This document shows positions 1 to 64,000 of a stretch of DNA of 64,000 nt, piece by piece. A program made the translations under genes and the position numbers. Source of the DNA: Oceanicola sp. 502str15 (GTDB lineage Bacteria > Pseudomonadota > Alphaproteobacteria > Rhodobacterales > Rhodobacteraceae); assembly GCF_024105635.1 (NCBI RefSeq), contig NZ_WYDQ01000001.1, forward strand, positions 2,914,501-2,978,500, given 5' to 3'. The notes beneath the pieces were generated by a model, which was given only the letters and a program-made list of their open reading frames with translations, had not been told where the DNA came from and did not search any database. Numbering within the stretch: the first letter of the stretch is position 1; each line of letters starts with the position of its first letter.

Positions 1-2
1 GG

Positions 3-488
3 AAGGTCTCGGTCTTTCTCGGCAAGGTCTGCGGGGTGTTCTACCTCGCGGCCGTGGCGCTTTCGCTCTACGAGGTCTTCATGCGCTACGTGATGGGCGC
101 GCCAACCTCCTGGACCTCCGAAACCATCATGGTTCTGGTGGCCACCGCCTGGATGCTCTGCGTCGGCGCGGTCACACAGCAGCGCCGCCACATCACCGTC
201 ACCACCATGGAAATCCTCGTCGGTGAGGCGCTTTGGAACCGGATGAAGAAAATCGCGATCCTTCTGTCCATGATCGGCGTGGCCGGGCTCGTGATCATGC
301 TCTGGGAGCCGATGGTGAAGGTGCTCCGCGCGCCCCAGACCACCGGCAGCGCCTTCGATCCCTATACGCCGACCTACATCAAGCCAATGCTTCTGGCCTC
401 AGCGGTGCTCTACTTCCTGCAACTGCTCGCAAACCTCCTGACACCAGCGCACCAGCGCCCCGCTCCCGCCGGCCTTGGAGTTGAATGA
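3..488 (+). CDS. TRAP transporter small permease (DctQ type), 5'-truncated
   Basis: Small membrane subunit of a tripartite ATP-independent periplasmic (TRAP) transporter. It pairs with the large DctM subunit to import an organic acid-type solute delivered by a periplasmic DctP protein. The reading frame is open to the left edge, so the real start and the DctP gene probably lie outside; an internal GTG at 36 would give 150 residues. Several hydrophobic spans are visible, with the family-typical Arg-Tyr...Pro-Thr-Ser-Trp-Thr-Ser-Glu stretch after the first. The stop overlaps the start of the next gene by four bases (ATGA), which is usual for DctQ-DctM pairs. The substrate cannot be told from the sequence. 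Confidence 0.85.
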   Translation, partial: KVSVFLGKVCGVFYLAAVALSLYEVFMRYVMGAPTSWTSETIMVLVATAWMLCVGAVTQQRRHITVTTMEILVGEALWNRMKKIAILLSMIGVAGLVIMLWEPMVKVLRAPQTTGSAFDPYTPTYIKPMLLASAVLYFLQLLANLLTPAHQRPAPAGLGVE

Positions 489-1795
489 TGGGCATCGAAC
501 TTGTCACCCTCTGCATCGTCTCGGCGCTGTTCATCCTCATGGCCATCGGGGTGCCGCTCGGCGCCTCGACCCTGCTGATCTCGGTCGCCACCGCCTACCT
601 CGCCTACGGCAGCAACGGCTTTATCCTCGTCACCTCCGCCGTCACCAAGGTGATGGACAAGCAGACCCTCGTGGCGGTGCCCTTCTTCGTCTTCATGGCC
701 AATATCATGGAGCGATCAGGGGTCGCGAAAGAGCTGTTCAACTCCATGGCCGTGCTCGGCGGCCGGATGAAAGGCGGCGTCGCGGTGCAAACCTGCCTCG
801 TGGCCGTGGTGCTGGCGGCCATGTCGGGGATCGTGGGCGGCGAGATCGTGCTGCTCGGGCTCATCGCCCTGCCGCAGATGTTCCGTCTCGGGTATGACCG
901 CAAGCTCTCCATCGGGGTGCTCTGCGCCTCGGGCTCGCTGGCCACGCTCATCCCGCCCAGCGTGGTGCTGATCGTCTATGGCGCCGAGGCCGGGGTGTCT
1001 GTGCGCGACCTGTTCACGGCGGGCGTTGGCCCCGGCGTGCTGCTGGCGTCGCTCTACATTGCCTATGTGCTGTTCCGGGTAAAGATGAGCCCCGCCATGG
1101 GCCCCGCCTATGACGCGCCCGAGGCCCACCTGCCGTTCTTCGAGCGGCTCGCCTACCTCAAGGGGCTTGTCCTGCCCTTCCTGCTGATCTTCGGCGTGCT
1201 CGGCTCGATCTACGGCGGCATCGCCACCGTCACCGAATCCGCGGCCATCGGCGCGGTCGGCTCGCTGATCGTGGCCGCCGCCCGGCGGGAGCTGACCACC
1301 AAGGGCGTGCGCGAGGCGCTCTGGGCGACGACGCTCACCACCGGCTCGATTCTCTGGCTCATCATCGGGGCCGTCAGCCTCGTGGGCATCTACAACCTGA
1401 TGGGCGGCACCCGCTTTCTGAGCGGCATCCTCACCGGCCTCGACATGGCCCCGATCATGGTCATCATCGTGATGATGCTGATCATCTTCTTTCTGGGCAC
1501 CTTCCTGGAGTGGATCGCCATCGTCTTCATCACCGTCCCGGTCTTTGCGCCGGTGGTGGTGCAGCTCGGATATGACCCGGTCTGGTTCGGCATCCTCTTT
1601 GCCATGAACATCCAGATCTATATGCTCTCGCCGCCCTTCGGCCCGGCGTGCTTCTACCTCAAGAGCGTGGCGCCCAAGGATGTGACGTTGCAGGAAATCT
1701 TCCTTGCCGTGCTGCCCTTCATCGGGCTCCAGATCATCGGGCTGGCGCTGGTCATGGCCTTCCCGCAGATCGCGCTCTGGCTGCCGGGCCTCTAG
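485..1795 (+). CDS. TRAP transporter large permease (DctM type)
   Basis: Large permease subunit of the same TRAP system, 436 residues, the usual length for the family. It is hydrophobic throughout, with about a dozen membrane spans, and carries the family's Leu-Ile-Pro-Pro-Ser motif (LATLIPPSVVLIVYG) and a C-terminal counterpart (LSPPFGPACFYLKS). It starts at ATG 485 inside the last codons of dctQ, so translation is probably coupled. It forms the sodium-driven channel of the transporter. A 40-residue membrane ORF follows 13 bases after the stop. The solute is unknown because the binding protein is outside the window. Confidence 0.92.
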   Translation: MMGIELVTLCIVSALFILMAIGVPLGASTLLISVATAYLAYGSNGFILVTSAVTKVMDKQTLVAVPFFVFMANIMERSGVAKELFNSMAVLGGRMKGGVAVQTCLVAVVLAAMSGIVGGEIVLLGLIALPQMFRLGYDRKLSIGVLCASGSLATLIPPSVVLIVYGAEAGVSVRDLFTAGVGPGVLLASLYIAYVLFRVKMSPAMGPAYDAPEAHLPFFERLAYLKGLVLPFLLIFGVLGSIYGGIATVTESAAIGAVGSLIVAAARRELTTKGVREALWATTLTTGSILWLIIGAVSLVGIYNLMGGTRFLSGILTGLDMAPIMVIIVMMLIIFFLGTFLEWIAIVFITVPVFAPVVVQLGYDPVWFGILFAMNIQIYMLSPPFGPACFYLKSVAPKDVTLQEIFLAVLPFIGLQIIGLALVMAFPQIALWLPGL

Positions 1796-1808
1796 AAAGG
1801 ACACCATC

Positions 1809-1931
1809 ATGGATACCAATGACGAAGACCACGAGGTTTACGAGTTCGGCTGGTGGCCCGAGATCGTCGGCGCGATCGGCGTGGTGGTGCTGGTCTGGGC
1901 GCTGATCGCCCTCGCGCGGGGGGCGATCTAG
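1809..1931 (+). CDS. Small single-span membrane protein after the TRAP genes
   Basis: A 40-residue ORF with a good ribosome-binding site (AGAAAGGA, about nine bases before ATG 1809). The N-terminal half is acidic (seven Asp/Glu in the first 12 residues), then comes a Gly-Trp-Trp-Pro turn and one hydrophobic segment (about residues 18-37) ending in a short Ala-Arg-Gly tail. It sits 13 bases after dctM on the same strand and ends 20 bases before the convergent kinase gene. I do not recognise a family. The position suggests a co-transcribed accessory of the TRAP permease, but that is inference from spacing and composition only. It is below the size cut-off of many gene callers. Confidence 0.6.
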   Translation: MDTNDEDHEVYEFGWWPEIVGAIGVVVLVWALIALARGAI

Positions 1932-1951
1932 CGCGGCGCGGGCGGGCGGCC

Positions 1952-3172
1952 CTAGCGGGTGCTCGCGTCAGCGAAGCTGTCGAACAGGTCAGCCGCGCCC
2001 ATCTGGCCACCCTTGAGCATCACCCGCATGCCATTCCTGCCGGGGTCCGCGTGGCGGCCGGAGCAGATGCAGGCGCCCTGCCCCATGTCTGCAAGGTAGT
2101 CGAGCGCCGTGAACCCGAGACGGGCAACGATGCGGCTGGAGGTATCTCCGCCGGCGAGACCGAGGGCCCGGAGCGGCGACAGGGCCGCGATCCGGGCGAC
2201 GACCCCGGCGCAGATGTCGGCGAGGGCGTCGGGGCCGTGGCGATAGTCGGCCTCCGGGTCGAGGTGCAGCAGCAGGGGGCGGTCGGCAGACATGCTTTCT
2301 GCGAGCCGGGCGGGGGTTTGCGGGTCGTCGAGCATTGCCGGGGTGAGTTCCACACGCTGGTAGGCCCGGGCCGTCGCGACCTGCGCGGCCGTGACCGAAG
2401 ACCGCGACCCGGCAAAGGTGAGCAGCCCCCCCGGCGGTGGCGCGGGGGCGGATATGGTTGCGGGCTCCATCCCGGTGGCGAGGATCTCGGCAATCGAGCT
2501 TGCACCAATGAGAAGCTGACGCCCGCCTGCCTGCGCGAGCGCCTCGCCGATCCTTGGCAGGTCATCGGCGCTCATGACGTCGATCAGGGCGGGGCCTGCG
2601 CGCAGGATCTGGGCCACCTGATCGGTGTCATGCAGGCCGGGGAGGGTGATGCGCGTCAGCGGAGCGAGGCCCTGAGCCTCGAGGTGGCGGCCCAGATCGG
2701 CCTCCTGCATGGGCGTGACCGGATGGTGGGACATCACCGGGTGCCGGTCGATCCGATGCACCGCCCCGTCAGGCCCGCGTGCGAACAGCGTGCCGAAGGC
2801 GCAGTAACGCCCGAGGCTCGGCTGGCCCCCGATCACCGCCGTCACGTCCGGTTTGAACAGCGCGATGAGCTGACGTGCCACCGCGCCGATGCTGCCGACC
2901 TGTGGCGCGGAGTCAAAGGTGGAGCAGGTCTTTAGGTGAAGCACGTCTGGCGCCTCGCGGGAGATCATCGGCCATAGTGCCTCCACGACCTGCTCGGCGC
3001 GCGATGGTTGCAGGGAGCGGAGATCGGTTGCGATGCCGAGCACGTCGAGGCCATTTTCCGGCGCAGCATCACCGGTGACGAGGCGCGTGGCGAGCCCGCC
3101 GCGGGCATAGGTGGCGAGGCTGTCGGAGGCGCCGGTGAAATCGTCGCCGAGAAAGACGATCCGCGCGCCCAT
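1952..3172 (-). CDS. Four-carbon acid sugar kinase family protein (DUF1537), OiaK-like
   Basis: Predicted ATP-dependent kinase of the DUF1537 family, 406 residues. Visible marks are the N-terminal Gly-Asp-Asp-Phe-Thr-Gly-Ala (residues 9-15), a Gly-Gly-Gln-Pro segment near the middle, and a C-terminal Gly-Gly-Asp-Thr-Ser nucleotide-binding motif. Family members phosphorylate acid sugars or their oxo-derivatives. The start is ATG at 3172, which shares one base with the stop of the upstream RuBisCO-like gene (TGATG), so the two are translationally coupled. In characterised D-apionate pathways a DUF1537 kinase (OiaK) makes 3-oxo-isoapionate 4-phosphate for a RuBisCO-like enzyme; the pairing here suggests the same or a related substrate. 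The exact substrate is inferred, not shown. Confidence 0.88.
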   Translation of the reverse strand: MGARIVFLGDDFTGASDSLATYARGGLATRLVTGDAAPENGLDVLGIATDLRSLQPSRAEQVVEALWPMISREAPDVLHLKTCSTFDSAPQVGSIGAVARQLIALFKPDVTAVIGGQPSLGRYCAFGTLFARGPDGAVHRIDRHPVMSHHPVTPMQEADLGRHLEAQGLAPLTRITLPGLHDTDQVAQILRAGPALIDVMSADDLPRIGEALAQAGGRQLLIGASSIAEILATGMEPATISAPAPPPGGLLTFAGSRSSVTAAQVATARAYQRVELTPAMLDDPQTPARLAESMSADRPLLLHLDPEADYRHGPDALADICAGVVARIAALSPLRALGLAGGDTSSRIVARLGFTALDYLADMGQGACICSGRHADPGRNGMRVMLKGGQMGAADLFDSFADASTR

Positions 3173-4434
3173 CAGCGGCTGCCGAAGAAGTCGAGGGCGG
3201 CAGCGAGGGCCGGCCGGTTGGCGGCTGCTTGGGCGAGGCTTTCTCCTTCGGAGAGCGCCTCGTAGGCGTCCCGCAGCGAGGCGATGCCCGCCGCCGGGCC
3301 ACCCGGATGGGCGAGGATGCCGCCGCCGCACATGAACATCAGGTCCGCCGATCCCGCCGCCTCCAGCGCGGAGCCAAGCGTGCCGGCCCATTGGCCGGAG
3401 GAGAAGGCGGGCATGACCGCGTCGTCGGCGCCCTCGGCCAGTGGAGCGAGGCAGGCGCGGGCGGCCTCGGTGACTTCCTCGGCGCTGTCGACGAACTTGC
3501 CGCCGATCCCGTGGACATGCATGTGATCCACCCCGGCCAGCCGGTAGAGCGCCTGGTAGGCGGGGAAGGCCATGCCGAGCGCCGGGTGGCGGCTCATGGC
3601 GCCGAAGCCGTTGCGGTGGCCGTGGATCGCCAGCGGGGTGTGGGCGCGGAGGGTTTCCATTGCCGAGAGGCCGCACCAGTTGAGCGAGGCCATCACGCAG
3701 GTCCCGCCGTGCTGCGCCACGAGGTCGGCATGGCGGCGCATCGCGTCTGTCTCGTCGGTGATGTTGAAGGCCATCATGACGCGGCGGCCTGATGTGTCCT
3801 CCGCGCGCTTGATCGCTTCCATCACCAGCGGCACTCGTTGCGCAAGTGGGGCAACATCGGGGTTGGCGCAGATCTCGTCATCCTTGATGAAGTCGACACC
3901 GGCGGCACAGAGATCGGCCACGAGCGCGGCAATCGCCTCGGGGGTCATGCCGACGTTGGGCTTGATGATGGTGCCGAAGATCGGGCGGCCCTGCACGCCG
4001 AGGCTGGAGCGGGTGCCGGCGATGCCCTGCGCGGGCCGCGGGTAGCGGGCGCGGTATTCGGCTGGGATGGTGACATTGAGCAGCTTCAGCCCAGTGACTT
4101 CGCCCAAGTCGTAGAGGTTGCCTGAAACGGTGGCCGCCAGCGTTGGCAGGTTCTTCCCGATGTTGCCGACCGGAAAGGCAATGCGCACCCTTGCCCGGCG
4201 ATACGGCCCCGGCGCGCCCTTGCGGGCGATATAGGCCGAGGTGAGCGAAGGTTCCTCCACCTCGCCCAGATCCTCGATGTCAAGCACCTGCGCCGCCGAG
4301 CGGGCGCGCAGCTCATCGGTTTCGCCAGCCACGCGAACGAAGGTGCCCGACGATTGCTCGCCTGCCATCATCGCCGCCACATCCTCCAGCGGAAACGGCG
4401 TTTCGATCAGGTAGTCGGCGGTGACGCGCTCCAT
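3172..4434 (-). CDS. RuBisCO-like protein (form IV), OiaX-like
   Basis: RuBisCO large-subunit superfamily protein, 420 residues. Aligned by eye to RuBisCO it keeps the carbamylation/metal triad (Lys184, Asp186, Glu187 in GVDFIKDDE), the Lys of the TIIKP motif (Lys158), His-Arg at 273-274, His306/His308, loop-6 Lys313, Ser345/346 and the phosphate-binding Gly370-372. RuBisCO Lys177 is replaced by Asn160, which argues against CO2 fixation. The proteins known to me with a DUF1537 kinase partner act on 3-oxo-isoapionate 4-phosphate as transcarboxylase/hydrolase or decarboxylase. The gene is coupled by TGATG overlaps to the kinase downstream and the VOC gene upstream. Family assignment is strong; the reaction is inferred from context. 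Confidence 0.9.
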   Translation of the reverse strand: MERVTADYLIETPFPLEDVAAMMAGEQSSGTFVRVAGETDELRARSAAQVLDIEDLGEVEEPSLTSAYIARKGAPGPYRRARVRIAFPVGNIGKNLPTLAATVSGNLYDLGEVTGLKLLNVTIPAEYRARYPRPAQGIAGTRSSLGVQGRPIFGTIIKPNVGMTPEAIAALVADLCAAGVDFIKDDEICANPDVAPLAQRVPLVMEAIKRAEDTSGRRVMMAFNITDETDAMRRHADLVAQHGGTCVMASLNWCGLSAMETLRAHTPLAIHGHRNGFGAMSRHPALGMAFPAYQALYRLAGVDHMHVHGIGGKFVDSAEEVTEAARACLAPLAEGADDAVMPAFSSGQWAGTLGSALEAAGSADLMFMCGGGILAHPGGPAAGIASLRDAYEALSEGESLAQAAANRPALAAALDFFGSR

Positions 4435-4973
4435 CAGATCGCGGAGAGGTCGGGGAAGGGGCGCACGGGATCGCTGCCATCCCAGCCCACGGCGGCCTCG
4501 CGGATCATGTCGAACATCCGCCCCTTCGGCCCCATCACCTCGGAAAGCTCGATACAGGTGCCCGGATGATGCTCCTGCTCGAAATACACGAACCGCCCGT
4601 TCTGCCCCACGGTGCCAGACATCTTCACCGTGAAGCCCCGCGCCTCCATCATCGCCAGATCGTCGTCAAACTGCGTGGTCCAGAAGGCCACATGCTGCAA
4701 ACCGCGCAGCCCCTTCTGCATGTAATCGCGATACATCGAGGGCACGTCATTGCGGGTCTGGATCAGCTCCACCTGCATCTCGCCCGAGTTCGCCAGCGCC
4801 ACGGAGTTGTGCGGCACATAGCTCTCACCCCCGTAGGTGTAATTCTCGATCGGCACCTGCGGATTGTAGAACCACGGGCCAACGCCCATGACCTCCGACC
4901 AGTGCTTCATGCCGGCTTCGATATCGTCCACGACGATGCCGAGCTGTCGGATCGGGCCGAGTAGGTTGCTCAT
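4434..4973 (-). CDS. VOC-superfamily (glyoxalase/epimerase fold) protein
   Basis: A 179-residue protein with the paired beta-alpha-beta-beta-beta pattern of the vicinal oxygen chelate superfamily. Likely metal ligands by position are Gln10 (in IRQLGIVVDD), Glu69 (MQVEL), His94 (GLQHVAFW) and Glu142 (CIELSE); Gln replaces the more usual His at the first site. Members act as isomerases, epimerases, lyases or ring-cleaving dioxygenases. It lies between the TRAP genes and the RuBisCO-like gene and shares one base with the latter (TGATG at 4434), so it is probably expressed at a matched level. Its role in the pathway is not known to me; an isomerase or epimerase step before phosphorylation is a reasonable guess. 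Confidence 0.85.
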   Translation of the reverse strand: MSNLLGPIRQLGIVVDDIEAGMKHWSEVMGVGPWFYNPQVPIENYTYGGESYVPHNSVALANSGEMQVELIQTRNDVPSMYRDYMQKGLRGLQHVAFWTTQFDDDLAMMEARGFTVKMSGTVGQNGRFVYFEQEHHPGTCIELSEVMGPKGRMFDMIREAAVGWDGSDPVRPFPDLSAI

Positions 4974-4988
4974 GGGCGCCTCATCTTG

Positions 4989-6272
4989 TCAGGGGGTGTT
5001 CATCAGGGTTTCGGGCAGCCAGGTCGACAGCGCCGGAACGGCGGAGACGACCAGCAGCGAAAGCAGAAGCGGGATGAAGAAGGGCATCACCCCGGCAATC
5101 ACGCGGGTCACGGGCATCTTGGTGATGATCGTGATCATATAAAGGCTCATGCCCACCGGCGGCGTCAGCAGGCCGATCATCAGGTTGAGCACGAAGACAA
5201 TGCCAAGCTGCAACGGGTCCACCCCGGCCATGGTGAGGGCAGGGGCGATGATCGGCGCGATGATCAGGATCGCGGCGATGCTCTCCAGCACCATGCCGAC
5301 CACGAGCAGCAGGATATTGACCAGCAACAGCAGCAGCAGCGGGTTTTCGGTAAGCCCGAGCAGCAGGGCCGAGACCTTCATCGGCACCTGATCCAGCGTC
5401 AGCACCCAGGCGAAAAGCGCTGCGGTGGCCACGACGAATAGGATGTTGGCGGTGGCGGTGGTGGTGTCTTTCAGCGCCTCGAACAGCCCGCGCAGGGTGA
5501 GCGAGCGATAGATGAAGATGCCGATGAACAGCGCATAGGCCACGGTCACGCCCGCCACCTCGGTCGGCCCGAAGTAGCCCGACATCAGCCCGCCGATCAG
5601 CAGCACCGGGGCCAGCAGCGCCGGAAAGGAGATGGCGGCCTTGCGGGCCACGTCGGCGGGGCGGGCGGCGATGGTGTCGCGCGGCAGCGATTTGACCCGC
5701 GCCAGCACGGCGACCTGCACCATCAAAAGCGCGGTCAGCAGCAGCGCGGGCACGATCCCGGCCAGCAGCAGTTGCACCGCAGAGACATTCGCCACCGAGG
5801 CATAGATGATGATCGGGATCGAGGGCGGAAAGATCGGGCCGATGGTGGCGGCGGCCACGGTAAGGCCCGCGGCGAACTCGGGGCGGTAGCCCTGCCGCGT
5901 CATCTGGTCGATCTGGATCTTGCCGAGCGCGCCGATGTCGGCCAGCGCCGCGCCGCTCACGCCGGAAAAGATGAGCGAAACGAGGATCGAAACCTGCGCC
6001 ACCGCGCCCCGGATGCGGCCCAGCACCATGCGTACAAGATCGAAGAGGTGAGTGGTGACTCCGGTCGCATTCAGCAGCGAGGCCGCGAAGATGAACAGCG
6101 GCACCGCCAGCAGCGGCGAGCTGTCGAGCGCGTTGAGGCTGCGCTGCGCCAGCACCGAAACCGGCAGCCCCTCGCTCACGATCACCACGGCGGCGGAAAG
6201 GCCGAGGCACACGGCAACCGGGGCGCCCGCGATCAGCAGAACGAAGAAGATGGTCAGCAGCAGGGCGGTCAT
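4989..6272 (-). CDS. TRAP transporter large permease (DctM type) of the sugar-acid operon
   Basis: Large TRAP permease subunit, 427 residues, hydrophobic throughout, with the family motif FPPSIPIIIYASV and the C-terminal LTPPVGMSLYMI. It starts at ATG 6272, overlapping the stop of the small permease by four bases (ATGA). The stop is 15 bases before the start of the VOC gene, so transporter and enzymes read as one operon on the minus strand. It most likely imports the compound degraded by the kinase and RuBisCO-like protein. The reading frame extends upstream to 6662 but that part lies inside dctQ and is not protein-like. Confidence 0.92.
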   Translation of the reverse strand: MTALLLTIFFVLLIAGAPVAVCLGLSAAVVIVSEGLPVSVLAQRSLNALDSSPLLAVPLFIFAASLLNATGVTTHLFDLVRMVLGRIRGAVAQVSILVSLIFSGVSGAALADIGALGKIQIDQMTRQGYRPEFAAGLTVAAATIGPIFPPSIPIIIYASVANVSAVQLLLAGIVPALLLTALLMVQVAVLARVKSLPRDTIAARPADVARKAAISFPALLAPVLLIGGLMSGYFGPTEVAGVTVAYALFIGIFIYRSLTLRGLFEALKDTTTATANILFVVATAALFAWVLTLDQVPMKVSALLLGLTENPLLLLLLVNILLLVVGMVLESIAAILIIAPIIAPALTMAGVDPLQLGIVFVLNLMIGLLTPPVGMSLYMITIITKMPVTRVIAGVMPFFIPLLLSLLVVSAVPALSTWLPETLMNTP

Positions 6273-6796
6273 GCGGTTTTCAGCGCCTCTTCCGCGCCCG
6301 CCTCGCCATAGGGGGCGGTCGGATTTTTGCCGCGCAGGGTGGCCGCGATCCGATCGAGCGCCACAAGCGCCAGAAACAGCGAGCCGGTCAGCGCGAGCGA
6401 ATAGTAAAACCAGTTGGGCACCCGCATCGCCGGGGTCAGGAATTTGCCCGCTCGCGGCAGGAACTCGGCAAAGCTCCAGAGCAGCAGCGCGGCGAAGACC
6501 AGCGTGGCGATATCCGCCAGCAGTTGCAGCAGGCGGGCGGCGCGCCCGCCGAGCAGGTCGGGCAGCATGGTGACAGCCACCAGCGATTGCCGCCCCGCCA
6601 GCGCGGGCACCGACAGAAACACCAGCCCGATGCCGCTGAACCGGGCCAGCTCGTCGGCCCATGGCAGGCCGATATCAAGGAAGTTCCGGGCCGCGACCTG
6701 CGCCACCACCAGCACCGCCATCAGGGCGAGAAGGGTGAGGCCAAGCCCCACCCCCCAATTTGCCACGCGGGCGATCATGCTGCTGATGCGGCGCAT
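6269..6796 (-). CDS. TRAP transporter small permease (DctQ type) of the sugar-acid operon
   Basis: Small TRAP membrane subunit, 175 residues if started at ATG 6796 (MRRISSMIARV...), which lies 10 bases after the dctP stop; a later ATG at 6778 is possible. The frame continues upstream to 6904 inside dctP, but that extension is Ser/Arg-rich and not convincing. Four hydrophobic segments are visible, with the typical ARNFLDIGLPWADELARF stretch after the first. It pairs with DctM, which overlaps its stop by four bases. Confidence 0.88.
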   Translation of the reverse strand: MRRISSMIARVANWGVGLGLTLLALMAVLVVAQVAARNFLDIGLPWADELARFSGIGLVFLSVPALAGRQSLVAVTMLPDLLGGRAARLLQLLADIATLVFAALLLWSFAEFLPRAGKFLTPAMRVPNWFYYSLALTGSLFLALVALDRIAATLRGKNPTAPYGEAGAEEALKTA

Positions 6797-6806
6797 TCCG
6801 GCGGGC

Positions 6807-7817
6807 TCAGATCGCGGCGATCTTGGCGTAGAGATCGCCGTATTCGGCGCCGAAACGTTCGTCGACCAGCTTCGACACGCTCTCGCGGAAGCCCGCCAGA
6901 TCAAGCCCGTCTTCCTCGCCGATCACCGTCATGCCGAGATCGCGCAGCTGCTGGGTCTCGCCCTCCTCGTTGTCGAGAATGGCCTTGGTGGCCTTTTCGC
7001 GGGTCTGGGTCGAGGCTTCGCGCACGGCCTCTTTCTGGGCATCGGGCAGGCCCTGCCATACGTCCTCGTTCATCACCACGACCTCGGCGTTGCTCATATG
7101 GCCGGTCAGCATCAGGTGGCTCTGCACCTCGTAGAGCTTGACGTTGAGCACCACGTTCACCGGGTTCTCCTGCCCCTGCACCACGCCGGTGGCCAGCGCC
7201 GTGGGCACCTCCGACCAGTCGACCGGCACGGCAACGGCGCCCATGCCCTCTACGGCGGTGGTGTAGATCGGGAAGGGCACGGCGCGGATCTTCACGCCCT
7301 CAAGGTCCGCCGGGCCCATGACCGCCTTGTTGCAGGTCAGGTTGCGGCGGCCGAAGTAGTGGGCATAGATCACCCGCACGTTGGCGGCGGCGATCAGGCC
7401 CTCGTTCAGCTCCTGCATGACCGGGCTTTCCACGTCGGTCACCGCCATCAGGTGGTCGATGTCGCGGTAAAGATAAGGCGTGTCGAGCGCGGCGAAGGGC
7501 TGGTAGAGCGAGCCGAGCGCGCCGGCGGTGTTATGCGAGAAGGCGATTGTGCCGAGCGAAACCGCCTCGGCCAGCTCCTGCAACTTGCCCAGTTGGCTGT
7601 TGGGGAAGACCTGCACCTCAAGCTCGCCGCCCGAGGTCTGGCCGAGGGCTTCGGCAAACCAGTCGGCCTGCGCGCCGGCGACCGAGGCGACCTCGTTGTT
7701 GTGGCCATAGCGCAGGCTGGTGGCCGCAAAGGCGGGCCGCGCGACGAGCGGGGCCGCCAGCGCGGCGCCACCGAGGGCCAATACGGAGCGGCGGTTCAAA
7801 CCGTTGAAGTGTGTCAT
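6807..7817 (-). CDS. TRAP transporter substrate-binding protein (DctP type)
   Basis: Periplasmic solute receptor of the TRAP system, 336 residues. The start is ATG 7817, preceded by a strong GGGAGGAG ribosome-binding site. The N-terminus has a twin-arginine-like export signal (NRRSVLALGG, then a hydrophobic core ending Ala-Phe-Ala). The mature part shows DctP hallmarks such as GVKIRAVPFPIY and the conserved Asn-Pro after GVVQGQ (QGQENPVNVV). It is the first gene of the minus-strand operon; the 155-base gap to the divergent regulator holds a palindromic operator. An acid-sugar or oxo-acid ligand is inferred from the genes downstream. Confidence 0.93.
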   Translation of the reverse strand: MTHFNGLNRRSVLALGGAALAAPLVARPAFAATSLRYGHNNEVASVAGAQADWFAEALGQTSGGELEVQVFPNSQLGKLQELAEAVSLGTIAFSHNTAGALGSLYQPFAALDTPYLYRDIDHLMAVTDVESPVMQELNEGLIAAANVRVIYAHYFGRRNLTCNKAVMGPADLEGVKIRAVPFPIYTTAVEGMGAVAVPVDWSEVPTALATGVVQGQENPVNVVLNVKLYEVQSHLMLTGHMSNAEVVVMNEDVWQGLPDAQKEAVREASTQTREKATKAILDNEEGETQQLRDLGMTVIGEEDGLDLAGFRESVSKLVDERFGAEYGDLYAKIAAI

Positions 7818-7917
7818 CTCTCTCCTCCCGAGATTTCTGATGTATTCTGAGGCACAGGGCCGCAATCGCAAACGGCAAATCCTCAGGAAATCGTGTCTTT
7901 GACATAGGGTAGGGAAT

Positions 7918-7935
7918 TGAACCATGATTGGTCCA
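7918..7935. promoter_or_regulatory. Candidate LacI-family operator in the divergent promoter region
   Basis: An 18-base inverted repeat, TGAACCA-TGAT-TGGTCCA, with six of seven half-site positions matching, lies between the divergent dctP and regulator genes. Size and symmetry fit a LacI-family operator. On the plus strand a TTGACA hexamer (7899-7904) sits upstream, and with an 18-base spacer a CATGAT -10-like hexamer (7923-7928) falls inside the palindrome, so binding would block the regulator's own promoter. Inferred from sequence only. Confidence 0.55.
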
Positions 7936-7972
7936 GCAGATAAGATTGATGTATTTTGAGGGGTCTTGCCAG

Positions 7973-8989
7973 ATGGCAACCAAAGCAGATCGCCCGCTTC
8001 TGACCGATATCGCCACGCGGGCCGGGGTTTCGATGGCCACGGTGGACCGGGTGGTGAACCGGCGAAAGGGCGTGTCGGAGCGCACCCGGCTGAGGGTTCT
8101 GGAGGCGGCGCGGGCCGTTGGCTACCTCGGGGATGAGGAAGCGGCGCATATCGGGGCGCAGCGGGCGATGAACATCACCGTGCTGTTGCCTGCGGGCACC
8201 AACCCCTACCTGCGGCTGCTGGGTGACAGGGTGCGGGCGCGGATTGGAGAGCGCGAGGCCAGCGCGCCCTTTTTGCGTTGTTTCTTCATCGAAAGCTTCA
8301 ACGCCCCCGCTCTGGCGGCGGCCCTGCGCCGGGCGGCGGACTGGTCCGACGGGGTGGCGTTCTTTGCCATCGAACACCCGGAAGTGCGCGCCGCAGCGGC
8401 GGAGGTGGCGGCACAGGGGGTGCGGCTGGTGACACTGGTGTCCAACCACGGGGATCGCGCCGGGGTGGCGCACATCGGGCTCGACAACCACGCCGTCGGC
8501 CGCACGGCGGGGCTGCTGCTCGGGCGCCTTGCCGGACGGCGCGAGGGGGCCGTGGCGCTGGTGGCCGGGTCGCGGAACTACCGGGCGCACAGCGAGAGGG
8601 AGGCCGGGTTTCTGAGCCTGCTCGACGAGATGTTTCCGGCCCTCAGCCTCGTCGGCTTACGGGAAGGGCATGACGATGCCGCCCAGAACTATCGGCACAC
8701 GTTGGCGCTGCTCGATCAGCAGCCGGATCTCGTGGGGATCTACAACGTTGGCGGCTCGTCGGGCGGAATCACCCGCGCCCTGCGGGAGCGCGGGCGCGAG
8801 GAGGTCGTGTTCATCGGTCACGGGCTTACCGCCGACACCCGCCGCGCCCTGCTAGATGGAACCATGGATGCGGTTTTCGATCAGGACCCGGACCTGCTGC
8901 TCGACCGCGCCCTGGCCGCGCTCGCCCGGGCGCAGGCCCCCCAGGGGGCGCTGAAGCTCGATATCTACTTTCGTGAGAACCTGCCCTGA
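7973..8989 (+). CDS. LacI-family transcriptional regulator
   Basis: A 338-residue DNA-binding regulator. Residues 9-55 form the LacI-type helix-turn-helix and hinge helix (LTDIATRAGVSMATVDRVVN...RTRLRVLEAARAVGY); the rest is a periplasmic-binding-protein-like ligand domain (MNITVLLPAGTNPYLRLLGDR onward). The start at ATG 7973 places the helix-turn-helix at the usual distance from the N-terminus; an upstream frame from 7928 adds 15 unlikely residues and would cover the operator. It is divergent from the TRAP/RuBisCO-like operon and probably controls that operon and itself, with a sugar acid or phosphorylated intermediate as inducer (inference). Confidence 0.9.
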   Translation: MATKADRPLLTDIATRAGVSMATVDRVVNRRKGVSERTRLRVLEAARAVGYLGDEEAAHIGAQRAMNITVLLPAGTNPYLRLLGDRVRARIGEREASAPFLRCFFIESFNAPALAAALRRAADWSDGVAFFAIEHPEVRAAAAEVAAQGVRLVTLVSNHGDRAGVAHIGLDNHAVGRTAGLLLGRLAGRREGAVALVAGSRNYRAHSEREAGFLSLLDEMFPALSLVGLREGHDDAAQNYRHTLALLDQQPDLVGIYNVGGSSGGITRALRERGREEVVFIGHGLTADTRRALLDGTMDAVFDQDPDLLLDRALAALARAQAPQGALKLDIYFRENLP

Positions 8990-9001
8990 CGGCCGGGGGC
9001 C

Positions 9002-9913
9002 TCAGCCCATGCCCAGCAGCCAGAGCACCAGCGGGATCGTGGCCACGGCGGCGAGGGTCTGGGATGTGACGAGGCCCGCCATCAGCGTGCCGTCGCCGCC
9101 GAGCTGGCGGGTAAGGACGTAGGCGGTGGGGGCGACGGGAATGGCGGAGAAGACCACCATCACGAGCGCCTCGGTTCCGGTGAGGCCCATCGCGCCCGCG
9201 ATGAAGGCGGCGAAGAGGGGCATGGCGATGAGGCGCAGGGCGCCGATGCCGACCAGGGGCAGGAAGTCCTGGCGCAGCGCCTCGGGGCGCAGGGCGGCGC
9301 CGACGCAGAGCAGGCCGAGGGGCAGGCTGGCGCGGCCCATCAGGTCGAGAAAGCGGTCGGTGCCGAGCGGCAGGCCGATGCCGGAAAGCGTCAGGGCGAT
9401 ACCGGCGAGGCAAGCGAGGATCAGCGGGTTGGTCAGGATGCTGCGTGCCATGGCGGGGGCCGCGCGCAGGCCGGTCTGCTCCGAGAGCGCCATGATAGAG
9501 AGCACGTTGACGAAGGGCACCGCGATGGCGAGGTAGACCGCCGCCTGCCCCAGCCCCGCCGTGCCCGTGAGCCCGGCCGTGACCGCGAGGCCGATATAGG
9601 TGTTGAACCGCACCACCCCCTGGAAGGCCGGGCCGTAGCGCGCCGGTCTTGCAGGCAGCACGAAGCGGCGCAGGGCCCAGAGCGCGAGCGCCGCGAGCGA
9701 GATGGCGACGAGCGCCGCCCCGCCCATGCGCAAGATCGCCGGATCGGTCAGCGGTGCATTGGCAAGGCTCGAGACCAGCAGGGCCGGAAACAGGAGGAAG
9801 TAGTTCAGCTTCTCGGCGGCGGGCCAGAAGCCCGGATCGGGCCAGCCCCTGCGGGAGAGCAGGAAGCCGAGGCAGATCAGGGCAAAGAGCGGCCAGATGG
9901 TGAGGATGAGCAT
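9002..9913 (-). CDS. AEC-family permease (auxin efflux carrier type)
   Basis: Integral membrane transporter of the AEC family, 303 residues, with two bundles of about five spans. The typical central polar motif (GVVRFNTYIGLA) and C-terminal SAIPVAPTAYVL, where family members carry a conserved Pro-Thr/Ser, are present. AEC proteins export or import small organic acids such as malonate or malate in bacteria. It lies 30 bases after the stop of the second Mn permease gene on the same strand, so it may be read from the same transcript, although a link to manganese is not obvious. It converges with the LacI-type regulator. Substrate unknown. Confidence 0.85.
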   Translation of the reverse strand: MLILTIWPLFALICLGFLLSRRGWPDPGFWPAAEKLNYFLLFPALLVSSLANAPLTDPAILRMGGAALVAISLAALALWALRRFVLPARPARYGPAFQGVVRFNTYIGLAVTAGLTGTAGLGQAAVYLAIAVPFVNVLSIMALSEQTGLRAAPAMARSILTNPLILACLAGIALTLSGIGLPLGTDRFLDLMGRASLPLGLLCVGAALRPEALRQDFLPLVGIGALRLIAMPLFAAFIAGAMGLTGTEALVMVVFSAIPVAPTAYVLTRQLGGDGTLMAGLVTSQTLAAVATIPLVLWLLGMG

Positions 9914-9943
9914 GGGCGGTTTTCCGGTGTCGGCCCACGTGGG

Positions 9944-10798
9944 TTACGGCGTGGTGCTCCCGGGGGCAAGCGGTTGGGCCGATCGCCGGGCGCGCTGCAC
10001 CGTCAGCAGGAAGGCCACGATGAAGCAGAGGGTCATGGCCAGCACGATGGTGGGGGCCGGGGCCGAATTGAGCCAGAAGCTGGCGTAGGTTCCCGCAAGG
10101 GCGCAGCCCAGCGCGAGGCCGACGGAGACCATCAGCATGGCATGGAACCGCCGGGTCAGCAGGAAGGCCGTGGCTCCCGGCGCGATCAGCAGGGCGATGG
10201 CGAGGATGATGCCCACCGCCTTCAGCGCCGCGACAATGGTGAGGGAGAGCGCCACCAGCAGCCCGTAGTGCAGCCAGCCCACCGGTAGCCCCGAGGCCTT
10301 GGCCTGGGTCGGGTCGAAGGCGTGGAGCAGCAGGTCTTTCCACTTCACGGCGAGGGCAAGGGCGACGGCGCCACCGATGATCCCGGCTTCCCAGAGGTCG
10401 GCAGGCCCGATGCCGAGGATGTCGCCGAAGAGGATGTGATCGAGGTGCACATCGGAGGCGATGGCGGTGTAGATCACGAGGCCGAGCGCGAACATGCCGG
10501 AGAAGACCACGCCCATCACCGTGTCCTGCTTGATGCGGGAATTCTCCTGCAGGTAGCCGGTGGCCAACGCGCAGCCCATCCCGGCGAGGAAGGCCCCGAT
10601 GCCGAGGGGGAGGCCGACGATATAGGCCAGCACCACGCCGGGAAGGACGGCGTGAGAAACCGCATCGCCCATCAGCGACCAGCCCTTCAGAACGAGGAAG
10701 CAGGAGAGCATCGCCGCCGGCACCGAGATAAGCGCAGCCACGGCGAGGGCGTACTGCATGAACGGCAGTTGGAACGGCAGCAGCAGCTCTTCGATCAT
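9944..10798 (-). CDS. sitD: Manganese/metal ABC transporter permease SitD
   Basis: ABC-3 family inner-membrane permease, 284 residues, with eight or so spans and the family's motifs GDAVSHAVLPGVVLAY near the N-terminus and GATAFLLTRRFHAML near the C-terminus. The start is ATG 10798, overlapping the stop of sitC by four bases (ATGA). The frame extends into sitC up to 11191 but that part is Arg/Pro-rich shadow sequence. With SitC it forms the membrane channel for metal moved from the periplasmic SitA. Paired permeases of this family are usual in SitABCD-type Mn2+/Fe2+ transporters. Confidence 0.9.
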   Translation of the reverse strand: MIEELLLPFQLPFMQYALAVAALISVPAAMLSCFLVLKGWSLMGDAVSHAVLPGVVLAYIVGLPLGIGAFLAGMGCALATGYLQENSRIKQDTVMGVVFSGMFALGLVIYTAIASDVHLDHILFGDILGIGPADLWEAGIIGGAVALALAVKWKDLLLHAFDPTQAKASGLPVGWLHYGLLVALSLTIVAALKAVGIILAIALLIAPGATAFLLTRRFHAMLMVSVGLALGCALAGTYASFWLNSAPAPTIVLAMTLCFIVAFLLTVQRARRSAQPLAPGSTTP

Positions 10799-11640
10799 TG
10801 CAGGGCCTCCCGGGCGCGGCGGCGGGCCGCCAGCATGCCGTGGGTGGGGGCAAGGAAGAAGGCCACGAGGAAGAGGCCAACCTGCAGCAGCACGATCACC
10901 CCGCCGGTGGCGCCGTTGAGGAAGTAGCTGATGTAGGCCCCGAAGAAGCCCGTGCCCGCGCCGATCGCCACCGAGAGCCAGATCAGGCGGTGGAAGCGGT
11001 CTGTCAGCAGGTAGGCGGTGGCGCCGGGGGTAACGACCATGGAGATGACGAGGAAGGCTCCCACGGTCTGCAGCGCGGCCACGGTGGAGGCGGCGAGCAG
11101 GGTGAAGAAGAGGATGCGCAGCCCATTGGTGTTGAGGCCGATGGAGCGGGCGTGGCTTTCGTCGAAGAAGGTCACCATCAGGTCGCGCCACTTGGCGGTG
11201 AGAATCACCAGCGTCACCACCGCGATGATGACGAGTTGCAGCGTGTCACCGGGCGTGATGGCGAGGATGTTGCCAAGGGTGATGGTCTGGATGTTCACCG
11301 GCACGGGGGAGACCGAGACCATGAAGAGGCCGAGGCCGAAGAAGCTGGTGAAGATCAGCCCGATGATCGCGTCTTCCTTCAGGCCCGTGCGCTGGTTGAG
11401 AAACAGCATCGCCCCTGCGGCCAGCCCGCCTGAGAGAAAGGCGCCCAGCGCGAAGGGCAGGCCGAGCATGTAGGCCCCGGCCACGCCCGGCACGATGGCA
11501 TGGGAGAGCGCATCGCCGATGAGCGACCAGCCCTTGAGCATCAGGAAGGCGGAGAGGAAGGCGCAGACGCAGCCGACCAGGGCCGAGACCCACATGGCGT
11601 TGGTCATGTAGGCATAGGAGAAGGGTTCGAGGAGGATCAT
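10795..11640 (-). CDS. sitC: Manganese/metal ABC transporter permease SitC
   Basis: The other ABC-3 family permease, 281 residues, clearly a paralogue of SitD ([31 protein letters not shown]). It starts at ATG 11640, overlapping the stop of sitB by four bases, and its own stop overlaps sitD. The order ATPase-permease-permease after the binding protein gene is that of sitABCD. Metal specificity is taken from SitA, whose ligand set points to Mn2+. Confidence 0.9.
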
Positions 11641-12554
11641 TCCCAGTCCTCGTCTTCTTCCGGGTCGGCGGGATCCTTGTGCTCTTGGTACATGACGAAG
11701 GGGCGTTCGTCGTCGGTGATGACGGTGATGCTGCGCGCGTCTTCGTCATCGTGCAGGTCGGCCCCGCCGAGGACGAAGTGGCGGAGCACGCCGCCGAAGG
11801 CCTCTTCGAGGTTTTCGCGGGTGAAGGTCTGGGAGGTGGGGCCGTAAGCGAGCACGGTGCCTTTCACCAGCACCGTCCTGTCGCAGAACTCGGGCACGGA
11901 GCCGAGGTTGTGGGTAGAAACCAGCATCACCCGGCCCTCGTCGCGCAGCTCGCGCAGGAGCTTGATGATCTCTTCCTCGGTGGTCACGTCGACGCCGGTG
12001 AAGGGCTCGTCGAGCAGGATCACCCTGCCCTCCTGCGCAAGGGCACGGGCGAGGAACACCCGCTTGCGCTGCCCGCCCGAAAGCTCGCCGATCTGACGGT
12101 GGCGGAAGTCGGACATGCCGACGCGGGCGAGCGAGGCCGTCACCGCCTCGCGGTCGGCGGCGCGGGGGCGGCGCAGAAAGCCCATGTGCCCGTAGCGGCC
12201 CATCATCACCACGTCTTCCACCAGAACCGGAAAGGCCCAGTCGACCTCCTCGGCCTGGGGGACATAGGCAACGAGGTTCTTCTTGAGCGCCTCGCGCACC
12301 GGAAGGCCGAGCACGCGGATATCGCCCGCCGCCACGTTCAGGAAACCCATGATGGCCTTGAACAGTGTGGATTTGCCCGCGCCGTTCACGCCTACGAGCG
12401 CGGTGATCGTGCCCTTCGGGATCTCGAAGCTGGCGTGGCTCAGCGCGGTGTGGCCGTTGCGGTAGGTGACGGTGATGTCATCCACCAGCACGCCGCCCCC
12501 TGCTGCGGGGGTGCCGGGCTCGTGGTGTTCCAGCGGATCGGGGGCGAGGCTCAT
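11637..12554 (-). CDS. sitB: Manganese/metal ABC transporter ATP-binding protein SitB
   Basis: Cytoplasmic ATPase of the transporter, 305 residues. Walker A is GVNGAGKST (55-63), the signature LSGGQ is at 158-162 and Walker B with its Asp-Glu-Pro at 182-184, followed by a switch His in VSTHN. The C-terminal 40 or so residues are strongly acidic and end in repeated Asp/Glu, longer than in typical SitB; this tail might sense metal or may be disordered. The start at 12554 overlaps the stop of sitA by four bases. Confidence 0.92.
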
Positions 12555-13441
12555 TGCGCGGCCCCGGTCAGCCCGTCGAGGATGGTCTGGGAGGTCACGC
12601 GCAGCAGGTCGAGGTAGGTGGGCACCGGGCCGTCCGCTTCGGTCAGGCTGTCGACGTAGAGCACGCCGCCATAGGCCGCGCCGGTCTCGCGGGCGACCTG
12701 GCGGGCCGGTTTGTCGGAGATGGTGCTTTCGGAGAAGACCACCTTGATGTCGTGCTCGCGGATCGCGTCGATCACGCCGCGCACCTGTTGCGGTGTGCCC
12801 TGCTGGTCGGCGTTGATCGGCCAGAGAAACAGCTCTTTCAGCCCGTAGTCGCGGGCGAGGTAGGAGAAGGCCCCCTCGGAGGTGACGAGCCAGCGCTCCT
12901 CCTCGGGCAGGGCGAGGATGGCATCGCGGATCGGCGCGATGGTGGCGGCGATTTCGGCCTTGTAGGCCTCTGCATTGGCCATGTAGGTCGCCGCGTTATC
13001 CGGGTCGTGCTCGGCCATGGCGGCGGCGATGTTGTTTACGTAGATCTCGGCCGAGGTCAACCCCATCCAGGCGTGGGGATTGGGCTTGCCGTCATAGGGG
13101 CCGGAGGTGATGGACATCGGCTCCACCCCCTCACTGACCACGGCAGAGGGCACCCCGCCGAGGTTGCGGAAGAACTTTTCGAACCAGAGCTCGAGGTTGA
13201 GGCCGTTCCACAGGATCAGGTCGGCATCACGCGCGGCCAGAATGTCGCGCGGGGCGGGGGCGTAATTGTGGATCTCGGCACCGGGCGGCGTGACCGAAAC
13301 CACCTCGGCGGTCTCCCCGGCCACGTTGCGGGCCATGTCGGCAATCACGGTGAAGGTTGTGGCGACCCGGAACTTCTCGGCCCAGCCGGCGGCGGGCCAG
13401 AGGGCGAGGGTGGCGAGAAGGAGGGCGGTGAGGCTGCGCAT
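12551..13441 (-). CDS. sitA: Manganese-binding periplasmic protein SitA
   Basis: Cluster A-I metal-binding lipoprotein-like receptor, 296 residues, with a Sec signal peptide ([21 protein letters not shown]). Predicted metal ligands are His58, His123, Glu189 and Asp264. Glu at the third position, where zinc-specific ZnuA has His, and the absence of a His-rich loop argue for Mn2+ or Fe2+ rather than Zn2+. ATG 13441 was chosen because it begins the signal peptide and follows an AGGAAAG ribosome-binding site; the frame runs further upstream without need. A Mur/Fur-like box lies 57 bases upstream. Confidence 0.92.
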
Positions 13442-13497
13442 GAGCTTTCCTGCTTGGCTGTTCGGGAGGAGGATATGTCGGGCGAGGGCCGAGTCAA

Positions 13498-13518
13498 TGC
13501 AAATGCGAATGAGTTGCA
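13498..13518. promoter_or_regulatory. Candidate Mur (manganese-responsive Fur family) box
   Basis: A 21-base element of the form TGCAA-N11-TTGCA with an AT-rich centre for this genome, 57 bases before the sitA start. Alphaproteobacterial Mur proteins repress sitABCD through similar TGCAA...TTGCA boxes when manganese is plentiful. The half-sites are perfect, the inner part is not. The call rests on the motif and on the gene it precedes. Confidence 0.55.
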
Positions 13519-13678
13519 ATTAAATGTGCAGGTGCAGCATCAGGGGTGGCCTCCCCTGCCCGGCCAGAAAAGCCTTCACATCCACGAAACCCTGCTTCTA
13601 AGATGATCGCGATCTGTGGCCGCGCCGTGGAACCGTATTCCGCCAAGCGAAAGAGCCGCCGACAACTGGGAGAGAGAT

Positions 13679-14689
13679 ATGCACATGATGACTAAGGTGG
13701 CCGTGGCCGCCCTGATGACCGCCGGAATCGCCGGGGAAGCTGCTGCCACCGAATGGAACGTTTCGGTCTGGGGCAAGCGCCGGGCCTTTACCGAGCACGT
13801 GGAGAAGATGGCCGAGCTGGTGAGCGAGAAGACCGGCGGCGAATTTACCATGAACATCAGCTACGGCGGGCTTTCGAAGAACACCGAGAACCTTGATGGC
13901 ATCGAGATCGGCGCCTTCGAGATGGCGCAGATCTGCGCCGGCTATCACCCCGACAAGAACCCCTCGCTCACTGTGCTCGAGCTGCCCTTCCTTGGCGTCG
14001 ACACGCTCGACAAGGAAGTCGAGGTAAGCTTTGCGCTCTATGAGCATCCGGCGGTGAAGGAAGACCTCGCACGCTGGAACGCCACCCTGCTGATGCCCTC
14101 GCCGATGCCGCAATACAACATCGCCGGCGTGGGCGATGCGCCCAAGACGCTGGAAGACTACTCCGGCCTCACCGTGCGGGCGACCGGCGGGATCGGCCGG
14201 GCGATGGAGACCGTGGGCGCGGTGCCGACTTCGGTGACATCTTCCGAAGCTCGCCAAGCACTGGATTCGGGCGTGGTGAAGGGCGTGGCCTTTGCGCCCC
14301 ATGCCCACATGAGCTTTGGCACCATCGAAGGCGCCAAGTGGTGGACGACCAACCTCAACCCCGGCACGGTGCAATGCCCGATCGTGGTGAACACCGATGC
14401 GCTGAACGCGCTGAGCGATTCCGAGCGCGAGGCGCTGATGGGTTCGGTCGACGAGGCGATCCAGCACTATGTCGACAACTACAACGGCGCAACCATGTCG
14501 AAGTGGGGCCCGCTGCTGGAGGAAAAGGGCATTGAGCAGGTGACCTATTCCGACGAGGCGCTGCAGGCCTTCCGCGATCAGGCCGCCGGCCCGATTGCCG
14601 CAGCCTGGGTCGAGGACAATGCGGCCAAGGGGCTTCCGGCGCAGGAGCTGCTGGACCTCGTGCAGGGCGTCATCGGCGGCGACAGCTGA
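13679..14689 (+). CDS. TRAP transporter substrate-binding protein (DctP type)
   Basis: Periplasmic solute receptor, 336 residues, with a Sec signal peptide (MMTKVAVAALMTAG... ending near Ala-Ala-Ala-Thr). It is a DctP-fold protein with TLEDYSGLTVRATGGIGRAMETVGAVP, which contains the conserved Arg that binds the substrate carboxylate. ATG 13679 follows a GGGAGAG ribosome-binding site; ATGs at 13685 and 13688 are alternatives. Together with the two permease genes downstream it forms a complete TRAP system, divergent from sitA. There are no adjacent enzymes to hint at the solute. Confidence 0.92.
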   Translation: MHMMTKVAVAALMTAGIAGEAAATEWNVSVWGKRRAFTEHVEKMAELVSEKTGGEFTMNISYGGLSKNTENLDGIEIGAFEMAQICAGYHPDKNPSLTVLELPFLGVDTLDKEVEVSFALYEHPAVKEDLARWNATLLMPSPMPQYNIAGVGDAPKTLEDYSGLTVRATGGIGRAMETVGAVPTSVTSSEARQALDSGVVKGVAFAPHAHMSFGTIEGAKWWTTNLNPGTVQCPIVVNTDALNALSDSEREALMGSVDEAIQHYVDNYNGATMSKWGPLLEEKGIEQVTYSDEALQAFRDQAAGPIAAAWVEDNAAKGLPAQELLDLVQGVIGGDS

Positions 14690-14764
14690 TACGACGCGCA
14701 ATCTGAAGACACGGCGGGCCGGGGTGCACCCCTGGCCCGCCGTTCTGCAAAAAGGGGGCATGTC

Positions 14765-15406
14765 GTGGCAGGCGCATCGAACGTTATCGAGGATGACAGC
14801 ACGCTCAGTCGGATCGACCGGGCGCTGTTTCGGGTGGAGACGCTGCTGGCGCTGATCGGCGGGATCGTGGTTTTTTCGCTGATGCTGCTGGCGGTCGGCT
14901 CGGTGGGCGGGCGCAAGCTGTTCAACCAGCCGCTGCCCGGCTACGTCGACTGGATCCAGTTCCTGATGCCCTTCATTGCCATTCTCGGGGTGAGCTACTG
15001 CCATCGGCTGGGCGGGCACATCCGGATGGATATTCTGGTGGGCCGCCTGAAGGGCCGGGCGCTGTGGCTGTTCGAGCTGTTGTCGACCCTGCTGGTTCTG
15101 GCGCTGATGCTGCTGCTTCTCTGGGGGAGCTGGTCGCATTTCGGGCGTTCGTTCGACTTTGGCCGACCGCTCTGGAGCGCCGACAGCTCGATCGACATCG
15201 GTCTTCCACTCTGGCCCGCCAAGCTTGTGGTTCCGCTGGCCTTCGGGGTGCTCTGCCTGCGGCTCTGCCTGCATGTCTGCGCTTACGGAAAGGCGCTGAT
15301 CGAAGGGGCCGAGGCGCCGGTGGCCGTGCCGTTGATCGAGGATGCCGCCACACAGGCCGCCCATGAGGCCGAAACCGTATCCGGCTTCGAGGAGGACGCG
15401 CGATGA
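14765..15406 (+). CDS. TRAP transporter small permease (DctQ type)
   Basis: Small TRAP membrane subunit, 213 residues, with four hydrophobic segments and a charged C-terminal tail of about 35 residues. The start is GTG 14765, eight bases after an AAAAAGGGGG stretch that can serve as ribosome-binding site; an ATG at 14760 is in another frame. It carries the family-like GRKLFNQPLPGYVDWIQFLMP stretch after the first span. It is 75 bases downstream of dctP and overlaps dctM by four bases (ATGA). Confidence 0.88.
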   Translation: MAGASNVIEDDSTLSRIDRALFRVETLLALIGGIVVFSLMLLAVGSVGGRKLFNQPLPGYVDWIQFLMPFIAILGVSYCHRLGGHIRMDILVGRLKGRALWLFELLSTLLVLALMLLLLWGSWSHFGRSFDFGRPLWSADSSIDIGLPLWPAKLVVPLAFGVLCLRLCLHVCAYGKALIEGAEAPVAVPLIEDAATQAAHEAETVSGFEEDAR

Positions 15407-16812
15407 CCTCCATCGAGATCGGGCTCTGGGTCACCGCCGGCCTTCTGGTGATGGTGCTGATCGGCACGAGGGTTGCCTTTGCCGCCGCGATTGCGGGGCT
15501 GGTGGGGCTGCTTTGGATCTTCTGGTCGAAGAAGGGCTATGACCCCGCGCAGTTCGGCTGGGCGCTTGGCGTTGCGGTGAAGACCGCCGGGCAGGTGCCG
15601 CATTCCAAGGTGTCGAGCCATGCGCTGTCGCTGATCCCCACCTTCATCCTGATCGGCTATCTGGCCTATTACGCCGGGCTGACCAAGGCGCTGTTCACCG
15701 CCGCAAAACGCTGGGTGGGCTGGCTGCCGGGGGGCCTCGGTGTTTCGACCGTCTTCGCCACCGCAGGTTTTGCCGCCGTCTCGGGCGCAAGCGTGGCGAC
15801 CTCGGCGGTCTTCGCCCGCATCGCCATTCCGGAGATGCTGGCGGAGGGTTACGACAAGCGCTTTGCGGCGGGCGTCGTGGCGGCGGCCGGCACGCTGGCC
15901 TCGCTGATCCCGCCTTCGGCCATCCTGGTGATCTACGCGATCATCGTGGAGCAGGACGTGGGCGCGCTGCTGCTGGCAGGCTTCATCCCCGGCGCCTTCT
16001 CGGCGCTGATCTACGGCGGGATGGTCGTGGGCATGGCGATGGTCTGGAAGAAGCTGGGGCCGCCGGTGACGGGCTTCACCTGGGGCCAGCGCTTTGCATC
16101 GCTGCCGGGGGCCCTTCCGATCCTCTTCGTGGTGCTCATCATCATCTTCTTCATCTACAACCCCTTCGGCGGCGACGCCTGGGGCACGCCCACCGAGGGC
16201 GGCGCGCTCGGGGCCTTCGTGGTCTTCCTGATCGCGCTGTTCCGGGGCATGCGCTGGCCGGAACTGAAGAACGCGCTGCTGGAAACCGCCAAGCTCTCGG
16301 TGATGATCTTCACCATCATCTGGGGCGTGCTGATCTACGTGCGCTTCCTCGGGTTCGCCGACTTGCCCGGCGCCTTTTCCGACTGGATCAGCACGCTCGA
16401 CCAGTCGCCCATGATCACCCTGCTGATGATCCTCTGCGCCTACGCGGTGCTCGGCATGTTCATGGACGCCATCGGAATGCTGCTGCTCACCCTGCCCATC
16501 GTCTACCCGGCTGTGATTGCGCTGAACGGCGGAGAGGCGGTGACGGCGGCGGATTCGGCCTTCGGAATGAACGCGACGGGCTGCGCGATCTGGTTCGGGA
16601 TCATCGTGGTGAAGATGGCCGAGCTGTGCCTGATCACGCCCCCCATCGGGCTGAACTGCTTCGTGGTTGCCGGGGTGCGCCCCGAGCTTTCCGTGCAAGA
16701 CGTGTTCCGGGGCGCGGCGCCGTTCTTCGTGGCCGACGCGCTCACCATCGCGGGGCTGGTCGCCTTTCCGGCCATCGTGCTCTACCTCCCCGGGCTCCTG
16801 CTGGGGTTGTAG
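15403..16812 (+). CDS. TRAP transporter large permease (DctM type)
   Basis: Large TRAP permease, 469 residues, some 40 longer than the DctM at 485-1795. Extra length sits after the first span (GYDPAQFGWALGVAVKTAG) and near residues 375-390 (ALNGGEAVTAADSAFGMNAT). It keeps the motif LASLIPPSAILVIYA and the late LITPPIGLNCFVV. It probably imports the ligand of the DctP encoded 0.7 kb upstream. A perfect eight-base stem-loop follows the stop directly. Confidence 0.92.
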   Translation: MTSIEIGLWVTAGLLVMVLIGTRVAFAAAIAGLVGLLWIFWSKKGYDPAQFGWALGVAVKTAGQVPHSKVSSHALSLIPTFILIGYLAYYAGLTKALFTAAKRWVGWLPGGLGVSTVFATAGFAAVSGASVATSAVFARIAIPEMLAEGYDKRFAAGVVAAAGTLASLIPPSAILVIYAIIVEQDVGALLLAGFIPGAFSALIYGGMVVGMAMVWKKLGPPVTGFTWGQRFASLPGALPILFVVLIIIFFIYNPFGGDAWGTPTEGGALGAFVVFLIALFRGMRWPELKNALLETAKLSVMIFTIIWGVLIYVRFLGFADLPGAFSDWISTLDQSPMITLLMILCAYAVLGMFMDAIGMLLLTLPIVYPAVIALNGGEAVTAADSAFGMNATGCAIWFGIIVVKMAELCLITPPIGLNCFVVAGVRPELSVQDVFRGAAPFFVADALTIAGLVAFPAIVLYLPGLLLGL

Positions 16813-16813
16813 G

Positions 16814-16832
16814 TCGTGACGCTACGTCACGA
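16814..16832 (+). terminator. Stem-loop directly after the TRAP dctM stop
   Basis: TCGTGACG-CTA-CGTCACGA: a perfect eight-base stem with a three-base loop beginning one base after the stop codon. It is not followed by a T-run, so it is at best a weak intrinsic terminator or an RNA-stabilising 3' hairpin. Confidence 0.4.
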
Positions 16833-16974
16833 AGGCCCGCTGTGAAGAAAATCACCGGGGGTAGCCGCATTCTTGCAGTTCGAGAGGGCGGCGCCCTGCC
16901 ACTTGTGGCGAGTCGGCGGGGAAAATTCTCCGGGTCAAGCGGCGAAACGCGATCTTATCAGTTATTTTATTGCG

Positions 16975-17006
16975 CCCTGAAGTTGGGCGTGTGCTCAACT
17001 TCAGGG
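16975..17006. repeat. Perfect 11-base inverted repeat between convergent genes
   Basis: CCCTGAAGTTG and CAACTTCAGGG are exact reverse complements separated by 10 bases, in the 256-base gap between a TRAP operon and the convergent M3 peptidase gene. An AT-rich tract (TTATCAGTTATTTTATTG) lies on its left side. Neither strand has the T-run of a classic intrinsic terminator, but the position between two gene ends suggests a transcription-end hairpin. The rest of the gap shows no ORF I would support. Confidence 0.45.
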
Positions 17007-17068
17007 TGTTGCACGCTCCGGGCCGCCCCGAAACTGGCGGCGCGGCCTGTGGATAACTTCGTGGATAC

Positions 17069-19087
17069 TCAGGCGACGTCGTCCAGCCCGCGCCCCTTAA
17101 GCAGCGCCTCCACCCCCGGCAGACGGCCCCGGAAGGCGGTATAGAGCGCCTCAGGCTCCTGCGTGCCGCCGGCGGAGAGGATATTGGCCTCGAGGCTCTT
17201 GGCCATCTCCGGGTCGAACGGGCCACCGGCCTCCTCGAAGGCGGCGAAGGCATCGGCATCCATCACCTCGGACCACATGTAGCTGTAGTAGGCGGAGGCA
17301 TAGCCGCCCGAGAAGATGTGGGCGAAATGCGGGGTCGCATGGCGCATGCGGATGGCGCGGGGCATGCCGATCTCTTCCAGCACCTCGGCCTGCTTCTGCA
17401 TCGGGTCGGCGGGCGGCGGGCCGGCGTGGAACTCGAGGTCTACCAGCGCGGAGCCGATGAACTCGCAGGTGGAAAAGCCCATGTCGTAGGTTGCCGCATT
17501 GAGCACGCGTTGCAGCAGATCGTCGGGCATCGGCTTGCCGGTCTCGGCATGGAGGGCGAATTCCTGCAGCACCTCGGGCACCTCGAGCCAGTGCTCGTAG
17601 AGCTGTGACGGCAGCTCCACGAAATCGCGGCTGACCGAGGTGCCGGAAATGCTCGAATAGGTCACATCCGAGAGCATCTGGTGCAGGGCGTGGCCGAACT
17701 CGTGAAACAGCGTGCGGGCATCGTCGTAGCTGAGGAGCGCAGGCTGCCCGGCGGGCGGCTTGGCGAAGTTGCAGACGTTGATGACGTGGGGGCGGATGTC
17801 TCCGGCGAGTTTCTGCTGCGAACGGAGTGCAGAGCACCACGCGCCCGAGCGCTTGCCGCCGCGTGCGAAGTAATCACCGATGAAGACCGCGATATGTTCA
17901 CCATCCCGCGTGACCTCCCAGGCGCGGGCATCGGGGTGGTGGAGCGGCAGGTCGAGGGGTGCAAACTCCAGCCCGAAGAGGCGGGAGGCGCAGGCGAAGG
18001 CAGCCTCGATCATCTTGTCGAGCTGGAAGAAGGGTTTCAGCGCGGCCTCGTCCAGCGCGTGCTCTTCCTTGCGGCGGGCCTCGGAATAGTAGTGCCAGTC
18101 CCAGGGTTCCAGCGGGCCGTCGAACCCGTCGGCGTGGAGGCGGCGCTCGAGAACCTTGGCATCCGCCTCGGCCTTGGCGCGGGCCGGAGACCAGACCGCC
18201 TGAAGCAGGTTGCGCACGGCATCGGGTGTCTTGGCCATTTCGGTTTCGAGCCGGTAGTCGGCGAAGCTGTCGTAGCCCAGCAGCCCGGCCCGCTCGGCGC
18301 GCAGGGCCAGCATCTCGGCGGCGAGGGCGCGGTTGTCGGTCTTGCCACCCCCGGCGCCGCGCGAGGTCCATGCCTCGTAGGCTTTGCGCCGCTGCTCGCG
18401 GTTGGGGGAGAATTGCAGGAAGGGCACGACCAGCGAGCGCGAGAGGGTCACGACCGGAGTGTCGCTGCCCTTTTCCTCGGCAGCGGATTTCATCGCGTTC
18501 ACCAGAAACTCGGGCAGGCCCGTCAGGTCGGAAACCGGCATGACCCACTCGCGCTCGTCGGCCAGCAGGTTGAGCCCGAAGGCGGTGCTTTTCTCGGAGA
18601 GGGCAGTGTTGATCTGCTTCAGCCGCGCGCGGCCGGCTTCGTCCAGCCCGGCACCGGAGCGGCGGAAGCTGCGGTGGGTGAGGTAAAGAACGCGGCTCTG
18701 CTCTTCGGTCAGGTCGAGGCTGTCGCGGCCCTCCCAGAGCGTGTTGACCCGCTCAAAGAGCGCGGTGCTGAGGGAGATGTCGGAGTTCAGCGCGGAAAGG
18801 CGGGGCGAGAAGGCGCGTTGCAGCTTTTCGCGCTCGGGCGTCGAGGAGACGGCGGCGAGCAGGAAGAAGGGGCCGAGCACGTCGTTCAGCGGTTTGTCGG
18901 CCAGCTCCAGCGCCTCGATGGTGTTGGCGAAGCTGGGGGCCTCGGGGTTGGCCTCGATCTCGGCAATGGTGGCGCGGGTCTCGGACTCGGCGGCATCGAG
19001 TGCGGGGGAGAAGTGCTCATCCGTGATGGCGGCGAATTCGGGCAGATCGAAGGGCTGATCGGAGGGGGTGAGAAGCGGGTTGGTCAT
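17069..19087 (-). CDS. M3-family zinc oligopeptidase (oligopeptidase A / Dcp type)
   Basis: Cytoplasmic zinc metallopeptidase that degrades short peptides, 672 residues from ATG 19087, which follows an AAAGGAG ribosome-binding site. The catalytic motif His-Glu-Phe-Gly-His is at 462-466 and the third zinc ligand is probably Glu491 (RDFVELPSQ), as in thimet oligopeptidase relatives. No signal peptide is visible, so it should act in the cytosol. The frame continues upstream to 19255 with a Pro/Arg-rich extension I reject. Whether it is oligopeptidase A or peptidyl-dipeptidase Dcp cannot be settled by reading alone. Confidence 0.92.
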   Translation of the reverse strand: MTNPLLTPSDQPFDLPEFAAITDEHFSPALDAAESETRATIAEIEANPEAPSFANTIEALELADKPLNDVLGPFFLLAAVSSTPEREKLQRAFSPRLSALNSDISLSTALFERVNTLWEGRDSLDLTEEQSRVLYLTHRSFRRSGAGLDEAGRARLKQINTALSEKSTAFGLNLLADEREWVMPVSDLTGLPEFLVNAMKSAAEEKGSDTPVVTLSRSLVVPFLQFSPNREQRRKAYEAWTSRGAGGGKTDNRALAAEMLALRAERAGLLGYDSFADYRLETEMAKTPDAVRNLLQAVWSPARAKAEADAKVLERRLHADGFDGPLEPWDWHYYSEARRKEEHALDEAALKPFFQLDKMIEAAFACASRLFGLEFAPLDLPLHHPDARAWEVTRDGEHIAVFIGDYFARGGKRSGAWCSALRSQQKLAGDIRPHVINVCNFAKPPAGQPALLSYDDARTLFHEFGHALHQMLSDVTYSSISGTSVSRDFVELPSQLYEHWLEVPEVLQEFALHAETGKPMPDDLLQRVLNAATYDMGFSTCEFIGSALVDLEFHAGPPPADPMQKQAEVLEEIGMPRAIRMRHATPHFAHIFSGGYASAYYSYMWSEVMDADAFAAFEEAGGPFDPEMAKSLEANILSAGGTQEPEALYTAFRGRLPGVEALLKGRGLDDVA

Positions 19088-19151
19088 GGGGCGCGGTCTC
19101 CTTTGGGAGGGAACATAGGGGCTGGCCGGGAGAAGGCGAAGGGGGGTGCGC

Positions 19152-20258
19152 TCATCCGTCCTTTGGGGTTGGGGCGGCTTGGGCTGTCCCGCAGGTCGGG
19201 CAGGCATCACGGCGCTTGAGCCTGATCTTGCGGGTTTCGCTCCAGAGCGCGTCATAGATCAGCATCTCCCCGCGCAGGGGGCTGCCCGCGCCGGTGATGA
19301 TCTTGACCGCCTCCGCCGCCATCATCGCGCCGACGACGCCCGGCAGCGGCCCCATCACGCCGGCCTCGGCGCAGGAGGGCGCAAGGCCGGGCGCGGGCGG
19401 GTCGGGGAAGATGCAGCGGTAGCAGGGCGCGCCCTGCGCGGGGTCGAACACCGAGAGCTGGCCTTCCCATTGCGAGAGGGCGCCGGAGATGAGCGGGATT
19501 CGGGCGGCCACGGCGAGGTCGTTGGCCAAATAGCGGGTGGCGAAGTTGTCGGTGCCGTCGAGGATCATGTCGGCCGAGACCACGATGTCGGGGCCGTTCT
19601 CGAGGGTGAGCCGGGTGGCGAGGGGTGTGACCTCCACATGCGGGTTGAGCGCGGCCATGGCCTGCGCGGCGCTCTCGGCCTTGTTCGTGCCCTGCCCATC
19701 GGTGCGATGGATCACCTGACGTTGGAGGTTGGAGGCATCCACCGTGTCGTCATCGAGCACGGTCACACGGCCGACCCCGGCGGCGGCGAGGTAGAGCAAG
19801 GCGGGCGAGCCGAGGCCCCCTGCCCCGATGACCAGCACATGGGCGGCCTTCAGCTTCTTCTGCCCCGTGCCGCCGATCTCGCGCAGCACGATATGGCGGG
19901 CGTAGCGGGTGAGTTCTTCTCCGGTGAGCCTTGATGGGTCCGCAGTGGGGGCGGGCGGGGGCATTGGGGCCGGGTCATCAGCCTGCACCGGGGCTTCGCG
20001 CGACAGGGCGATGGAGCGAAGCCAGTTGACCAGCGTGCCATAGAGCACCGCGATGGAGCCCAGCACCAGCACGAGCGCCCAGAACTGGGGGTAGCGCCCG
20101 GTGATTTCGCGCACGGCGTGTCCGGCGGGCAGGATGAGGTTGAGGCCCAGCGCCACGAGGATGATGACGACGAGGGCCGCCTGCCGCTCGACTTTCCGCC
20201 AGCCCAGCCATTCGCCCCCCCACCAAGCGAGCGCCATCAGCGCGTAGACGAGGATCAT
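19152..20258 (-). CDS. moeB: HesA/MoeB/ThiF-family adenylyltransferase with N-terminal membrane segments
   Basis: E1-like enzyme, probably the MoeB protein that adenylates the C-terminus of molybdopterin synthase small subunit MoaD (or ThiS). The catalytic part begins near residue 110 (LTGEELTRYARHIVLREIGG), with the nucleotide loop GAGGLGS, the DDDTVDASNLQRQ substrate segment, and two Cys-x-x-Cys zinc pairs (CYRC and CPTC). Unusually, residues 1-80 contain two or three hydrophobic segments, so the enzyme would be tethered to the inner membrane. It starts at ATG 20258, sharing one base with the dut stop. MoeB versus ThiF function is not separable here. Confidence 0.82.
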   Translation of the reverse strand: MILVYALMALAWWGGEWLGWRKVERQAALVVIILVALGLNLILPAGHAVREITGRYPQFWALVLVLGSIAVLYGTLVNWLRSIALSREAPVQADDPAPMPPPAPTADPSRLTGEELTRYARHIVLREIGGTGQKKLKAAHVLVIGAGGLGSPALLYLAAAGVGRVTVLDDDTVDASNLQRQVIHRTDGQGTNKAESAAQAMAALNPHVEVTPLATRLTLENGPDIVVSADMILDGTDNFATRYLANDLAVAARIPLISGALSQWEGQLSVFDPAQGAPCYRCIFPDPPAPGLAPSCAEAGVMGPLPGVVGAMMAAEAVKIITGAGSPLRGEMLIYDALWSETRKIRLKRRDACPTCGTAQAAPTPKDG

Positions 20259-20725
20259 CAGCCGCGGCCCGTGGAGCCGAAGCCACCTGCGCCGCGGAGG
20301 GTGTCGGTGAGGGTTTCGGCGGCTGTGAAGCGCGCCTGCACCACCGGGGCGACGACGAGTTGGGCGATCCGGTCGCCGTGGGCGACGGTGAAGGGCTCGG
20401 TGCCGTGGTTGATCATCAGGATCCCGAGGGGGCCGCGATAGTCGCTGTCGATGGTGCCGGGGGTGTTGACGAGGGTTACGCCATGCTTGGCGGCGAGGCC
20501 GGAGCGCGGGCGGACCTGAATCTCGAAGCCCTGCGGGATCTCGACGCGCAGGCCGGAGGGCACGATGGCGCGGGCGCCGGGGGCGAGGGTGAGACCGCTG
20601 GTGCGCTGCGCTTCGGGAAAGTTGGCCCGCACGTCGGCCCCGGCGGCGCCGGGGGTTTCGTAGGACGGGAGGGGCAGAGCCGGGTCGGCCCCCTCGTCGC
20701 GGGTGCAGAGGATCTGCGGCGTCAT
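20258..20725 (-). CDS. dut: dUTP diphosphatase
   Basis: Hydrolyses dUTP to dUMP, keeping uracil out of DNA and feeding thymidylate synthesis. 155 residues, trimeric type. All five family motifs are visible: [37 protein letters not shown] with the catalytic Asp and the uracil-binding Tyr, GDRIAQLVV, and the C-terminal [10 protein letters not shown] arm. The gene overlaps coaBC upstream (four bases) and the MoeB gene downstream (one base). dut-coaBC linkage is common in bacteria. Confidence 0.97.
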
Positions 20726-21915
20726 GTCAGGGCCTCGGCAATGCGGGCGGCAAGCTGCTGGGCGACCTGGTCTTTGGACATGCGGGGCAGCGCATCGGCC
20801 CCCGCGGCGGTGAGGATCGTCACCGCGTTTTCCGACCCGCCCATGATGCCGGTTTCTGGCGAGACATCATTGGCGATGATCCAGTCGCAGCCCTTGCGTG
20901 CAAGCTTGGCCTCGGCGTGCTTGAGCAGGTCGTCGGTTTCGGCGGCGAAGCCGATGACGAGGCCCGGGCGTTGGGGTGCACTGGAGACTTCGGCGAGGAT
21001 GTCGGGGTTTTCGGTGAAATTCAGCGGGGCGATCTTGCCGGTGCCGTCCTTCTTGATCTTGGAGCCGGAAGCCGCGACGACCCGCCAATCGGCCACGGCG
21101 GCGGCGAAAATGGCGGCGTCGGCGGGGAGCGCCTTGAAGACGGCCTCGTGCATCTGCGCGGCAGTCTCGACCTGCACCACCTTCGCTCCCTGCGGCGGCG
21201 GGACGGTGGCCGGGCCGGTGACGAAGGTGACGGAGGCGCCGAGGCCCATCAGCGAGCGGGCGAGCGCGGTGCCCTGTGCACCCGAGGAGCGGTTGGCGAT
21301 GTAGCGCACCGGGTCGATCGGCTCGTGGGTGGGGCCGGAGGTGATTACGATGTGCTTGCCCTTGAGGGGGCCGTCGGCCAGCGCCTCGGACACCGCCTCG
21401 GCAATTTCATGGGCTTCGGACATCCGGCCCGGCCCGTATTCGCCGCAGGCCATCTCGCCCTCTGCCGGGCCGCTGAAGTGCACCCCGTCGGCGCGCAACT
21501 GGGCCACGTTGCGCTGGGTCGCGGGGTGCAGCCACATGCGAACGTTCATCGCCGGGGCGATCAGCACCGGCTTGTCGGTGGCCATCAGCAGGGTGGAGGC
21601 GAGGTCGTCGGCCAGCCCGCCCGCCATCTTGCCGATGAGGTTGGCGGTGGCCGGGGCGACGACCAGAAGGTCCGCCGCGCGGGACAGCTCGATATGGCCC
21701 ATCTCGCGCTCGTCGGTCAGGTCGAACAGCTCGCGGTAGACCTTGTTGCCGGTCAGCACGGAGACGGTCAGCGGGGTGACGAACTCTTCTGCCGCGGCGG
21801 TGAGAACCGACGTGACCTCGGCGCCCTGTTCCCGGAGCCGCCGGATCAGGTCGAGCGACTTGAAGGCGGCGATGCCCCCGGCGATGACGAGTAGGATTTT
21901 CTTGCCTGCCAACAT
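20722..21915 (-). CDS. coaBC: Bifunctional phosphopantothenoylcysteine decarboxylase / phosphopantothenate-cysteine ligase
   Basis: Two steps of coenzyme A synthesis in one protein of 397 residues. The N-terminal CoaC domain binds FMN and decarboxylates; AGGIAAFKS at the start, PAMNVRMW near 120 and the CoaC-typical [10 protein letters not shown] loop are visible. The C-terminal CoaB domain joins cysteine to 4'-phosphopantothenate ([22 protein letters not shown], then AAVADWR and the KIKK lysines). ATG 21915 begins the Rossmann strand; the frame upstream to 21996 is not protein-like. The following gene dut overlaps by four bases. Confidence 0.96.
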
Positions 21916-21977
21916 GGGTTTGGCCCTCCGCTTGGCTCTGTTGTAGGGCGCGGCGGTGCGGGCGGCAACTGTTGGCA

Positions 21978-21996
21978 GTGGGGGCGCTGCCCCCAC
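21978..21996. repeat. GC-rich palindrome upstream of coaBC
   Basis: GTGGGGGC-GCT-GCCCCCAC, a perfect eight-base stem with a three-base loop, followed by a C-rich/ATATTT/AAGAAAATGAAG tract to about 22028. It lies in the 226-base gap between coaBC and rpoH. The pattern resembles intergenic sequence common in Rhodobacteraceae; only one copy is in this window. Confidence 0.35.
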
Positions 21997-22087
21997 ACCC
22001 CCGGAGATATTTGCAGCAAGAAAATGAAGCCCGGCGGGATTTGGGGCCGAGGTGGCGACCTGCGTGGGGCGGGGCGTCGTGCGACAG

Positions 22088-22117
22088 GAAAGGGCCGCGT
22101 GTTACCGCGGCCCTTTC
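22088..22117 (-). terminator. Intrinsic terminator of rpoH
   Basis: GAAAGGGCCGCG and CGCGGCCCTTTC form a perfect 12-base stem around a six-base loop, 24 bases past the rpoH stop on the minus strand. The stem ends in a short TTTC tract, so it is a plausible intrinsic terminator separating rpoH from coaBC. Confidence 0.7.
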
Positions 22118-22141
22118 GATCTCTGCAAAGGCATTCTGGGC

Positions 22142-23020
22142 TCAGGAGATGAGCGCCAGCACTTCGTCCGACTGGTTCTCGAGCGAGCGGCGCATCTTCT
22201 GGAACGCCGCCGCCTCGAGCTGGCGCACCCGCTCCTTGGATAGCCCCAGCTCTTCGCCAAGGCTTTCGAGGGTGCGTTTCTCGCGGGCCAGCCGGCGCTC
22301 GCGGATGATGAACTGCTCGCGGTCGTTCAGCGCGGCCATGGCCTCGGCCAGCCAGTCGCGGAGCTGGGCCTTGTCATGCTCGACCTCCACCTGTTCGGCG
22401 GCCTGCGGGCCGTCGTCCTCGAGGGCATCGATCCACTGGCGGCCATCGTCTTCGGACGACTGGGTGACGTTGAGCGAGAAGTCGGAGCCCGACAGGCGGC
22501 CTTCCATCATCTCGACATCGGCCAGCGGCACGCCGACCTCCACCGCGATCTTCTGGCGGAGCTGCTGGCTGTCGAGCCGCTCGCCGGCCGCGGCCGCCTC
22601 GCGTTCGAGCTGGGCCTGCACCCGGCGCATGTTGAAGAACAGCGACTTCTGCGACGAGGTGGAGCCGGTGCGCACCATGGACCAGTTGCGCATCACGAAC
22701 TCCTGCACGGAGGCCTTGATCCACCACATCGCATAGGTGGAAAACCGCACGCCGCGCTCGGGGTCGAACTTGTCGGCGGCCTTCATCAACCCAAGTGAGG
22801 CTTCCTGGATGAGGTCGTTCATCGGAGCGCCGTAGCGCTTGTATTTCGCGGCCATGGAGATGGCGAGCCGCATGTAGGCACTTATGAGCCGGTGCAGGGC
22901 CTGTTCGTCGCGGTGATCGCGCCAGGCCCGGGCCAGCTGTTGTTCGGTTTCGGCGTCAAGCAGTTCTGCCTGACGCGCGTGGCGGGACATTGAGGTATCG
23001 ATATCGCCGTCCAAAGGCAT
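22142..23020 (-). CDS. rpoH: RNA polymerase heat-shock/stress sigma factor RpoH
   Basis: Sigma-70 family factor of the sigma-32 group, 292 residues. Region 2 (LISAYMRLAISMAAKYKRYGAPMNDLIQEASLGLMKAADKF...YAMWWIKASVQEFVMRNWS), the RpoH-box-like segment SQKSLFFNMRRVQ and a region-4.2 helix-turn-helix (LESLGEELGLSKERVRQLE) are clear. ATG 23020 follows AAAGGAG. Rhodobacteraceae often carry two RpoH proteins; the altered RpoH box (SLFFNMRR rather than KLFFNLR) makes RpoHII, tied to photo-oxidative stress, the likelier one, but this is a guess. The upstream gap to the divergent GST gene contains a palindrome. Confidence 0.93.
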   Translation of the reverse strand: MPLDGDIDTSMSRHARQAELLDAETEQQLARAWRDHRDEQALHRLISAYMRLAISMAAKYKRYGAPMNDLIQEASLGLMKAADKFDPERGVRFSTYAMWWIKASVQEFVMRNWSMVRTGSTSSQKSLFFNMRRVQAQLEREAAAAGERLDSQQLRQKIAVEVGVPLADVEMMEGRLSGSDFSLNVTQSSEDDGRQWIDALEDDGPQAAEQVEVEHDKAQLRDWLAEAMAALNDREQFIIRERRLAREKRTLESLGEELGLSKERVRQLEAAAFQKMRRSLENQSDEVLALIS

Positions 23021-23090
23021 GGGATGCTCCTTTTCGCGGACCGGGGCACCTGCCGTCAGGCACCATGGGATGTATGTTATACGCACATTA

Positions 23091-23104
23091 GAACCGTTCG
23101 GTTC
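23091..23104. repeat. Palindrome between divergent rpoH and GST genes
   Basis: GAACCG-TT-CGGTTC, a perfect inverted repeat in a locally AT-rich stretch, 70 bases before rpoH and 110 bases before the GST gene. On the rpoH strand a TTGACA hexamer lies nearby, just upstream of the palindrome. It could be an operator for either gene; no regulator is identified. Confidence 0.4.
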
Positions 23105-23213
23105 AAAATAAAGTGTCAAAGATGCAAAAACCGCTTCTCATCAAGATTCGTGATGAGCTTCGGTGCGAAAATGCGTTGGTCAGCGGGGCATGTCTGTGCG
23201 TAGCGTCACAGGT

Positions 23214-24089
23214 ATGACCAATACACTCTACATCGGCGATCCCGCCTACTCTTCGTGGTCCCTTCGGGGCTGGCTCCTGTTCGAGAGATTCGGGCTGGAG
23301 CGGCAGACCGTCTGGGTCGATTTTGCCAACCGTGACGTGGCCGCGCAACTGGCCGCAATCGCCCCGGCCCGCACCGTGCCGGCGGTCGTGACCGATGAGG
23401 GCGCTGTGCTGGGCGAGAGTCTGGCGATTGCCGAGGAGCTTGCGAGCCGCTTTCCCGAGGCGGGGATCTGGCCGGAAGCCCCGAAGGCGCGCGCGCTGGC
23501 GCGGGCACTGGCCTGCGAGATGCATGCCGGGTTCGGGGCGCTGCGCTCGGCCTGCCCGATGGCGCTGCGGGTGGCCTATGATGGGTTTGTGCCCTCCGAG
23601 GAGGTGCTGGCCGACCTGGCACGGCTCGATCTGATCTGGGCCCATGCGCGGGAGACGCTTGGCGTCGAGGGGCCGTGGCTGTGTGGCGACTATTCCGCGG
23701 CAGATGCGTTCTATGCCCCGGTGGCAGCCCGGATCGCGACCTATGGCCTGCCGGTTTCGGAGGCCTCTGCCGCCTATGTCGCCGCCCACCTCGCCGATCC
23801 GGCGTTTCGGCGCTGGCGCGGGATGGGCTTTGCCAGAGGCGAGGATTTGCCGTGGTATGCCAAGGACTTGCCGAAGCGCGAGTGGCCCGGCGCCGCGCCG
23901 CTGGCGGCGGAGGCGGTGGCGGATGGCCCCTCTGTCAACGAGGCCTGCCCTTACTCGGGCAAGCCGGTGACGCATTTCATGCAGGCCGGTGGCAAGGTCT
24001 GGGGCTTCTGCAACGCGTTCTGCCGCGACAAGACCGTGCCCGATCCGCTGGCCTGGCCGAAGTTCGCGGCGCTCTACGAGGCGCATTAA
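23214..24089 (+). CDS. Glutathione S-transferase family protein with C-terminal Cys motif
   Basis: 291 residues. The N-terminal thioredoxin-like domain (TLYIGDPAYSSWSLRGWLLFERFGL, cis-Pro in RTVPAV, then ESLAIAEELASRFPEAG) and the helical domain are those of a GST. After residue 240 there is an added segment with Cys245, His254, Cys266 and Cys270 (CPYSGKPVTHF...GFCNAFC) resembling a small YHS/TRASH-type metal or redox site. ATG 23214 was chosen as the start of the thioredoxin fold; upstream in-frame codons to 23163 add 17 weak residues. It is divergent from rpoH and may belong to a stress response (inference). Confidence 0.83.
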   Translation: MTNTLYIGDPAYSSWSLRGWLLFERFGLERQTVWVDFANRDVAAQLAAIAPARTVPAVVTDEGAVLGESLAIAEELASRFPEAGIWPEAPKARALARALACEMHAGFGALRSACPMALRVAYDGFVPSEEVLADLARLDLIWAHARETLGVEGPWLCGDYSAADAFYAPVAARIATYGLPVSEASAAYVAAHLADPAFRRWRGMGFARGEDLPWYAKDLPKREWPGAAPLAAEAVADGPSVNEACPYSGKPVTHFMQAGGKVWGFCNAFCRDKTVPDPLAWPKFAALYEAH

Positions 24090-24150
24090 CTATTCGATAA
24101 CCATCTCGCGCTAGCGTTTCCCAAGGTGTGTTTGCCCTGGGGATGCTGTG

Positions 24151-25683
24151 ATGCTGGACGGGAGCGGAGGATTGCTTGCGGCGGCCTACACGGTGGCCTT
24201 CGACGGCATCGAGGCGCGGCCCGTGGAGGTGCAATGCGCCGTGTCGCCCGGGATGCCGCACTTCGCCATTGTAGGCCTGCCCGACAAGGCGGTGAGCGAG
24301 GCTCGCGAGCGGGTGCGGGCAGCGCTGGGCGCCCTGGCGATTGCGCTGCCCTCAAGGAAGATCACGGTGAACCTCTCGCCTGCGGATCTGCCCAAGGAAG
24401 GCTCGCACTTCGATCTGCCGATTGCTCTGGCCCTGCTGGCGGCCATCGAGATCCTGCCGCGCGAGGAGGTGGCGCAGGTGGTGGCGCTCGGGGAGCTGTC
24501 GCTCGACGGCAAGCTGATTGCCGTGCAGGGCGCCCTGCCCGCCGCCATGGCCGCTGCCGAACAGGAGCGACGGCTGCTCTGCCCCAAGGCCTGCGGGGCC
24601 GAGGCGGCTTGGGTCGGCGCGGCGGAGGTGATTGCGGCCCCGAGTCTTGCAGCGGTAATTCGGCATTACACCGGCGAGGCACCGATAGAGCCCTCGCGCC
24701 CGGGCGAGGTGCAGGGCCACGCGGGCGGCAAGGACTTGCGCGACGTGAAGGGGCAAGAGCGGGCCAAGCGGGCGCTGGAGGTGGCCGCTGCCGGGCGCCA
24801 TCACCTGCTGATGGTCGGCCCGCCCGGCTCCGGCAAGTCGATGCTGGCGGCCCGCCTGCCCGGCATCCTACCGCCGCTCAGCCCGCGTGAGGCACTGGCC
24901 ACCTCGACGGTACATTCGCTCGCGGGCCTGCTGAAGGAAGGCGGGATCAGCCGGGCCGCGCCCTATCGCGCGCCGCATCACACCGCCTCGATGGCGGCCG
25001 TGGTGGGCGGGGGACGGCAGGCCAAACCGGGAGAGGTTTCGCTTGCCCACAACGGGGTGCTTTTCATGGACGAGTTCCCGGAGTTCCCCCGCACCGTGCT
25101 CGAAACCCTGCGCCAGCCGATCGAGACCGGCGAGATCATGGTGAGCCGGGCCAATGCGCATGTGGCCTACCCCTGCCGCTTCATGCTGGTGGCGGCCGCC
25201 AACCCCTGCAAATGCGGCCACCTGACCGACCCGGCCCGCGCCTGCTCGCGCGCCCCGAACTGCGGGGAGGATTACCTTGGCCGCATTTCCGGCCCGCTGC
25301 TCGACCGGTTCGACCTGCGGCTCGAAGTGCCGCCGGTGGCCTACACTGACCTCGACCTGCCGCCGGCCGAAGAGGGCTCGGCGGAAGTGGCGGCGCGGGT
25401 GGCGGCGGCGCGGGATGTGCAAAGGGCGCGGTTCGAGGCACTGGGCGTTGAGGCCACGACGAATGCCGATATCGAAGGCGAGCTGCTCGACGAAGTGGCC
25501 CGCCCAGACGAGGCCGGGCTGGAGCTGCTGCAGAAGGTGGCGAAGCGCTTCGGGCTTTCGGCACGGGGCTATCACCGGGTGATGCGGGTGGCCCGCACCA
25601 TCGCGGATCTCGACGGCGATGCGCGGGTGGAGCGGCCCCATGTGGCGGAGGCGGTTGGCTACCGACTGGTGAAGAGCGCGTGA
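24151..25683 (+). CDS. comM: YifB/ComM-family Mg-chelatase-like AAA+ ATPase
   Basis: 510 residues from ATG 24151 (GTG three bases earlier is possible). The N-terminal Lon-like ChlI domain is followed by a Mg-chelatase AAA+ module with Walker A GPPGSGKS and Walker B NGVLFMDEFPEF, a zinc-like Cys cluster (NPCKCG...CSRAPNCG) and the C-terminal helical domain (LSARGYHRVMRVARTIADL). ComM is a hexameric branch-migration helicase that aids integration of DNA during natural transformation; many non-competent bacteria also keep it. It converges with the SRPBCC gene. Confidence 0.93.
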   Translation: MLDGSGGLLAAAYTVAFDGIEARPVEVQCAVSPGMPHFAIVGLPDKAVSEARERVRAALGALAIALPSRKITVNLSPADLPKEGSHFDLPIALALLAAIEILPREEVAQVVALGELSLDGKLIAVQGALPAAMAAAEQERRLLCPKACGAEAAWVGAAEVIAAPSLAAVIRHYTGEAPIEPSRPGEVQGHAGGKDLRDVKGQERAKRALEVAAAGRHHLLMVGPPGSGKSMLAARLPGILPPLSPREALATSTVHSLAGLLKEGGISRAAPYRAPHHTASMAAVVGGGRQAKPGEVSLAHNGVLFMDEFPEFPRTVLETLRQPIETGEIMVSRANAHVAYPCRFMLVAAANPCKCGHLTDPARACSRAPNCGEDYLGRISGPLLDRFDLRLEVPPVAYTDLDLPPAEEGSAEVAARVAAARDVQRARFEALGVEATTNADIEGELLDEVARPDEAGLELLQKVAKRFGLSARGYHRVMRVARTIADLDGDARVERPHVAEAVGYRLVKSA

Positions 25684-25697
25684 GCGACGACGGACGG

Positions 25698-26165
25698 TCA
25701 GGCGGTGGGCGCGGCGCGGCCCTCGACCTGCAGGGCGAAATCGGCCATCCGGCGACGGAGCGACTGGGTGAGGCTGGCCCGGCGCAGGCGCAGCGACTGC
25801 ACCAGCACGCGCGACGTGATTGTGCGCGGCATCAGCTCGATATCGAGGTTCATCCGGGTGCGCATCCGCGACAGCTCGATCAGGTCGACTTTCACCACCG
25901 CGTCCAGCCCGCCGATGGTGACATCGAGCACCACGTGCTCGGGCTGATCGAAGGTGGAGACCTTGGCCGTCAGGTCGCGCATCTGGCCACGGATCGGAAA
26001 GCGCATCTTCCAGCCCATGCCCACGCCCGGCGCAGTCAGCGTGTCGGTTCGCGAGATCTCGTGGCCGCGCCGCATGACCTGCTTCTCGAAAGCCTCATGA
26101 TCGGTGATTGCCGCGAAGACCTCGTCGATGGGCTTTTCGATATCTTCCTTGCCGGTGAAGTTCAT
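25698..26165 (-). CDS. SRPBCC-fold protein
   Basis: 155 residues with the start of a START/SRPBCC helix-grip fold (MNFTGKEDIEKPIDEVFAAITDHEAFEKQVMRRG) and alternating strands to the C-terminus (HVVLDVTIGGLDAVVKVDLIEL). Such proteins bind hydrophobic ligands or act as cyclases; no catalytic residues are evident. It lies 48 bases after nudC on the same strand. A conserved hypothetical; the function is unknown. Confidence 0.7.
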   Translation of the reverse strand: MNFTGKEDIEKPIDEVFAAITDHEAFEKQVMRRGHEISRTDTLTAPGVGMGWKMRFPIRGQMRDLTAKVSTFDQPEHVVLDVTIGGLDAVVKVDLIELSRMRTRMNLDIELMPRTITSRVLVQSLRLRRASLTQSLRRRMADFALQVEGRAAPTA

Positions 26166-26213
26166 TCAGCCGCTGCCCTTTTCTTTCGCCCGCCCCAGCT
26201 TGGGTTTTACGCG

Positions 26214-27179
26214 TCAATCGAGCCTGTCCGCAAGCCAGTTGGACAGGAGGAACTGCGCAATGGCGCCGCGCCGGGCGGGCTTCATCGCGGGATTGTTGCC
26301 CGCGAAAACATCGAGCATCTCCTCACGACTGACCCAGCGGGCATCTTCCAGCTCTTTGGGATCGAGCGTGATGTCGGTGGCGGTGGCCTCGCCGTGGCAG
26401 CCGATCATCAGGGAAGCCGGGAAGGGCCAGGGCTGGGAGGCGAGGTAGCGAACCGGGCCGACCGGCACGCCCGACTCTTCGAACACCTCCCGGCGCACGG
26501 CGGCCTCTATGGTCTCGCCTGGCTCCATGAAGCCCGCGAGAAGCGAGAACATGCCTTCCGGCCAGATCGGGGAGCGGCCCATCAGCACCGAGTTGCCATG
26601 GGTGATGAGCATGATCACCACCGGGTCGGTGCGCGGAAAGTGATGCGCCCCGCAGGCCGCGCAGTGGCGCTCCCACCCGGCCTGGGCCGCAACGCTGGCC
26701 GCGCCGCATTTGGCGCAGAAGCCATGGGTCGCGTGCCAGCCGGTGATCGCCCGGGCAGAGGCGGCTATCTCGGCGTCCAGCGGTGTCATCTGGGCCATGG
26801 CGGCCCGCAGCTCGATGAAGCGGGCCTCCTCCAGCCCGGGGTAGATCTGCTCGGAGCGGTCCAGAAAACTGTCGGGCGCTTCGAGGATCTCGTTGGGCTG
26901 CCATGGGGTTATGTCATGGGCGAACCAGAAGGCGCCATCGGGGGCCTCGCCGAGAAACACGTTCATCAACGCGTGTTCGAGCGCCGGAGACGACAGCGGC
27001 TGAGGGGCGAGGGTCGGCGCATCTTCCGGTCCCTGCATCAGCACCTTGCCGCGCCAGATCGGCAGGTGCCGCGCCATAGGGCCGCGTGCCAAGGCGTCCA
27101 GCGCCGCCGCGTCGGCGCGCAGATCGCCGCGCCTGTTCAGCCCGCCGCCGCCGAATGTGACCTCTTCCGCGTGCCGCAT
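26214..27179 (-). CDS. nudC: NAD(H) diphosphatase NudC
   Basis: Nudix hydrolase that cleaves NAD(H), and in E. coli also removes NAD caps from RNA. 321 residues from ATG 27179. A four-Cys zinc ribbon (CAKC ... CAAC), the Nudix box GFMEPGETIEAAVRREVFEESGV and the NudC-specific SQPWPFPASLM motif just after it are all present. The frame reaches further upstream to 27239 but the extension lacks a good start context. Confidence 0.95.
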   Translation of the reverse strand: MRHAEEVTFGGGGLNRRGDLRADAAALDALARGPMARHLPIWRGKVLMQGPEDAPTLAPQPLSSPALEHALMNVFLGEAPDGAFWFAHDITPWQPNEILEAPDSFLDRSEQIYPGLEEARFIELRAAMAQMTPLDAEIAASARAITGWHATHGFCAKCGAASVAAQAGWERHCAACGAHHFPRTDPVVIMLITHGNSVLMGRSPIWPEGMFSLLAGFMEPGETIEAAVRREVFEESGVPVGPVRYLASQPWPFPASLMIGCHGEATATDITLDPKELEDARWVSREEMLDVFAGNNPAMKPARRGAIAQFLLSNWLADRLD

Positions 27180-27333
27180 CTTCGCTCTCCCGTTGCCTGT
27201 ATCCTCACCCTGCCCGTCTTCTGGCACGGGCCGCAGCACAGCGCAAACTCACGCAACCCTGACTTGCGTGCCGAATTGACATTCGCGCCTGTCGTGCATT
27301 TGGTGCCGCTTCGGCTTCAGACCTGAACAGTTC

Positions 27334-29259
27334 ATGCAATTGCAGACGCCCCAGATGACGGTAACGGCAGACCAGAACGACGCGCCCCGACCGACGACGC
27401 ATGTGCACCTGCGCCTTCTGGCCACGTCAGACCTGCATATGCACCTGCTGCCTTACGACTATCACGCCGACGCTCCGAGCGACGCGGTAGGCCTGTCGCG
27501 CGTGGCCAGCCTGATCGCAGAAGCCCGTGCGGAGGTGCCCGGGGCCCTGCTGCTCGACAATGGCGACTTTCTGCAGGGCACGCCGCTGGGTGATCACGCC
27601 GCCGCGCAGGCCGCATCGGCCGGTGGGCATCCGATGATCGGGGCGATGAATGCGCTGGGCTATGACGCAGTGACATTGGGCAACCACGAGTTCGATTTCG
27701 GGCTGGAGGTGCTGGAGGCGGCGCTGGCGGATGCGCGGTTTCCGGTGGTGTCGGCCAATGCATTGCGGCGGCGCGGCGCTGCGCCGCTGGAGGACGTGGG
27801 ACTGGTGCTGCCCCGCGTGATCCTAAAGCGACGCCTGAGCGACGGGGCGGGGCATCTGCACGACATTCGCATCGGTGTTCTGGGGGTGCTGCCGCCGCAG
27901 GTGGTGCATTGGGACAGGGAGCGGCTGGAGGGCCGGATCGAGGTGCGCTGCATGATCGATGCCGCCCGCGCCCATGTTGCCGCGCTTTGCGATGAGGGGG
28001 CGGATGTTGTGATTCTGCTGGCGCATTGCGGCCCGAGCGACAGGCCCGTGCAGGCGGGGATGGAGAATGCGTTGGTGCCGCTTGCAGGGATCGAGGGGGT
28101 GGATGCGCTGGTGGCCGGGCATGTTCATCGGCTCATTCCGGGGCCACACTTCACAGGCCTGCCCGGATTGGATGCCGAGGCGGGGCGCGTGCAGGGGAAG
28201 CCGGTGGTGATGCCGGGGATCGCGGGCAGCCATCTTGGGGTGCTCGACCTCTGGCTTGCCCCCGACGCGGAGGGCTGGCGGCCCGCCGCCGCCCATACCG
28301 CGCTGCGCCCGATTGCCCGGCGCGGGGCCCATGGCCCGGAGCCGCTGGTCGAGGACGCGCCGGAGGTGGTTGCCGAGGTCGCAAAAGCACATGCCGCCAC
28401 GCTTGCCAGCATGCGCCGCCCGATCGGCCGGAGCGAGATTGCGCTGCACAGCTTCACCAGCTTCGCCGCCCCCTGCCCCGTCATCCACGCGATCAACGCG
28501 GCGCAGCGCTGGTATGTGACGCAGGCGCTTGGCCCCGTGGCCGAGCCCGTCCTGGCTGCCGCGGCCCCTTTCAAGACCGGCGGGCCCTCGGGCGCAGAGG
28601 CCTTCACCAACATCGCCGCCGGCACCCTGAGCTACCGTGACCTTTCCGCGCTCTACCCCTTTCCCAACACACTGCGCGCAATCCGCGTGACCGGCGCGGA
28701 GCTGCGCGACTGGCTCGAACGCGCTGCGGCGGCATTCAACCGGATCGTGCCGGGTGCGGCCAATCAGGCGCTGCTGAACCCAGCCTTTCCCGGCTACGAT
28801 TTTGACGTGATCGCCGGGATCGAATGGCAGCTCGACCTCTCGTGCCCCGCACTCTGGAGCCACGATGGCCTGCCCCTCGGCCCCGGGCCGGGCCGGGTGC
28901 GCGGGCTGCGCCATGGCGGCGAGGCGGTGGAAGACGACGACCGTTTCATCGTTGCCACCAACAGCTACAGGATTGGTGGCACGGGCCTTTACGCGCCGCT
29001 GGCGGAAGCCGAGGTTGTGCTGTCGGAGCAGATCCAGAATCGCGAGGTGCTGGCCCGATACCTGGCGCAGAAAGCCAGCTTTGACGGCCCGGTTGCGGAG
29101 TGCTGGCGCTTTGCCCCGATGGACGGCGCCACGGTGCATTTTGACAGCGGGCGGGGTGTTTTGCACCATCTGCCCGGCATCAGGGCCGAGGGAGGGGAAG
29201 CGATGGAGCCGGCCGGGCTGACGACCGACGGATTTCAACGGCTGCGGCTCACCATCTGA
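27334..29259 (+). CDS. Metallophosphoesterase / 2',3'-cyclic-nucleotide 2'-phosphodiesterase-5'-nucleotidase family protein
   Basis: 641 residues. Metallophosphoesterase motifs in order: TSDLHMH, DNGDFLQG, GNHEFDFG, LLAHCG and AGHVH; the C-terminal 5'-nucleotidase domain starts near residue 370 (PFKTGGPSGAEAFTNIAAG, FPNTLRAIRVTGAELRDWLERA). This matches CpdB, which turns 2',3'-cyclic nucleotides into nucleosides. CpdB is normally periplasmic, but no signal peptide is visible here: the protein starts with about 25 polar residues. Either export is lost, an unusual start lies upstream, or the enzyme works in the cytosol. Confidence 0.88.
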   Translation: MQLQTPQMTVTADQNDAPRPTTHVHLRLLATSDLHMHLLPYDYHADAPSDAVGLSRVASLIAEARAEVPGALLLDNGDFLQGTPLGDHAAAQAASAGGHPMIGAMNALGYDAVTLGNHEFDFGLEVLEAALADARFPVVSANALRRRGAAPLEDVGLVLPRVILKRRLSDGAGHLHDIRIGVLGVLPPQVVHWDRERLEGRIEVRCMIDAARAHVAALCDEGADVVILLAHCGPSDRPVQAGMENALVPLAGIEGVDALVAGHVHRLIPGPHFTGLPGLDAEAGRVQGKPVVMPGIAGSHLGVLDLWLAPDAEGWRPAAAHTALRPIARRGAHGPEPLVEDAPEVVAEVAKAHAATLASMRRPIGRSEIALHSFTSFAAPCPVIHAINAAQRWYVTQALGPVAEPVLAAAAPFKTGGPSGAEAFTNIAAGTLSYRDLSALYPFPNTLRAIRVTGAELRDWLERAAAAFNRIVPGAANQALLNPAFPGYDFDVIAGIEWQLDLSCPALWSHDGLPLGPGPGRVRGLRHGGEAVEDDDRFIVATNSYRIGGTGLYAPLAEAEVVLSEQIQNREVLARYLAQKASFDGPVAECWRFAPMDGATVHFDSGRGVLHHLPGIRAEGGEAMEPAGLTTDGFQRLRLTI

Positions 29260-29319
29260 GCCTCTGGCTTTGGCGCGTGGGCCGCGCTAGGGAGTGCCAG
29301 CAGCACCATGGAGCAGCAT

Positions 29320-29673
29320 ATGCGCAAGATCATCTGGCTCATCGCCATCCTCGCCATCGCCGGGCTGGCCGCCGCCTTTACCAAGCCGAGCGAGGCCGAT
29401 GTGGAAGCCGAGCTGAAAGCCCTGTTTCTTCAGCGCCTAGCCTCCACCAACCCCAGCGCACAGCAGGACGGGGGCGCCTTTGCGCTGACGCTGATGTGCA
29501 AGGCAGACCAGGACGCCTGCTACGAGATCGTGCGGGCCGGGCTGGATGTGAATTACGACGACCGGACGCTCTATGCCGCGATAGATGTCTCTGGTTTTGG
29601 CGAGGATATCCGCTGCTACGGTGCCTTCACCCGGTTCTTCTGCGACGGCGACATTCCGGTGCAGAAGCGCTGA
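29320..29673 (+). CDS. Small exported protein of unknown function
   Basis: 117 residues from ATG 29320 (an upstream in-frame ATG at 29308 adds four). The N-terminus is a signal peptide or membrane anchor (MRKIIWLIAILAIAGLAAAF). The mature part has four Cys (MCK...DACYE, IRCYG, FFCDG) that could form two disulfides in the periplasm. It resembles DUF4359-type small exported proteins in layout, but I am not certain. The SRP RNA gene begins 37 bases after its stop. Confidence 0.65.
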   Translation: MRKIIWLIAILAIAGLAAAFTKPSEADVEAELKALFLQRLASTNPSAQQDGGAFALTLMCKADQDACYEIVRAGLDVNYDDRTLYAAIDVSGFGEDIRCYGAFTRFFCDGDIPVQKR

Positions 29674-29710
29674 CCTTGCGAATCCCGCGCACCGCCACTA
29701 GATAACGCCC

Positions 29711-29806
29711 TGAGAGGTTGGCGCGGGCGAGCGCCTCGCCAACCCGGTCAGATCCGGAAGGAAGCAGCCGTAACGAGCCCCGCTTGGGTCGTTGTCCAGC
29801 CTCTCA
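29711..29806 (+). ncRNA. ffs: Signal recognition particle RNA, small bacterial (4.5S) type
   Basis: About 96 nt. The ends pair (TGAGAGGTTGG with CCAGCCTCTCA), and the apical part holds the universal Ffh-binding domain: GGTCAGATCCGGAAGGAAGC followed by AGCCGTAACGAG. Together with Ffh it targets nascent membrane proteins to the Sec translocase. The ends are set by the outer helix and may be off by a few bases. The location a little upstream of dnaX-ybaB-recR is familiar in alphaproteobacteria. Confidence 0.92.
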
Positions 29807-29812
29807 CCCCAA

Positions 29813-29835
29813 GCGTTTTCGCTCTGCGAAAACGC
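29813..29835 (+). terminator. Hairpin directly after the SRP RNA
   Basis: GCGTTTTCG-CTCTG-CGAAAACGC, a perfect nine-base stem with a five-base loop, starting six bases after the SRP RNA. There is no T-run behind it, so termination efficiency is uncertain, but it may set the RNA 3' end. A second nested hairpin (TATCGC-GCA-GCGATA core) follows around 29845-29880. Confidence 0.45.
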
Positions 29836-29933
29836 GGGGGCACCTCGAGCGTATCGCGCAGCGATATGCCGAGAGTGCCCAAGCGCCTCCCGCACACCGA
29901 CACCCGCGAAGCGAGGCCGGCGCCCACCCTGCC

Positions 29934-31463
29934 CTAGAGATTGTCCACCACCCGCTCCGGATCTGCCTCGGCATAGTCCGCCAGAACGCCCGCAATCTCT
30001 TCATTGCCGGTAAACACCAGGTATCCGCGATACAGGGGTAGCCCTGCCTCCAGCGCCAGCCGAACGCAGCCCAGATGGTCGCGGCTTTCGCGGTCGGGTG
30101 CGTTGGCCGCGCCATGCAGCGTGGTGCCCAGCAGGTCGCCGCCGTAGCTGTTGAGGTGGCCAAGGTTCGGCCCGAGCGCCAGAAGGAATGCCATGATGTC
30201 CGACAGGCCCTCCCAGCCGGCAATCTGCACCGGCGGCACGCCCATGCCATCAGGCCGGTCCCACTCCATCCCGGCGGCCACCAGCGCCTTGACCCGTGGC
30301 AGGGCGCCAGGCAGATGGATGATGCCGCGCAGCATGTCGCGGGTCTCGTCCGAGAGGTCTTGGGGCACGATCCGGCCATCGGGCACACGCCCCTCGGCGG
30401 CGGCGGCCAGCCGGGCGTCCTGCCCCGCCAGCACCGTCTCCCCGCCCGCATCGGCGATGACACGCGCCACCTCGGCATTGCCGAAGATCCGGGCGGTGGC
30501 ATAGGGGCTGCGCCCGTCCCACTGGGCAGTGAGCGAGGCCCCGGCGGCAATCAGGAGCTGCGCCGTTTCGCCCGAGCGCATCCGGCGCGCGGCCTGATGA
30601 AGGGCGGTTGCCTTCATGGCGGGCTGGCCGGATGGGTGATCTGCCACACCTTCGTCGGGATCAGCCCCGGCCTCCAGCAACATCTGCACCGCATTCAGAT
30701 CGTCGAAGTCGAGCGCCCGCAACAGGGCATTGGTTCCGGCCGGGTCAGCGCCCGCCTCCAGCAGCATCCGCAGGCCCTCGCAGTGGCCCAGTTCGCAGGC
30801 GTGGTAGAGCGACTCGCCATCGTCGGGGTTCGCCCCGTGATCGAGCAGCCAGCGGCCCAGCGCCATGTTGTTGGAGTGCCCGATGGCTCCGTAGAGCGGT
30901 GAGAGCATGTGCCCCGATCCACCCGGCTCGGGCTTGCCGGCGTTGACATCGGCGCCGTGGGCGAGGAGCAGCTTGGCCAGCCGCAGCATGTCCTGCTCGG
31001 TGCCATCGCCATGGATCCAACGGGAAAATGCCAGATGGCAGAGGGGCGGCGCGCCCTCGATTTCTGCCGTTGCCGCGCCGGGGTCGACCGCAATGGCAGC
31101 TTCCAAGGCCTCCACGTCGTAAAGCGCTGCCGCCACGCCAAGGTCGGCGCGGGCAAGGTCGGGGGCGACGGCCAGCACCTCGCGCACGGCCCAGTGAAAC
31201 CCGTTCTCCAGCGCCTCGCGCAGTCGCCGCAGGCGCTGCTCGGGTGAGGCGGCTTTCAGCTCGGTGCGCAGCTTGAGGCAGGGCCAGCTTTCGGCCCCTT
31301 CCTCGCGGGCGACAATGTGCAGGGCATCGACGTGGCGCAGGGGTGCGCGGCGTTCTGGCGGCAGGTGCGCGGCGGCCCTTGCCAACGCCTCGGGCTCGCC
31401 GGAGGCATGGGCCTTCTTCAGCCGTTTGGCGGCGCGGCGATAGCGATCAATCTCGGAGGTCAT
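29934..31463 (-). CDS. Ankyrin-repeat protein
   Basis: 509 residues without signal peptide. The middle part carries several ankyrin repeats, for example YGAIGHSNNMALGRWLLDHGANPDDGESLYHACELGH, then GLRMLLEAGADPAGTNALLRALDF, NAVQMLLEAGADPDEG and TALHQAARRMRSGETAQLLIAAGASL. The N-terminal 100 residues resemble the head of similar alphaproteobacterial ankyrin proteins (RRAAKRLKKAHASGEPEALARAAAHLP). Likely a protein-binding scaffold in the cytosol; the partner is unknown. It is transcribed against ffs and dnaX, between them. Confidence 0.85.
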   Translation of the reverse strand: MTSEIDRYRRAAKRLKKAHASGEPEALARAAAHLPPERRAPLRHVDALHIVAREEGAESWPCLKLRTELKAASPEQRLRRLREALENGFHWAVREVLAVAPDLARADLGVAAALYDVEALEAAIAVDPGAATAEIEGAPPLCHLAFSRWIHGDGTEQDMLRLAKLLLAHGADVNAGKPEPGGSGHMLSPLYGAIGHSNNMALGRWLLDHGANPDDGESLYHACELGHCEGLRMLLEAGADPAGTNALLRALDFDDLNAVQMLLEAGADPDEGVADHPSGQPAMKATALHQAARRMRSGETAQLLIAAGASLTAQWDGRSPYATARIFGNAEVARVIADAGGETVLAGQDARLAAAAEGRVPDGRIVPQDLSDETRDMLRGIIHLPGALPRVKALVAAGMEWDRPDGMGVPPVQIAGWEGLSDIMAFLLALGPNLGHLNSYGGDLLGTTLHGAANAPDRESRDHLGCVRLALEAGLPLYRGYLVFTGNEEIAGVLADYAEADPERVVDNL

Positions 31464-31656
31464 CTGTCAGGTTTCCCTTGTCGGGGCCCGTTGGTCCGCC
31501 CGGGTGGGCCACAAGAAAAACCGAAATCTCGGCTGTGGATTCTCAAGGTGCCTTGCAGCTTTCCGCGGACCGGGGGTGCCGCCCTGTGCGGCAGGGAAAG
31601 GCTATCTCGCGTCCTGCGACATAGGCAAGAGGCTGCAATGCGCCTAGGGTGCCACC

Positions 31657-32043
31657 ATGCAGGATGGATGCCCCGAAGACCCCGACACCAAGACCGAATG
31701 GGCCGAAAGCCGCACGGATTGGGCCGAGGACCGCACGCTTCAGGCCAACGAGCGCACCTTTGCCGGATGGATGCGGACCGGCCTTGGGGCGGTGGCGGTG
31801 GCGATCGGGCTGAAGGCGGTGTTCGGCGACTTCGATCCGACATGGGCCGCCAAGGCGGTGGCCTCGCTGTTCATCCTTGCTGCACTGGTGATTTTCTGGT
31901 TCGCGCAGCGCAATGCGCGGCGCACTCACCACCGGCTGGAGGACCACGCGGCCGAACCCATGGGCCACACGCATTTTACCCTCGTCGCTGCCATCTTCGC
32001 CTTTGCGAGCGCGGCCGTCGGCTTCGTGCTCTGGTCGCTTTGA
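31657..32043 (+). CDS. DUF202 (YidH-type) small membrane protein
   Basis: 128 residues with three hydrophobic spans (about 42-58, 67-84 and 107-126). The signature DWAEDRTLQANERTFAGWMRTGLG before the first span is that of the DUF202 family. Its function is not established. It lies 60 bases before dnaX on the same strand and might share its promoter. The 193 bases upstream of it show no ORF or clear RNA. Confidence 0.83.
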   Translation: MQDGCPEDPDTKTEWAESRTDWAEDRTLQANERTFAGWMRTGLGAVAVAIGLKAVFGDFDPTWAAKAVASLFILAALVIFWFAQRNARRTHHRLEDHAAEPMGHTHFTLVAAIFAFASAAVGFVLWSL

Positions 32044-32103
32044 GCCATGGACCTTGGGCGGGTCAGCCCCTAGATTGGGCGTAACCCACCGCTTTGAGGC
32101 CCC

Positions 32104-33855
32104 ATGAGCGAAACCGCCAAATCCGGCTACCAGGTTCTTGCCCGCAAGTACCGCCCGCAGACCTTTGCCGACCTCGTCGGGCAAGAGGTGATGGTGCGCA
32201 CGCTGAAGAACGCCTTTGCGGCGGACCGGATCGCGCAGGCCTTCATCATGACCGGCATCCGCGGCACCGGGAAGACGACCACGGCCCGGATCATCGCCAA
32301 GGGACTGAACTGCGAGCAAGGCCCCACGACCGACCCCTGCGGCACCTGCGCCGCCTGCACCGCGATTGCCGAGGGGCGGCACGTGGACGTGATCGAGATG
32401 GACGCCGCGAGCAACACCGGCATCGACGATATCCGCGCCGAAGTGCTTGATACCGTTCACTATGCGCCGGCGTCGAGCCGCTACAAGGTTTACATCATCG
32501 ACGAGGTTCACATGCTGTCGAAGAGCGCGTTCAACGCGCTCCTGAAGACGCTGGAAGAGCCGCCCGCCCACGCCAAGTTCATCTTTGCCACCACCGAGAT
32601 CCGCAAGGTGCCGGTGACGGTTCTGAGCCGCTGCCAGCGGTTCGATCTGCGCCGGATCGAGCCGGAGGACATGATTGCGCTGATGCGCCGGATTGCCGAG
32701 GCCGAGGGCGGCAAGATCACCGACGATGCGCTGGCGCTGCTGGCGCGGGCTTCGGAAGGCTCGGCGCGGGATGCGACCTCGCTGCTCGACCAGGCGCTGG
32801 GACAAGGTGGCGAGGAAGCGAGCGCCGAGACGGTGCGCGCCATGCTCGGGCTGGCCGACAGGGGCCGGGTGCTGGACCTGTTCGAGATGGTGCTGCGCGG
32901 CGATGCGCCCGGTGCTCTGGGCGAGTTGGCGCAGCAATATGCCGAGGGCGCAGACCCGATGGCGGTGCTGCGCGACCTGGCCGAAGTGACCCATTGGGTC
33001 TCTGTCACCCAGATCACGCCGGATGCGGGCGACGACCCCACCGTCTCGCCCGACGAGCGCGACAGGGGCCGGGCGCTTGCCGAGGCGATCAGCATGCGGG
33101 TGTTGTCGCGGATGTGGCAGATGCTGCTGAAATCGCTGGAAGAAGTGAGCCAGGCGCCGAATGCGATGATGGCCGCCGAAATGGCGATCATCCGGCTGAC
33201 CCATGTGTCGGAACTGCCGACGCCCGACGAGCTGATCCGCAAGTTGCAGGACATGCCCCCGCCTCCGCCGGGTGGTGGTGGCGGCGGCGGGAATGGCGTG
33301 GCAGCCCCCTCGCAGGGTGCCGCGCCCGTGAGCCGGGGCGCCGCGCCGGCCGTGTCCGCCTCTGCGGGAACGCCACATGGCACCGCAACGGCTCTGGCAA
33401 TGGAGCCCGAGGTGGCGCTGGCCCGCTATGCGCGGTTCGAGGACATGGTGGAGCTGATCCGCCACCACCGCGACGTGAAGCTGCTGGTCGAGGTGGAAAC
33501 CACCCTGCGGCTGGCTCGCTACCAGCCCGGCCGGATCGAGTTTGAACCCACCGACGATGCCGCCCCCGACCTTGCCTCCCGGCTTGGCGCGAGGTTGCAG
33601 ACCTGGACGGGCGTGCGCTGGGGCGTGTCGGTCGTGGGCTCCGGCGGTGGCGAGACGATTGCCGAGGTGCGCGATGCCGAACGGCTGGCGCTGGAGGCCG
33701 AAGCGATGCAGCACCCGCTGGTGCAATCGGTGCTGATGCAATTTCCCGGTGCGAAGATCCGCGAGATCCGCACCGTGAAGGAGATCGAAGCGGAGGCCGC
33801 CGCGGAGGCGCTTCCGGAAGTGGACGACGAATGGGACCCCTTTGAAGAGGACTGA
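32104..33855 (+). CDS. dnaX: DNA polymerase III subunit gamma/tau
   Basis: Clamp-loader ATPase of the replicative polymerase, 583 residues. Walker A GIRGTGKT (51-58), the four-Cys zinc site (Cys70, 79, 82, 85), IIDEVHML Walker B, LLKTLEEPP and the sensor segment SRCQRFDLRR are all present. After about residue 380 there is a Pro- and Gly-rich linker (a run of Pro followed by a run of Gly) and a tau-type C-terminal domain. No A-rich slippery sequence for a shortened gamma product was seen. ybaB and recR follow on the same strand, the usual order. Confidence 0.97.
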   Translation: MSETAKSGYQVLARKYRPQTFADLVGQEVMVRTLKNAFAADRIAQAFIMTGIRGTGKTTTARIIAKGLNCEQGPTTDPCGTCAACTAIAEGRHVDVIEMDAASNTGIDDIRAEVLDTVHYAPASSRYKVYIIDEVHMLSKSAFNALLKTLEEPPAHAKFIFATTEIRKVPVTVLSRCQRFDLRRIEPEDMIALMRRIAEAEGGKITDDALALLARASEGSARDATSLLDQALGQGGEEASAETVRAMLGLADRGRVLDLFEMVLRGDAPGALGELAQQYAEGADPMAVLRDLAEVTHWVSVTQITPDAGDDPTVSPDERDRGRALAEAISMRVLSRMWQMLLKSLEEVSQAPNAMMAAEMAIIRLTHVSELPTPDELIRKLQDMPPPPPGGGGGGGNGVAAPSQGAAPVSRGAAPAVSASAGTPHGTATALAMEPEVALARYARFEDMVELIRHHRDVKLLVEVETTLRLARYQPGRIEFEPTDDAAPDLASRLGARLQTWTGVRWGVSVVGSGGGETIAEVRDAERLALEAEAMQHPLVQSVLMQFPGAKIREIRTVKEIEAEAAAEALPEVDDEWDPFEED

Positions 33856-33882
33856 TCCCTTCTACACGCGAAAGGTTACGAC

Positions 33883-34227
33883 ATGCTTAAAGGACTGGGC
33901 CAGCTGGGCGATATGGCCAAGATGATGAAGGCCGCTCAGGAGATGCAGGGCAAGATGGCGGCGCTCCAGGAGGAGTTGGCCGAGATGACCGTGGAGGGCG
34001 AAAGCGGCGCCGGGCTGGTGAAGGCCCGCTGCACCGCCAAGGGCGTGCTCAACGGGCTGGATATCGACCCCTCGATCTTCAACCCCGAGGAAAAGGAAGT
34101 GGTCGAAGACCTCATCCTCGCCGCGATCAAGGACGCCCAGGCCAAGGCCCAGGTGAAGGCGCGGCAGGAGATGGAAAAGATCACCCGCGAGATGGGCCTG
34201 CCCGAGGGGATGGACCTGCCGATCTGA
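33883..34227 (+). CDS. ybaB: YbaB/EbfC nucleoid-associated protein
   Basis: 114 residues, a small dimeric DNA-binding protein of the YbaB family ([40 protein letters not shown], then IDPSIF and [15 protein letters not shown]). Found between dnaX and recR in most bacteria; binds DNA and shapes the nucleoid. An AAAGG ribosome-binding site precedes ATG 33883, and recR starts 13 bases after the stop. Confidence 0.95.
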
Positions 34228-34240
34228 GGCGGGCCAGCGC

Positions 34241-34840
34241 ATGGCAGGGGATCAGGAAGAGATCGAAGGGCTGATCGCGCTGATGGCGCGGCTGCCCGGG
34301 CTCGGGCCGCGCTCGGCCCGGCGGGCGGTGCTTCAGCTCATCAAGAAGCGCGGCCAGCTCCTGATGCCGCTGGCCGACGCCATGCGCCAAGTCGCTGAAA
34401 CCGCGAGAGAATGCCTGCGCTGCGGCAATGTGGGCACCGCCGACATCTGCTCGATCTGCCTCAGCGAGAAACGCGGCACGGGCGAGCTTTGCGTGGTGGA
34501 AGACGTGGCCGACCTTTGGGCGATGGAGCGGGCGGGCGTGTTCAAGGGGCGCTACCACGTGCTGGGTGGCGTACTTTCGGCGCTGGACGCCGTGGGGCCG
34601 GAAGAGCTGCGGATTCCGCGGTTGGCGGAGCGGGTGCGCGACGAGGGCATCCGCGAGGTGATCCTTGCGCTGAACGCCACCGTCGACGGCCAGACCACGG
34701 CGCATTACATCGCGGACCAGCTCGAGGACATGGGCGTTGCCATCACCTCGCTGGCGCAGGGCGTGCCGGTGGGCGGCGAGCTGGATTACCTTGACGACGG
34801 CACCATCGGCGCGGCGCTCAGGGCCCGCAAGGCGCTTTAG
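34241..34840 (+). CDS. recR: Recombination mediator RecR
   Basis: 199 residues. Helix-hairpin-helix ([13 protein letters not shown]), a C4 zinc finger (Cys58, Cys61, Cys70, Cys73), a Toprim domain ([28 protein letters not shown]) and the Walker-B-like end ([19 protein letters not shown]) are clear. With RecF and RecO it loads RecA on gapped DNA. The stop overlaps the stop of the convergent exported-protein gene by three bases. Confidence 0.97.
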
Positions 34841-35397
34841 CCCGCGAGGCCTTCGCACACCTCAGGGCCCCAGTCGATCACGGTCCAGCCTGCCTTGCGG
34901 AAGACCCCGTTGTCGAACACCTGCCCGTAATCCCAATCCTGCCCTTCGGCCTGTTCCATGGCGTGGGCGAACAGCACCACATCCCCCGGCTCCAGCACGA
35001 AAAGCGTTTCGGCAGAGATGCTTGTGCCCGCACGCAGGCTCACCGGGCCGCCCTTCCAGCCGATGCAGCCGGACTCGCCGATCGTGCGGATCGGCAGGAG
35101 CGAGAGCCTGCGGCGGATGTCGAGATCGGGGATGTCGAGGCTGCGGCGGCTGGTGTCGATGGTGCAGCCCTCCTCCTCGGCCTTTATCCGCGCCAGCCGG
35201 GCCTTTTGGTCCGCGCTCAGGGCAGGGGTCTTGGTGGTGCAGCCGTCATTGCCGAAGATCGCCTCGCCGAGCGGCGAGCCGAAGCAGTAGCCCGCCTCAT
35301 GGAAGATCGCGTTGCGGGTGAACCAGAGCTCGTCGCAGGTTCCGTCTCCGGCGAGGGCGGGGCTGGCGAGGAGCAGGAGGGCTGTGGCGAGGCGCAT
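34837..35397 (-). CDS. Exported DUF4453/YARHG-like protein
   Basis: 186 residues from ATG 35397, which begins a signal peptide ([17 protein letters not shown]). The first mature segment [35 protein letters not shown] resembles the YARHG module and is followed by a domain seen in Rhodobacteraceae DUF4453 proteins, rich in Asp/Gly strands. Probably periplasmic; no enzyme motif. The start codon sits only four bases after the T-tract of the terminator of the upstream trcR gene and has no visible ribosome-binding site; the frame is open upstream to a TTG at 35460. Confidence 0.7.
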
Positions 35398-35400
35398 GGC

Positions 35401-35433
35401 AAAGAAAATCCCGGCAGAGTGAACTGCCGGGAT
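35401..35433 (-). terminator. Intrinsic terminator after trcR
   Basis: On the minus strand ATCCCGGCAG-TTCACT-CTGCCGGGAT, a perfect ten-base stem, is followed by TTTCTTT: a classic intrinsic terminator. It lies 100 bases past the trcR stop and ends within a few bases of the next gene's ATG (35397). Confidence 0.8.
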
Positions 35434-35532
35434 GGTCCTGTGTCCGGTCCCGCAAATCAAGGGGCGGGTTGGCGGGAGATCCTCGGGGCAGGCCCGAGGA
35501 TGGCAGCCATCTGCCCGCGCGGGCGTGCCCGA

Positions 35533-36288
35533 TCAGGGCTGCTCGTCGTCGGAGCCGCTCTCGTCATCGGGGAGGTTGAAGAAGCTGTCGGCGTCGAGCA
35601 CCTTGTCTTCCTTCTTGTCCTCGTCGTCGTCATTGCCGGAGAGCGTGAAGGTCTCCAGCCCGGAAATGGAGGAGGGGATCTTGGGCTCGGGCTCGGCCAC
35701 GAGGCTCTGCTCGGTGGAGAGCAGCTTGCGGCGCTCGTCGTCCGACATCGCCTCGCCTTCGCGGGCCTTCTTGGCGGCGGCCTTCTGCACGGCGGCGTCC
35801 AGCTCGGTCTGCTTGCAGAGGCCGAGGGCGACCGGGTCAATCGGTTGAATGTTCTGGATATTCCAGTGCGTACGCTCGCGGATCGCCTGAATGGTCGGCT
35901 TGGTGGTGCCCACCAGTTTGCCGATCTGCCCGTCGGTCAGCTCGGGGTGGAACTTGACCAGCCAGAGGATCGAGGCGGGGCGGTCCTGACGCTTGGAGAG
36001 CGGCGTGTAGCGCGGCCCGCGGCGCTTCTCTTCGCCCACGGCGGCCTGGTTGAACTTGAGCTTCAGCCGGTGGCCCGCGTCCTTCTCGGCAGCGTCGATC
36101 TCGTCCTGCGTGAGCTGGTTGTTGGCGATGGGATCGAAGCCCTTCACACCGGCGGCCACGTCGCCATCGGCGATGCCTTGAACCTCAAGCTCGTGGAGGC
36201 CGCAGAACTCGGCGATCTGGGTGAAACTGAGGGTGGTGTTGTCCACCAGCCAGACGGCGGTGGCCTTTGCCATGAGCGGTTTGTTCAT
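35533..36288 (-). CDS. trcR: DUF1013 cell-cycle transcriptional regulator TrcR
   Basis: 251 residues of the DUF1013 family, restricted to alphaproteobacteria and named TrcR in Caulobacter, where it is tied to cell-cycle transcription. The conserved N-terminal half (MNKPLMAKATAVWLVDNTTLSFTQIAEFCGLHELEVQGIADG) and the middle ILWLVKFHPELTDGQIGKLVGTTKPTIQAIRERTHWN contain two helix-turn-helix-like segments. The C-terminal 40 residues are very acidic. ATG 36288 follows AAGGAG. Confidence 0.8.
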   Translation of the reverse strand: MNKPLMAKATAVWLVDNTTLSFTQIAEFCGLHELEVQGIADGDVAAGVKGFDPIANNQLTQDEIDAAEKDAGHRLKLKFNQAAVGEEKRRGPRYTPLSKRQDRPASILWLVKFHPELTDGQIGKLVGTTKPTIQAIRERTHWNIQNIQPIDPVALGLCKQTELDAAVQKAAAKKAREGEAMSDDERRKLLSTEQSLVAEPEPKIPSSISGLETFTLSGNDDDEDKKEDKVLDADSFFNLPDDESGSDDEQP

Positions 36289-36418
36289 TGGTAGAAACTC
36301 CTTGAGCACGACTTTCCCGACGCCGGAAAGGCGACCCCGGGTTTTGGCGGGGTGAGTTCACATTGTCGGGGAACTTGGGGGGCTATATAGGGAAAAGCGG
36401 CGAGGAAAGGAAGGGCAA

Positions 36419-37054
36419 ATGCGGGCTTGGATTGCGGCGATACTGATCGGGCTGGCCGGGCCGGCGTGGGCCGAGGGCGAGCCGGCGGGGGCGTTTGACT
36501 ACTACGTGATGAGCCTGTCGTGGTCGCCCAACTGGTGCGCGCTGGAGGGCGAGGCCAAGGGCTCGCCGCAGTGCGACAGGGGCCGGGGCTTTGGCTGGGT
36601 GCTGCACGGGCTCTGGCCGCAGTACGAGCGCGGGTGGCCGAGCTACTGCCGCACCCGGGAGCGCGACCCGAGCCGGAGCGAGACGGCGCAGATGGCTGAT
36701 ATCATGGGAACTTCCGGCCTCGCCTGGTATCAGTGGAAGAAGCACGGACGCTGCGCGGGCCTGTCCAGCGCGGCCTATTTCGACACTGCCCGGGAGGCCT
36801 ATGGCAGCGTTGTGCGCCCGCAGGTGTTTCGCAAGCTGAAAGACCCGATCACCCTGCCCGCTTCGGTGGTCGAGGAGGCATGGTTGAAGGACAACCCGGG
36901 CCTGAGCGCCGACATGCTGACCGTCACCTGCAAGGACGGGCATATTCAGGAGGTGCGTATCTGCCTGACGAAAGATCTCGAGCCGCGGGTCTGCGGCGCC
37001 GACACGGTGCGCGATTGCCGGATGCGGGACGCCGCCTTCGAGCCTTTGCGCTAG
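36419..37054 (+). CDS. Ribonuclease T2 family protein with altered catalytic motif
   Basis: 211 residues with a signal peptide (MRAWIAAILIGLAGPAWA), so periplasmic or secreted. CAS-1 is intact (FGWVLHGLWPQ, His63). CAS-2 reads WYQWKKHGRC: His109 is kept, but the usual His-Glu pair of the family (W-x-HEW-x-KHG, as I recall it) is Tyr104-Gln105 here. The missing Glu would be expected to reduce transphosphorylation activity. RNase T2 enzymes degrade RNA via 2',3'-cyclic products, which links loosely to the phosphodiesterase gene at 27334. Confidence 0.88.
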   Translation: MRAWIAAILIGLAGPAWAEGEPAGAFDYYVMSLSWSPNWCALEGEAKGSPQCDRGRGFGWVLHGLWPQYERGWPSYCRTRERDPSRSETAQMADIMGTSGLAWYQWKKHGRCAGLSSAAYFDTAREAYGSVVRPQVFRKLKDPITLPASVVEEAWLKDNPGLSADMLTVTCKDGHIQEVRICLTKDLEPRVCGADTVRDCRMRDAAFEPLR

Positions 37055-37098
37055 TTGGTTAATCGGCCTCGGGTGAGTCGAAAAACGGGAGTCACATC

Positions 37099-37131
37099 CC
37101 GTGCACAACCCGTACACAACCTGTACATACG
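37099..37131. repeat. Three tandem 11-base repeats
   Basis: CCGTGCACAAC, CCGTACACAAC and CTGTACATACG follow one another without gaps, with a core GTACA/GTGCA at exactly one helical-turn spacing. They lie in the 168-base gap between the RNase T2 gene and the convergent SDR gene. An ACGGGA/TCCCGT inverted repeat (37085-37102) overlaps the first unit. No further structure is seen in the gap. Confidence 0.5.
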
Positions 37132-37222
37132 CGTTTTCGGGTTTTTGTAGATCGGCCGGACGTTGCAACAACGCGCGGCGGGGCAAGGGCCTGTTCACCC
37201 CTGCCCGCGCCGCAGCGGCCCC

Positions 37223-38017
37223 TCAGGAGGCGGATTCGACCACGCCGCCATCGACCCGCAGCGCCGCCCCGGTGGTGCCGGAGGCGGCGGGGGTGCAGGC
37301 GTAGACCACCATGGCGGCCACCTCCTCGGGCGTGGTCGGGCGGCCGAGGATCGAGCTGGGGCGGGCCTCCTTGACGAAGCCGATCGCCGCGGCCTCGAAG
37401 CTCTCGCCGGTCTCGGCGGTGCGCGTCTCGATCATCTCGACGAAGCCCTCGGAGCTGGTCGGGCCGGGCAGCACGGCGTTGACCGTCACCCCGCTTTCGC
37501 GCAGCCGCTTGGCCAGCCCGCGCGACAGGGCGAGGAGGGCGGTCTTGGTGAGGCCGTAGTGGATCATGTCATCGGGGATGTTTACCGCCGACTCGGAGGA
37601 GAGAAACACGATGCGGCCCCAGCCCTTGGTGACCATTGCAGGCGCGAGGGCGCGGGAGAGGCGGACGGCGGACATGATGTTGGTGTCGAAGTAGCTCTGC
37701 CAGGTGTCGTCGCTTGTTTCGAAGAAATCTTCGGGGCCGTAGATGCCGAGGTTGTTCACGAGAATATCCACCTGCCCCAGTGCGGATACGGCCTCGTCGA
37801 CGCCGGCGGCGGTGGAGAGATCGGCGGGCAGGCCCGAGACCCGCGCGTCGGGTAGGGCCTCGCGCAGGCGGGCGGTGGCGGCCTCGGTGCTCTTGGCGCT
37901 GCGACCGTTGAGCACCACGCACGCCCCGCGCTCGGCCAGCCCCTTGGCGGTGGCAAAGCCGATGCCGGCGGTGGAGCCGGAGATGAAGGCGGTTTTTCCG
38001 GTGAGATCATGGGTCAT
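37223..38017 (-). CDS. Short-chain dehydrogenase/reductase
   Basis: 264 residues, classical SDR. Cofactor loop SGSTAGIG near residue 13, NNLG near 90, catalytic Ser and the Tyr-x-x-x-Lys motif (YGLTKTAL) near 150, and LPGPTSSEGF near 185. An Arg after the second strand (NGRSAKS) favours NADP(H). The ATG at 38017 has an AAAGGAG ribosome-binding site. Substrate unknown; there are no partner genes on the strand. Confidence 0.9.
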   Translation of the reverse strand: MTHDLTGKTAFISGSTAGIGFATAKGLAERGACVVLNGRSAKSTEAATARLREALPDARVSGLPADLSTAAGVDEAVSALGQVDILVNNLGIYGPEDFFETSDDTWQSYFDTNIMSAVRLSRALAPAMVTKGWGRIVFLSSESAVNIPDDMIHYGLTKTALLALSRGLAKRLRESGVTVNAVLPGPTSSEGFVEMIETRTAETGESFEAAAIGFVKEARPSSILGRPTTPEEVAAMVVYACTPAASGTTGAALRVDGGVVESAS

Positions 38018-38101
38018 GGAATGCTCCTTTTGCCATATCACCTGAGGCACCGGCCCTGCTCTGCCAGTGTAGGCAGGGTTGCGGGCCGTGCATGGCGCCG
38101 G

Positions 38102-38530
38102 TCAGACCGGCAGGGAGCCGTCGATGGGGGGATCGGCCCTGGCGGAGGCGGAGGGGTCGTTCTCGGTGATCCAGGTCTCCTCCGCGCGGCGCTGGGAGAG
38201 CGTGAACACCCGCAGCGGCGCGGCGATCAGGGGCGCGAAGAGGCGGACGGCATGGGAGACCCAGCCTGCATCCGTCACCACGGCGATGCGGGAGAAGTCG
38301 TGCAGGTGGCTCATGCCCAGCCGGGCATCGCTCACGGCGGCCCCTGCGGTGAAGCCCTCGAAGCTTTCGTCGAGAATGTAGAGCAGGCGGATATCGGCAT
38401 GGCGGCGCAGCTTGTCGTTGAGGGCCGGGCGCAGCACATCTTCATAGGCGGAGGCGTCGATGGTGCCCTGTCCGGTGACGGCGAGCACGTCGGGCGGGAA
38501 ATCGGGGAGGAGTGTGAAGCCATTGGTCAT
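38102..38530 (-). CDS. SpoIIAA-like / STAS-domain protein
   Basis: 142 residues resembling the SpoIIAA-like (formerly DUF3478) family: a small alternating alpha/beta domain with VLAVTGQGTIDASAYEDVLRPALNDKLRRHADIRLLYILDESFEGF and a C-terminal lid helix region. These proteins may bind lipids or act as anti-anti-sigma-like adaptors; no function is established. It stands alone, 84 bases upstream of the SDR gene on the same strand. Confidence 0.75.
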   Translation of the reverse strand: MTNGFTLLPDFPPDVLAVTGQGTIDASAYEDVLRPALNDKLRRHADIRLLYILDESFEGFTAGAAVSDARLGMSHLHDFSRIAVVTDAGWVSHAVRLFAPLIAAPLRVFTLSQRRAEETWITENDPSASARADPPIDGSLPV

Positions 38531-38648
38531 TGGAGACCTCCTTTCGGCAGGTCAACGCGGGGGCTCGGGTGCAGGTTTCGGCACGGGAAGAAAACCCGCA
38601 CAGACCCCCTTGCAATGGCAGGTCGGGGCGGTTAGATCACGGCTCCAC

Positions 38649-38725
38649 GCGCTGGTAGCTCAGTTGGATAGAGTACTTGACTACGAATCAAGGGGTCGGG
38701 GGTTCGAATCCTCCCCAGCGCGCCA
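38649..38725 (+). tRNA. tRNA-Arg (anticodon ACG)
   Basis: A 77-nt cloverleaf with CCA encoded. The acceptor stem GCGCTGG/CCAGCGC, D-arm (GCTCAGTTGGATAGAG), anticodon stem CTTGA/TCAAG with loop CTACGAA, and T-arm GGGGGTTCGAATCCTCC are all present. The loop gives anticodon ACG, whose A34 is normally deaminated to inosine to read CGU, CGC and CGA. Confidence 0.96.
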
Positions 38726-38755
38726 CTTCTCCCCAAGATCCGACTGAGACCTGAC

Positions 38756-38779
38756 AGGCGCCTTTGCGGGCGCCTTTTT
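38756..38779 (+). terminator. Intrinsic terminator of tRNA-Arg
   Basis: AGGCGCC-TTTGCG-GGCGCCT followed by TTTT: a perfect seven-base stem and T-run 30 bases after the tRNA. Confidence 0.8.
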
Positions 38780-38824
38780 GCGTTCTGCGCGGCGGGTTCA
38801 GCCGCCCTGCCCTCGCCTCCCCTA

Positions 38825-40435
38825 GCCTGCCCTCAGCATCATCTCGGCGGCCTTCTCGGCGATCATCGTCACCGGGGCGTGGGTGTTGCCCGAGGGGATG
38901 GTGGGCATGATGGAGGCGTCGGCGATGCGCAGGTTGGAGAGGCCGTTGAGGCGCAGTTCGGGGTCGACCACGGCGCCCGGGTCGGCGCCCATGCGGGCGG
39001 TGCCGACGGGGTGGAAGATGGTGGTGCCGAGGTCGCCCGCCGCCTTCAGCATCTCTTCCTCGCTGCGGACCTGCGCGCCGGGTTTGACCTCGCGCGGCTG
39101 AAGCCCGGCGAGCCCTTCGCTGGCCATCAGCCGCCGCGCGTGGCGCAGGCTGTCGACGGCGACGCGCTGGTCGGCGCGGGCGGTGAGGTAGTTGGGGCGG
39201 ATCTCGGGGGCGGTGTCGGCGCTGGGCGCGGTAATGTGGATCGTGCCGCGGCTCTCGGGGCGCAGGTTGCAGACCGAGATCGTCACCCCCGGCTCGCGGT
39301 CAAGCGGCTGGCCGAAGGCTTCGAGCGAAAGCGGCTGGACGTGGTACTCGATATTGGCGCGCTCGAAGTCGGGCGAGGAGCGGGTGAAGATGCCGAGCTG
39401 ACTGGGCGCCATCGACATCGGGCCAGAGCGGCGCAGGGCGTATTCCAGCGCGACGCGGGCCTTGCCGAGGAGGGTGCTCATCCGGTCGTTGAGGGTGAGC
39501 GCGCCGGTGATGCGGAAGACGGTGCGGATCTGGAGGTGGTCTTGCAGGTTCTCGCCCACGGCGGGCAGGTCAAGCGCCACCGGAAGACCGAGCGACTGCA
39601 ACAGGTCGGGGTTGCCGATGCCTGACAGTTCGAGCAGTTGCGGGGTGTTCACCGCGCCTGCGGCCAGCACCACCTCGCCGGAGCAGCGGGCCTGTTTGAG
39701 CTGGCCGTTCTGGCGGTAGATCACCGCCTCGGCGCGCCCCTCCGACAGGGCGAGGCGCTGGGCGTGGGCGTGGGTTTCGATGCACAGGTTGGGGCGGTTG
39801 CGCGCGGGCTTGAGGAAGGCCTTGCGGGCGTTCCATCGCCAGCCGCCGCGCTGGTTGACCGGAAAGTAGCCGACCCCCTCGTTATCGCCATCGTTGAAGT
39901 CGGCGCAGGCCGGGATGCCCATGGTCCGGGCGGCCTCGGAGACGGCATCGAGCACCGGCCAGTGAAGGCGCTGCTCGGCCACGTCGAGTTCGCCACCCTT
40001 GCCGTGGGCCTCACTGGCGGGGCCGTAGTGGTTTTCGGATTTGCGGAAGAGGGGCAGCACGTCGTCCCAGCCCCAGCCGGTGCAGCCGGACTGGCGCCAC
40101 TGGTCGTAGTCGGCCGCCTGCCCGCGCATGTAGATCATGCCGTTGATCGAGGAGCAGCCGCCCAGCACCTTGCCGCGCGGGTAGGCGAGGGAGCGCCCGT
40201 TGAGCCCCGCCTCTTCCGCCGTGCGATAGCACCAGTCGAGCCGGGGGTTGCCCATGGCGTAGAGGTAGCCGACCGGGATGTGCACCCAGTGGTGATTGTC
40301 CCGCCCGCCGGCCTCCAGCAGCAGCACCCTGTTGGCGGGGTTGGCCGACAGCCGGTTGGCCAGAACGCAGCCGGCAGAGCCCGCGCCGACGACGATGTAG
40401 TCGTAGCTGCCCGCATCTGTTGGTGCTTCGGTCAT
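38825..40435 (-). CDS. GMC-family FAD-dependent oxidoreductase (choline dehydrogenase-like)
   Basis: 537 residues. N-terminal FAD site YDYIVVGAGSAGCVLANRLS, GMC signature 1 (RGKVLGGCSSINGMIYMRG), signature 2 (GAVNTPQLLELSGIG) and the C-terminal catalytic His region (TIFHPVGTARMG...SIMPTIPSGNTHAPVTMIAEKAA) are clear. Such enzymes oxidise alcohols to aldehydes with quinone or oxygen as acceptor. It resembles alcohol/choline dehydrogenases, but no betaine genes are near, so the substrate is open. Cytoplasmic or peripheral; no signal peptide. ATG 40435 was used. Confidence 0.93.
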
Positions 40436-40501
40436 GGTTCCTCCCCCGGGGTGCCGTCGGGGGGCATTACGGCAGAGGACGGGAGGTTTGGCCAGAGGGG
40501 T

Positions 40502-40524
40502 GGCGGGACAAGTCCCGCCCTACG
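40502..40524. repeat. Dispersed palindrome, copy 1
   Basis: GGCGGGAC-AA-GTCCCGCC followed by CTACG. The palindrome has an eight-base stem; the CTA reads as the TAG stop of the minus-strand cobalamin-binding gene ending at 40520. Other copies are at 43058, 48651 and 49818. Confidence 0.75.
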
Positions 40525-41290
40525 CCAGGGCGGCGAGGATGGCATCGAGCCCGTCGGTCAGGGCGGCCGGGCCGGGCTGGAGGATGATCGGTGACTTGAT
40601 CTCGTGGATGCGCTGGTTGGCGACGGCGGGGATGGCGCCCCAGCCGGGGCGGGAGGTGATGCGCTCGGGGCGGACCTTCTTGCCGCACCAGGAGGCGAGG
40701 ATCACGTCGGGGGCGGCTTCGATCACCTGCTCGGGGGTGATGATGCGGTTCTTGGCTGCCTGTTCGGTGGCCAGATGGGCGAAGCTGTCGGTGGCGCCGG
40801 TGGCCTCGATCAGTTCGGAGACCCAGCCGATGCCGGAGATCATGGGCTCGTCCCACTCCTCGAAATAGACCTTGAGGCCGCGGGCCGGGGCCTTGGCGCG
40901 CAGGTGATCGAGACGGGCGCGGTAGCTGGCGGTCAGGGCCGCGGCCTTGTCTTCGCAAGCCGTGAGGGCGCCGAGGGTTTGGATCATGTCGAAAATGCCG
41001 GCGAGGCCGCGCTGGTTGAAGCCGTAGACCGCCACGCCTTCGCGCAGGAGGGCGGCGGCGATATCGGCCTGAAGGTCGGAGAAGGTGAGCACGAGGTCGG
41101 GGCGCAGGGCCATGACCTTGGGGATGTCGGCGGAGGTGAAGGCGGAGACGCGGGGCTTTTGCTGGCGCACGCCGGGGGGGCGGACGGCATAGCCGGAGAC
41201 GCCGACGATGCGATCCTGCTGGCCGAGGAGGTAGAGGGTTTCGACGGTTTCTTCGGTCAGGCAGACGATGCGTTCGGGGGGGAAGGGCAT
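40520..41290 (-). CDS. Second cobalamin-type ABC binding protein, without signal peptide
   Basis: 256 residues of the BtuF/FhuD-like helical-backbone metal receptor fold: PPERIVCLTEETVETLYLLGQQDRIVGVSGYAVRP at the start, then VMALRPDLVLTFSDLQADIAAALLREGVAVYGFN and a long linking helix. There is no signal peptide, so as read it would stay in the cytosol. It is the last gene of the B12 operon, three bases after the ATPase gene. Cytosolic relatives are found next to B12 transporters in alphaproteobacteria, but their role is not clear to me. The stop codon is supplied by repeat copy 1. Confidence 0.82.
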   Translation of the reverse strand: MPFPPERIVCLTEETVETLYLLGQQDRIVGVSGYAVRPPGVRQQKPRVSAFTSADIPKVMALRPDLVLTFSDLQADIAAALLREGVAVYGFNQRGLAGIFDMIQTLGALTACEDKAAALTASYRARLDHLRAKAPARGLKVYFEEWDEPMISGIGWVSELIEATGATDSFAHLATEQAAKNRIITPEQVIEAAPDVILASWCGKKVRPERITSRPGWGAIPAVANQRIHEIKSPIILQPGPAALTDGLDAILAALA

Positions 41291-41293
41291 GGG

Positions 41294-42034
41294 TCAGGTC
41301 AGTCCGGTTGGCTGGAACAGGGGGCCGTGGTCGGTGAAGATGAAGCTGCCGGTGATCTGGAAGACATCGGCCAGCAGGGCGGCCTTGAGCACCTGTTCGG
41401 GCGGGCCGTCGGCGGCGATGCGGCCCTCGTGCAGCACCACGAGGCGGGTGCAGTAACGGGCGGCGAGGGAGAGATCGTGCAGCGCGGCCACCACGGCGCG
41501 GCCCTCTGCGGCGAGGCGCGCGAAGAGCTGCATGGTGGCGATCTGGGCCGCAGGGTCGAGCCCGGCGATGGGCTCGTCGGCCAGCAGCAGCGGCGTTTGC
41601 TGGGCGAGGGTGCGGGCGATCAGGGCGCGGGCCTGCTCGCCGCCCGAGAGGTTGGTGGCGCGGCGGTGGGCCAGCGCGGTGAGGTTCATCTGGGCGATGG
41701 CCTCGGTGACGGCGGCGCGATCGGCCTCGGAGGGCGGATGCGGGGTGCGGCCGAGGGTGACGAGGGTTTCGACCGTCAGATCCCAGGCGATCTCGCGGGA
41801 CTGGGGCAGGAAGGCGGCGGCGCGGGCGCGGGCGGCGGGAGAGAGCGCCGCGAGCGAGGAGGTGCCGGTGGCGGGCAGCAGGCCGAGGGCGGCGCGCAGC
41901 AGGGTGGTCTTGCCTGCGCCGTTGGGGCCGATGAGGCCGATGAACTCGCCGGGGGCCACGTTGAAGGAGACGTCGCGCAGGGTGTTGCGCCCGTTCTTGC
42001 GGGTGACGGAGAGGTTTTGGGTGCTGAGGCTCAT
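41294..42034 (-). CDS. btuD: Cobalamin ABC transporter ATP-binding protein
   Basis: 246-residue ATPase of the iron/B12 importer type. Walker A is GPNGAGKTT (near 35), the signature LSGGEQARA, Walker B LLLADEPIAGLDP and a switch His in ALHDLSLA. It starts at ATG 42034, overlapping the stop of the permease gene by four bases. As the riboswitch-controlled operon carries a BtuB receptor, vitamin B12 is the likely cargo rather than haem or siderophore. Confidence 0.87.
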   Translation of the reverse strand: MSLSTQNLSVTRKNGRNTLRDVSFNVAPGEFIGLIGPNGAGKTTLLRAALGLLPATGTSSLAALSPAARARAAAFLPQSREIAWDLTVETLVTLGRTPHPPSEADRAAVTEAIAQMNLTALAHRRATNLSGGEQARALIARTLAQQTPLLLADEPIAGLDPAAQIATMQLFARLAAEGRAVVAALHDLSLAARYCTRLVVLHEGRIAADGPPEQVLKAALLADVFQITGSFIFTDHGPLFQPTGLT

Positions 42035-43017
42035 AGCCGCCCCCGCAGGCGCCAGACGAGGTGGAAGAAGAAGGGCGCGCCGACCAGCGCGGTGACGACG
42101 CCGAGCTTGAGGTCGCGGGCGGGCAGGATCAGCCGGGTGGCGGTGTCTGCCGCAAGCAGCATGGCCGCGCCGCCCAGCGCCGAGGCGATCAGCAGGGTCG
42201 AGGGGCGGTGGCCGGTGAGCGGGCGTAGCAGGTGGGGCACGACGAGGCCGACGAAGCCCACGGCCCCGGCGACGGCGGTGCCCGCGCCGACGCAGGCGGC
42301 GACCCCGAGGATCAGCGCGAGGCGCAGGCGGGCGAGGCGGATGCCCATGGAGGCGGCGGCGTCTTCGCCCAGCGAGAGGGCATCAAGCCCGCGCCCGAGC
42401 GGCAGGATCAGCGCCGCGCCTGCGAGGATGAAGGGGGCTGCAAGGGCGACGTGGGTCATCGAGCGGTCGGCCAGTGAGCCCATCATCCAGAACACGATTT
42501 CCGCTGCCGCGTAGGGCGAGGGCGAGAGGTTGAGCACGAGGGAGGTGAGCGCCCCGGCCAGCGCCGAAAGCGCCACACCGGCGAGGATGAGGGTGAGCGC
42601 GGTGCCGCGCGGGCCGGCGAGGGCGAAGATTGCCAGCACGGCGATGCCCGCCCCGGCGAGCGCCATGAAGGGCAGCGCGAGGGCGGCGGCATAGGCAAGG
42701 CCGGTCTGGATGGCGATGACCGCGCCGAGGGCGGCGGAGGACGAAACGCCGATCAGCCCCGGCTCAGCCAGCGGGTTGCGCAGGTAGCCCTGCATCGCGG
42801 CGCCGCAGAGGCCGAGCGCGCCGCCGATGAGCAGGCCGAGCAGGGCGCGGGGCAGACGGATTTCGCGCATGACCATGGTGGCCGGGCCGTCGGATTGGGT
42901 GACGAGGGCGGAGAGCGCCTCGGTGAAGGGCAGCGCGGCGGGGCCGATGGTGAGGGAGGCGGTGAAGAGCGCCGCGGTGAGCGCGCCGAGCAGCGCGTAG
43001 AGGCGGGCCGGGGTCAT
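42031..43017 (-). CDS. btuC: Cobalamin ABC transporter permease (FecCD/BtuC family)
   Basis: 328 residues, about ten membrane spans, with the family's MREIRLPRALLGLLIGGALGLCGAAMQGYLRNPLAEPGLIGVSSSAALG and GAVGFVGLVVPHLLRPLTGHRP loop that contacts the ATPase. ATG 43017 was chosen; the frame continues upstream to 43422 within btuF with a Pro/Ser-rich shadow. It forms the inner-membrane B12 channel. Seventy bases, including repeat copy 2, separate it from btuF. Confidence 0.88.
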   Translation of the reverse strand: MTPARLYALLGALTAALFTASLTIGPAALPFTEALSALVTQSDGPATMVMREIRLPRALLGLLIGGALGLCGAAMQGYLRNPLAEPGLIGVSSSAALGAVIAIQTGLAYAAALALPFMALAGAGIAVLAIFALAGPRGTALTLILAGVALSALAGALTSLVLNLSPSPYAAAEIVFWMMGSLADRSMTHVALAAPFILAGAALILPLGRGLDALSLGEDAAASMGIRLARLRLALILGVAACVGAGTAVAGAVGFVGLVVPHLLRPLTGHRPSTLLIASALGGAAMLLAADTATRLILPARDLKLGVVTALVGAPFFFHLVWRLRGRL

Positions 43018-43057
43018 GGCTGCACCGGGAGGGGCGCGCGCGGCGCGAAGGCGGGAC

Positions 43058-43080
43058 GGCGGGACAAGTCCCGCCCTACG
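43058..43080. repeat. Dispersed palindrome, copy 2
   Basis: GGCGGGAC-AA-GTCCCGCC plus CTACG, identical to copy 1 over 23 bases, seven bases after the btuF stop and before btuC. A further GCGGGAC (43051-43057) precedes it. Confidence 0.75.
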
Positions 43081-43087
43081 GGGCCGG

Positions 43088-43912
43088 TCATTCCATCGTC
43101 TCCCGGATGGCGGCCAGCCGCTCGACGGTGCCGAGCACGGCGGGGGTGCCGCAGGTCCAGTCGCTGTCGTGCAGGGTGTCGGTGGGCACCCGCGCGCGCA
43201 GGGCCTCGACGACCGGGTGGGCGAGGATCTCTTCGGCGCGGCTTTTCGGGGCGCCGGGGCGGGCGGCGACGAGGAGGTCGGGATTGGCAGTGGCGAGGGT
43301 TTCGAGCGGCACCACGCCACCGTAGGGCAGCCCCAGCTTTTCGGCCAGCAGAGCAAAGCCCGCGGATTTGACGATCTGGCCCGGCAGGGTGGATTGCCCG
43401 GCGGAATAGCCGTTGGCGGCATAGAGCGCGGCGAGCGGGGCCGGGCCGGGCGGCATGGGGATGGCGGCGAGGCGGGCGTCGAAGGCGGCGACTTCCTGCG
43501 CGGCCTCGGCCTCGCGCCCGAGCAGGCGGCCCATGCGGAGAATGTTGGCGCGGATGTCGTCGAGCGTTTCGGCGGGGGTGAAGACGGCGACCTCGAGCCC
43601 GAGCCGCTCCAACATCCGCAGGGTGTCGGGCGCGGTGAAGCTGCCGGCGATCACCAGATCGGGTGCGAGCAGGTAGACCTCCTCGGCGCGGGCGGAATTG
43701 CCCGGCAGGGCGCGGGCGGCTTCGGCCAGCGGCGAGTCGTCGGCCTGAAGCATCCGGGTGACCGAGACGAGCTGGCCCGGCGCGGCGATGGCCAGCGCAA
43801 GCTGGTCGGTGCAGAGGTTGATGGACACCACCCTCTCGGGCGGTGCGGCGAGGGCCGGACAGGCCCCCGCCAGACAGAGCGCGAGCGCTCCGAGGAGGTT
43901 AGAACCTGGCAC
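43088..43912 (-). CDS. btuF: Cobalamin-binding periplasmic protein BtuF
   Basis: 274 residues from GTG 43912, chosen because it begins a short signal peptide (VPGSNLLGALALCLAGACPALA) and overlaps the btuB stop by 14 bases. Longer upstream frames lie within btuB and are low-complexity. The mature protein follows the BtuF fold (RVVSINLCTDQLALAIAAPGQLVSVTRM, LLAPDLVIAGSFTAPDTLRMLERLGLEVAVFTPAETLDDIRANI). It delivers B12 from BtuB to the BtuCD transporter. Confidence 0.85.
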   Translation of the reverse strand: MPGSNLLGALALCLAGACPALAAPPERVVSINLCTDQLALAIAAPGQLVSVTRMLQADDSPLAEAARALPGNSARAEEVYLLAPDLVIAGSFTAPDTLRMLERLGLEVAVFTPAETLDDIRANILRMGRLLGREAEAAQEVAAFDARLAAIPMPPGPAPLAALYAANGYSAGQSTLPGQIVKSAGFALLAEKLGLPYGGVVPLETLATANPDLLVAARPGAPKSRAEEILAHPVVEALRARVPTDTLHDSDWTCGTPAVLGTVERLAAIRETME

Positions 43913-45719
43913 GGAGCCCAACGTAGAAGGCCCTGTCGGACTGGCCGTAGCCGTTGACGGTTTGATATTCGACATCGCCAATGTTCTCGATCCGGAAGTA
44001 GGCTTCGGCACTGTCGTTGATCTGGTAGGTGACCATCGTGTTGACGATGGTGTAGGCATCCATCTCGACGGGGCCAACGTCTAGCATATCGGAAACGTGC
44101 TGGAGCTCGGCCCGGGCCACCCAGCGCGGCGCGATGTCGGCATCGACGCCCAGCACAAGGTTATGGCGCGGCACGCGAAGCACCCGCGCGCCGTCTTCAC
44201 CCTCGCTCTCGGTGTAGGTGTAGTTGCCGAACAGCGAGACCCGGTCGGAGAGCGCCTTTTGCCCGGAAAGCTCGATGCCCTTGGCGATGGAGGTGCCCTC
44301 GGCCTGAATATTCGGCGAGGGGTAGGTCGGCCCGAAGGTGATGCGATCCTCGACTTCGGTGTAGAACAGCGTGGCCTTGATGAAGTCTTCCCCGCCGAGG
44401 CGCTTTTCGATGCCGAGTTCGGCGCTGAAGCTGGTTTCGGGGGTGAGATCGGGGTTGCCCGTGCCCGGAGCATAAAGCTCAAAGAGCGAGGGCGCGCGGA
44501 AGCCGGTGGCCAGCGAGCCGCGCAGGATCAGATCTTCCTGCGGGCGGTAGGCCAGGGCAACGCGGCCGGTGGTGTATCCGCCGAACTCCTCGTGCTCGTC
44601 ATGGCGGATGGCTGCCACGACATCGAGCTGTGCGGTGGGCGACCAATTCAACTCGGCAAAGACGCCGGTGTTGGTCACATCGCCCTCGGCGGCGGTGCCG
44701 AAGGCGAAGGAGGCAAAGCTCTCGTCGCTGTAGTCGAAGCCGAAGTTGAGCCGCGTGGTGGGCGACAGAGTGGCCTGGCCGAGATAGGCCAGCGTCCGGC
44801 GCTCGCCCTCGTAGGTGCTGCCGCTGCTGGTTTCGCGGTTGAAGTCGAAGCTTGTGGCCGAGAACTCGTGGGTCACGCTCGCACCCTCGTAGCGGGCGAA
44901 GAGGCGCAGGCCGTTGGAAGTGTTCTCGATGGTCTCGTCGGTGTCGCCAAGAGGGAAGCCGCCGTCGATATCGTAGTCGCTCTTCTCGGAAAAGCCGCTG
45001 AGGCCGATGGTCAGGGCCTCGGTTAGGGCATACTCGCCGTTGAACGACAGGCGGATGGTTGAGAGGCTGTCTTCCTCGGTGTTGCCATCTTCCTCGTCGG
45101 CAGCCGAGAACCCGCCGAACTCCAGCCGCGACAGGGTCACGGCGAAGTTGTGGCGATCACCCTTGCTGGTGACGGTGGCGTTGGCATCGAAGCTGTCATA
45201 GCTGCCGACCTCGCCCTCAAGGTAAACGTGGGTGCCCTCTTCGGTGGCGCGGCGGCTGTTGATCGAAACCACGCCGCCCACGGCAGCGGAGCCGTATTGC
45301 GCCGATTGGGAGCCTTTCAGCACTTCGATGCGGCCGATCCCGCCGGTGGTGAGCGTGCCGAAGTTGTAGGCGGGGTTGGTGGCGGAGAGGTCGAGCACGT
45401 TGATGCCGTCGATCAGCACCGAGGTGTAGCGCTGGTGCAGGCCACGGATGCGGATGTCGGCGGTGCCGCCGGGGCCGCCGGTCATGACCATCGACAGGCC
45501 CGGCTGGCGGGAGAGATAGGTGGCGACGCTGTTGTCGCCCGCCTTTTCGAGATCGTCGCGGGTGGTCACTTCGACGGTGGCGCCGCTTTGGGCGGTGTCG
45601 GTGGCGTCCGAGAGGTCGGCGGTGACGGTGATGGTGTCGAGGTCGTAGACCTGTTGCGCGGCGAGGGGGGTGGCGGTGGCCAATGCGAGGGTCGCACCGG
45701 TGGCGAGAAGACGGTTCAT
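43899..45719 (-). CDS. btuB: TonB-dependent cobalamin receptor BtuB
   Basis: 606-residue outer-membrane receptor, similar in length to E. coli BtuB. A signal peptide (MNRLLATGATLALATATPLAAQ), a TonB-box-like DTITVTA, the plug (AGDNSVATYLSRQPGLSMVMTGGPGGTADIRIRGLHQRYTSVLIDGINVLD, RIEVLKGSQSAQYGSAAVGGVVSI) and a barrel ending in Phe (YVGLRARF) are present. It binds extracellular B12 and passes it inward with TonB energy. First gene after the cobalamin riboswitch. ATG 45719 has a weak ribosome-binding context, compatible with translational control. Confidence 0.92.
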   Translation of the reverse strand: MNRLLATGATLALATATPLAAQQVYDLDTITVTADLSDATDTAQSGATVEVTTRDDLEKAGDNSVATYLSRQPGLSMVMTGGPGGTADIRIRGLHQRYTSVLIDGINVLDLSATNPAYNFGTLTTGGIGRIEVLKGSQSAQYGSAAVGGVVSINSRRATEEGTHVYLEGEVGSYDSFDANATVTSKGDRHNFAVTLSRLEFGGFSAADEEDGNTEEDSLSTIRLSFNGEYALTEALTIGLSGFSEKSDYDIDGGFPLGDTDETIENTSNGLRLFARYEGASVTHEFSATSFDFNRETSSGSTYEGERRTLAYLGQATLSPTTRLNFGFDYSDESFASFAFGTAAEGDVTNTGVFAELNWSPTAQLDVVAAIRHDEHEEFGGYTTGRVALAYRPQEDLILRGSLATGFRAPSLFELYAPGTGNPDLTPETSFSAELGIEKRLGGEDFIKATLFYTEVEDRITFGPTYPSPNIQAEGTSIAKGIELSGQKALSDRVSLFGNYTYTESEGEDGARVLRVPRHNLVLGVDADIAPRWVARAELQHVSDMLDVGPVEMDAYTIVNTMVTYQINDSAEAYFRIENIGDVEYQTVNGYGQSDRAFYVGLRARF

Positions 45720-45780
45720 GGCGTCCAAAGTCCCTATGGTTCGGCCCTGTTGACGGGCCGTTGACGTGGAATGTCTTTGG

Positions 45781-45828
45781 AAAACCGGGGGGCGTTCCGC
45801 AGACGGTGCTTTCGTCACCGCTACGGAA
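45781..45828 (-). promoter_or_regulatory. Candidate expression-platform hairpin between riboswitch and btuB
   Basis: On the minus strand TTCCGTAGCGGTG and CACCGTCTGCGGAA can pair (one mismatch, one bulge) around ACGAAAG, followed by CGCCCCCCGGTTTTCC. This lies between the aptamer and btuB and could be a terminator or anti-terminator arm of the riboswitch. The repeated GTCAACGG motifs on both sides may offer alternative pairings. Confidence 0.35.
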
Positions 45829-45864
45829 TAGACCGTTGACGCCGCGCCCCTCGCACGGGTTCAG

Positions 45865-46050
45865 GGTGATCGCCTCGGCAGGTCTCCTGACTTGCGGGTC
45901 ATTGCGAGATGGCCGGCCTTCCCGGGGGATGCTCCCCCAGTGGCACACAGGCCTCGCTCTCCGCTCACAGTTGCGGGGGCAGTCGTGGCATTGGGGATTC
46001 TCCCCGCACCACGTTCCCTTTTGCTCCGGGCTTTCGCCCGAACCGAAGCA
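45865..46050 (-). promoter_or_regulatory. Cobalamin (B12) riboswitch
   Basis: The minus strand has the conserved blocks of the adenosylcobalamin aptamer in order: GCCCGGAGCAAAAGGGAA, GGTGCGGGGAGAATCCCC, ACTGCCCCCGCAACTGTGA, the B12 box GCCACTG...GGGAAGGC (45916-45944), and GTCAGGAGACCTGCC (45877-45891). High cobalamin would switch off btuB and the transporter genes downstream. The outer limits are approximate. It explains most of the 407-base gap between nhaA and btuB. Confidence 0.95.
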
Positions 46051-46126
46051 AGGGGCGGCGTAGCGCAGGTGGGGCGGTTAACGCAAGGGATTCGTTATCC
46101 GCCCCGACCGGGATGGAGGCCTGACG

Positions 46127-47344
46127 CTATTCGGCCACCCGCTCGGCGGCGCCGGGCTGGTTGAGGGCCTCGGGGACCTCCGCCTCGCCAGGCCGAGTGG
46201 CCGCGCGCAGCACGAGGAAGCCGATCACGGCCGAGACGCCGGAGCCGAGCAGCACGCCGAGGCGAACCTCGTTCATCAGCGCCGCATCGGAGAACGACAG
46301 CGAGCCGATGAAGAGCGACATGGTGAAGCCGATCCCCGCAAGACAGGCGAGCCCGTAGATATGGGCCCATGTCACCCCGAAGGGCAGCTTGGCCAGGCCG
46401 GTCTTGACCATCAGCCAGGTGGTGCCGAAGACCCCCACCTGCTTGCCCACGATCAGCCCGAGCGCCACGCCCAGCGGCACCGGATCGAGCAGCGACGACA
46501 GCGACATGCCCTGAAGCACCACGCCGGCGTTGGCGAAGGCGAAGAGCGGGACGATGATATAGAGCACATAGGGCGCGAGGCCGTGCTCGATGGAGTGCAG
46601 GGGAGACTTGTTCCACTTGTCCTTCAGCGGGATGCAGAAGGCGGTGACCACCCCGGCCAGCGTGGCGTGGACGCCGGATTTGAGCACCAGCACCCAGAGC
46701 ACCACCCCGAGCAGCAGGATCGGGGCCACCCGGTGCGCCCCGCGCATGTTGCGCCAGATCATCAGCGCCAGCGGGATGCAGGCGAGGAAGAGGTAATCGA
46801 CCTTCAGCTCGGCGGTGTAGAACAGCGCGATGATGAGGATCGCGCCCATGTCATCGAGGATCGCCAGCGTCAGCAGGAAGATCTTGAGCGAGGGGGGCAC
46901 GCGGCTGCCCAGAAGGGCCAGCACGCCGAGGGCGAAGGCGATGTCGGTGGCCGCCGGGATGGCCCAGCCATGAACGGTGGCCGCATTGCCCCAGTTGAAC
47001 ACCAGGTAGACCAGCGCCGGCACGACCATGCCGCCCACCGCCGCCATGCCGGGCAGCACCACGTCGGCGGGGTTCTTCAGCTTGCCCTCCATCAGCTCGC
47101 GCTTCAGTTCGAGCCCGATGAGGAAGAAGAAGATCGCCATGAGGCCATCGTTGATCCAGAGCAGGGCCGGTTTTTCGATGCCCTCGCCGTTGACGGTGAC
47201 GCCGATATAGGCCCCGAGAAACTCCTGATACTCGGGGTTGAGCGAGGAGTTCGCCACCATCATGGCGGCCACGGCGGAGAGCATCAGAACGATGCCGCCG
47301 GCGGCATCGGAGCTGAAGAATTCGTCGAGTTTTCTGCGGAGCAT
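46127..47344 (-). CDS. nhaA: Na+/H+ antiporter NhaA
   Basis: 405 residues with about 12 spans. The ion-binding pair is visible in LAILDDMGAILIIALFY (two adjacent Asp), plus AIPAATDIAFALGVLALLGSRVP and LFAFANAGV, all conserved in NhaA. It exports Na+ or Li+ in exchange for protons and helps pH and salt tolerance, fitting a marine life style. It is monocistronic: the riboswitch for btuB lies downstream on the same strand, a MarR/GNAT pair upstream. Confidence 0.95.
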   Translation of the reverse strand: MLRRKLDEFFSSDAAGGIVLMLSAVAAMMVANSSLNPEYQEFLGAYIGVTVNGEGIEKPALLWINDGLMAIFFFLIGLELKRELMEGKLKNPADVVLPGMAAVGGMVVPALVYLVFNWGNAATVHGWAIPAATDIAFALGVLALLGSRVPPSLKIFLLTLAILDDMGAILIIALFYTAELKVDYLFLACIPLALMIWRNMRGAHRVAPILLLGVVLWVLVLKSGVHATLAGVVTAFCIPLKDKWNKSPLHSIEHGLAPYVLYIIVPLFAFANAGVVLQGMSLSSLLDPVPLGVALGLIVGKQVGVFGTTWLMVKTGLAKLPFGVTWAHIYGLACLAGIGFTMSLFIGSLSFSDAALMNEVRLGVLLGSGVSAVIGFLVLRAATRPGEAEVPEALNQPGAAERVAE

Positions 47345-47442
47345 TCCCTGTCCCTGTTATCACGTGGTTATCCTTAGGTAACGAGATGTGAACCCCGGGC
47401 CGCAGGTTCAACCGCCTGAGGCGGGAGGTCGCAGGGAAAAGT

Positions 47443-48114
47443 TCAGGTTCGGGTGAACACAGCCACGGAAAATTCGGCGCGGATGGCAAATCCGAGGCTC
47501 TGATAGAGCGAAATGGCCGCCGCGTTGGCGGCGAAGGCATGCAGGAAGGGGATGGCGCCGGTTGCGGCAATGGCGCAGGCGGCATGGGCGGAGAGGGCGC
47601 GGGCCAACCCCTGCCCCCGGGCCTCGGGCGCGGTGCAGACGCCGGAGACCTCGGTGAACCCCGGCGCCGCCATGCGGGTGCCGGCCATGGCAATGAGCTC
47701 CCCCTCTTGGCGCACGCCCCAGAATGGCCCCAGCTCCAACGCCCGCAGGGTGAAGGGGCCGGGCTTGGTTGCCTCTGCAAGGGCCAGCATATCGGCGGCA
47801 TCTTCGGGACCAAGGGGCAGGACGCGCGGGTCATCGGGTGCGGGGGGCAGACTGTGACTGATGAGCTGCACGGCCTCGGCGCGAAGGGTTTCAGAAAAGC
47901 CGGGAAGGGTTTGGACCCTTTCGGTTTGCAGGAACACGGCCAGTTCGCCCGGTGCCGCGAGGGCGGAGAGGTGCTCGGGGTGGTCCGGGTCGATGGCGGC
48001 GAAGGGGATCAGGCCGGGATCGTAGCGCAGGGCGGCGCCATGGCTTTGGGCCAGTGGCGCATGGGGGCCGGTGAGGGCGGCGCGGGCGGGGCAATCGAGC
48101 GGGTGGGCAGTCAT
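47443..48114 (-). CDS. GNAT-family N-acetyltransferase
   Basis: 223 residues, two-domain form. The acetyl-CoA loop is in VCTAPEARGQGLARALSAHAACAIAATG and the last strand-helix pair AFAANAAAISLYQSLGFAIR is typical of FR47-like GNATs. The N-terminal half is a divergent domain (FLQTERVQTLPGFSETLRAEAVQLI). It starts at ATG 48114, overlapping the MarR gene's stop by four bases, so both are made together. The substrate is unknown; a MarR partner suggests a role in resistance or detoxification. Confidence 0.85.
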   Translation of the reverse strand: MTAHPLDCPARAALTGPHAPLAQSHGAALRYDPGLIPFAAIDPDHPEHLSALAAPGELAVFLQTERVQTLPGFSETLRAEAVQLISHSLPPAPDDPRVLPLGPEDAADMLALAEATKPGPFTLRALELGPFWGVRQEGELIAMAGTRMAAPGFTEVSGVCTAPEARGQGLARALSAHAACAIAATGAIPFLHAFAANAAAISLYQSLGFAIRAEFSVAVFTRT

Positions 48115-48584
48115 GGGCGGTCTTTCAGGGGTTTGGCGTCGAGCCGGGTTTCGAGCGTGTCGAGCATCTCCAGCAGCTCGGGGCCGAAGGGGGCGCAGAG
48201 GTCTGTCACGGCGGCGCGGGTGCGGGGCCAGGCGGTTGCCCGGGCACGCGCAAGCAGCGCATGACCTTCGGGGGTGAGCGAAACGAGGCGGAGGCGGGCG
48301 TCATCCGGGCAGGTGGCGCTCACCGTGAGCCCGAGGCCGGTGAGCCGGGTCACGGTACGGGTCACGCCGGGCTGGGCGGTGCCGAGGGCCTGGGCAATGT
48401 CACCAATGGGGCGCGGCTCGGGGGTGTCGAGGCAGGCAAGCAGGGGGTAGCTGGCGGCGGGCACGCGCGGGTCGATCTCGTTGAGAATTTCCTGCGTATG
48501 GGCCTGGAGGCGCTCCCCGAGACGGCGCAGGCGGGAGCCGAGGGAGGTGAGGCCGTGGGAGCGGAGGGCGTCTGATTCATGCAT
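48111..48584 (-). CDS. MarR-family transcriptional regulator
   Basis: 157 residues with the winged helix of the MarR family (PRPIGDIAQALGTAQPGVTRTVTRLTGLGLTVSATCPDDARLRLVSLTPEGHALLARA). It likely represses itself and the coupled acetyltransferase gene. The region just upstream of its start (48585-48605) is unusually AT-rich and purine/pyrimidine-alternating (TATATATG, TGGATATGG) and could be its operator. Confidence 0.88.
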   Translation of the reverse strand: MHESDALRSHGLTSLGSRLRRLGERLQAHTQEILNEIDPRVPAASYPLLACLDTPEPRPIGDIAQALGTAQPGVTRTVTRLTGLGLTVSATCPDDARLRLVSLTPEGHALLARARATAWPRTRAAVTDLCAPFGPELLEMLDTLETRLDAKPLKDRP

Positions 48585-48650
48585 GGGTATATATGTGGAT
48601 ATGGATTTGGGGATGTCAATGGTTCGGTGGCCGCGTTCGGGGGGCGGAAA

Positions 48651-48673
48651 GTCGGGACAGGTCCCGACCTACG
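48651..48673. repeat. Dispersed palindrome, copy 3 (diverged)
   Basis: GTCGGGAC-AG-GTCCCGAC plus CTACG: the same design as copies 1, 2 and 4, with a compensating change at the stem's second base pair from the outside. It is in the gap between the marR start and the rpsU terminator. Confidence 0.65.
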
Positions 48674-48711
48674 GGTGGTTTTGCCGGGGAGCTTCGGCAA
48701 AAGTCCCGCCC

Positions 48712-48747
48712 CAGAAACAACAAACCCCCGGGCGTCAGCCTCGGGGG
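48712..48747 (-). terminator. Intrinsic terminator of rpsU
   Basis: On the minus strand CCCCCGAGGC...GCCCGGGGG (about eight base pairs with one G-T) is followed by TTTGTTGTTTC. It lies 53 bases past the rpsU stop. Confidence 0.75.
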
Positions 48748-48799
48748 TCGTCGTAGGCGGGGGCCGAGACCCTCGCCGTTCGTGTATCGACGGGATGAG

Positions 48800-49006
48800 T
48801 TACATCATCCCTTCGCGCTGGGCCTTTTTCCGAGCCAGCTTCCGCGCACGGCGGATCGCTTCGGCCTTTTCACGGGCTTTCTTCTCGGACGGCTTCTCGA
48901 AGTGTTGCTTGAGTTTCATCTCACGAAACACACCCTCGCGCTGAAGTTTCTTCTTCAGAGCACGAAGCGCCTGATCGACGTTGTTGTCACGAACGCTTAC
49001 CTGCAT
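48800..49006 (-). CDS. rpsU: 30S ribosomal protein S21
   Basis: 68 residues, Lys/Arg-rich, the full S21 sequence pattern ([56 protein letters not shown]). S21 helps 16S rRNA 3'-end pairing during initiation. AAAGGTGGTGACAACCAC precedes ATG 49006. Its own promoter and terminator are visible on either side. Confidence 0.97.
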
Positions 49007-49058
49007 GTGGTTGTCACCACCTTTCTGATTAGAGTTGCAAGAATTTGCAGGAGGGCGC

Positions 49059-49087
49059 CGTATAGCAAAGGCTCGAGCATCTGTCTA
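49059..49087 (-). promoter_or_regulatory. Predicted housekeeping promoter of rpsU
   Basis: On the minus strand TAGACA (49087-49082), a 17-base spacer and TATACG (49064-49059): a good match to sigma-70 type -35/-10 hexamers, about 50 bases before the rpsU ATG. Confidence 0.65.
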
Positions 49088-49120
49088 CACTCGCTGAAAA
49101 ATCGCCCTAGATAGGCTGAG

Positions 49121-49822
49121 ATGATGGAAAACACCGCCGAAACCCCCGAAAAAGCCGCCATTCTGGATGCGGCCCTGCCCAATGTGGCCTTCGATGGCTG
49201 GTCTGACGAAACCCTGAAACGGGCTGCCGAGGGCGCCGGGGTGAGTCTGGCCGAGGCGAAGGCGCTGTTTCCGCGCGGGGCGGTGGACCTGGCGCTGGCC
49301 TTTCATGCGCGGGGCGATGCCAGGATGCTGGCGGCGCTGGGCGAGGCCGAGCTGGAGGCGATGCGATTCTCTGACCGGATCGCCCATGCGGTGCGGCTGC
49401 GGCTGGAGGCGATCGAGGGCGAGAAGGAGGCGGTGCGCCGCGCGGCCTCGCTGATGGCCCTGCCGCAGAATGCCGCCGCCGGGGCCGGCGCCGTCTGGGG
49501 CACCGCCGATGCGATCTGGCGGGCGCTGGGCGACGAGAGCGAGGATCTCAACTGGTATTCGAAGCGGGCGACGCTTTCGGCGGTTTATTCGGCCACGCTG
49601 CTCTACTGGCTGGGCGACGAGAGCGCCGGGCATGAGGCGACACGGGCGTTTCTGGAGCGGCGGATTGCCGATGTGATGCAGATCGAGAAGCTGAAGGCCG
49701 GGCTGCGGAAGAACCCGCTGACCAAGGGGCTGATGGCCGGGCCGGAGTGGCTGGCCGCCCGGGTGCGCGCGCCGCGAAGCACCCCGCCCGCCGATATGCC
49801 CGGACATGTGAGCAAACCGTAG
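49121..49822 (+). CDS. coq9: COQ9-family ubiquinone biosynthesis protein
   Basis: 233 residues. N-terminal helix-turn-helix-like TetR fold (AALPNVAFDGWSDETLKRAAEGAGVSLAEAKALFPRGAVDLALAFHARGD) and the COQ9 core (AADAIW-type GTADAIWRALGDESEDLNWYSKRATLSAVYSATLLYWLGDES). COQ9 binds lipid and supports the COQ7 hydroxylation step of ubiquinone synthesis. The TAG stop (49820-49822) lies inside repeat copy 4. The quinone-oxidoreductase gene follows 47 bases later. Confidence 0.9.
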   Translation: MMENTAETPEKAAILDAALPNVAFDGWSDETLKRAAEGAGVSLAEAKALFPRGAVDLALAFHARGDARMLAALGEAELEAMRFSDRIAHAVRLRLEAIEGEKEAVRRAASLMALPQNAAAGAGAVWGTADAIWRALGDESEDLNWYSKRATLSAVYSATLLYWLGDESAGHEATRAFLERRIADVMQIEKLKAGLRKNPLTKGLMAGPEWLAARVRAPRSTPPADMPGHVSKP

Positions 49823-49840
49823 GGCGGGACTTGTCCCGCC
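49818..49840. repeat. Dispersed palindrome, copy 4
   Basis: CGTAG followed by GGCGGGAC-TT-GTCCCGCC: the reverse complement of copies 1 and 2, exact over 23 bases. Its TAG is the stop codon of coq9. Confidence 0.75.
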
Positions 49841-49845
49841 TTCCC

Positions 49846-49869
49846 GAAGGACCACCAGAAGGACCACCA
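49846..49869 (+). repeat. Duplicated ribosome-binding region before the quinone oxidoreductase
   Basis: GAAGGACCACCA occurs twice in tandem without change and runs directly into ATG 49870. Each unit carries a GAAGGA Shine-Dalgarno core; the second is eight bases before the ATG, the first 20 bases before. It looks like a recent 12-base duplication. Confidence 0.8.
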
Positions 49870-50862
49870 ATGACCCTGCCCGAGACGATGAAGGCCGTGG
49901 AAATCAGCAAACCCGGCGCACCGGATGTGCTGCAACTGACCGAAGTGCCGGTGCCGCAGCCCGGCGCGGGGGAGATCGTGATCAAGGTGGCCTTCGCCGG
50001 GGTGAACCGCCCCGATGCGCTGCAACGTGCCGGGGCCTATGACCCGCCGCCCGATGCCTCTCCCCTGCCCGGCCTCGAGTGCTCGGGCGAGGTGGTGGCC
50101 GTGGGCGAGGGCGCGGGCTGGGCGGTGGGCGACAAGGTTTGCGCCCTGCTGCCGGGCGGAGGCTACGCCGAATACGTGAAATGCCCCGCCCCCCACGCCC
50201 TGCCGGTGCCCGAGGGCATGGGGATGAAGGAGGCGGCCTGCCTGCCGGAAACCTTCTATACCGTTTATTCCAACGTCTTCATGCGCGGCGGGCTGAAGGC
50301 GGGCGAGGTGTTTCTGATCCACGGCGGCTCGTCGGGGATTGGCACCACGGCGATTCAGCTCGCCACGGCCTTTGGCGCGCGGGTCTTTGCGACCGCCGGG
50401 TCGAAGGAGAAGTGCGACGCCTGCCTCGAACTGGGCGCGGAGCGGGCGATCAACTACCGCGAAGAGGATTTCGTGGAGGTGATGAAGGGTGAGGGCGGGG
50501 CGAACCTGATCCTCGACATGGTGGGCGGTAAGTACATTCCGCGCAACGTGCAGGCGCTGGCAATGGAAGGGCGGATGGTGCATATCGCCTTCCTCGGCGG
50601 GCCGAAGGCGGAGCTGAACTTTGCGCAGGTCATGGCGCGGCGGCTCACCATCACCGGCTCCACGCTCAGGCCCCAGTCGGTGGCCGCCAAGGCGGAGATC
50701 GCGGCCGAGCTGAAGGAGAAGGTCTGGCCGCTGCTCGCCTCGGGCCGTGTGGCGCCGGTGATGGATTCGACCTTTGCGCTGGCCGAGGCCGCCAAGGCCC
50801 ACGCCCGGATGGAAAGCTCGGAGCATATCGGCAAGATTGTTCTGGAGGTGGCCGGCGGGTGA
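49870..50862 (+). CDS. NAD(P)H-quinone oxidoreductase (zeta-crystallin/PIG3 type)
   Basis: 330 residues, medium-chain dehydrogenase fold without structural zinc. MKAVEISKPGAPDVLQLTEVPVPQPG at the start, AGVNRPDALQRAGAYDPPP, and the NADPH loop HGGSSGIGTTAIQLATAFGARVFATAGSKEK are typical of PIG3-type quinone reductases. ATG 49870 is used since it follows the duplicated ribosome-binding region; the frame upstream from 49747 is coq9 shadow. Next to coq9, a role in quinone redox is plausible. Confidence 0.92.
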   Translation: MTLPETMKAVEISKPGAPDVLQLTEVPVPQPGAGEIVIKVAFAGVNRPDALQRAGAYDPPPDASPLPGLECSGEVVAVGEGAGWAVGDKVCALLPGGGYAEYVKCPAPHALPVPEGMGMKEAACLPETFYTVYSNVFMRGGLKAGEVFLIHGGSSGIGTTAIQLATAFGARVFATAGSKEKCDACLELGAERAINYREEDFVEVMKGEGGANLILDMVGGKYIPRNVQALAMEGRMVHIAFLGGPKAELNFAQVMARRLTITGSTLRPQSVAAKAEIAAELKEKVWPLLASGRVAPVMDSTFALAEAAKAHARMESSEHIGKIVLEVAGG

Positions 50863-50880
50863 TGCCGGCCTGATGCCGAC

Positions 50881-51486
50881 TCAGCCGAACGGCCCCCGAT
50901 CATAAGGTGGCATGTCGCGCATCCGACGGTAGAGCCAGAGCAGATGCTCGAAGACGCGTGGGTTGTCATTGCGCATCTTTCGGATCGGCGCGGCGTAGGT
51001 ATTGACGATTGCGATGATCGTGCCGCGCAGGGTTTGCCGGACAATCAGGTAATCTATCGCGCCGGAGCGGACCCCGGCGGCGAGAAATTCGTATTGGTTG
51101 AGCAGGAAGCGGGACGCATCAAAGAAGCTCGGATCGTCGATGGAGGACTTTCCGGAATCGTCCCAGAAGGCTGCCAACTGGTCGCTTGAGAGGGCCCTGC
51201 CGAGTGGCATGGCCCGATTTCGGACCACATAGGCGTTGATGAGGTATTCGCGGTCAGTGCGGAGGGTCTGGAGCGTGTCGAGCGCGTGGGCGACGGCGGC
51301 GCTGCGCCAACCGATCCAGGCATTGGCAAAAATCGCCATTGCAGCAACCGCCACACCGCCAAGCAGAACCCAAGCGTTGGGCAGCACATCAGGTTGACTG
51401 GCCAGCCATGCTCCAATCAGGGCCATGCCCAAGGCCAGCGCGATTATCAGAAAATAGACAAGCCAATAGCGCCTGAATGGGGGCAT
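50881..51486 (-). CDS. Membrane protein of the DUF4760 type
   Basis: 201 residues. Two N-terminal spans (about 8-28 and 38-58) are followed by a cytosolic helical part with LNQYEFLAAGVRSGAIDYLIVRQTLRGTIIAI, resembling DUF4760 proteins. The gene and its surroundings are less GC-rich in wobble positions than the neighbours, so it may be a late arrival. Function unknown. No partner gene is within 100 bases on its strand. Confidence 0.65.
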   Translation of the reverse strand: MPPFRRYWLVYFLIIALALGMALIGAWLASQPDVLPNAWVLLGGVAVAAMAIFANAWIGWRSAAVAHALDTLQTLRTDREYLINAYVVRNRAMPLGRALSSDQLAAFWDDSGKSSIDDPSFFDASRFLLNQYEFLAAGVRSGAIDYLIVRQTLRGTIIAIVNTYAAPIRKMRNDNPRVFEHLLWLYRRMRDMPPYDRGPFG

Positions 51487-51625
51487 TCTGGCGTTTTCCC
51501 GAACTTAGGGGCTTATATGATGCCGACGGTTTCGCGTGTCATGGCCCTTATATACGCGTTCCATGCCCAAAAATCAACTGACGAGAGGTTAACGCGCCGA
51601 CACCGATCTGCGCATCGCCTTGCCC

Positions 51626-53047
51626 CTACTCTGCGGCCTTTCGGGGCATGGGCTCGGGGGCCTCTGCGAACTCGCGCGGCAGGACGATGGCGAACTTGGT
51701 GCCCTCGGGGCCGGTTTTCAGCAGGTCGAGCCGCCCGCCGTGGCCGCGGATCAGCTCTGCCGAGATCGCCAGCCCGAGGCCGCTGCCGCCCTTGCGGAAA
51801 CCGCCCTGAAACGGCTGGAACAGGTGTTCCTGCGCCTTGGGGGGCAGGCCGGGGCCGGTGTCGGTGACGGTTATGGTCCAGCCCTCGTCATCCTCGTGGG
51901 AGGACAGGCAGATTTCGCCGGGTTTGCCGGTGGCCACGATGGCCTGGCGGGCGTTGCGCACGAGATTGGTGAGCACGCGGAAGAGCTGCTCGGCGTCGGC
52001 GCGCATGGTCAGGCCGGCGGGAATATCTTCGGCATAGGAGATGTCGTGCTCGCCCGCCGCCAGCCGCTCGCTGTCGATCACGTCGCCCACCACGGGGGCG
52101 AGGGCGAAGCGGGAGAGCTTGGGCGGCGGCTCTTCGGCGCGGCCGAAGGCAAGGGTGCTTTCGCAGAGGTTCACGGCGCGGGAGATGGAGTTGACCAGCT
52201 TGGGCGCGGCGCGGGCGACGGCGGGATCCTTGGAGCTTTCCATCCGGTCGGCGAAGAGCTGGGCGGTGGTGAGGATGTTGCGCAGGTCGTGGCTGATGCG
52301 CGCCACGGCGCCGCCGAGCTGGGCGAGCCGCTCTTTCTGCTTCAGCGCGGTGGTGAGCTGGGTCTGCATCTCGGCCAGCCCCTCCTCGGCCTCGCGCAGC
52401 TCGACCGCCCCGGCGGAGGGCTCGATGATGCGGCGGGCATCTTCGGGGGCCTTGGCATAGCTCGCCATGGCGTCCACCACCCGGTGGATCGGGCCGACGA
52501 TGAAGATTCGCACGGCAACGAAGAGCAGCAGCGCGGTGAGCGCGGAGATGGCCGCCGAGAGCCAGAGGATGCGCAGGCCATAGTCGATCATCGCCATGCG
52601 CAGTTCGGCGGTGTCCATTGTCACCTCGATCAGCAGCCCGGCCTGCTCGACCGGATCGCCGATCACCCGGATCAGCTCGGGCTCGGCCACCCAGAGCCGC
52701 CGGATCGCGTCCATCATCAGAACCGAGGCGCCGGGGTCGCGCAGGTCGTAGGTTTGCGTCACCGGCTGGATGATCGGCGAGGACAGGATCAGCTCGCGCA
52801 TCTCGTTGCGTCGCAGAACCACGTTCTTGACGCCCGCGTTCTGGAGCAGCTCGGCCTCGAGGTTGGCGTCGATCACCTCGTCGGTGGCCAGCAACGCCAG
52901 CGAGGCGATCTGGGCCCGTTCGAGGCGGGAGAGCAGGAAATCCTCGCGATAGCGCGCGATGGAGGGCACGAAGATCAGCACTTCGGCCAGCATGACGAAG
53001 GCAATCGTCAGCATCAGGAAGCGGCCGGAGAGCGTATTCAGAAACAT
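51626..53047 (-). CDS. Sensor histidine kinase
   Basis: 473 residues. TM1 (11-28), a periplasmic sensor part of about 130 residues, TM2 (158-182), a HAMP-like linker, the dimerisation helix with phospho-His253 (VARISHDLRNILTT), then HATPase boxes NLVRNARQAI (N), DTGPGLP (G1) and GGSGLGLAI (G2). It autophosphorylates and would pass phosphate to a response regulator, but none is next to it, so it is an orphan. The stimulus is not predictable. Confidence 0.92.
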   Translation of the reverse strand: MFLNTLSGRFLMLTIAFVMLAEVLIFVPSIARYREDFLLSRLERAQIASLALLATDEVIDANLEAELLQNAGVKNVVLRRNEMRELILSSPIIQPVTQTYDLRDPGASVLMMDAIRRLWVAEPELIRVIGDPVEQAGLLIEVTMDTAELRMAMIDYGLRILWLSAAISALTALLLFVAVRIFIVGPIHRVVDAMASYAKAPEDARRIIEPSAGAVELREAEEGLAEMQTQLTTALKQKERLAQLGGAVARISHDLRNILTTAQLFADRMESSKDPAVARAAPKLVNSISRAVNLCESTLAFGRAEEPPPKLSRFALAPVVGDVIDSERLAAGEHDISYAEDIPAGLTMRADAEQLFRVLTNLVRNARQAIVATGKPGEICLSSHEDDEGWTITVTDTGPGLPPKAQEHLFQPFQGGFRKGGSGLGLAISAELIRGHGGRLDLLKTGPEGTKFAIVLPREFAEAPEPMPRKAAE

Positions 53048-53103
53048 TTCTAGCGCGTTATACCATTTCCGCGCGGGGCGCCGCTAGGGCTGGCGCGCCA
53101 AGG

Positions 53104-54513
53104 CTAGGGCAGAAAGCGTTGCACCAGCCCGACGACCCGCTTGACCATTGGGCTTTCGAACAGCTTGGGGGAGAAATAGGCACCGGCGGCGCGTTTGTTA
53201 AGCTCTTGCAGCGTGGGATAGGGCAAAACGGTGTTGGCGAGCGTTGTCAGCTTGTGACCGTTGGCGATGGCGGTGGCCCATGCGGCGATGAGTTCGCCCG
53301 CCTGCGGCCCGGCGATGGTGGCGCCCACCGGCTTGCCGCCGGAGACCATCACCTTCAGCCGCCCGTCGAGCCGCATGGCGCGGGCACGATCGCTGTCGTT
53401 GTAGGTGAGGGTGATCACGTCGAGGTTGCCGCCGAATTTCTCGCGGGCCTGCGCTTCGGTGAGGCCGACCTGGGCCAGCTCGGGGTCGGTGTAGGTGACC
53501 CATGGGATATGGTTGGTTTTTGCCTTGGCGGGCAGGCCGAACATGGCGGAGCGGATGACCACTCCCGCGTGGTAGCCCGCGACATGGGTGAATTGCAGGC
53601 CGCCCGCCGCATCGCCGATGGCATAGACGCGCTTGTTGGAGGTGGAGCGGAGGCGCGCATCGACCTTTACGGCGCGGTCGTGGTCGACGTTGGCGACGTT
53701 GAGGTTGAGCCTGTCGATGTTCACCTGCCGCCCGACGGCGACCAGAAGGTGCGAGCCGGTGACGGGGCCTTGCGGGGTTTCGACGGTGATGCCGCCTTCT
53801 GCCGTGACCTTCTCGGCGGCGGTTTCTTCCATGATCTCGATGCCCTCGGCGCGCAGCTTGCCGAGCACGAAGGCGGCCATTTCGGGGTCGTCCTTGCCCA
53901 GCGCCTTCTGGGCCTCGATCACGGTGACCTTGCATCCGAGGCGGGCGTGGGCCTGGGCCATTTCCAGCCCGATGGGGCCGCCGCCGATGATGATGAGGTG
54001 CTCAGGGCGTTCGCGCAGCTCGAAGATGGTTTCGTTGGTGTGATAGGGCACCCCGTCCAGCCCTTCGATCGGCGGCACGAAGGGGCGGGAGCCGGTGGCG
54101 ATGACGAAGCGGCGGGCGGTGATGGTGTGCGCACCGGCGCGGAGTTCGGTGGGGGAGATGAAGCTGCCCCAGTCGCGGATGACCTGCACGCCGAGCCCCT
54201 CGAAGCGCTCCTGGCTGTCGTGCGGCTCGATTCCGGCGATGACCTCGGCCACGTGATCCTTGGCGCGGGCGTAGTCGATTTGCGGCTCTGCCGGGGCGAT
54301 GCCGAAGGGGGCGCCCGTGGTCATGGCGTGGGCGTGGTGGGCCGCGGAGAGCAGCGCCTTGGAGGGCACGCAGCCGTAGTTCAGGCAGTCGCCGCCCATC
54401 TTGTGGCCTTCGACGAGCACCGTTTTCGCGCCCATCTGGGCTGCGCCGGAAGCCACGGAGAGGCCGCCGGAGCCTGCGCCGATGATGCAGATATCTGCCT
54501 TGATCGTGGACAT
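53104..54513 (-). CDS. Flavin disulfide reductase (mercuric reductase / lipoamide dehydrogenase type)
   Basis: 469 residues. FAD site IGAGSGGLSVASGAAQMG, redox-active Cys43/Cys48 in GGDCLNYGCVPSK, NAD(P)H site IIGGGPIGLEMAQAHARLG, GDAAGGLQFTHVAGYHA and the C-terminal dimer domain. The usual C-terminal His-x4-Glu catalytic pair (HPTxxE) is replaced (LPYPTLQELNKRAAG), and no vicinal Cys pair of MerA ends the protein. So it is unlikely to be a true mercuric or lipoamide reductase. The gene directly abuts a TVP38 gene, a recurrent pairing in bacteria. Confidence 0.85.
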   Translation of the reverse strand: MSTIKADICIIGAGSGGLSVASGAAQMGAKTVLVEGHKMGGDCLNYGCVPSKALLSAAHHAHAMTTGAPFGIAPAEPQIDYARAKDHVAEVIAGIEPHDSQERFEGLGVQVIRDWGSFISPTELRAGAHTITARRFVIATGSRPFVPPIEGLDGVPYHTNETIFELRERPEHLIIIGGGPIGLEMAQAHARLGCKVTVIEAQKALGKDDPEMAAFVLGKLRAEGIEIMEETAAEKVTAEGGITVETPQGPVTGSHLLVAVGRQVNIDRLNLNVANVDHDRAVKVDARLRSTSNKRVYAIGDAAGGLQFTHVAGYHAGVVIRSAMFGLPAKAKTNHIPWVTYTDPELAQVGLTEAQAREKFGGNLDVITLTYNDSDRARAMRLDGRLKVMVSGGKPVGATIAGPQAGELIAAWATAIANGHKLTTLANTVLPYPTLQELNKRAAGAYFSPKLFESPMVKRVVGLVQRFLP

Positions 54514-55248
54514 TCAGAGGCCTTTCTTGCCGCGCACGGCCTTGAGGACGATGGGGAGGGCGGCAAGGGCGCAGAGGCCGAGGATCGGCAGCAGGATGTG
54601 CGGCTCGAAGATGATGCCGAGGTTGGGGGTTTCGCCGCGGGCGAAGACCTCGCCAAGCCCGGCGCCGACCGAGGTGTAGACCACCGCTCCGGGGATGATG
54701 CCGAGGAAGGTGGTGATGGCGAAGCGCGACAGCGGCACGCCGACGAAGGCGGGCACGAGGTTGGCGACGAAGAAGGGCACGGCCGGCACGAGCCGGATGA
54801 GAAAGAGCATTTCCCACTGGTTGGCGTCGATGCCTGCCTTGATTTTGGCGACGACCCCGCCCGAGCCTTCGAGCTTTTCGGAGAGCTTGTCGCCCAGCCC
54901 GAGGCGGGCGGCCTGGAAGATCAGGCAGGCGCCGATGGTGGCGGCGGTGACGTTGAAGAGCGCGCCGGGGAAGGTGGCGAAGAGGAAGCCGCCGGTGAGC
55001 GTGGCCACGGTGGCGCCGGGCAGCGAGAAGGCGACGATGACGACATAGATGGCGATGAACCCGGCGACGGTGGCGAGGTAGTTGGCATCGCGGAAGGCGA
55101 TCAGCGCTTCGCGGTTCTCGGCCAGGGTTTCGAAGGAGAGGTAGTCGCGCAGGTAGAACGCCCCGCCCAGCGCAACGGCGAGGATCGCCATCAGCGGCAG
55201 GCGTTTGAGCCATGGGTTCTTGGCTTGTGTCTCTGTCATCTGTGTCAT
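54514..55248 (-). CDS. TVP38/TMEM64-family membrane protein
   Basis: 244 residues from ATG 55248 (alternatives 55275 and 55239); AGGGG lies about ten bases upstream of this ATG. The DedA/VTT domain is visible: FSLPGATVATLTGGFLFATFPGALFNVTAATIGACLIFQAARLGLG and FLIRLVPAVPFFVANLVPAFVGVPLSRFAITTFLGIIPGAVVYTSVGAGLG. Family members are thought to move or scramble lipids. It ends exactly where the flavin disulfide reductase gene starts (no gap), implying a joint function in redox or membrane stress. Confidence 0.88.
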   Translation of the reverse strand: MTQMTETQAKNPWLKRLPLMAILAVALGGAFYLRDYLSFETLAENREALIAFRDANYLATVAGFIAIYVVIVAFSLPGATVATLTGGFLFATFPGALFNVTAATIGACLIFQAARLGLGDKLSEKLEGSGGVVAKIKAGIDANQWEMLFLIRLVPAVPFFVANLVPAFVGVPLSRFAITTFLGIIPGAVVYTSVGAGLGEVFARGETPNLGIIFEPHILLPILGLCALAALPIVLKAVRGKKGL

Positions 55249-55433
55249 CTGTCCGGTTTCCCCTCGTCGAGTCATGACAGAAGATACGGCCCCGCCCCAT
55301 CGCGCACCGGGCAGATCACGCCCGGTTGATGCGGGGTGAGCACATGGCGGCGGATCGGCCCCGGGAGGCGGGGTTTTGTTACAGGGGGAGGGGCGGACTC
55401 CCGGAAATGTTGCAAGATTCCGGTGCGGATCAA

Positions 55434-55462
55434 TTGACAGGCCCCCATGTGGACCCTATTGA
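55434..55462 (+). promoter_or_regulatory. Predicted rpmH promoter
   Basis: TTGACA (55434-55439), a 17-base spacer and TATTGA (55457-55462): a consensus-like sigma-70 promoter 74 bases before the rpmH start. It should drive rpmH-rnpA-yidD. Confidence 0.75.
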
Positions 55463-55535
55463 GCGGCTTCTAACACAACCGGCAGCCCGAATCCGATCGC
55501 GGCGGCCTGAACCGATCCGAACCGGAGCAAGCGCC

Positions 55536-55670
55536 ATGAAACGCACTTTCCAGCCTTCCAACCTCGTCCGCAAGCGGCGTCACGGGTTTCGCGCACGGAT
55601 GGCCACCAAGGCCGGCCGCAAGATTCTCAACGCCCGCCGCGCCCGCGGCCGGAAGAGCCTGAGCGCCTGA
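55536..55670 (+). CDS. rpmH: 50S ribosomal protein L34
   Basis: 44 residues, complete L34: [20 protein letters not shown], then [24 protein letters not shown]. It is the first gene of the conserved rpmH-rnpA cluster, with a strong promoter upstream. It is too short for some ORF finders but unmistakable. Confidence 0.97.
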
Positions 55671-55687
55671 GGCGCAGCGGGGCAGAG

Positions 55688-56101
55688 ATGCCCGGCGTAA
55701 TGGCTGAGGTTGACAAGACCGCCGGGGGCGAGAGCCCTGCGGCGGTTTTCGCTTGTCTCGAGATCATGAAGAAGCGGGCCGACTTTCTGGCCTGCGCCAG
55801 GGGGCGGCGGGCGCATTGCCCGGGGTTCGTGGTGCAGGGGCGGAAGCGCGGCGAGGGCGACGGGGCCGAGGGCACCGACGCTGTGCGCGTGGGTTTCACC
55901 TGCTCCAAGAAGGTGGGCAACGCGGTGGCGCGGAACCGGGCCAAGCGGCGGCTGCGCGAGGTGGCGCGGGCGGTGCTGCCCGAGGCCGGACGGCCCGGCT
56001 GGGATTACGTGCTGATCGGGCGGGCCGAAGCAACGGCGGCGCGCGACCTTGCCACCATGCAGGACGAGCTGCGGGAGGCTCTGGAGACCCTGCATGGGTA
56101 G
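55688..56101 (+). CDS. rnpA: Ribonuclease P protein component
   Basis: 137 residues from ATG 55688 (ATG 55700 possible). The RNase P protein signature RVGFTCSKKVGNAVARNRAKRRLREVAR is complete, and FLACARGRRAHCPGFVVQ precedes it. It binds the catalytic RNA of RNase P for tRNA 5' processing. It starts 17 bases after rpmH; yidD follows. Confidence 0.95.
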   Translation: MPGVMAEVDKTAGGESPAAVFACLEIMKKRADFLACARGRRAHCPGFVVQGRKRGEGDGAEGTDAVRVGFTCSKKVGNAVARNRAKRRLREVARAVLPEAGRPGWDYVLIGRAEATAARDLATMQDELREALETLHG

Positions 56102-56146
56102 CGCCGGGCCGCTCCCTGCCCCGATGCGCCTGCGACGGAGCGGGCC

Positions 56147-56368
56147 ATGACCCTGCTTGCCCGTCTCTTTGCCCTGCCCGTCCGCGGCTACCGGCTGATC
56201 TTTTCGCCCTGGGTCGGGCACAGTTGCCGCTTTCATCCCACCTGCTCGGCCTATGCGCTCGAGGCGCTGGAGCGGCATGGCGGGCTGAAGGGCGGTTGGC
56301 TGACCTTGCGGCGCATCGCGCGGTGCAACCCCTGGGGCGGGTCGGGCATCGACAATGTGCCGGATTGA
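56147..56368 (+). CDS. yidD: Membrane protein insertion efficiency factor YidD
   Basis: 73 residues with an amphipathic N-terminus and the family motifs HSCRFHPTCSAYALEALERHG and RCNPWGGSGIDNVP. It aids YidC-dependent membrane insertion. In most bacteria it sits between rnpA and yidC; here yidC is 5.5 kb further on. Confidence 0.95.
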   Translation: MTLLARLFALPVRGYRLIFSPWVGHSCRFHPTCSAYALEALERHGGLKGGWLTLRRIARCNPWGGSGIDNVPD

Positions 56369-56430
56369 CCCGACGCGCCCCCAGCGGCGATGCTGACACC
56401 AGTGCCAGACCTGCCAGACCGGAGATCTTG

Positions 56431-56910
56431 ATGACCCGCCGATTGTTTCTTGCCCTTGCCACGCTGCTTGCGCTCGCCCTGCCCGCCGCCGCGCAGACGC
56501 TCTACGTGCAGGAAAGCGACGACGGCTACCTGAACCTGCGCAACGGCCCCGGCACCCGCCACGAGATCCTGATGCGACTGACCTCGGGCACGGCGGTGGA
56601 GGTGACCGACAGCAGGGGCAATTGGCGGCAGGTGATCCTGCCCGATGGCACCCGGGGCTGGGCGCACCGGCGCTACATGGCGCCGCAATACATTGCCACG
56701 CAGCCTTATTCCTTTGCCGTGCTTCCCACGGATGACGGATTTCTGAACCTGCGCCGCGGCCCCGGGGTGAGGTTCGATGTGATCCGCCGCCTCTATGCCG
56801 GGCAGATGCTGCATTGGGACGACGGGCGCGAGGGCTCGTGGGTGCAACTGCGCCTGCCCGATGGCACCGTGGGCTGGGCCAGCATGACCTATCTGACGGC
56901 GGTGAACTGA
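56431..56910 (+). CDS. Exported protein with two bacterial SH3 domains
   Basis: 159 residues with a signal peptide (MTRRLFLALATLLALALPAAAQ). Two SH3_3 repeats follow: DDGYLNLRNGPGTRHEILMRLTSGTAVEVTDSRGNWRQVILPDGTRGWAHRRYM and DDGFLNLRRGPGVRFDVIRRLYAGQMLHWDDGREGSWVQLRLPDGTVGWASMTYL. Likely binds peptidoglycan or proteins in the periplasm. GGAG precedes ATG 56431. The 218 bases after it show no gene. Confidence 0.88.
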   Translation: MTRRLFLALATLLALALPAAAQTLYVQESDDGYLNLRNGPGTRHEILMRLTSGTAVEVTDSRGNWRQVILPDGTRGWAHRRYMAPQYIATQPYSFAVLPTDDGFLNLRRGPGVRFDVIRRLYAGQMLHWDDGREGSWVQLRLPDGTVGWASMTYLTAVN

Positions 56911-57128
56911 GGGCGCAGCGCCCGGCGCGCCGCCGCTTTCTCCAACACTCCCGGCTTTGCCTCCCGCCCCGTGCGGGCGGGCGCGAACCGCAGCCGTGAC
57001 GGCGGTAGATGCGCCCCGCGCCTCGCAATGCGGCGCGGTGGTGCCCGGAAATGTCGCAGGTTGGCCAGCCCGCGCGGGAAACCTGCGCCTAGGCTAGAAG
57101 AAACCGAGCTGTGGAGGGAGGCCGCGCC

Positions 57129-58250
57129 ATGCCCGATGATCTGTCTGCCGTGATGCGCCCGATCGGGGCCGCGAGAGGCCTGCCCAACGCCCATTACACC
57201 GACCCCGCCACCCATGAGGCCGAGCGCGATGCGCTGCTCTGGGGCGGCTGGGCCGGGATCGGGGTGGGTGCCGATGTGCCCGAACCGGGCGATGCGAAGC
57301 CGCTGGAGTTCCTTGGTCTTCCGCTCCTCATGCTGCGCGGGCGCGATGGGGTGCTGCGGGTGTTTCGCAACACCTGCCGCCACCGGGGGATGATCCTTGT
57401 CGATGCGCCGCGCCGGATCGAGGGGGCGATCCGCTGCCCCTATCACTCGTGGTGCTATGCCCATGATGGCCGCCTCGTGGCCACGCCCCATGTGGGCGGG
57501 CCGGGGATGAACCGGGCGGAGGGGGTGAACAACGACGAGCTGGGGCTGGTTGAGGTGGCCAGCCATATTTGGCGCGACGTGGTGTTTGTGGATGTCAGCG
57601 GCAAGGCGGGCCCGTTCGAGCAGGCCCACGCCGCGCTGCTTGCCCGCTGGGCCGAGGTGGATGCGCCGGTGCACCATGGCGGGCCAGACAGCCGTTTTGT
57701 GCTGGAGGTGGCCTGCAACTGGAAGCTCGCGGTGGAGAACTACTCGGAGAGTTATCACCTGCCCTGGGTCCATCCCGGGCTGAACAGCTATTCGCGGCTG
57801 GAAGACCATTACAACATCGAGGGCGAGGGGTTTTCCGGGCAGGGCAGCACGCTCTACCGGCAGATCCGGGGCGAGGCGGGCGAGGTGTTTCCGGATTTTG
57901 CGGGCTGGCCGGAGAGCTGGGAGGAAGGGGCCGAGTATGTTTCGGTGTTTCCGAACGTGCTGATGGGGGCCCAGCGCGACCATGCCTTCGTGATCGTGCT
58001 GGAGCCGACAGGGCTGGCGACGACGCGGGAGCATGTGCATCTCTATTACGCCTCGGGCGACACCGATGCGGCGCTGCGGGCGAAGAACACCGCACAGTGG
58101 CGCGAGGTCTTCGAGGAAGACGTGTTCGTGGTGGAGGGGATGCAGCGTGGGCGGGTTGGCCCGGGGTTTGACGGCGGGCGGTTTTCGCCCGTGATGGACG
58201 GGCCGACGCATCGGTTTCATCAATGGGTCGCGGCCCGGCTCGGCGCGTGA
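57129..58250 (+). CDS. Rieske-type aromatic-ring/quaternary-amine oxygenase alpha subunit
   Basis: 373 residues. Rieske [2Fe-2S] ligands Cys83, His85, Cys103 and His106 (NTCRHRG...CPYHSW), then the mononuclear iron site with His210 and His215 (NYSESYHLPWVH) and Glu207 as likely electron bridge. The family covers ring-hydroxylating dioxygenases and demethylating enzymes for betaine-like compounds (GbcA, CntA). No reductase gene is adjacent. ATG 57129 follows GGAGGGAGG. The stop overlaps a small ORF's GTG by GTGA. Confidence 0.9.
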   Translation: MPDDLSAVMRPIGAARGLPNAHYTDPATHEAERDALLWGGWAGIGVGADVPEPGDAKPLEFLGLPLLMLRGRDGVLRVFRNTCRHRGMILVDAPRRIEGAIRCPYHSWCYAHDGRLVATPHVGGPGMNRAEGVNNDELGLVEVASHIWRDVVFVDVSGKAGPFEQAHAALLARWAEVDAPVHHGGPDSRFVLEVACNWKLAVENYSESYHLPWVHPGLNSYSRLEDHYNIEGEGFSGQGSTLYRQIRGEAGEVFPDFAGWPESWEEGAEYVSVFPNVLMGAQRDHAFVIVLEPTGLATTREHVHLYYASGDTDAALRAKNTAQWREVFEEDVFVVEGMQRGRVGPGFDGGRFSPVMDGPTHRFHQWVAARLGA

Positions 58251-58447
58251 GCCTCGACGCCAGGCTGCTGGCGGCCCATGCCGCCCGCGACGGCGCCGCT
58301 CTGGCCCGGCTCTATGCCGAGGCGGCAGAGGCAGGCGGGCCGGGGGCGGGGTTTTACCTTACGCAGGCCTGGGTCTTTGCGCTGGAGGCCGGGTTGCCGG
58401 AGGCCGAGGCCTATGCCCGGCGGTTGAAGGCGGGCGCGCGCGCCTGA
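58247..58447 (+). CDS. Small helical protein coupled to the Rieske oxygenase
   Basis: 66 residues from GTG 58247, which overlaps the oxygenase stop (GTGA); an ATG at 58223 would give 74 residues but runs inside the upstream gene. All-helical and Ala-rich with a TPR-like pattern (LYAEAAEAGGPGAGFYLTQAWVFALEAGLPEAEAYARRLKA). It looks like a family of short Rhodobacteraceae proteins, function unknown to me. Overlap suggests co-expression. A hairpin terminator follows within 15 bases. Confidence 0.65.
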   Translation: MSLDARLLAAHAARDGAALARLYAEAAEAGGPGAGFYLTQAWVFALEAGLPEAEAYARRLKAGARA

Positions 58448-58457
58448 CCCCAAACGG

Positions 58458-58490
58458 AAAAGGCCCCCGCCGCTGGGGCGAGGGCCTTTC
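58458..58490. terminator. Bidirectional intrinsic terminator
   Basis: AAAGGCCC ... GGGCCTTT enclosing a CGCC/GGCG inner stem, between the Rieske/small-ORF unit and the convergent exported-protein gene. A-run on one side and TTTC on the other let it work in both directions. Confidence 0.75.
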
Positions 58491-58527
58491 GACCTTTGAG
58501 GGAAATCAAGGTCTGACGCCGCGAGGT

Positions 58528-59085
58528 TCAGGCGCGGTCGTCGATCACGAGGGTCACTTCACCCTCGCCTTCGCTTTCAAAGCCCACCACGTCGTCGGCT
58601 TCGAAACCTTCGGCCTCGAGTGCGGCGGTCAGCTCGCTGTTGGCCTCGATGGCCTCATGCAGGCTCACCATCGCGTCGGCCTGGGTGCTCAGCGCCTTGT
58701 CGAGGGCGTTGGAATTGCCGGCGCCTTCGATCTCGCTCAGAAGAACGGTATCGACGGAGACGTCAGCCCCCAGCGCCTCGATATCGGCGGCAGCCTGGGC
58801 GGTGGTGCCGTTGTTCAGGCCCGAGATGACCGAGCCGAAGTTGACCTTCGCCTTGGCGCTCGCGCCGTTTTCGGCCATGTCGGTGGCCCCGTCCTGCACC
58901 TCCTGTGCGGTGCTGGTCACGGCGTTCTCGACCTGGTTCGCGGTGCTCTGGGCGGTTTCGGTTGCGCCGGAGACGGCGCCCGAGACGCCGGCTTCGGCGT
59001 CTACACCGACAGAGCCTGCAAAGGCGGCGGTGCCGAGCGAACCGGCCAGAACGGCGGCGATGGTGCTTTTGGCAAGATTGGTCAT
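58528..59085 (-). CDS. Exported Ala/Glu-rich protein of unknown function
   Basis: 185 residues with a signal peptide (MTNLAKSTIAAVLAGSLGTAAFA) after an AAGGAGG ribosome-binding site. The mature protein is acidic and Ala-, Ser-, Thr- and Glu-rich with a heptad-like segment (TETAQSTANQVENAVTSTAQEVQDGATDMAENGASAKAK) reminiscent of LEA/YtxH-type stress proteins, then a more globular C-terminal half. It carries no Cys. Probably a periplasmic stress or envelope protein; no family is recognised. Confidence 0.75.
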   Translation of the reverse strand: MTNLAKSTIAAVLAGSLGTAAFAGSVGVDAEAGVSGAVSGATETAQSTANQVENAVTSTAQEVQDGATDMAENGASAKAKVNFGSVISGLNNGTTAQAAADIEALGADVSVDTVLLSEIEGAGNSNALDKALSTQADAMVSLHEAIEANSELTAALEAEGFEADDVVGFESEGEGEVTLVIDDRA

Positions 59086-59306
59086 TGTATCCTCCTTAGG
59101 TTTCCGCGGCGAAGTCTGTGCCGCTGATGTGGGGCCACAACGGCGGGGCGGCCTGCCTGTTCCGGCCTGCGGCGCGGCGGCGGAAATTCGCGGGAAATTG
59201 CCCAAATCGCGGTTCGGGCTCCGCAGGTTTTTGCGGGTTCACGGAGGCTTGGGTTGAACGTGTGGCGCCGCTTCCCCAACGCCCCGGTTTCTGGCATAGC
59301 CTGCCC

Positions 59307-60209
59307 ATGCTGGACGAATCCGACGATATCCACCCGCTGTTTCACGGCGCCCCCTCGACCACGGAGTTCAAGAAGCTCCGCAAGCGGATCGTGCGCGATA
59401 CCCGCGAGGCGATCGAGCAATACGGGATGGTGGAACGGGGCGTGCGGCCCGGTGGGGCGGAGAAGCCGAAGTGGCTAGTCTGCCTGAGCGGCGGCAAGGA
59501 CAGCTACACCCTGCTTGCGGTGCTGCACGAACTCCAGTGGCGCGGCCTGCTGCCGGTGGAGCTGCTGGCCTGCAACCTCGATCAGGGGCAGCCGGGGTTT
59601 CCCTCGACGGTTCTGCCCGCCTTTCTGGAAAAGATGGGGGTGCCGCACCGGGTGGAGTATCAGGACACCTATTCCATCGTGATGGACAAGGTGCCCGCCG
59701 GGCGCACCATGTGCGCGCTCTGCTCGCGGCTGCGGCGCGGCAACCTCTACCGGATCGCGCGGGAGGAGGGCTGCTCGGCGGTGGTGCTGGGCCATCACCG
59801 CGACGACATTCTGGAAACCTTCTTCATGAACCTGTTCCACGGCTCGCGGCTGGCCACCATGCCGCCCAAGCTGGTGAACGAGGAGGGCGACCTGTTTGTG
59901 TATCGTCCGCTCGCCCATGTGGCCGAGGCGGATTGCGAGAAATTTGCCGCCGCGATGAACTATCCGATCATCCCCTGCGACCTCTGCGGCAGCCAGGACG
60001 GGCTGCAACGCCAGCAGGTGAAGGCCCTGCTCGACCAGTGGGAGGCGAACCATCCGGGGCGGCGGCAGAAGATGTTCCGGGCCCTGATGAACACACGGCC
60101 CTCGCACCTTCTCGACCCGGCGATCTTCGATTTCGTCGGGCTGGAACGGCGGATTCAAGAAGATAGTGAAAACTTGAACGAAATCGCCCCACCCGACTTA
60201 AGGAACTGA
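59307..60209 (+). CDS. ttcA: tRNA 2-thiocytidine(32) synthetase TtcA
   Basis: 300 residues from ATG 59307. PP-loop SGGKDS (61-66) for ATP, and the two Cys pairs Cys136/Cys139 (CALC) and Cys224/Cys227 (CDLC) that hold the iron-sulfur cluster. It thiolates C32 in a set of tRNAs, which can include tRNA-Arg(ACG) encoded at 38649. The longer frame from 59118 is rejected because the extension is not conserved-looking. Confidence 0.94.
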
Positions 60210-60272
60210 TTACGCCGATTGCCTAGCTTGCCCCCTGTAGCGGCTCCGACCGGGCCGCAAGGGCAGAAGGGC

Positions 60273-61820
60273 ATGGCGATGCAAGGGCTGAAGGCCAGCT
60301 ATTTCAGACTCCGGCGGGCGCTGCGGCAGGGGTTTTTCCGACCGCAGATCATCACATTCCTGCCGGCGCTCCTGCTGGCCGGCTACTGGTTTGGCGGCGA
60401 GGGGGTGATTCTGATCGCCGCGCTGCTGTTTCCGGTGCTGGCCGTCATGGGCGGGCTGTTCGACAGCGGCCATGGCGCCACCCGGCGCGACGGGGCGACC
60501 GACCTGCTGCTGCGCGAGGATTTTCTCGACCTGCTGAGCGAGGCGATCCCCCGGGTGGAGGCGCAGAACTGGAACACCGCCTGCTTCGTGCTGGAGATCG
60601 ACGACTGGACAACCATCGTGGAGCGGATCGGCAAGAGCGGGGCCGAAACCGTGCTGCGCCGCACCAGCGAGCGGATCGAGAGCGCGATGCGCGGGGCCGA
60701 TTTTGCCGCCCGGCTCGAAGGCCCGCGCTTTGCCGTGGCGCTCGATCCGGTGCGCCGGGTCGACCTCGATGCGGCGCTCAACATCGCCGAGCGGCTGCAG
60801 GGCACCGCGGGCCAGCCCGTGAGCATAGATGCAACCTCGGTGCGGGTGAGCGTGTCGATCGGCTTCTGTCTCAACACCCGCGCGCCCCGGCGCACCGGCG
60901 AGGCGCTGCTTGGCGCCGCCGAGATTGCCGCCGAGGAGGCCCGCACCAACGGGCCGGGCGGCACGCGAGCCTATTCGCGCGAGATGCGGGCGCAGATCTC
61001 GTCGCGCAACGCGCTGATGGACGACCTGCTCTCGGCCTTTTCCGAGGGGCAGATCAGGCCTTGGTTCCAGCCGCAGGTCTCGACCGACACCGGCAAGATC
61101 ACCGGCATGGAGGCGCTCGCCCGCTGGCTCCACCCCGAGCGCGGCATGATCGCGCCCGGAGATTTTCTGCCCGCCATCGAGCAGGCCGGGCTGATGGAGC
61201 GGCTGGGCGAGGTGATGCTGCATCACGCCTGCTCCGCCCTGCGGGCATGGGACCGCGCCGGGGTGAGCGTGCCCACGGTCGGGGTAAACTTTGCCGCCGC
61301 CGAGCTGCGCAATCCCAAGCTGGTGGACCGCGTGAAATGGGAGCTGGACCGCTTTGACCTTGCCCCCGAGCGGCTCACGATAGAGGTGCTCGAAACGGTG
61401 GTCGCCACCACCGACGACGACACGATCACCCGCAACATTGCCGCCCTCGCCACCATGGGCTGCCCTGTGGACCTTGACGATTTCGGCACCGGCCATGCCT
61501 CGATCAGCTCGATCCGCCGGTTTGCGGTGAACCGGCTGAAGATCGACCGCAGCTTCGTTATGCGGGTGCATGAGGACCGCGAGCAGCAAAAGATGGTCTC
61601 GGCAATCCTGCTCATGGCCGAGCAGCTCGACCTCGACACCCTGGCCGAAGGCGTTGAGAGCATTGGCGAACATGCAATGCTGGCGCAACTCGGCTGCGGC
61701 CACATCCAGGGCTTCGGGCTGGCCCGCCCCATGGCCTTCGAGGATACCATCGCCTGGATCGAGAAGCACAATGCCCGGATCGTCGAAACCCCCATTCCCA
61801 AGGGCATTGCGCGGGAGTGA
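60273..61820 (+). CDS. Degenerate GGDEF / intact EAL cyclic-di-GMP phosphodiesterase
   Basis: 515 residues from ATG 60273. Two N-terminal spans (about 23-40 and 45-60) anchor it. The GGDEF site reads LEGPRF, so no cyclase activity is expected; it may bind GTP or be structural. The EAL domain has GMEALARW, the Asn of NFAAAEL, EVLETV, DDFGTGHAS, KIDRSFV and EGVES, all needed for hydrolysis of c-di-GMP. Likely lowers c-di-GMP, favouring motility. It follows ttcA by 63 bases and precedes yidC. Confidence 0.93.
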   Translation: MAMQGLKASYFRLRRALRQGFFRPQIITFLPALLLAGYWFGGEGVILIAALLFPVLAVMGGLFDSGHGATRRDGATDLLLREDFLDLLSEAIPRVEAQNWNTACFVLEIDDWTTIVERIGKSGAETVLRRTSERIESAMRGADFAARLEGPRFAVALDPVRRVDLDAALNIAERLQGTAGQPVSIDATSVRVSVSIGFCLNTRAPRRTGEALLGAAEIAAEEARTNGPGGTRAYSREMRAQISSRNALMDDLLSAFSEGQIRPWFQPQVSTDTGKITGMEALARWLHPERGMIAPGDFLPAIEQAGLMERLGEVMLHHACSALRAWDRAGVSVPTVGVNFAAAELRNPKLVDRVKWELDRFDLAPERLTIEVLETVVATTDDDTITRNIAALATMGCPVDLDDFGTGHASISSIRRFAVNRLKIDRSFVMRVHEDREQQKMVSAILLMAEQLDLDTLAEGVESIGEHAMLAQLGCGHIQGFGLARPMAFEDTIAWIEKHNARIVETPIPKGIARE

Positions 61821-61921
61821 CGCAGGCCCGTTGCAGTAACAATTACACCCTTTCGTCTTGACCTTTCGGCCCTTGAGCGATTGAACCCTCGCAACCTTAA
61901 AACAGCGAGCGGTGCCCCTGC

Positions 61922-63757
61922 ATGGACGACCAGAACAAGAACCTCATTCTCGCCACGGCGCTGAGCTTCCTTGTGATCCTTGCGTGGTTCATCATCTTCC
62001 CGCCCGAAGAGCAGGTTACGCCCGACGCCCCCGCCGCCGAGCAGACCGCCGACGGCACCCCGGCCACCGCGGACGGAAGCACCGCCCCCGGCGCCGCCGA
62101 TGGCTCTGCCCCCGCGGCGAGCACCAACAGCGATGCGCCCGAGGCCGTGGCCGACGCCCCGCGCCTGACCATCGACACCCCCAACCTCGCCGGCTCGATC
62201 AACCTGATCGGCGGCCGCGTCGATGACCTGAGCCTCAAGCGCTACACGGTGGATGTCGACAGCGAGGAGATCGTGCGCCTGCTCTCCCCGGTGGGCGAGA
62301 CCAACCCCTACTACGCGCTCTACGGCTGGGCCCCCGGCGCGGGCCTCACCGCCACCGACGTGCCCGGCGACAACACCGAATGGACCGTGGAAGAGGGCGA
62401 AACCCTGACGCCTACCACCCCCGTGACCCTGCGCTGGGACAGCCCCTCGGGCCTGATCTTCCGCCGGGTGATGAACGTGGACGAGGAGTTTCTGGTCAGC
62501 GTCGAGCAATCGGTCGAGAACCCGACAGAGCAGGCGATGCGCGCCCAGCCCTATGCCCTCATCAACCGCCACGGCCTGCCCGAGCTGACCAACTTCTTCG
62601 TCATCCATGAAGGCGTGATCGGCCAGCACGACGGCGAGCTGGTGATCGAGGATTACGACAACGTCACCGACTTCACAGCCCAGGGCGAAACCTTCGCCGA
62701 CATCACCGATGGCTGGATCGGCTTTACCGACCACTACTGGATGACCAACCTGATCCCCGAACCGGGCCAGCCGGCCACGCTTTCGGTCAACTACATGCCG
62801 CGCGGCGACATCTACCAGACGCTGACCAAGCAGCCGACCCAGGACATCGCCCCCGGCGCCACCGTCACCGCCCGCTCGCATCTCTTTGCCGGCGCGAAGG
62901 AATGGGAAGTCATCAAGCACTACCAGGACGATCTCGGCTTCGTCGATTTCGTCAACACGGTCGATTGGGGCTGGTTCTGGATGCTGACCAAGCCGATCTT
63001 CCGCGCGCTGCACTGGCTCTACGGGCTGATCGGCAACATGGGCATCGCGATCATCGCGCTGACCTTCCTGATCAAGGCGATCCTCTTCCCGCTGGCCTAC
63101 AAGAGCTACGTCTCGATGGCCAAGATGAAGGAGCTTCAGCCCGAGATGGAGAAGCTCAAGGAAAAGGCCGGCGACGACCGCCAGAAGCTGCAGAAGGAGA
63201 TGATGCAGCTCTACAAGAAGGAAAAGGTGAACCCGGCTTCGGGCTGCCTGCCGATCCTGCTTCAGATCCCGATCTTCTTCAGCCTCTACAAGGTGATCTT
63301 CGTCACGCTCGAATTGCGGCAGGCGTCGTTCTTCGGCCCGTTCCGCGACCTCTCGCAGCCTGATCCGACCTCGCTCTACAACCTCTACGGCCTGCTGCCC
63401 TGGGCCAACCCCGAGCCCGGCTCGATCCTGGCGCTGGTCTTCATCGGCATCCTGCCGCTGCTCCTCGGCATCTCGATGTGGCTGCAGCAAAAGCTGAACC
63501 CGGCCCCCACCGACCCGACCCAGCAAATGATCTTTGCCTGGATGCCCTGGGTGTTCATGTTCATGCTCGGCGGCTTCGCCTCCGGCCTCGTGGTCTACTG
63601 GATCGCGAACAACACGATCACCTTCATCCAGCAGTACACGATCATGCGGACCCACGGGCACAAGCCCGACGTGTTCGGCAACATCAAGAAGAGCTTCAAG
63701 AAGAAGGCCAAGCCCGAGGCGGCGAACTCGGGCAGCAAGCCGGGCGGCAAGAAGTGA
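61922..63757 (+). CDS. yidC: Membrane protein insertase YidC
   Basis: 611 residues. N-terminal anchor (NLILATALSFLVILAWFIIF), an Ala/Pro/Thr/Gly-rich linker (about 32-75), the large periplasmic beta domain, then the conserved core (NMGIAIIALTFLIKAILFPLAYKSYVSMAKMKELQPEMEKLKEKAGDDRQKLQKEMMQLYKKEKVNPASGCLPILLQIPIFFSLYKVI) and a Lys-rich tail. It inserts proteins into the inner membrane, alone or with Sec. The stop overlaps the next gene's GTG. Confidence 0.97.
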   Translation: MDDQNKNLILATALSFLVILAWFIIFPPEEQVTPDAPAAEQTADGTPATADGSTAPGAADGSAPAASTNSDAPEAVADAPRLTIDTPNLAGSINLIGGRVDDLSLKRYTVDVDSEEIVRLLSPVGETNPYYALYGWAPGAGLTATDVPGDNTEWTVEEGETLTPTTPVTLRWDSPSGLIFRRVMNVDEEFLVSVEQSVENPTEQAMRAQPYALINRHGLPELTNFFVIHEGVIGQHDGELVIEDYDNVTDFTAQGETFADITDGWIGFTDHYWMTNLIPEPGQPATLSVNYMPRGDIYQTLTKQPTQDIAPGATVTARSHLFAGAKEWEVIKHYQDDLGFVDFVNTVDWGWFWMLTKPIFRALHWLYGLIGNMGIAIIALTFLIKAILFPLAYKSYVSMAKMKELQPEMEKLKEKAGDDRQKLQKEMMQLYKKEKVNPASGCLPILLQIPIFFSLYKVIFVTLELRQASFFGPFRDLSQPDPTSLYNLYGLLPWANPEPGSILALVFIGILPLLLGISMWLQQKLNPAPTDPTQQMIFAWMPWVFMFMLGGFASGLVVYWIANNTITFIQQYTIMRTHGHKPDVFGNIKKSFKKKAKPEAANSGSKPGGKK

Positions 63758-64000
63758 GCGCAACGCTCGCCCAGATTTGGCGACACCCGATCAAGAGCCA
63801 CGGGCGCGAGCGCGTGGACGAGGTGACGCTGACGTCGGGCGAGTCGATGCCCTTCGACCGCCGCTGGGCGGTGGCGCATGAAGACAGCGCCTTCGAGGGC
63901 GACTGGGAGCGGTGCAGCAACTTTGCCATCACCACCCACCGCCCCCGGCTCTGCCCCTTTAACGTGGAGCTTGACGAGGCGGGGCCAGAGATTGCAGCCA
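63754..64000 (+). CDS. MOSC-domain protein, 3'-truncated by the window edge
   Basis: Starts at GTG 63754 (GTGA overlap with yidC). The visible 82 residues (MSATLAQIWRHPIKSHGRERVDEVTLTSG, DRRWAVAHEDS) match the beta-barrel N-terminus of MOSC proteins, which relate to the sulfurase domain of molybdenum-cofactor sulfurase and may handle sulfur transfer to Mo enzymes. The rest lies beyond the window. Confidence 0.8.
   Translation, partial: MSATLAQIWRHPIKSHGRERVDEVTLTSGESMPFDRRWAVAHEDSAFEGDWERCSNFAITTHRPRLCPFNVELDEAGPEIAA

Follow-up and report, generated by a model that had tools for sequence, protein, structure and literature searches.

OiaT, which we take to be the transcarboxylase/hydrolase of Xanthobacter autotrophicus, converts 3-oxo-isoapionate 4-phosphate into 3-phosphoglycerate and glycolate. 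In four-carbon acid breakdown, OtnI interconverts 2-oxo-tetronate and 3-oxo-tetronate, and OtnC decarboxylates 3-oxo-tetronate 4-phosphate to dihydroxyacetone phosphate. A 3-oxo-isoapionate-4-phosphate transcarboxylase/hydrolase is known from X. autotrophicus (excerpt of PMC6302742). RuBisCO-like proteins (RLPs) are cited in four-carbon sugar-acid breakdown (excerpt of PMC7325909) and in sugar degradation (excerpt of PMC9833052), and a hamamelonate or 2-carboxyarabinitol route with an RLP as oxygenase has been reported for Ochrobactrum anthropi (excerpts of PMC8914248 and PMC10176493). The locus described here places an RLP and a DUF1537-type kinase behind a VOC protein, and no title or abstract opening describing such a cassette was found among the open-licence papers searched.

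Gene layout and proposed pathway

The window, that is, the whole stretch of 64,000 nucleotides that was analysed, contains the following features.

1952..3172, minus strand: DUF1537-type sugar-acid kinase, 406 aa, OiaK-like, far below the cut-off
3172..4434, minus strand: RuBisCO-like protein (RLP), 420 aa, own clade, K184/D186/E187 and K313 present
4434..4973, minus strand: VOC (Glyoxalase_4) protein, 179 aa, by Pfam and alignment
4989..6272, minus strand: TRAP large permease DctM (Pfam DctM)
6269..6796, minus strand: TRAP small permease DctQ (Pfam DctQ), start at 6796 or 6778
6807..7820, minus strand: TRAP solute-binding protein DctP (Pfam DctP)
7838..7852, minus strand: operator-like direct repeat CCTCAGAATACATCA, beside dctP, by motif search
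7947..7961, minus strand: operator-like direct repeat CCTCAAAATACATCA, beside the regulator gene, by motif search
7973..8989, plus strand: LacI-family regulator, divergent, with a Peripla_BP_4 effector domain (Pfam LacI and Peripla_BP_4)

The minus-strand order is dctP-dctQ-dctM-VOC-RLP-kinase, the LacI-type gene is divergent, and all seven reading frames are open. VOC and RLP genes share one base at 4434, as do RLP and kinase genes at 3172 (TGATG in both cases); dctQ and dctM overlap by four bases (6269-6272), and the dctM-VOC spacing is 15 bases. The regulator starts at the ATG at 7973, with a TTG at 7928 as a possible alternative. The gene order, the one-base overlaps among the three enzymes and the divergent regulator of the original prediction were confirmed, with seven intact genes at the positions above; its self-contained import-and-degrade unit is supported too.

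We give about an even chance to the reading that the cassette is a complete catabolic unit for one small anionic compound, in which a non-redox VOC step is followed by the kinase and then by RLP cleavage. The TRAP transporter would import the compound, and the LacI protein would sense it or an intermediate. The VOC protein would turn it, without oxidation, into 3-oxo-isoapionate or a closely similar 2-hydroxy-3-oxo acid, and would thereby do the work that the oxidoisomerase does in the established route for apionate. The kinase would phosphorylate the terminal hydroxyl of the 3-oxo acid, and the RLP would act on the resulting phosphate by RuBisCO-type chemistry. Cleavage to 3-phosphoglycerate and a two-carbon acid is favoured over simple decarboxylation, because no downstream enzyme is conserved next to the cassette and the OiaT-type residues are kept.

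The RLP and the kinase beside their relatives

The RLP is a RuBisCO-like protein (form IV) by its domain (Pfam RuBisCO_large, PF00016, 217 bits) and its metal-site Lys-Asp-Asp-Glu, K184, D185, D186 and E187 being present in 100/100 window-clade rows; Lys184/Asp186/Glu187 correspond to RuBisCO K201/D203/E204, and Lys313 to K334. Its best NCBIfam match is OiaX (NF042437), whose cut-off of 700 bits it misses with a score of 394.5; of ten other scanned RLPs, the one at locus L184 alone passes (762.7 bits). A quick tree covering 94 of the 154 rows, which carries a warning that long branches meet, separates the window clade (40 rows, SH-aLRT 100) from the OiaT-side clade (46 rows, 97); the window clade adjoins the clade with OiaT-named proteins and does not lie inside it.

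When 100 window-clade rows were compared with 31 OiaT-side rows, T65, N123, K175, K201, D203, E204, H294, R295, H327 and K334 (RuBisCO numbering) were common to both, apart from a Gly at N123 in one OiaT-side row, and so was E60, with one gap in the 100 window-clade rows. The OiaT-side catalytic residues E60, N123, K201, H327 and K334 are therefore present in the window clade, whereas four OiaX-type rows have D60, G123 and Q327 instead. On the other hand, 14 positions, each at least 90% conserved per side, separate the window clade from the OiaT side, among them N160 at the K177 site, H308, which lies two positions away from the H327 site, and G312, adjacent to K334. Because of these 14 differences, and because the RLPs of the swapped cassettes described below are OiaT-like at all 14, the substrates of the two sides may differ. 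The nearest solved structure is PDB 3nwr (575.6 bits over 417 residues; next chain, 209.8).

The kinase contains the DUF1537 kinase domains SBD_N (152 bits) and NBD_C (60.7 bits). Its best NCBIfam match, OiaK (NF042436), reaches 191.7 bits against a cut-off of 700, although this cut-off is not diagnostic here, since all eight other scanned kinases, including neighbours of OiaX and of OiaT-side RLPs, also fail it (281.3 to 570.8). The kinase and RLP had been matched to the 3-oxo-isoapionate branch; the resemblance stands, through the best matches to OiaK and OiaX, the OiaT-side residues and the swapped loci, but both scores lie far under their cut-offs.

The second NCBIfam match of the kinase is 3-oxo-tetronate kinase (OtnK, NF043035), at 122.8 bits, and it bears on a linear four-carbon acid as the substrate. 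The VOC protein would then interconvert 2-oxo- and 3-oxo-tetronate, for which a glyoxalase-like fold, suited to a 1,2-hydrogen shift, would serve; the kinase would form 3-oxo-tetronate 4-phosphate, and the RLP would decarboxylate it to dihydroxyacetone phosphate. The nearest solved relatives of the window DctP (predicted structure m89b737cdde7b, mean pLDDT 87.6) are 4nq8 and 4p9k/4pak, presumably modelled with pantoate or erythronate, which also fits. However, the kinase is far under the 350-bit cut-off of NF043035, which two other kinases in this genome exceed (512.8 and 593.3), and OiaT/OiaK-type proteins seem able to take the place of the RLP and the kinase. No OtnC-like or OtnI-like gene was matched in the best 80 of at least 534 loci, though the four-carbon route needs none. 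As Zhang et al. are cited for RLPs in excerpts of PMC7325909 and PMC9833052, our estimate for this route was raised a little, to a possible but unlikely one, and that for the complete catabolic unit was lowered from slightly above even.

A conserved trio with variable surroundings

Neighbourhoods were compared for the best 80 of at least 534 relatives, a sample biased toward near kin. In these 80 loci the kinase lies directly after the RLP, within 400 bases, in 80/80, the VOC gene directly before it, within the same limit, in 79/80 (the 80th locus is cut short), and LacI is divergent in 76/80; transporters vary from cassette to cassette while the VOC-RLP-kinase trio stays fixed. A VOC gene was also found in 20/20 window-clade loci of a further genome set, this genome's own included. 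This conservation of gene order is beyond chance. By the organism titles among the matches listed, the hosts are alpha-, beta- and gammaproteobacteria, and plasmids carry the cassette too: in annotation, the order is identical on a Roseivivax marinus plasmid and matching on a Roseomonas haemaphysalidis plasmid, the latter with one long permease gene. From this spread, the substrate is probably common in nature.

The regulator gap contains a direct-repeat motif (CMTCA-N5-CMTCA) in 71/80 cassettes (of the same best 80 of at least 534), and in this genome the strict motif has two matches, both within the cassette. A palindromic operator was rejected, the motif common to the gaps being the direct repeat; no palindromic 12- to 16-mer occurred in more than 12/77 gaps. 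A second TRAP type is present in 48/80 cassettes of that sample and is 55-65% identical to PDB 4oan, to which window-type DctPs are 27-31% identical. The ligand of 4oan, which we take to be modelled as 2-acetolactate, the deoxy analogue of 3-oxo-isoapionate, would be no more than a family-level hint for the second TRAP type, since the 12 stretches that hold relatives of 4oan (46-84% identity) gave no match to RLP, VOC, LacI or such kinases.

In one genus (g557), five of 11 RLP-bearing genomes have an OiaT-side RLP and an OiaK-type kinase behind the VOC gene, the kinases resembling that of a second cluster in this genome. The VOC proteins of these swapped loci branch from within the ordinary cassette VOCs (a group of 13 rows with SH-aLRT 90), to which they are at best 85-87% identical, the regulator-gap motif is kept in 3/3 swapped loci, and LacI and the second TRAP type are also present in the three seen in a wide view. 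Since the OiaT/OiaK-type pair stands behind the same kind of VOC, the two RLP-kinase back ends look interchangeable, as judged from this one genus, and such natural replacement points to a short substrate list.

The VOC protein is the constant partner, which suggests a new enzyme reaction feeding RuBisCO chemistry, and it occupies the expected place of the oxidoisomerase, to which no match was found at E 1e-10 in the best 80 of at least 534 loci. The second cluster of this genome encodes an oxidoisomerase-like protein and an SMP-30-type lactonase-like protein, as the ordinary D-apionate pathway with both enzymes encoded outside the cassette would have it. This second cluster, however, comes with an OiaT-side RLP and a kinase of its own, searches of 20 cassette-bearing genomes gave no oxidoisomerase-like gene in 16 of them, the strict motif is without a match outside the cassette, and the VOC protein would be left without explanation. 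The ordinary pathway is thus improbable, and the earlier suggestion that the missing oxidoisomerase lies elsewhere fails as a general answer; the second earlier suggestion, another branched or four-carbon acid as substrate, may still apply. Nor was the gene found in the five swapped genomes, in a search in which no genome matched the query. The PF16896 protein is inferred to be the oxidoisomerase from its place near the OiaX that exceeds its cut-off (L184); none of 120 matches listed for it bears that name.

Gln10, Glu69, His94 and Glu142 of the VOC protein are invariant in 17/17 aligned rows and may be the counterparts of the Gln/Glu/His/Glu metal ligands of human glyoxalase I. Extradiol dioxygenases have a 2-His-1-Glu metal pattern, and this difference disfavours an accessory VOC protein, detoxifying or dioxygenase, beside a kinase-RLP pair that alone handles an imported 3-oxo acid. 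The VOC family is functionally diverse, and around 19 related VOCs (44-60% identity), each viewed in a locus of about 3.5 kb, neither an RLP nor such a kinase was seen for about 1.5 kb, the neighbours giving no functional clue; an accessory role nevertheless seems very improbable with a VOC gene in 79/79 complete loci of the sample and throughout the further genome set. A hamamelonate or 2-carboxyarabinitol route would account for a branched acid and a phosphorylated intermediate, and the RLP keeps RuBisCO residues, but no dehydrogenase is a constant partner: two of three short-chain dehydrogenase queries gave more than 40% identity in the same 5/80 loci (best 80 of at least 534), and weaker matches came from 11 to 13 loci. 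We regard this route as quite improbable.

A specific version of the VOC step, which we hold to be rather unlikely, is a metal-dependent alpha-ketol isomerase that would move a hydroxymethyl group or a hydrogen within an imported 2-oxo acid and so produce 3-oxo-isoapionate with no redox step, after which the RLP would perform decarboxylation, recarboxylation and hydrolysis to 3-phosphoglycerate and glycolate. To our knowledge, alpha-ketol isomerase chemistry is known in no VOC protein. If true, chromosomes and plasmids alike would carry a three-enzyme route that starts from a natural compound not yet recognised. The complete catabolic unit is supported by the fixed trio, the swapped cassettes, the common catalytic residues, the searches that gave no oxidoisomerase-like gene in 16/20 cassette genomes or in the five swapped ones, and the cassette-specific strict motif; the 14 RLP differences, the four-carbon citations for RLPs in the excerpts above, a VOC reaction for which we know of no precedent and the restriction of the swap to one genus are its counterpoints.

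Comparison with known systems

The D-apionate pathway cluster differs from the cassette by its oxidoisomerase, of which the proposed alpha-ketol isomerase reaction would be the isomerase half. OiaX (3-oxo-isoapionate-4-phosphate decarboxylase) has the fold, Pfam domain and metal-site residues of the cassette RLP, whereas the cassette RLP scores below the OiaX cut-off and the four OiaX-type rows are without N123 and H327. PDB 3nwr is named "a rubisco-like protein", with no function in its record as matched; an RLP clade for which no named function was found, yet with this solved structure, gains a testable role. The Otn system has the same isomerase-kinase-decarboxylase logic and a DUF1537 kinase, although its isomerase and decarboxylase come from unrelated families and the cassette kinase is no close match to OtnK. 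OiaT belongs to a separate clade, 44-52% identical to the window RLP in 24 wide OiaT-side loci, of which 16 have the oxidoisomerase-like gene, three a VOC gene and five neither, and it differs at the 14 conserved residues; like the cassette RLP, it adjoins a DUF1537 kinase, shares the catalytic residues including N123 and H327, and on its side an RLP can stand behind the same kind of VOC protein.

Gene content and recurrence of the cassette

The seven genes that the original prediction joined in one unit are all intact and in the order claimed: dctP, dctQ, dctM, VOC, RuBisCO-like protein (RLP) and DUF1537 kinase on the minus strand (1952..7820), and a divergent LacI-type gene on the plus strand (7973..8989). 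Their overlaps and coordinates agree on re-check of the sequence, and domain searches support their names. The cassette is a widespread variant of RLP–DUF1537 sugar-acid cassettes for which no assigned function was found. In family-model searches, the RLP scores 394.5 bits against 3-oxo-isoapionate-4-phosphate decarboxylase (OiaX; cut-off 700), and the kinase 191.7 bits against 3-oxo-isoapionate kinase (OiaK; cut-off 700) and 122.8 bits against 3-oxo-tetronate kinase (cut-off 350), so that neither protein reaches the cut-off of these named families. The OiaK model (NF042436) may overlook true members, since its cut-off is missed by kinases next to OiaX and by those next to RLPs of the neighbouring clade, which holds proteins named 3-oxo-isoapionate-4-phosphate transcarboxylase/hydrolase (OiaT) (482.2, 568.9).

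That the cassette acts as one unit is strongly supported. Named genomes, scanned with 14 members of the clade, yielded at least 534 relatives, of which the best 80 (60–79% identity) were kept. In these best 80, VOC lies within 400 bases upstream of the RLP in 79 (the exception, L114, begins within the RLP), the kinase within 400 bases downstream in all 80, and a divergent LacI gene in 76; three of the four loci without it are cut or short (L078, L108, L114), and L077 gives no match. The DctP type of the window is found in 20 of the best 80, a second type in 48 and neither in 12; five of these 12 were inspected (L056, L071, L085, L097, L107) and carry another binding protein or ABC genes instead, the one binding protein scanned (L107) being SBP_bac_3. 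DctP is a weak pointer to the substrate. VOC and kinase genes adjoin every window-clade RLP (≥60% identity) in 295 genomes of the source family (7/7, its own included) and in 391 genomes of another family (13/13), and plasmids too carry the cassette. Three genomes of one genus (G332, G459, G555) each hold at least 12 VOC relatives, 12 being the number scored, an unexplained expansion.

The gap between regulator and dctP

A strict motif occurs twice in this gap:

Window 7838–7852: CMTCARAANNCMTCA, between regulator and dctP, putative operator
Window 7947–7961: CMTCARAANNCMTCA, between regulator and dctP, putative operator

These are its only two matches genome-wide (reversed control, 0); with one mismatch allowed, a third appears at window 115–129. 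A regulator predicted to act at this one place would fit a complete unit. In 71 of the 80 cassettes checked (the window, L172, L173, L180 and the 76 named loci where LacI was matched), a looser direct repeat, CMTCA-N5-CMTCA, is found no more than 300 bases from the start of the regulator, with at least two copies in 37; shuffled gaps gave a mean of 0.05 (20 rounds, maximum 1) and 76 control segments none. It also occurs once outside the cassette, at window 50480. LacI-type operators are usually palindromic, and a direct repeat with a ten-base period is therefore unusual as a putative operator.

Proposed front ends and probable exchange of RLP–kinase pairs

The 4.44 Mb genome, in which the window is C1:2914501–2978500, has two RLP genes, the second about 0.88 Mb from the window. 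Two further neighbourhoods are relevant:

C1:3784000–3814000 (L003/L004): large cluster of sugar-acid genes: OiaT-side RLP, kinase, PF16896 protein, 3-oxo-tetronate, lactonase-like and dehydratase-like genes
Window 36–1795 plus L005:7812–12420, directly upstream of the window: second DUF1537/TRAP neighbourhood, back to back with the cassette

Besides dctQ/dctM, the latter encodes an ABM-domain protein, a dehydrogenase of the isocitrate/isopropylmalate type and a 3-oxo-tetronate kinase that scores 593.3 bits; it also has a putative GntR-like stretch. Downstream of the second RLP are a kinase, at 445.8 bits in the OiaK model, and a dehydrogenase-like protein with PF16896. Upstream are a lactonase-like gene of the SMP-30 type and three tetronate-related ones: a 3-oxo-tetronate kinase (512.8 bits), a 3-oxo-tetronate-phosphate decarboxylase that passes its cut-off of 250 (284.1 bits) and a 2-oxo-tetronate isomerase-like protein that misses its cut-off of 325 (266.8 bits). 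From L184, where a PF16896-type protein is encoded about 6 kb from an OiaX scoring above its cut-off, we infer that the PF16896 protein is an apionate oxidoisomerase; none of 120 relatives listed bears that name.

The suggestion that the missing oxidoisomerase lies elsewhere in the genome does not hold generally, as an oxidoisomerase-like gene was found in 4 of 20 cassette genomes, Oceanicola sp. 502str15 included (E 1e-20; two of the 20 are <90% complete or >5% contaminated). In the loci of the best 80 of at least 534 relatives, oxidoisomerase-like, OtnC-like and OtnI-like queries gave no match at E 1e-10, and a lactonase query matched weakly at a single locus (L040, 31%). Of 24 OiaT-side loci in wide view, 16 have an oxidoisomerase-like gene, 3 VOC and 5 neither. 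L176, L178, L179 and L190 combine RLP, kinase, short-chain dehydrogenase and TRAP, with no VOC or oxidoisomerase-like gene nearby. VOC cassettes, too, can have short-chain dehydrogenases nearby: proteins >40% identical to two queries were found at 5 of the 80 best-scoring named loci (within about 7.5 kb) and in L172 and L173. Our reading of these arrangements is that a single kinase–RLP back end is combined with one of three front ends, namely an oxidoisomerase, a dehydrogenase or VOC.

In one genus of the second family (391 genomes), probably Bradyrhizobium, 11 of the genomes listed have an RLP: in three it is of the window type, in three it neighbours a short-chain dehydrogenase, and the remaining five (L155, L156, L160, L161, L164) are called swapped here. 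The five swapped RLPs are 66–67% identical to the second RLP of Oceanicola sp. 502str15 and 51–52% to the window RLP, yet have VOC upstream. At the three swapped loci in wide view (L177, L191, L203), LacI and the second TRAP type are present as well, and the kinase resembles the second one of the Oceanicola genome (L191, 559 bits against OiaK); CMTCA-N5-CMTCA occurs twice in each of three swapped cassettes. In the RLP tree, the swapped rows fall within the 46-row OiaT-side clade (SH-aLRT 97), outside the window clade of 40 rows (100), and form a group of six with one oxidoisomerase-type row (100). In the VOC tree (54 rows), their VOCs fall among cassette VOCs in a group of 13 rows (90), with best identities of 85–87% to Alsobacter, Azospirillum and others. 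An oxidoisomerase-like gene was found in none of the five swapped genomes (E 1e-20), an empty answer that says nothing by itself; the query did match in two genomes of the family. The swapped loci can be read, from trees and gene order, as an RLP–kinase pair exchanged within one kind of cassette.

Predicted reaction and comparison with OiaT and OiaX

The reaction class of the cassette is moderately supported: a compound would be taken up by the cell, isomerised by VOC, phosphorylated and cleaved by the RLP. Gln10, Glu69, His94 and Glu142 of VOC, invariant in 17/17 rows, presumably correspond to the residues that bind the metal in human glyoxalase I, which is an isomerase. No conserved downstream gene was found in the cassettes compared, which favours an RLP product entering central metabolism directly (3-phosphoglycerate and glycolate) over a ketose phosphate. 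A four-carbon sugar-acid route ending in dihydroxyacetone phosphate would fit this absence too; we consider it rather improbable but retain it, because RLPs are cited for degradation of four-carbon sugar acids (PMC7325909).

The RLP of Xanthobacter autotrophicus is reported to catalyze transcarboxylation/hydrolysis of 3-oxo-isoapionate 4-phosphate, and that of Agrobacterium radiobacter K84 its decarboxylation (PMC6302742). The OiaT label of the clade rests on names in source databases, the transcarboxylase/hydrolase name being given to 7 of 120 listed relatives of the L170 RLP and to none of 120 of the window RLP. In what we take to be spinach RuBisCO numbering, the window clade (100 rows) retains E60 (one gap), T65, N123, K175, K201, D203, E204, H294, R295, H327 and K334, with K177 replaced by Asn, G381 by Gln and W66 by Phe; positions 60, 65 and 66 are our assumption, the alignment to RuBisCO 6hun starting at residue 84. 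The OiaT side (31 rows and the five swapped) has the same set, except for Ser at 177 in 30 of 31 rows and Gly at 123 in one, whereas Asp60, Gly123 and Gln327 are found in OiaX-type rows (four, only L184 being scored). The window clade and the OiaT side differ at 14 positions that are ≥90% conserved within each of them, and at every one of these the swapped RLPs agree with the OiaT side; the exact substrate of the window RLP may thus differ from that of the OiaT side.
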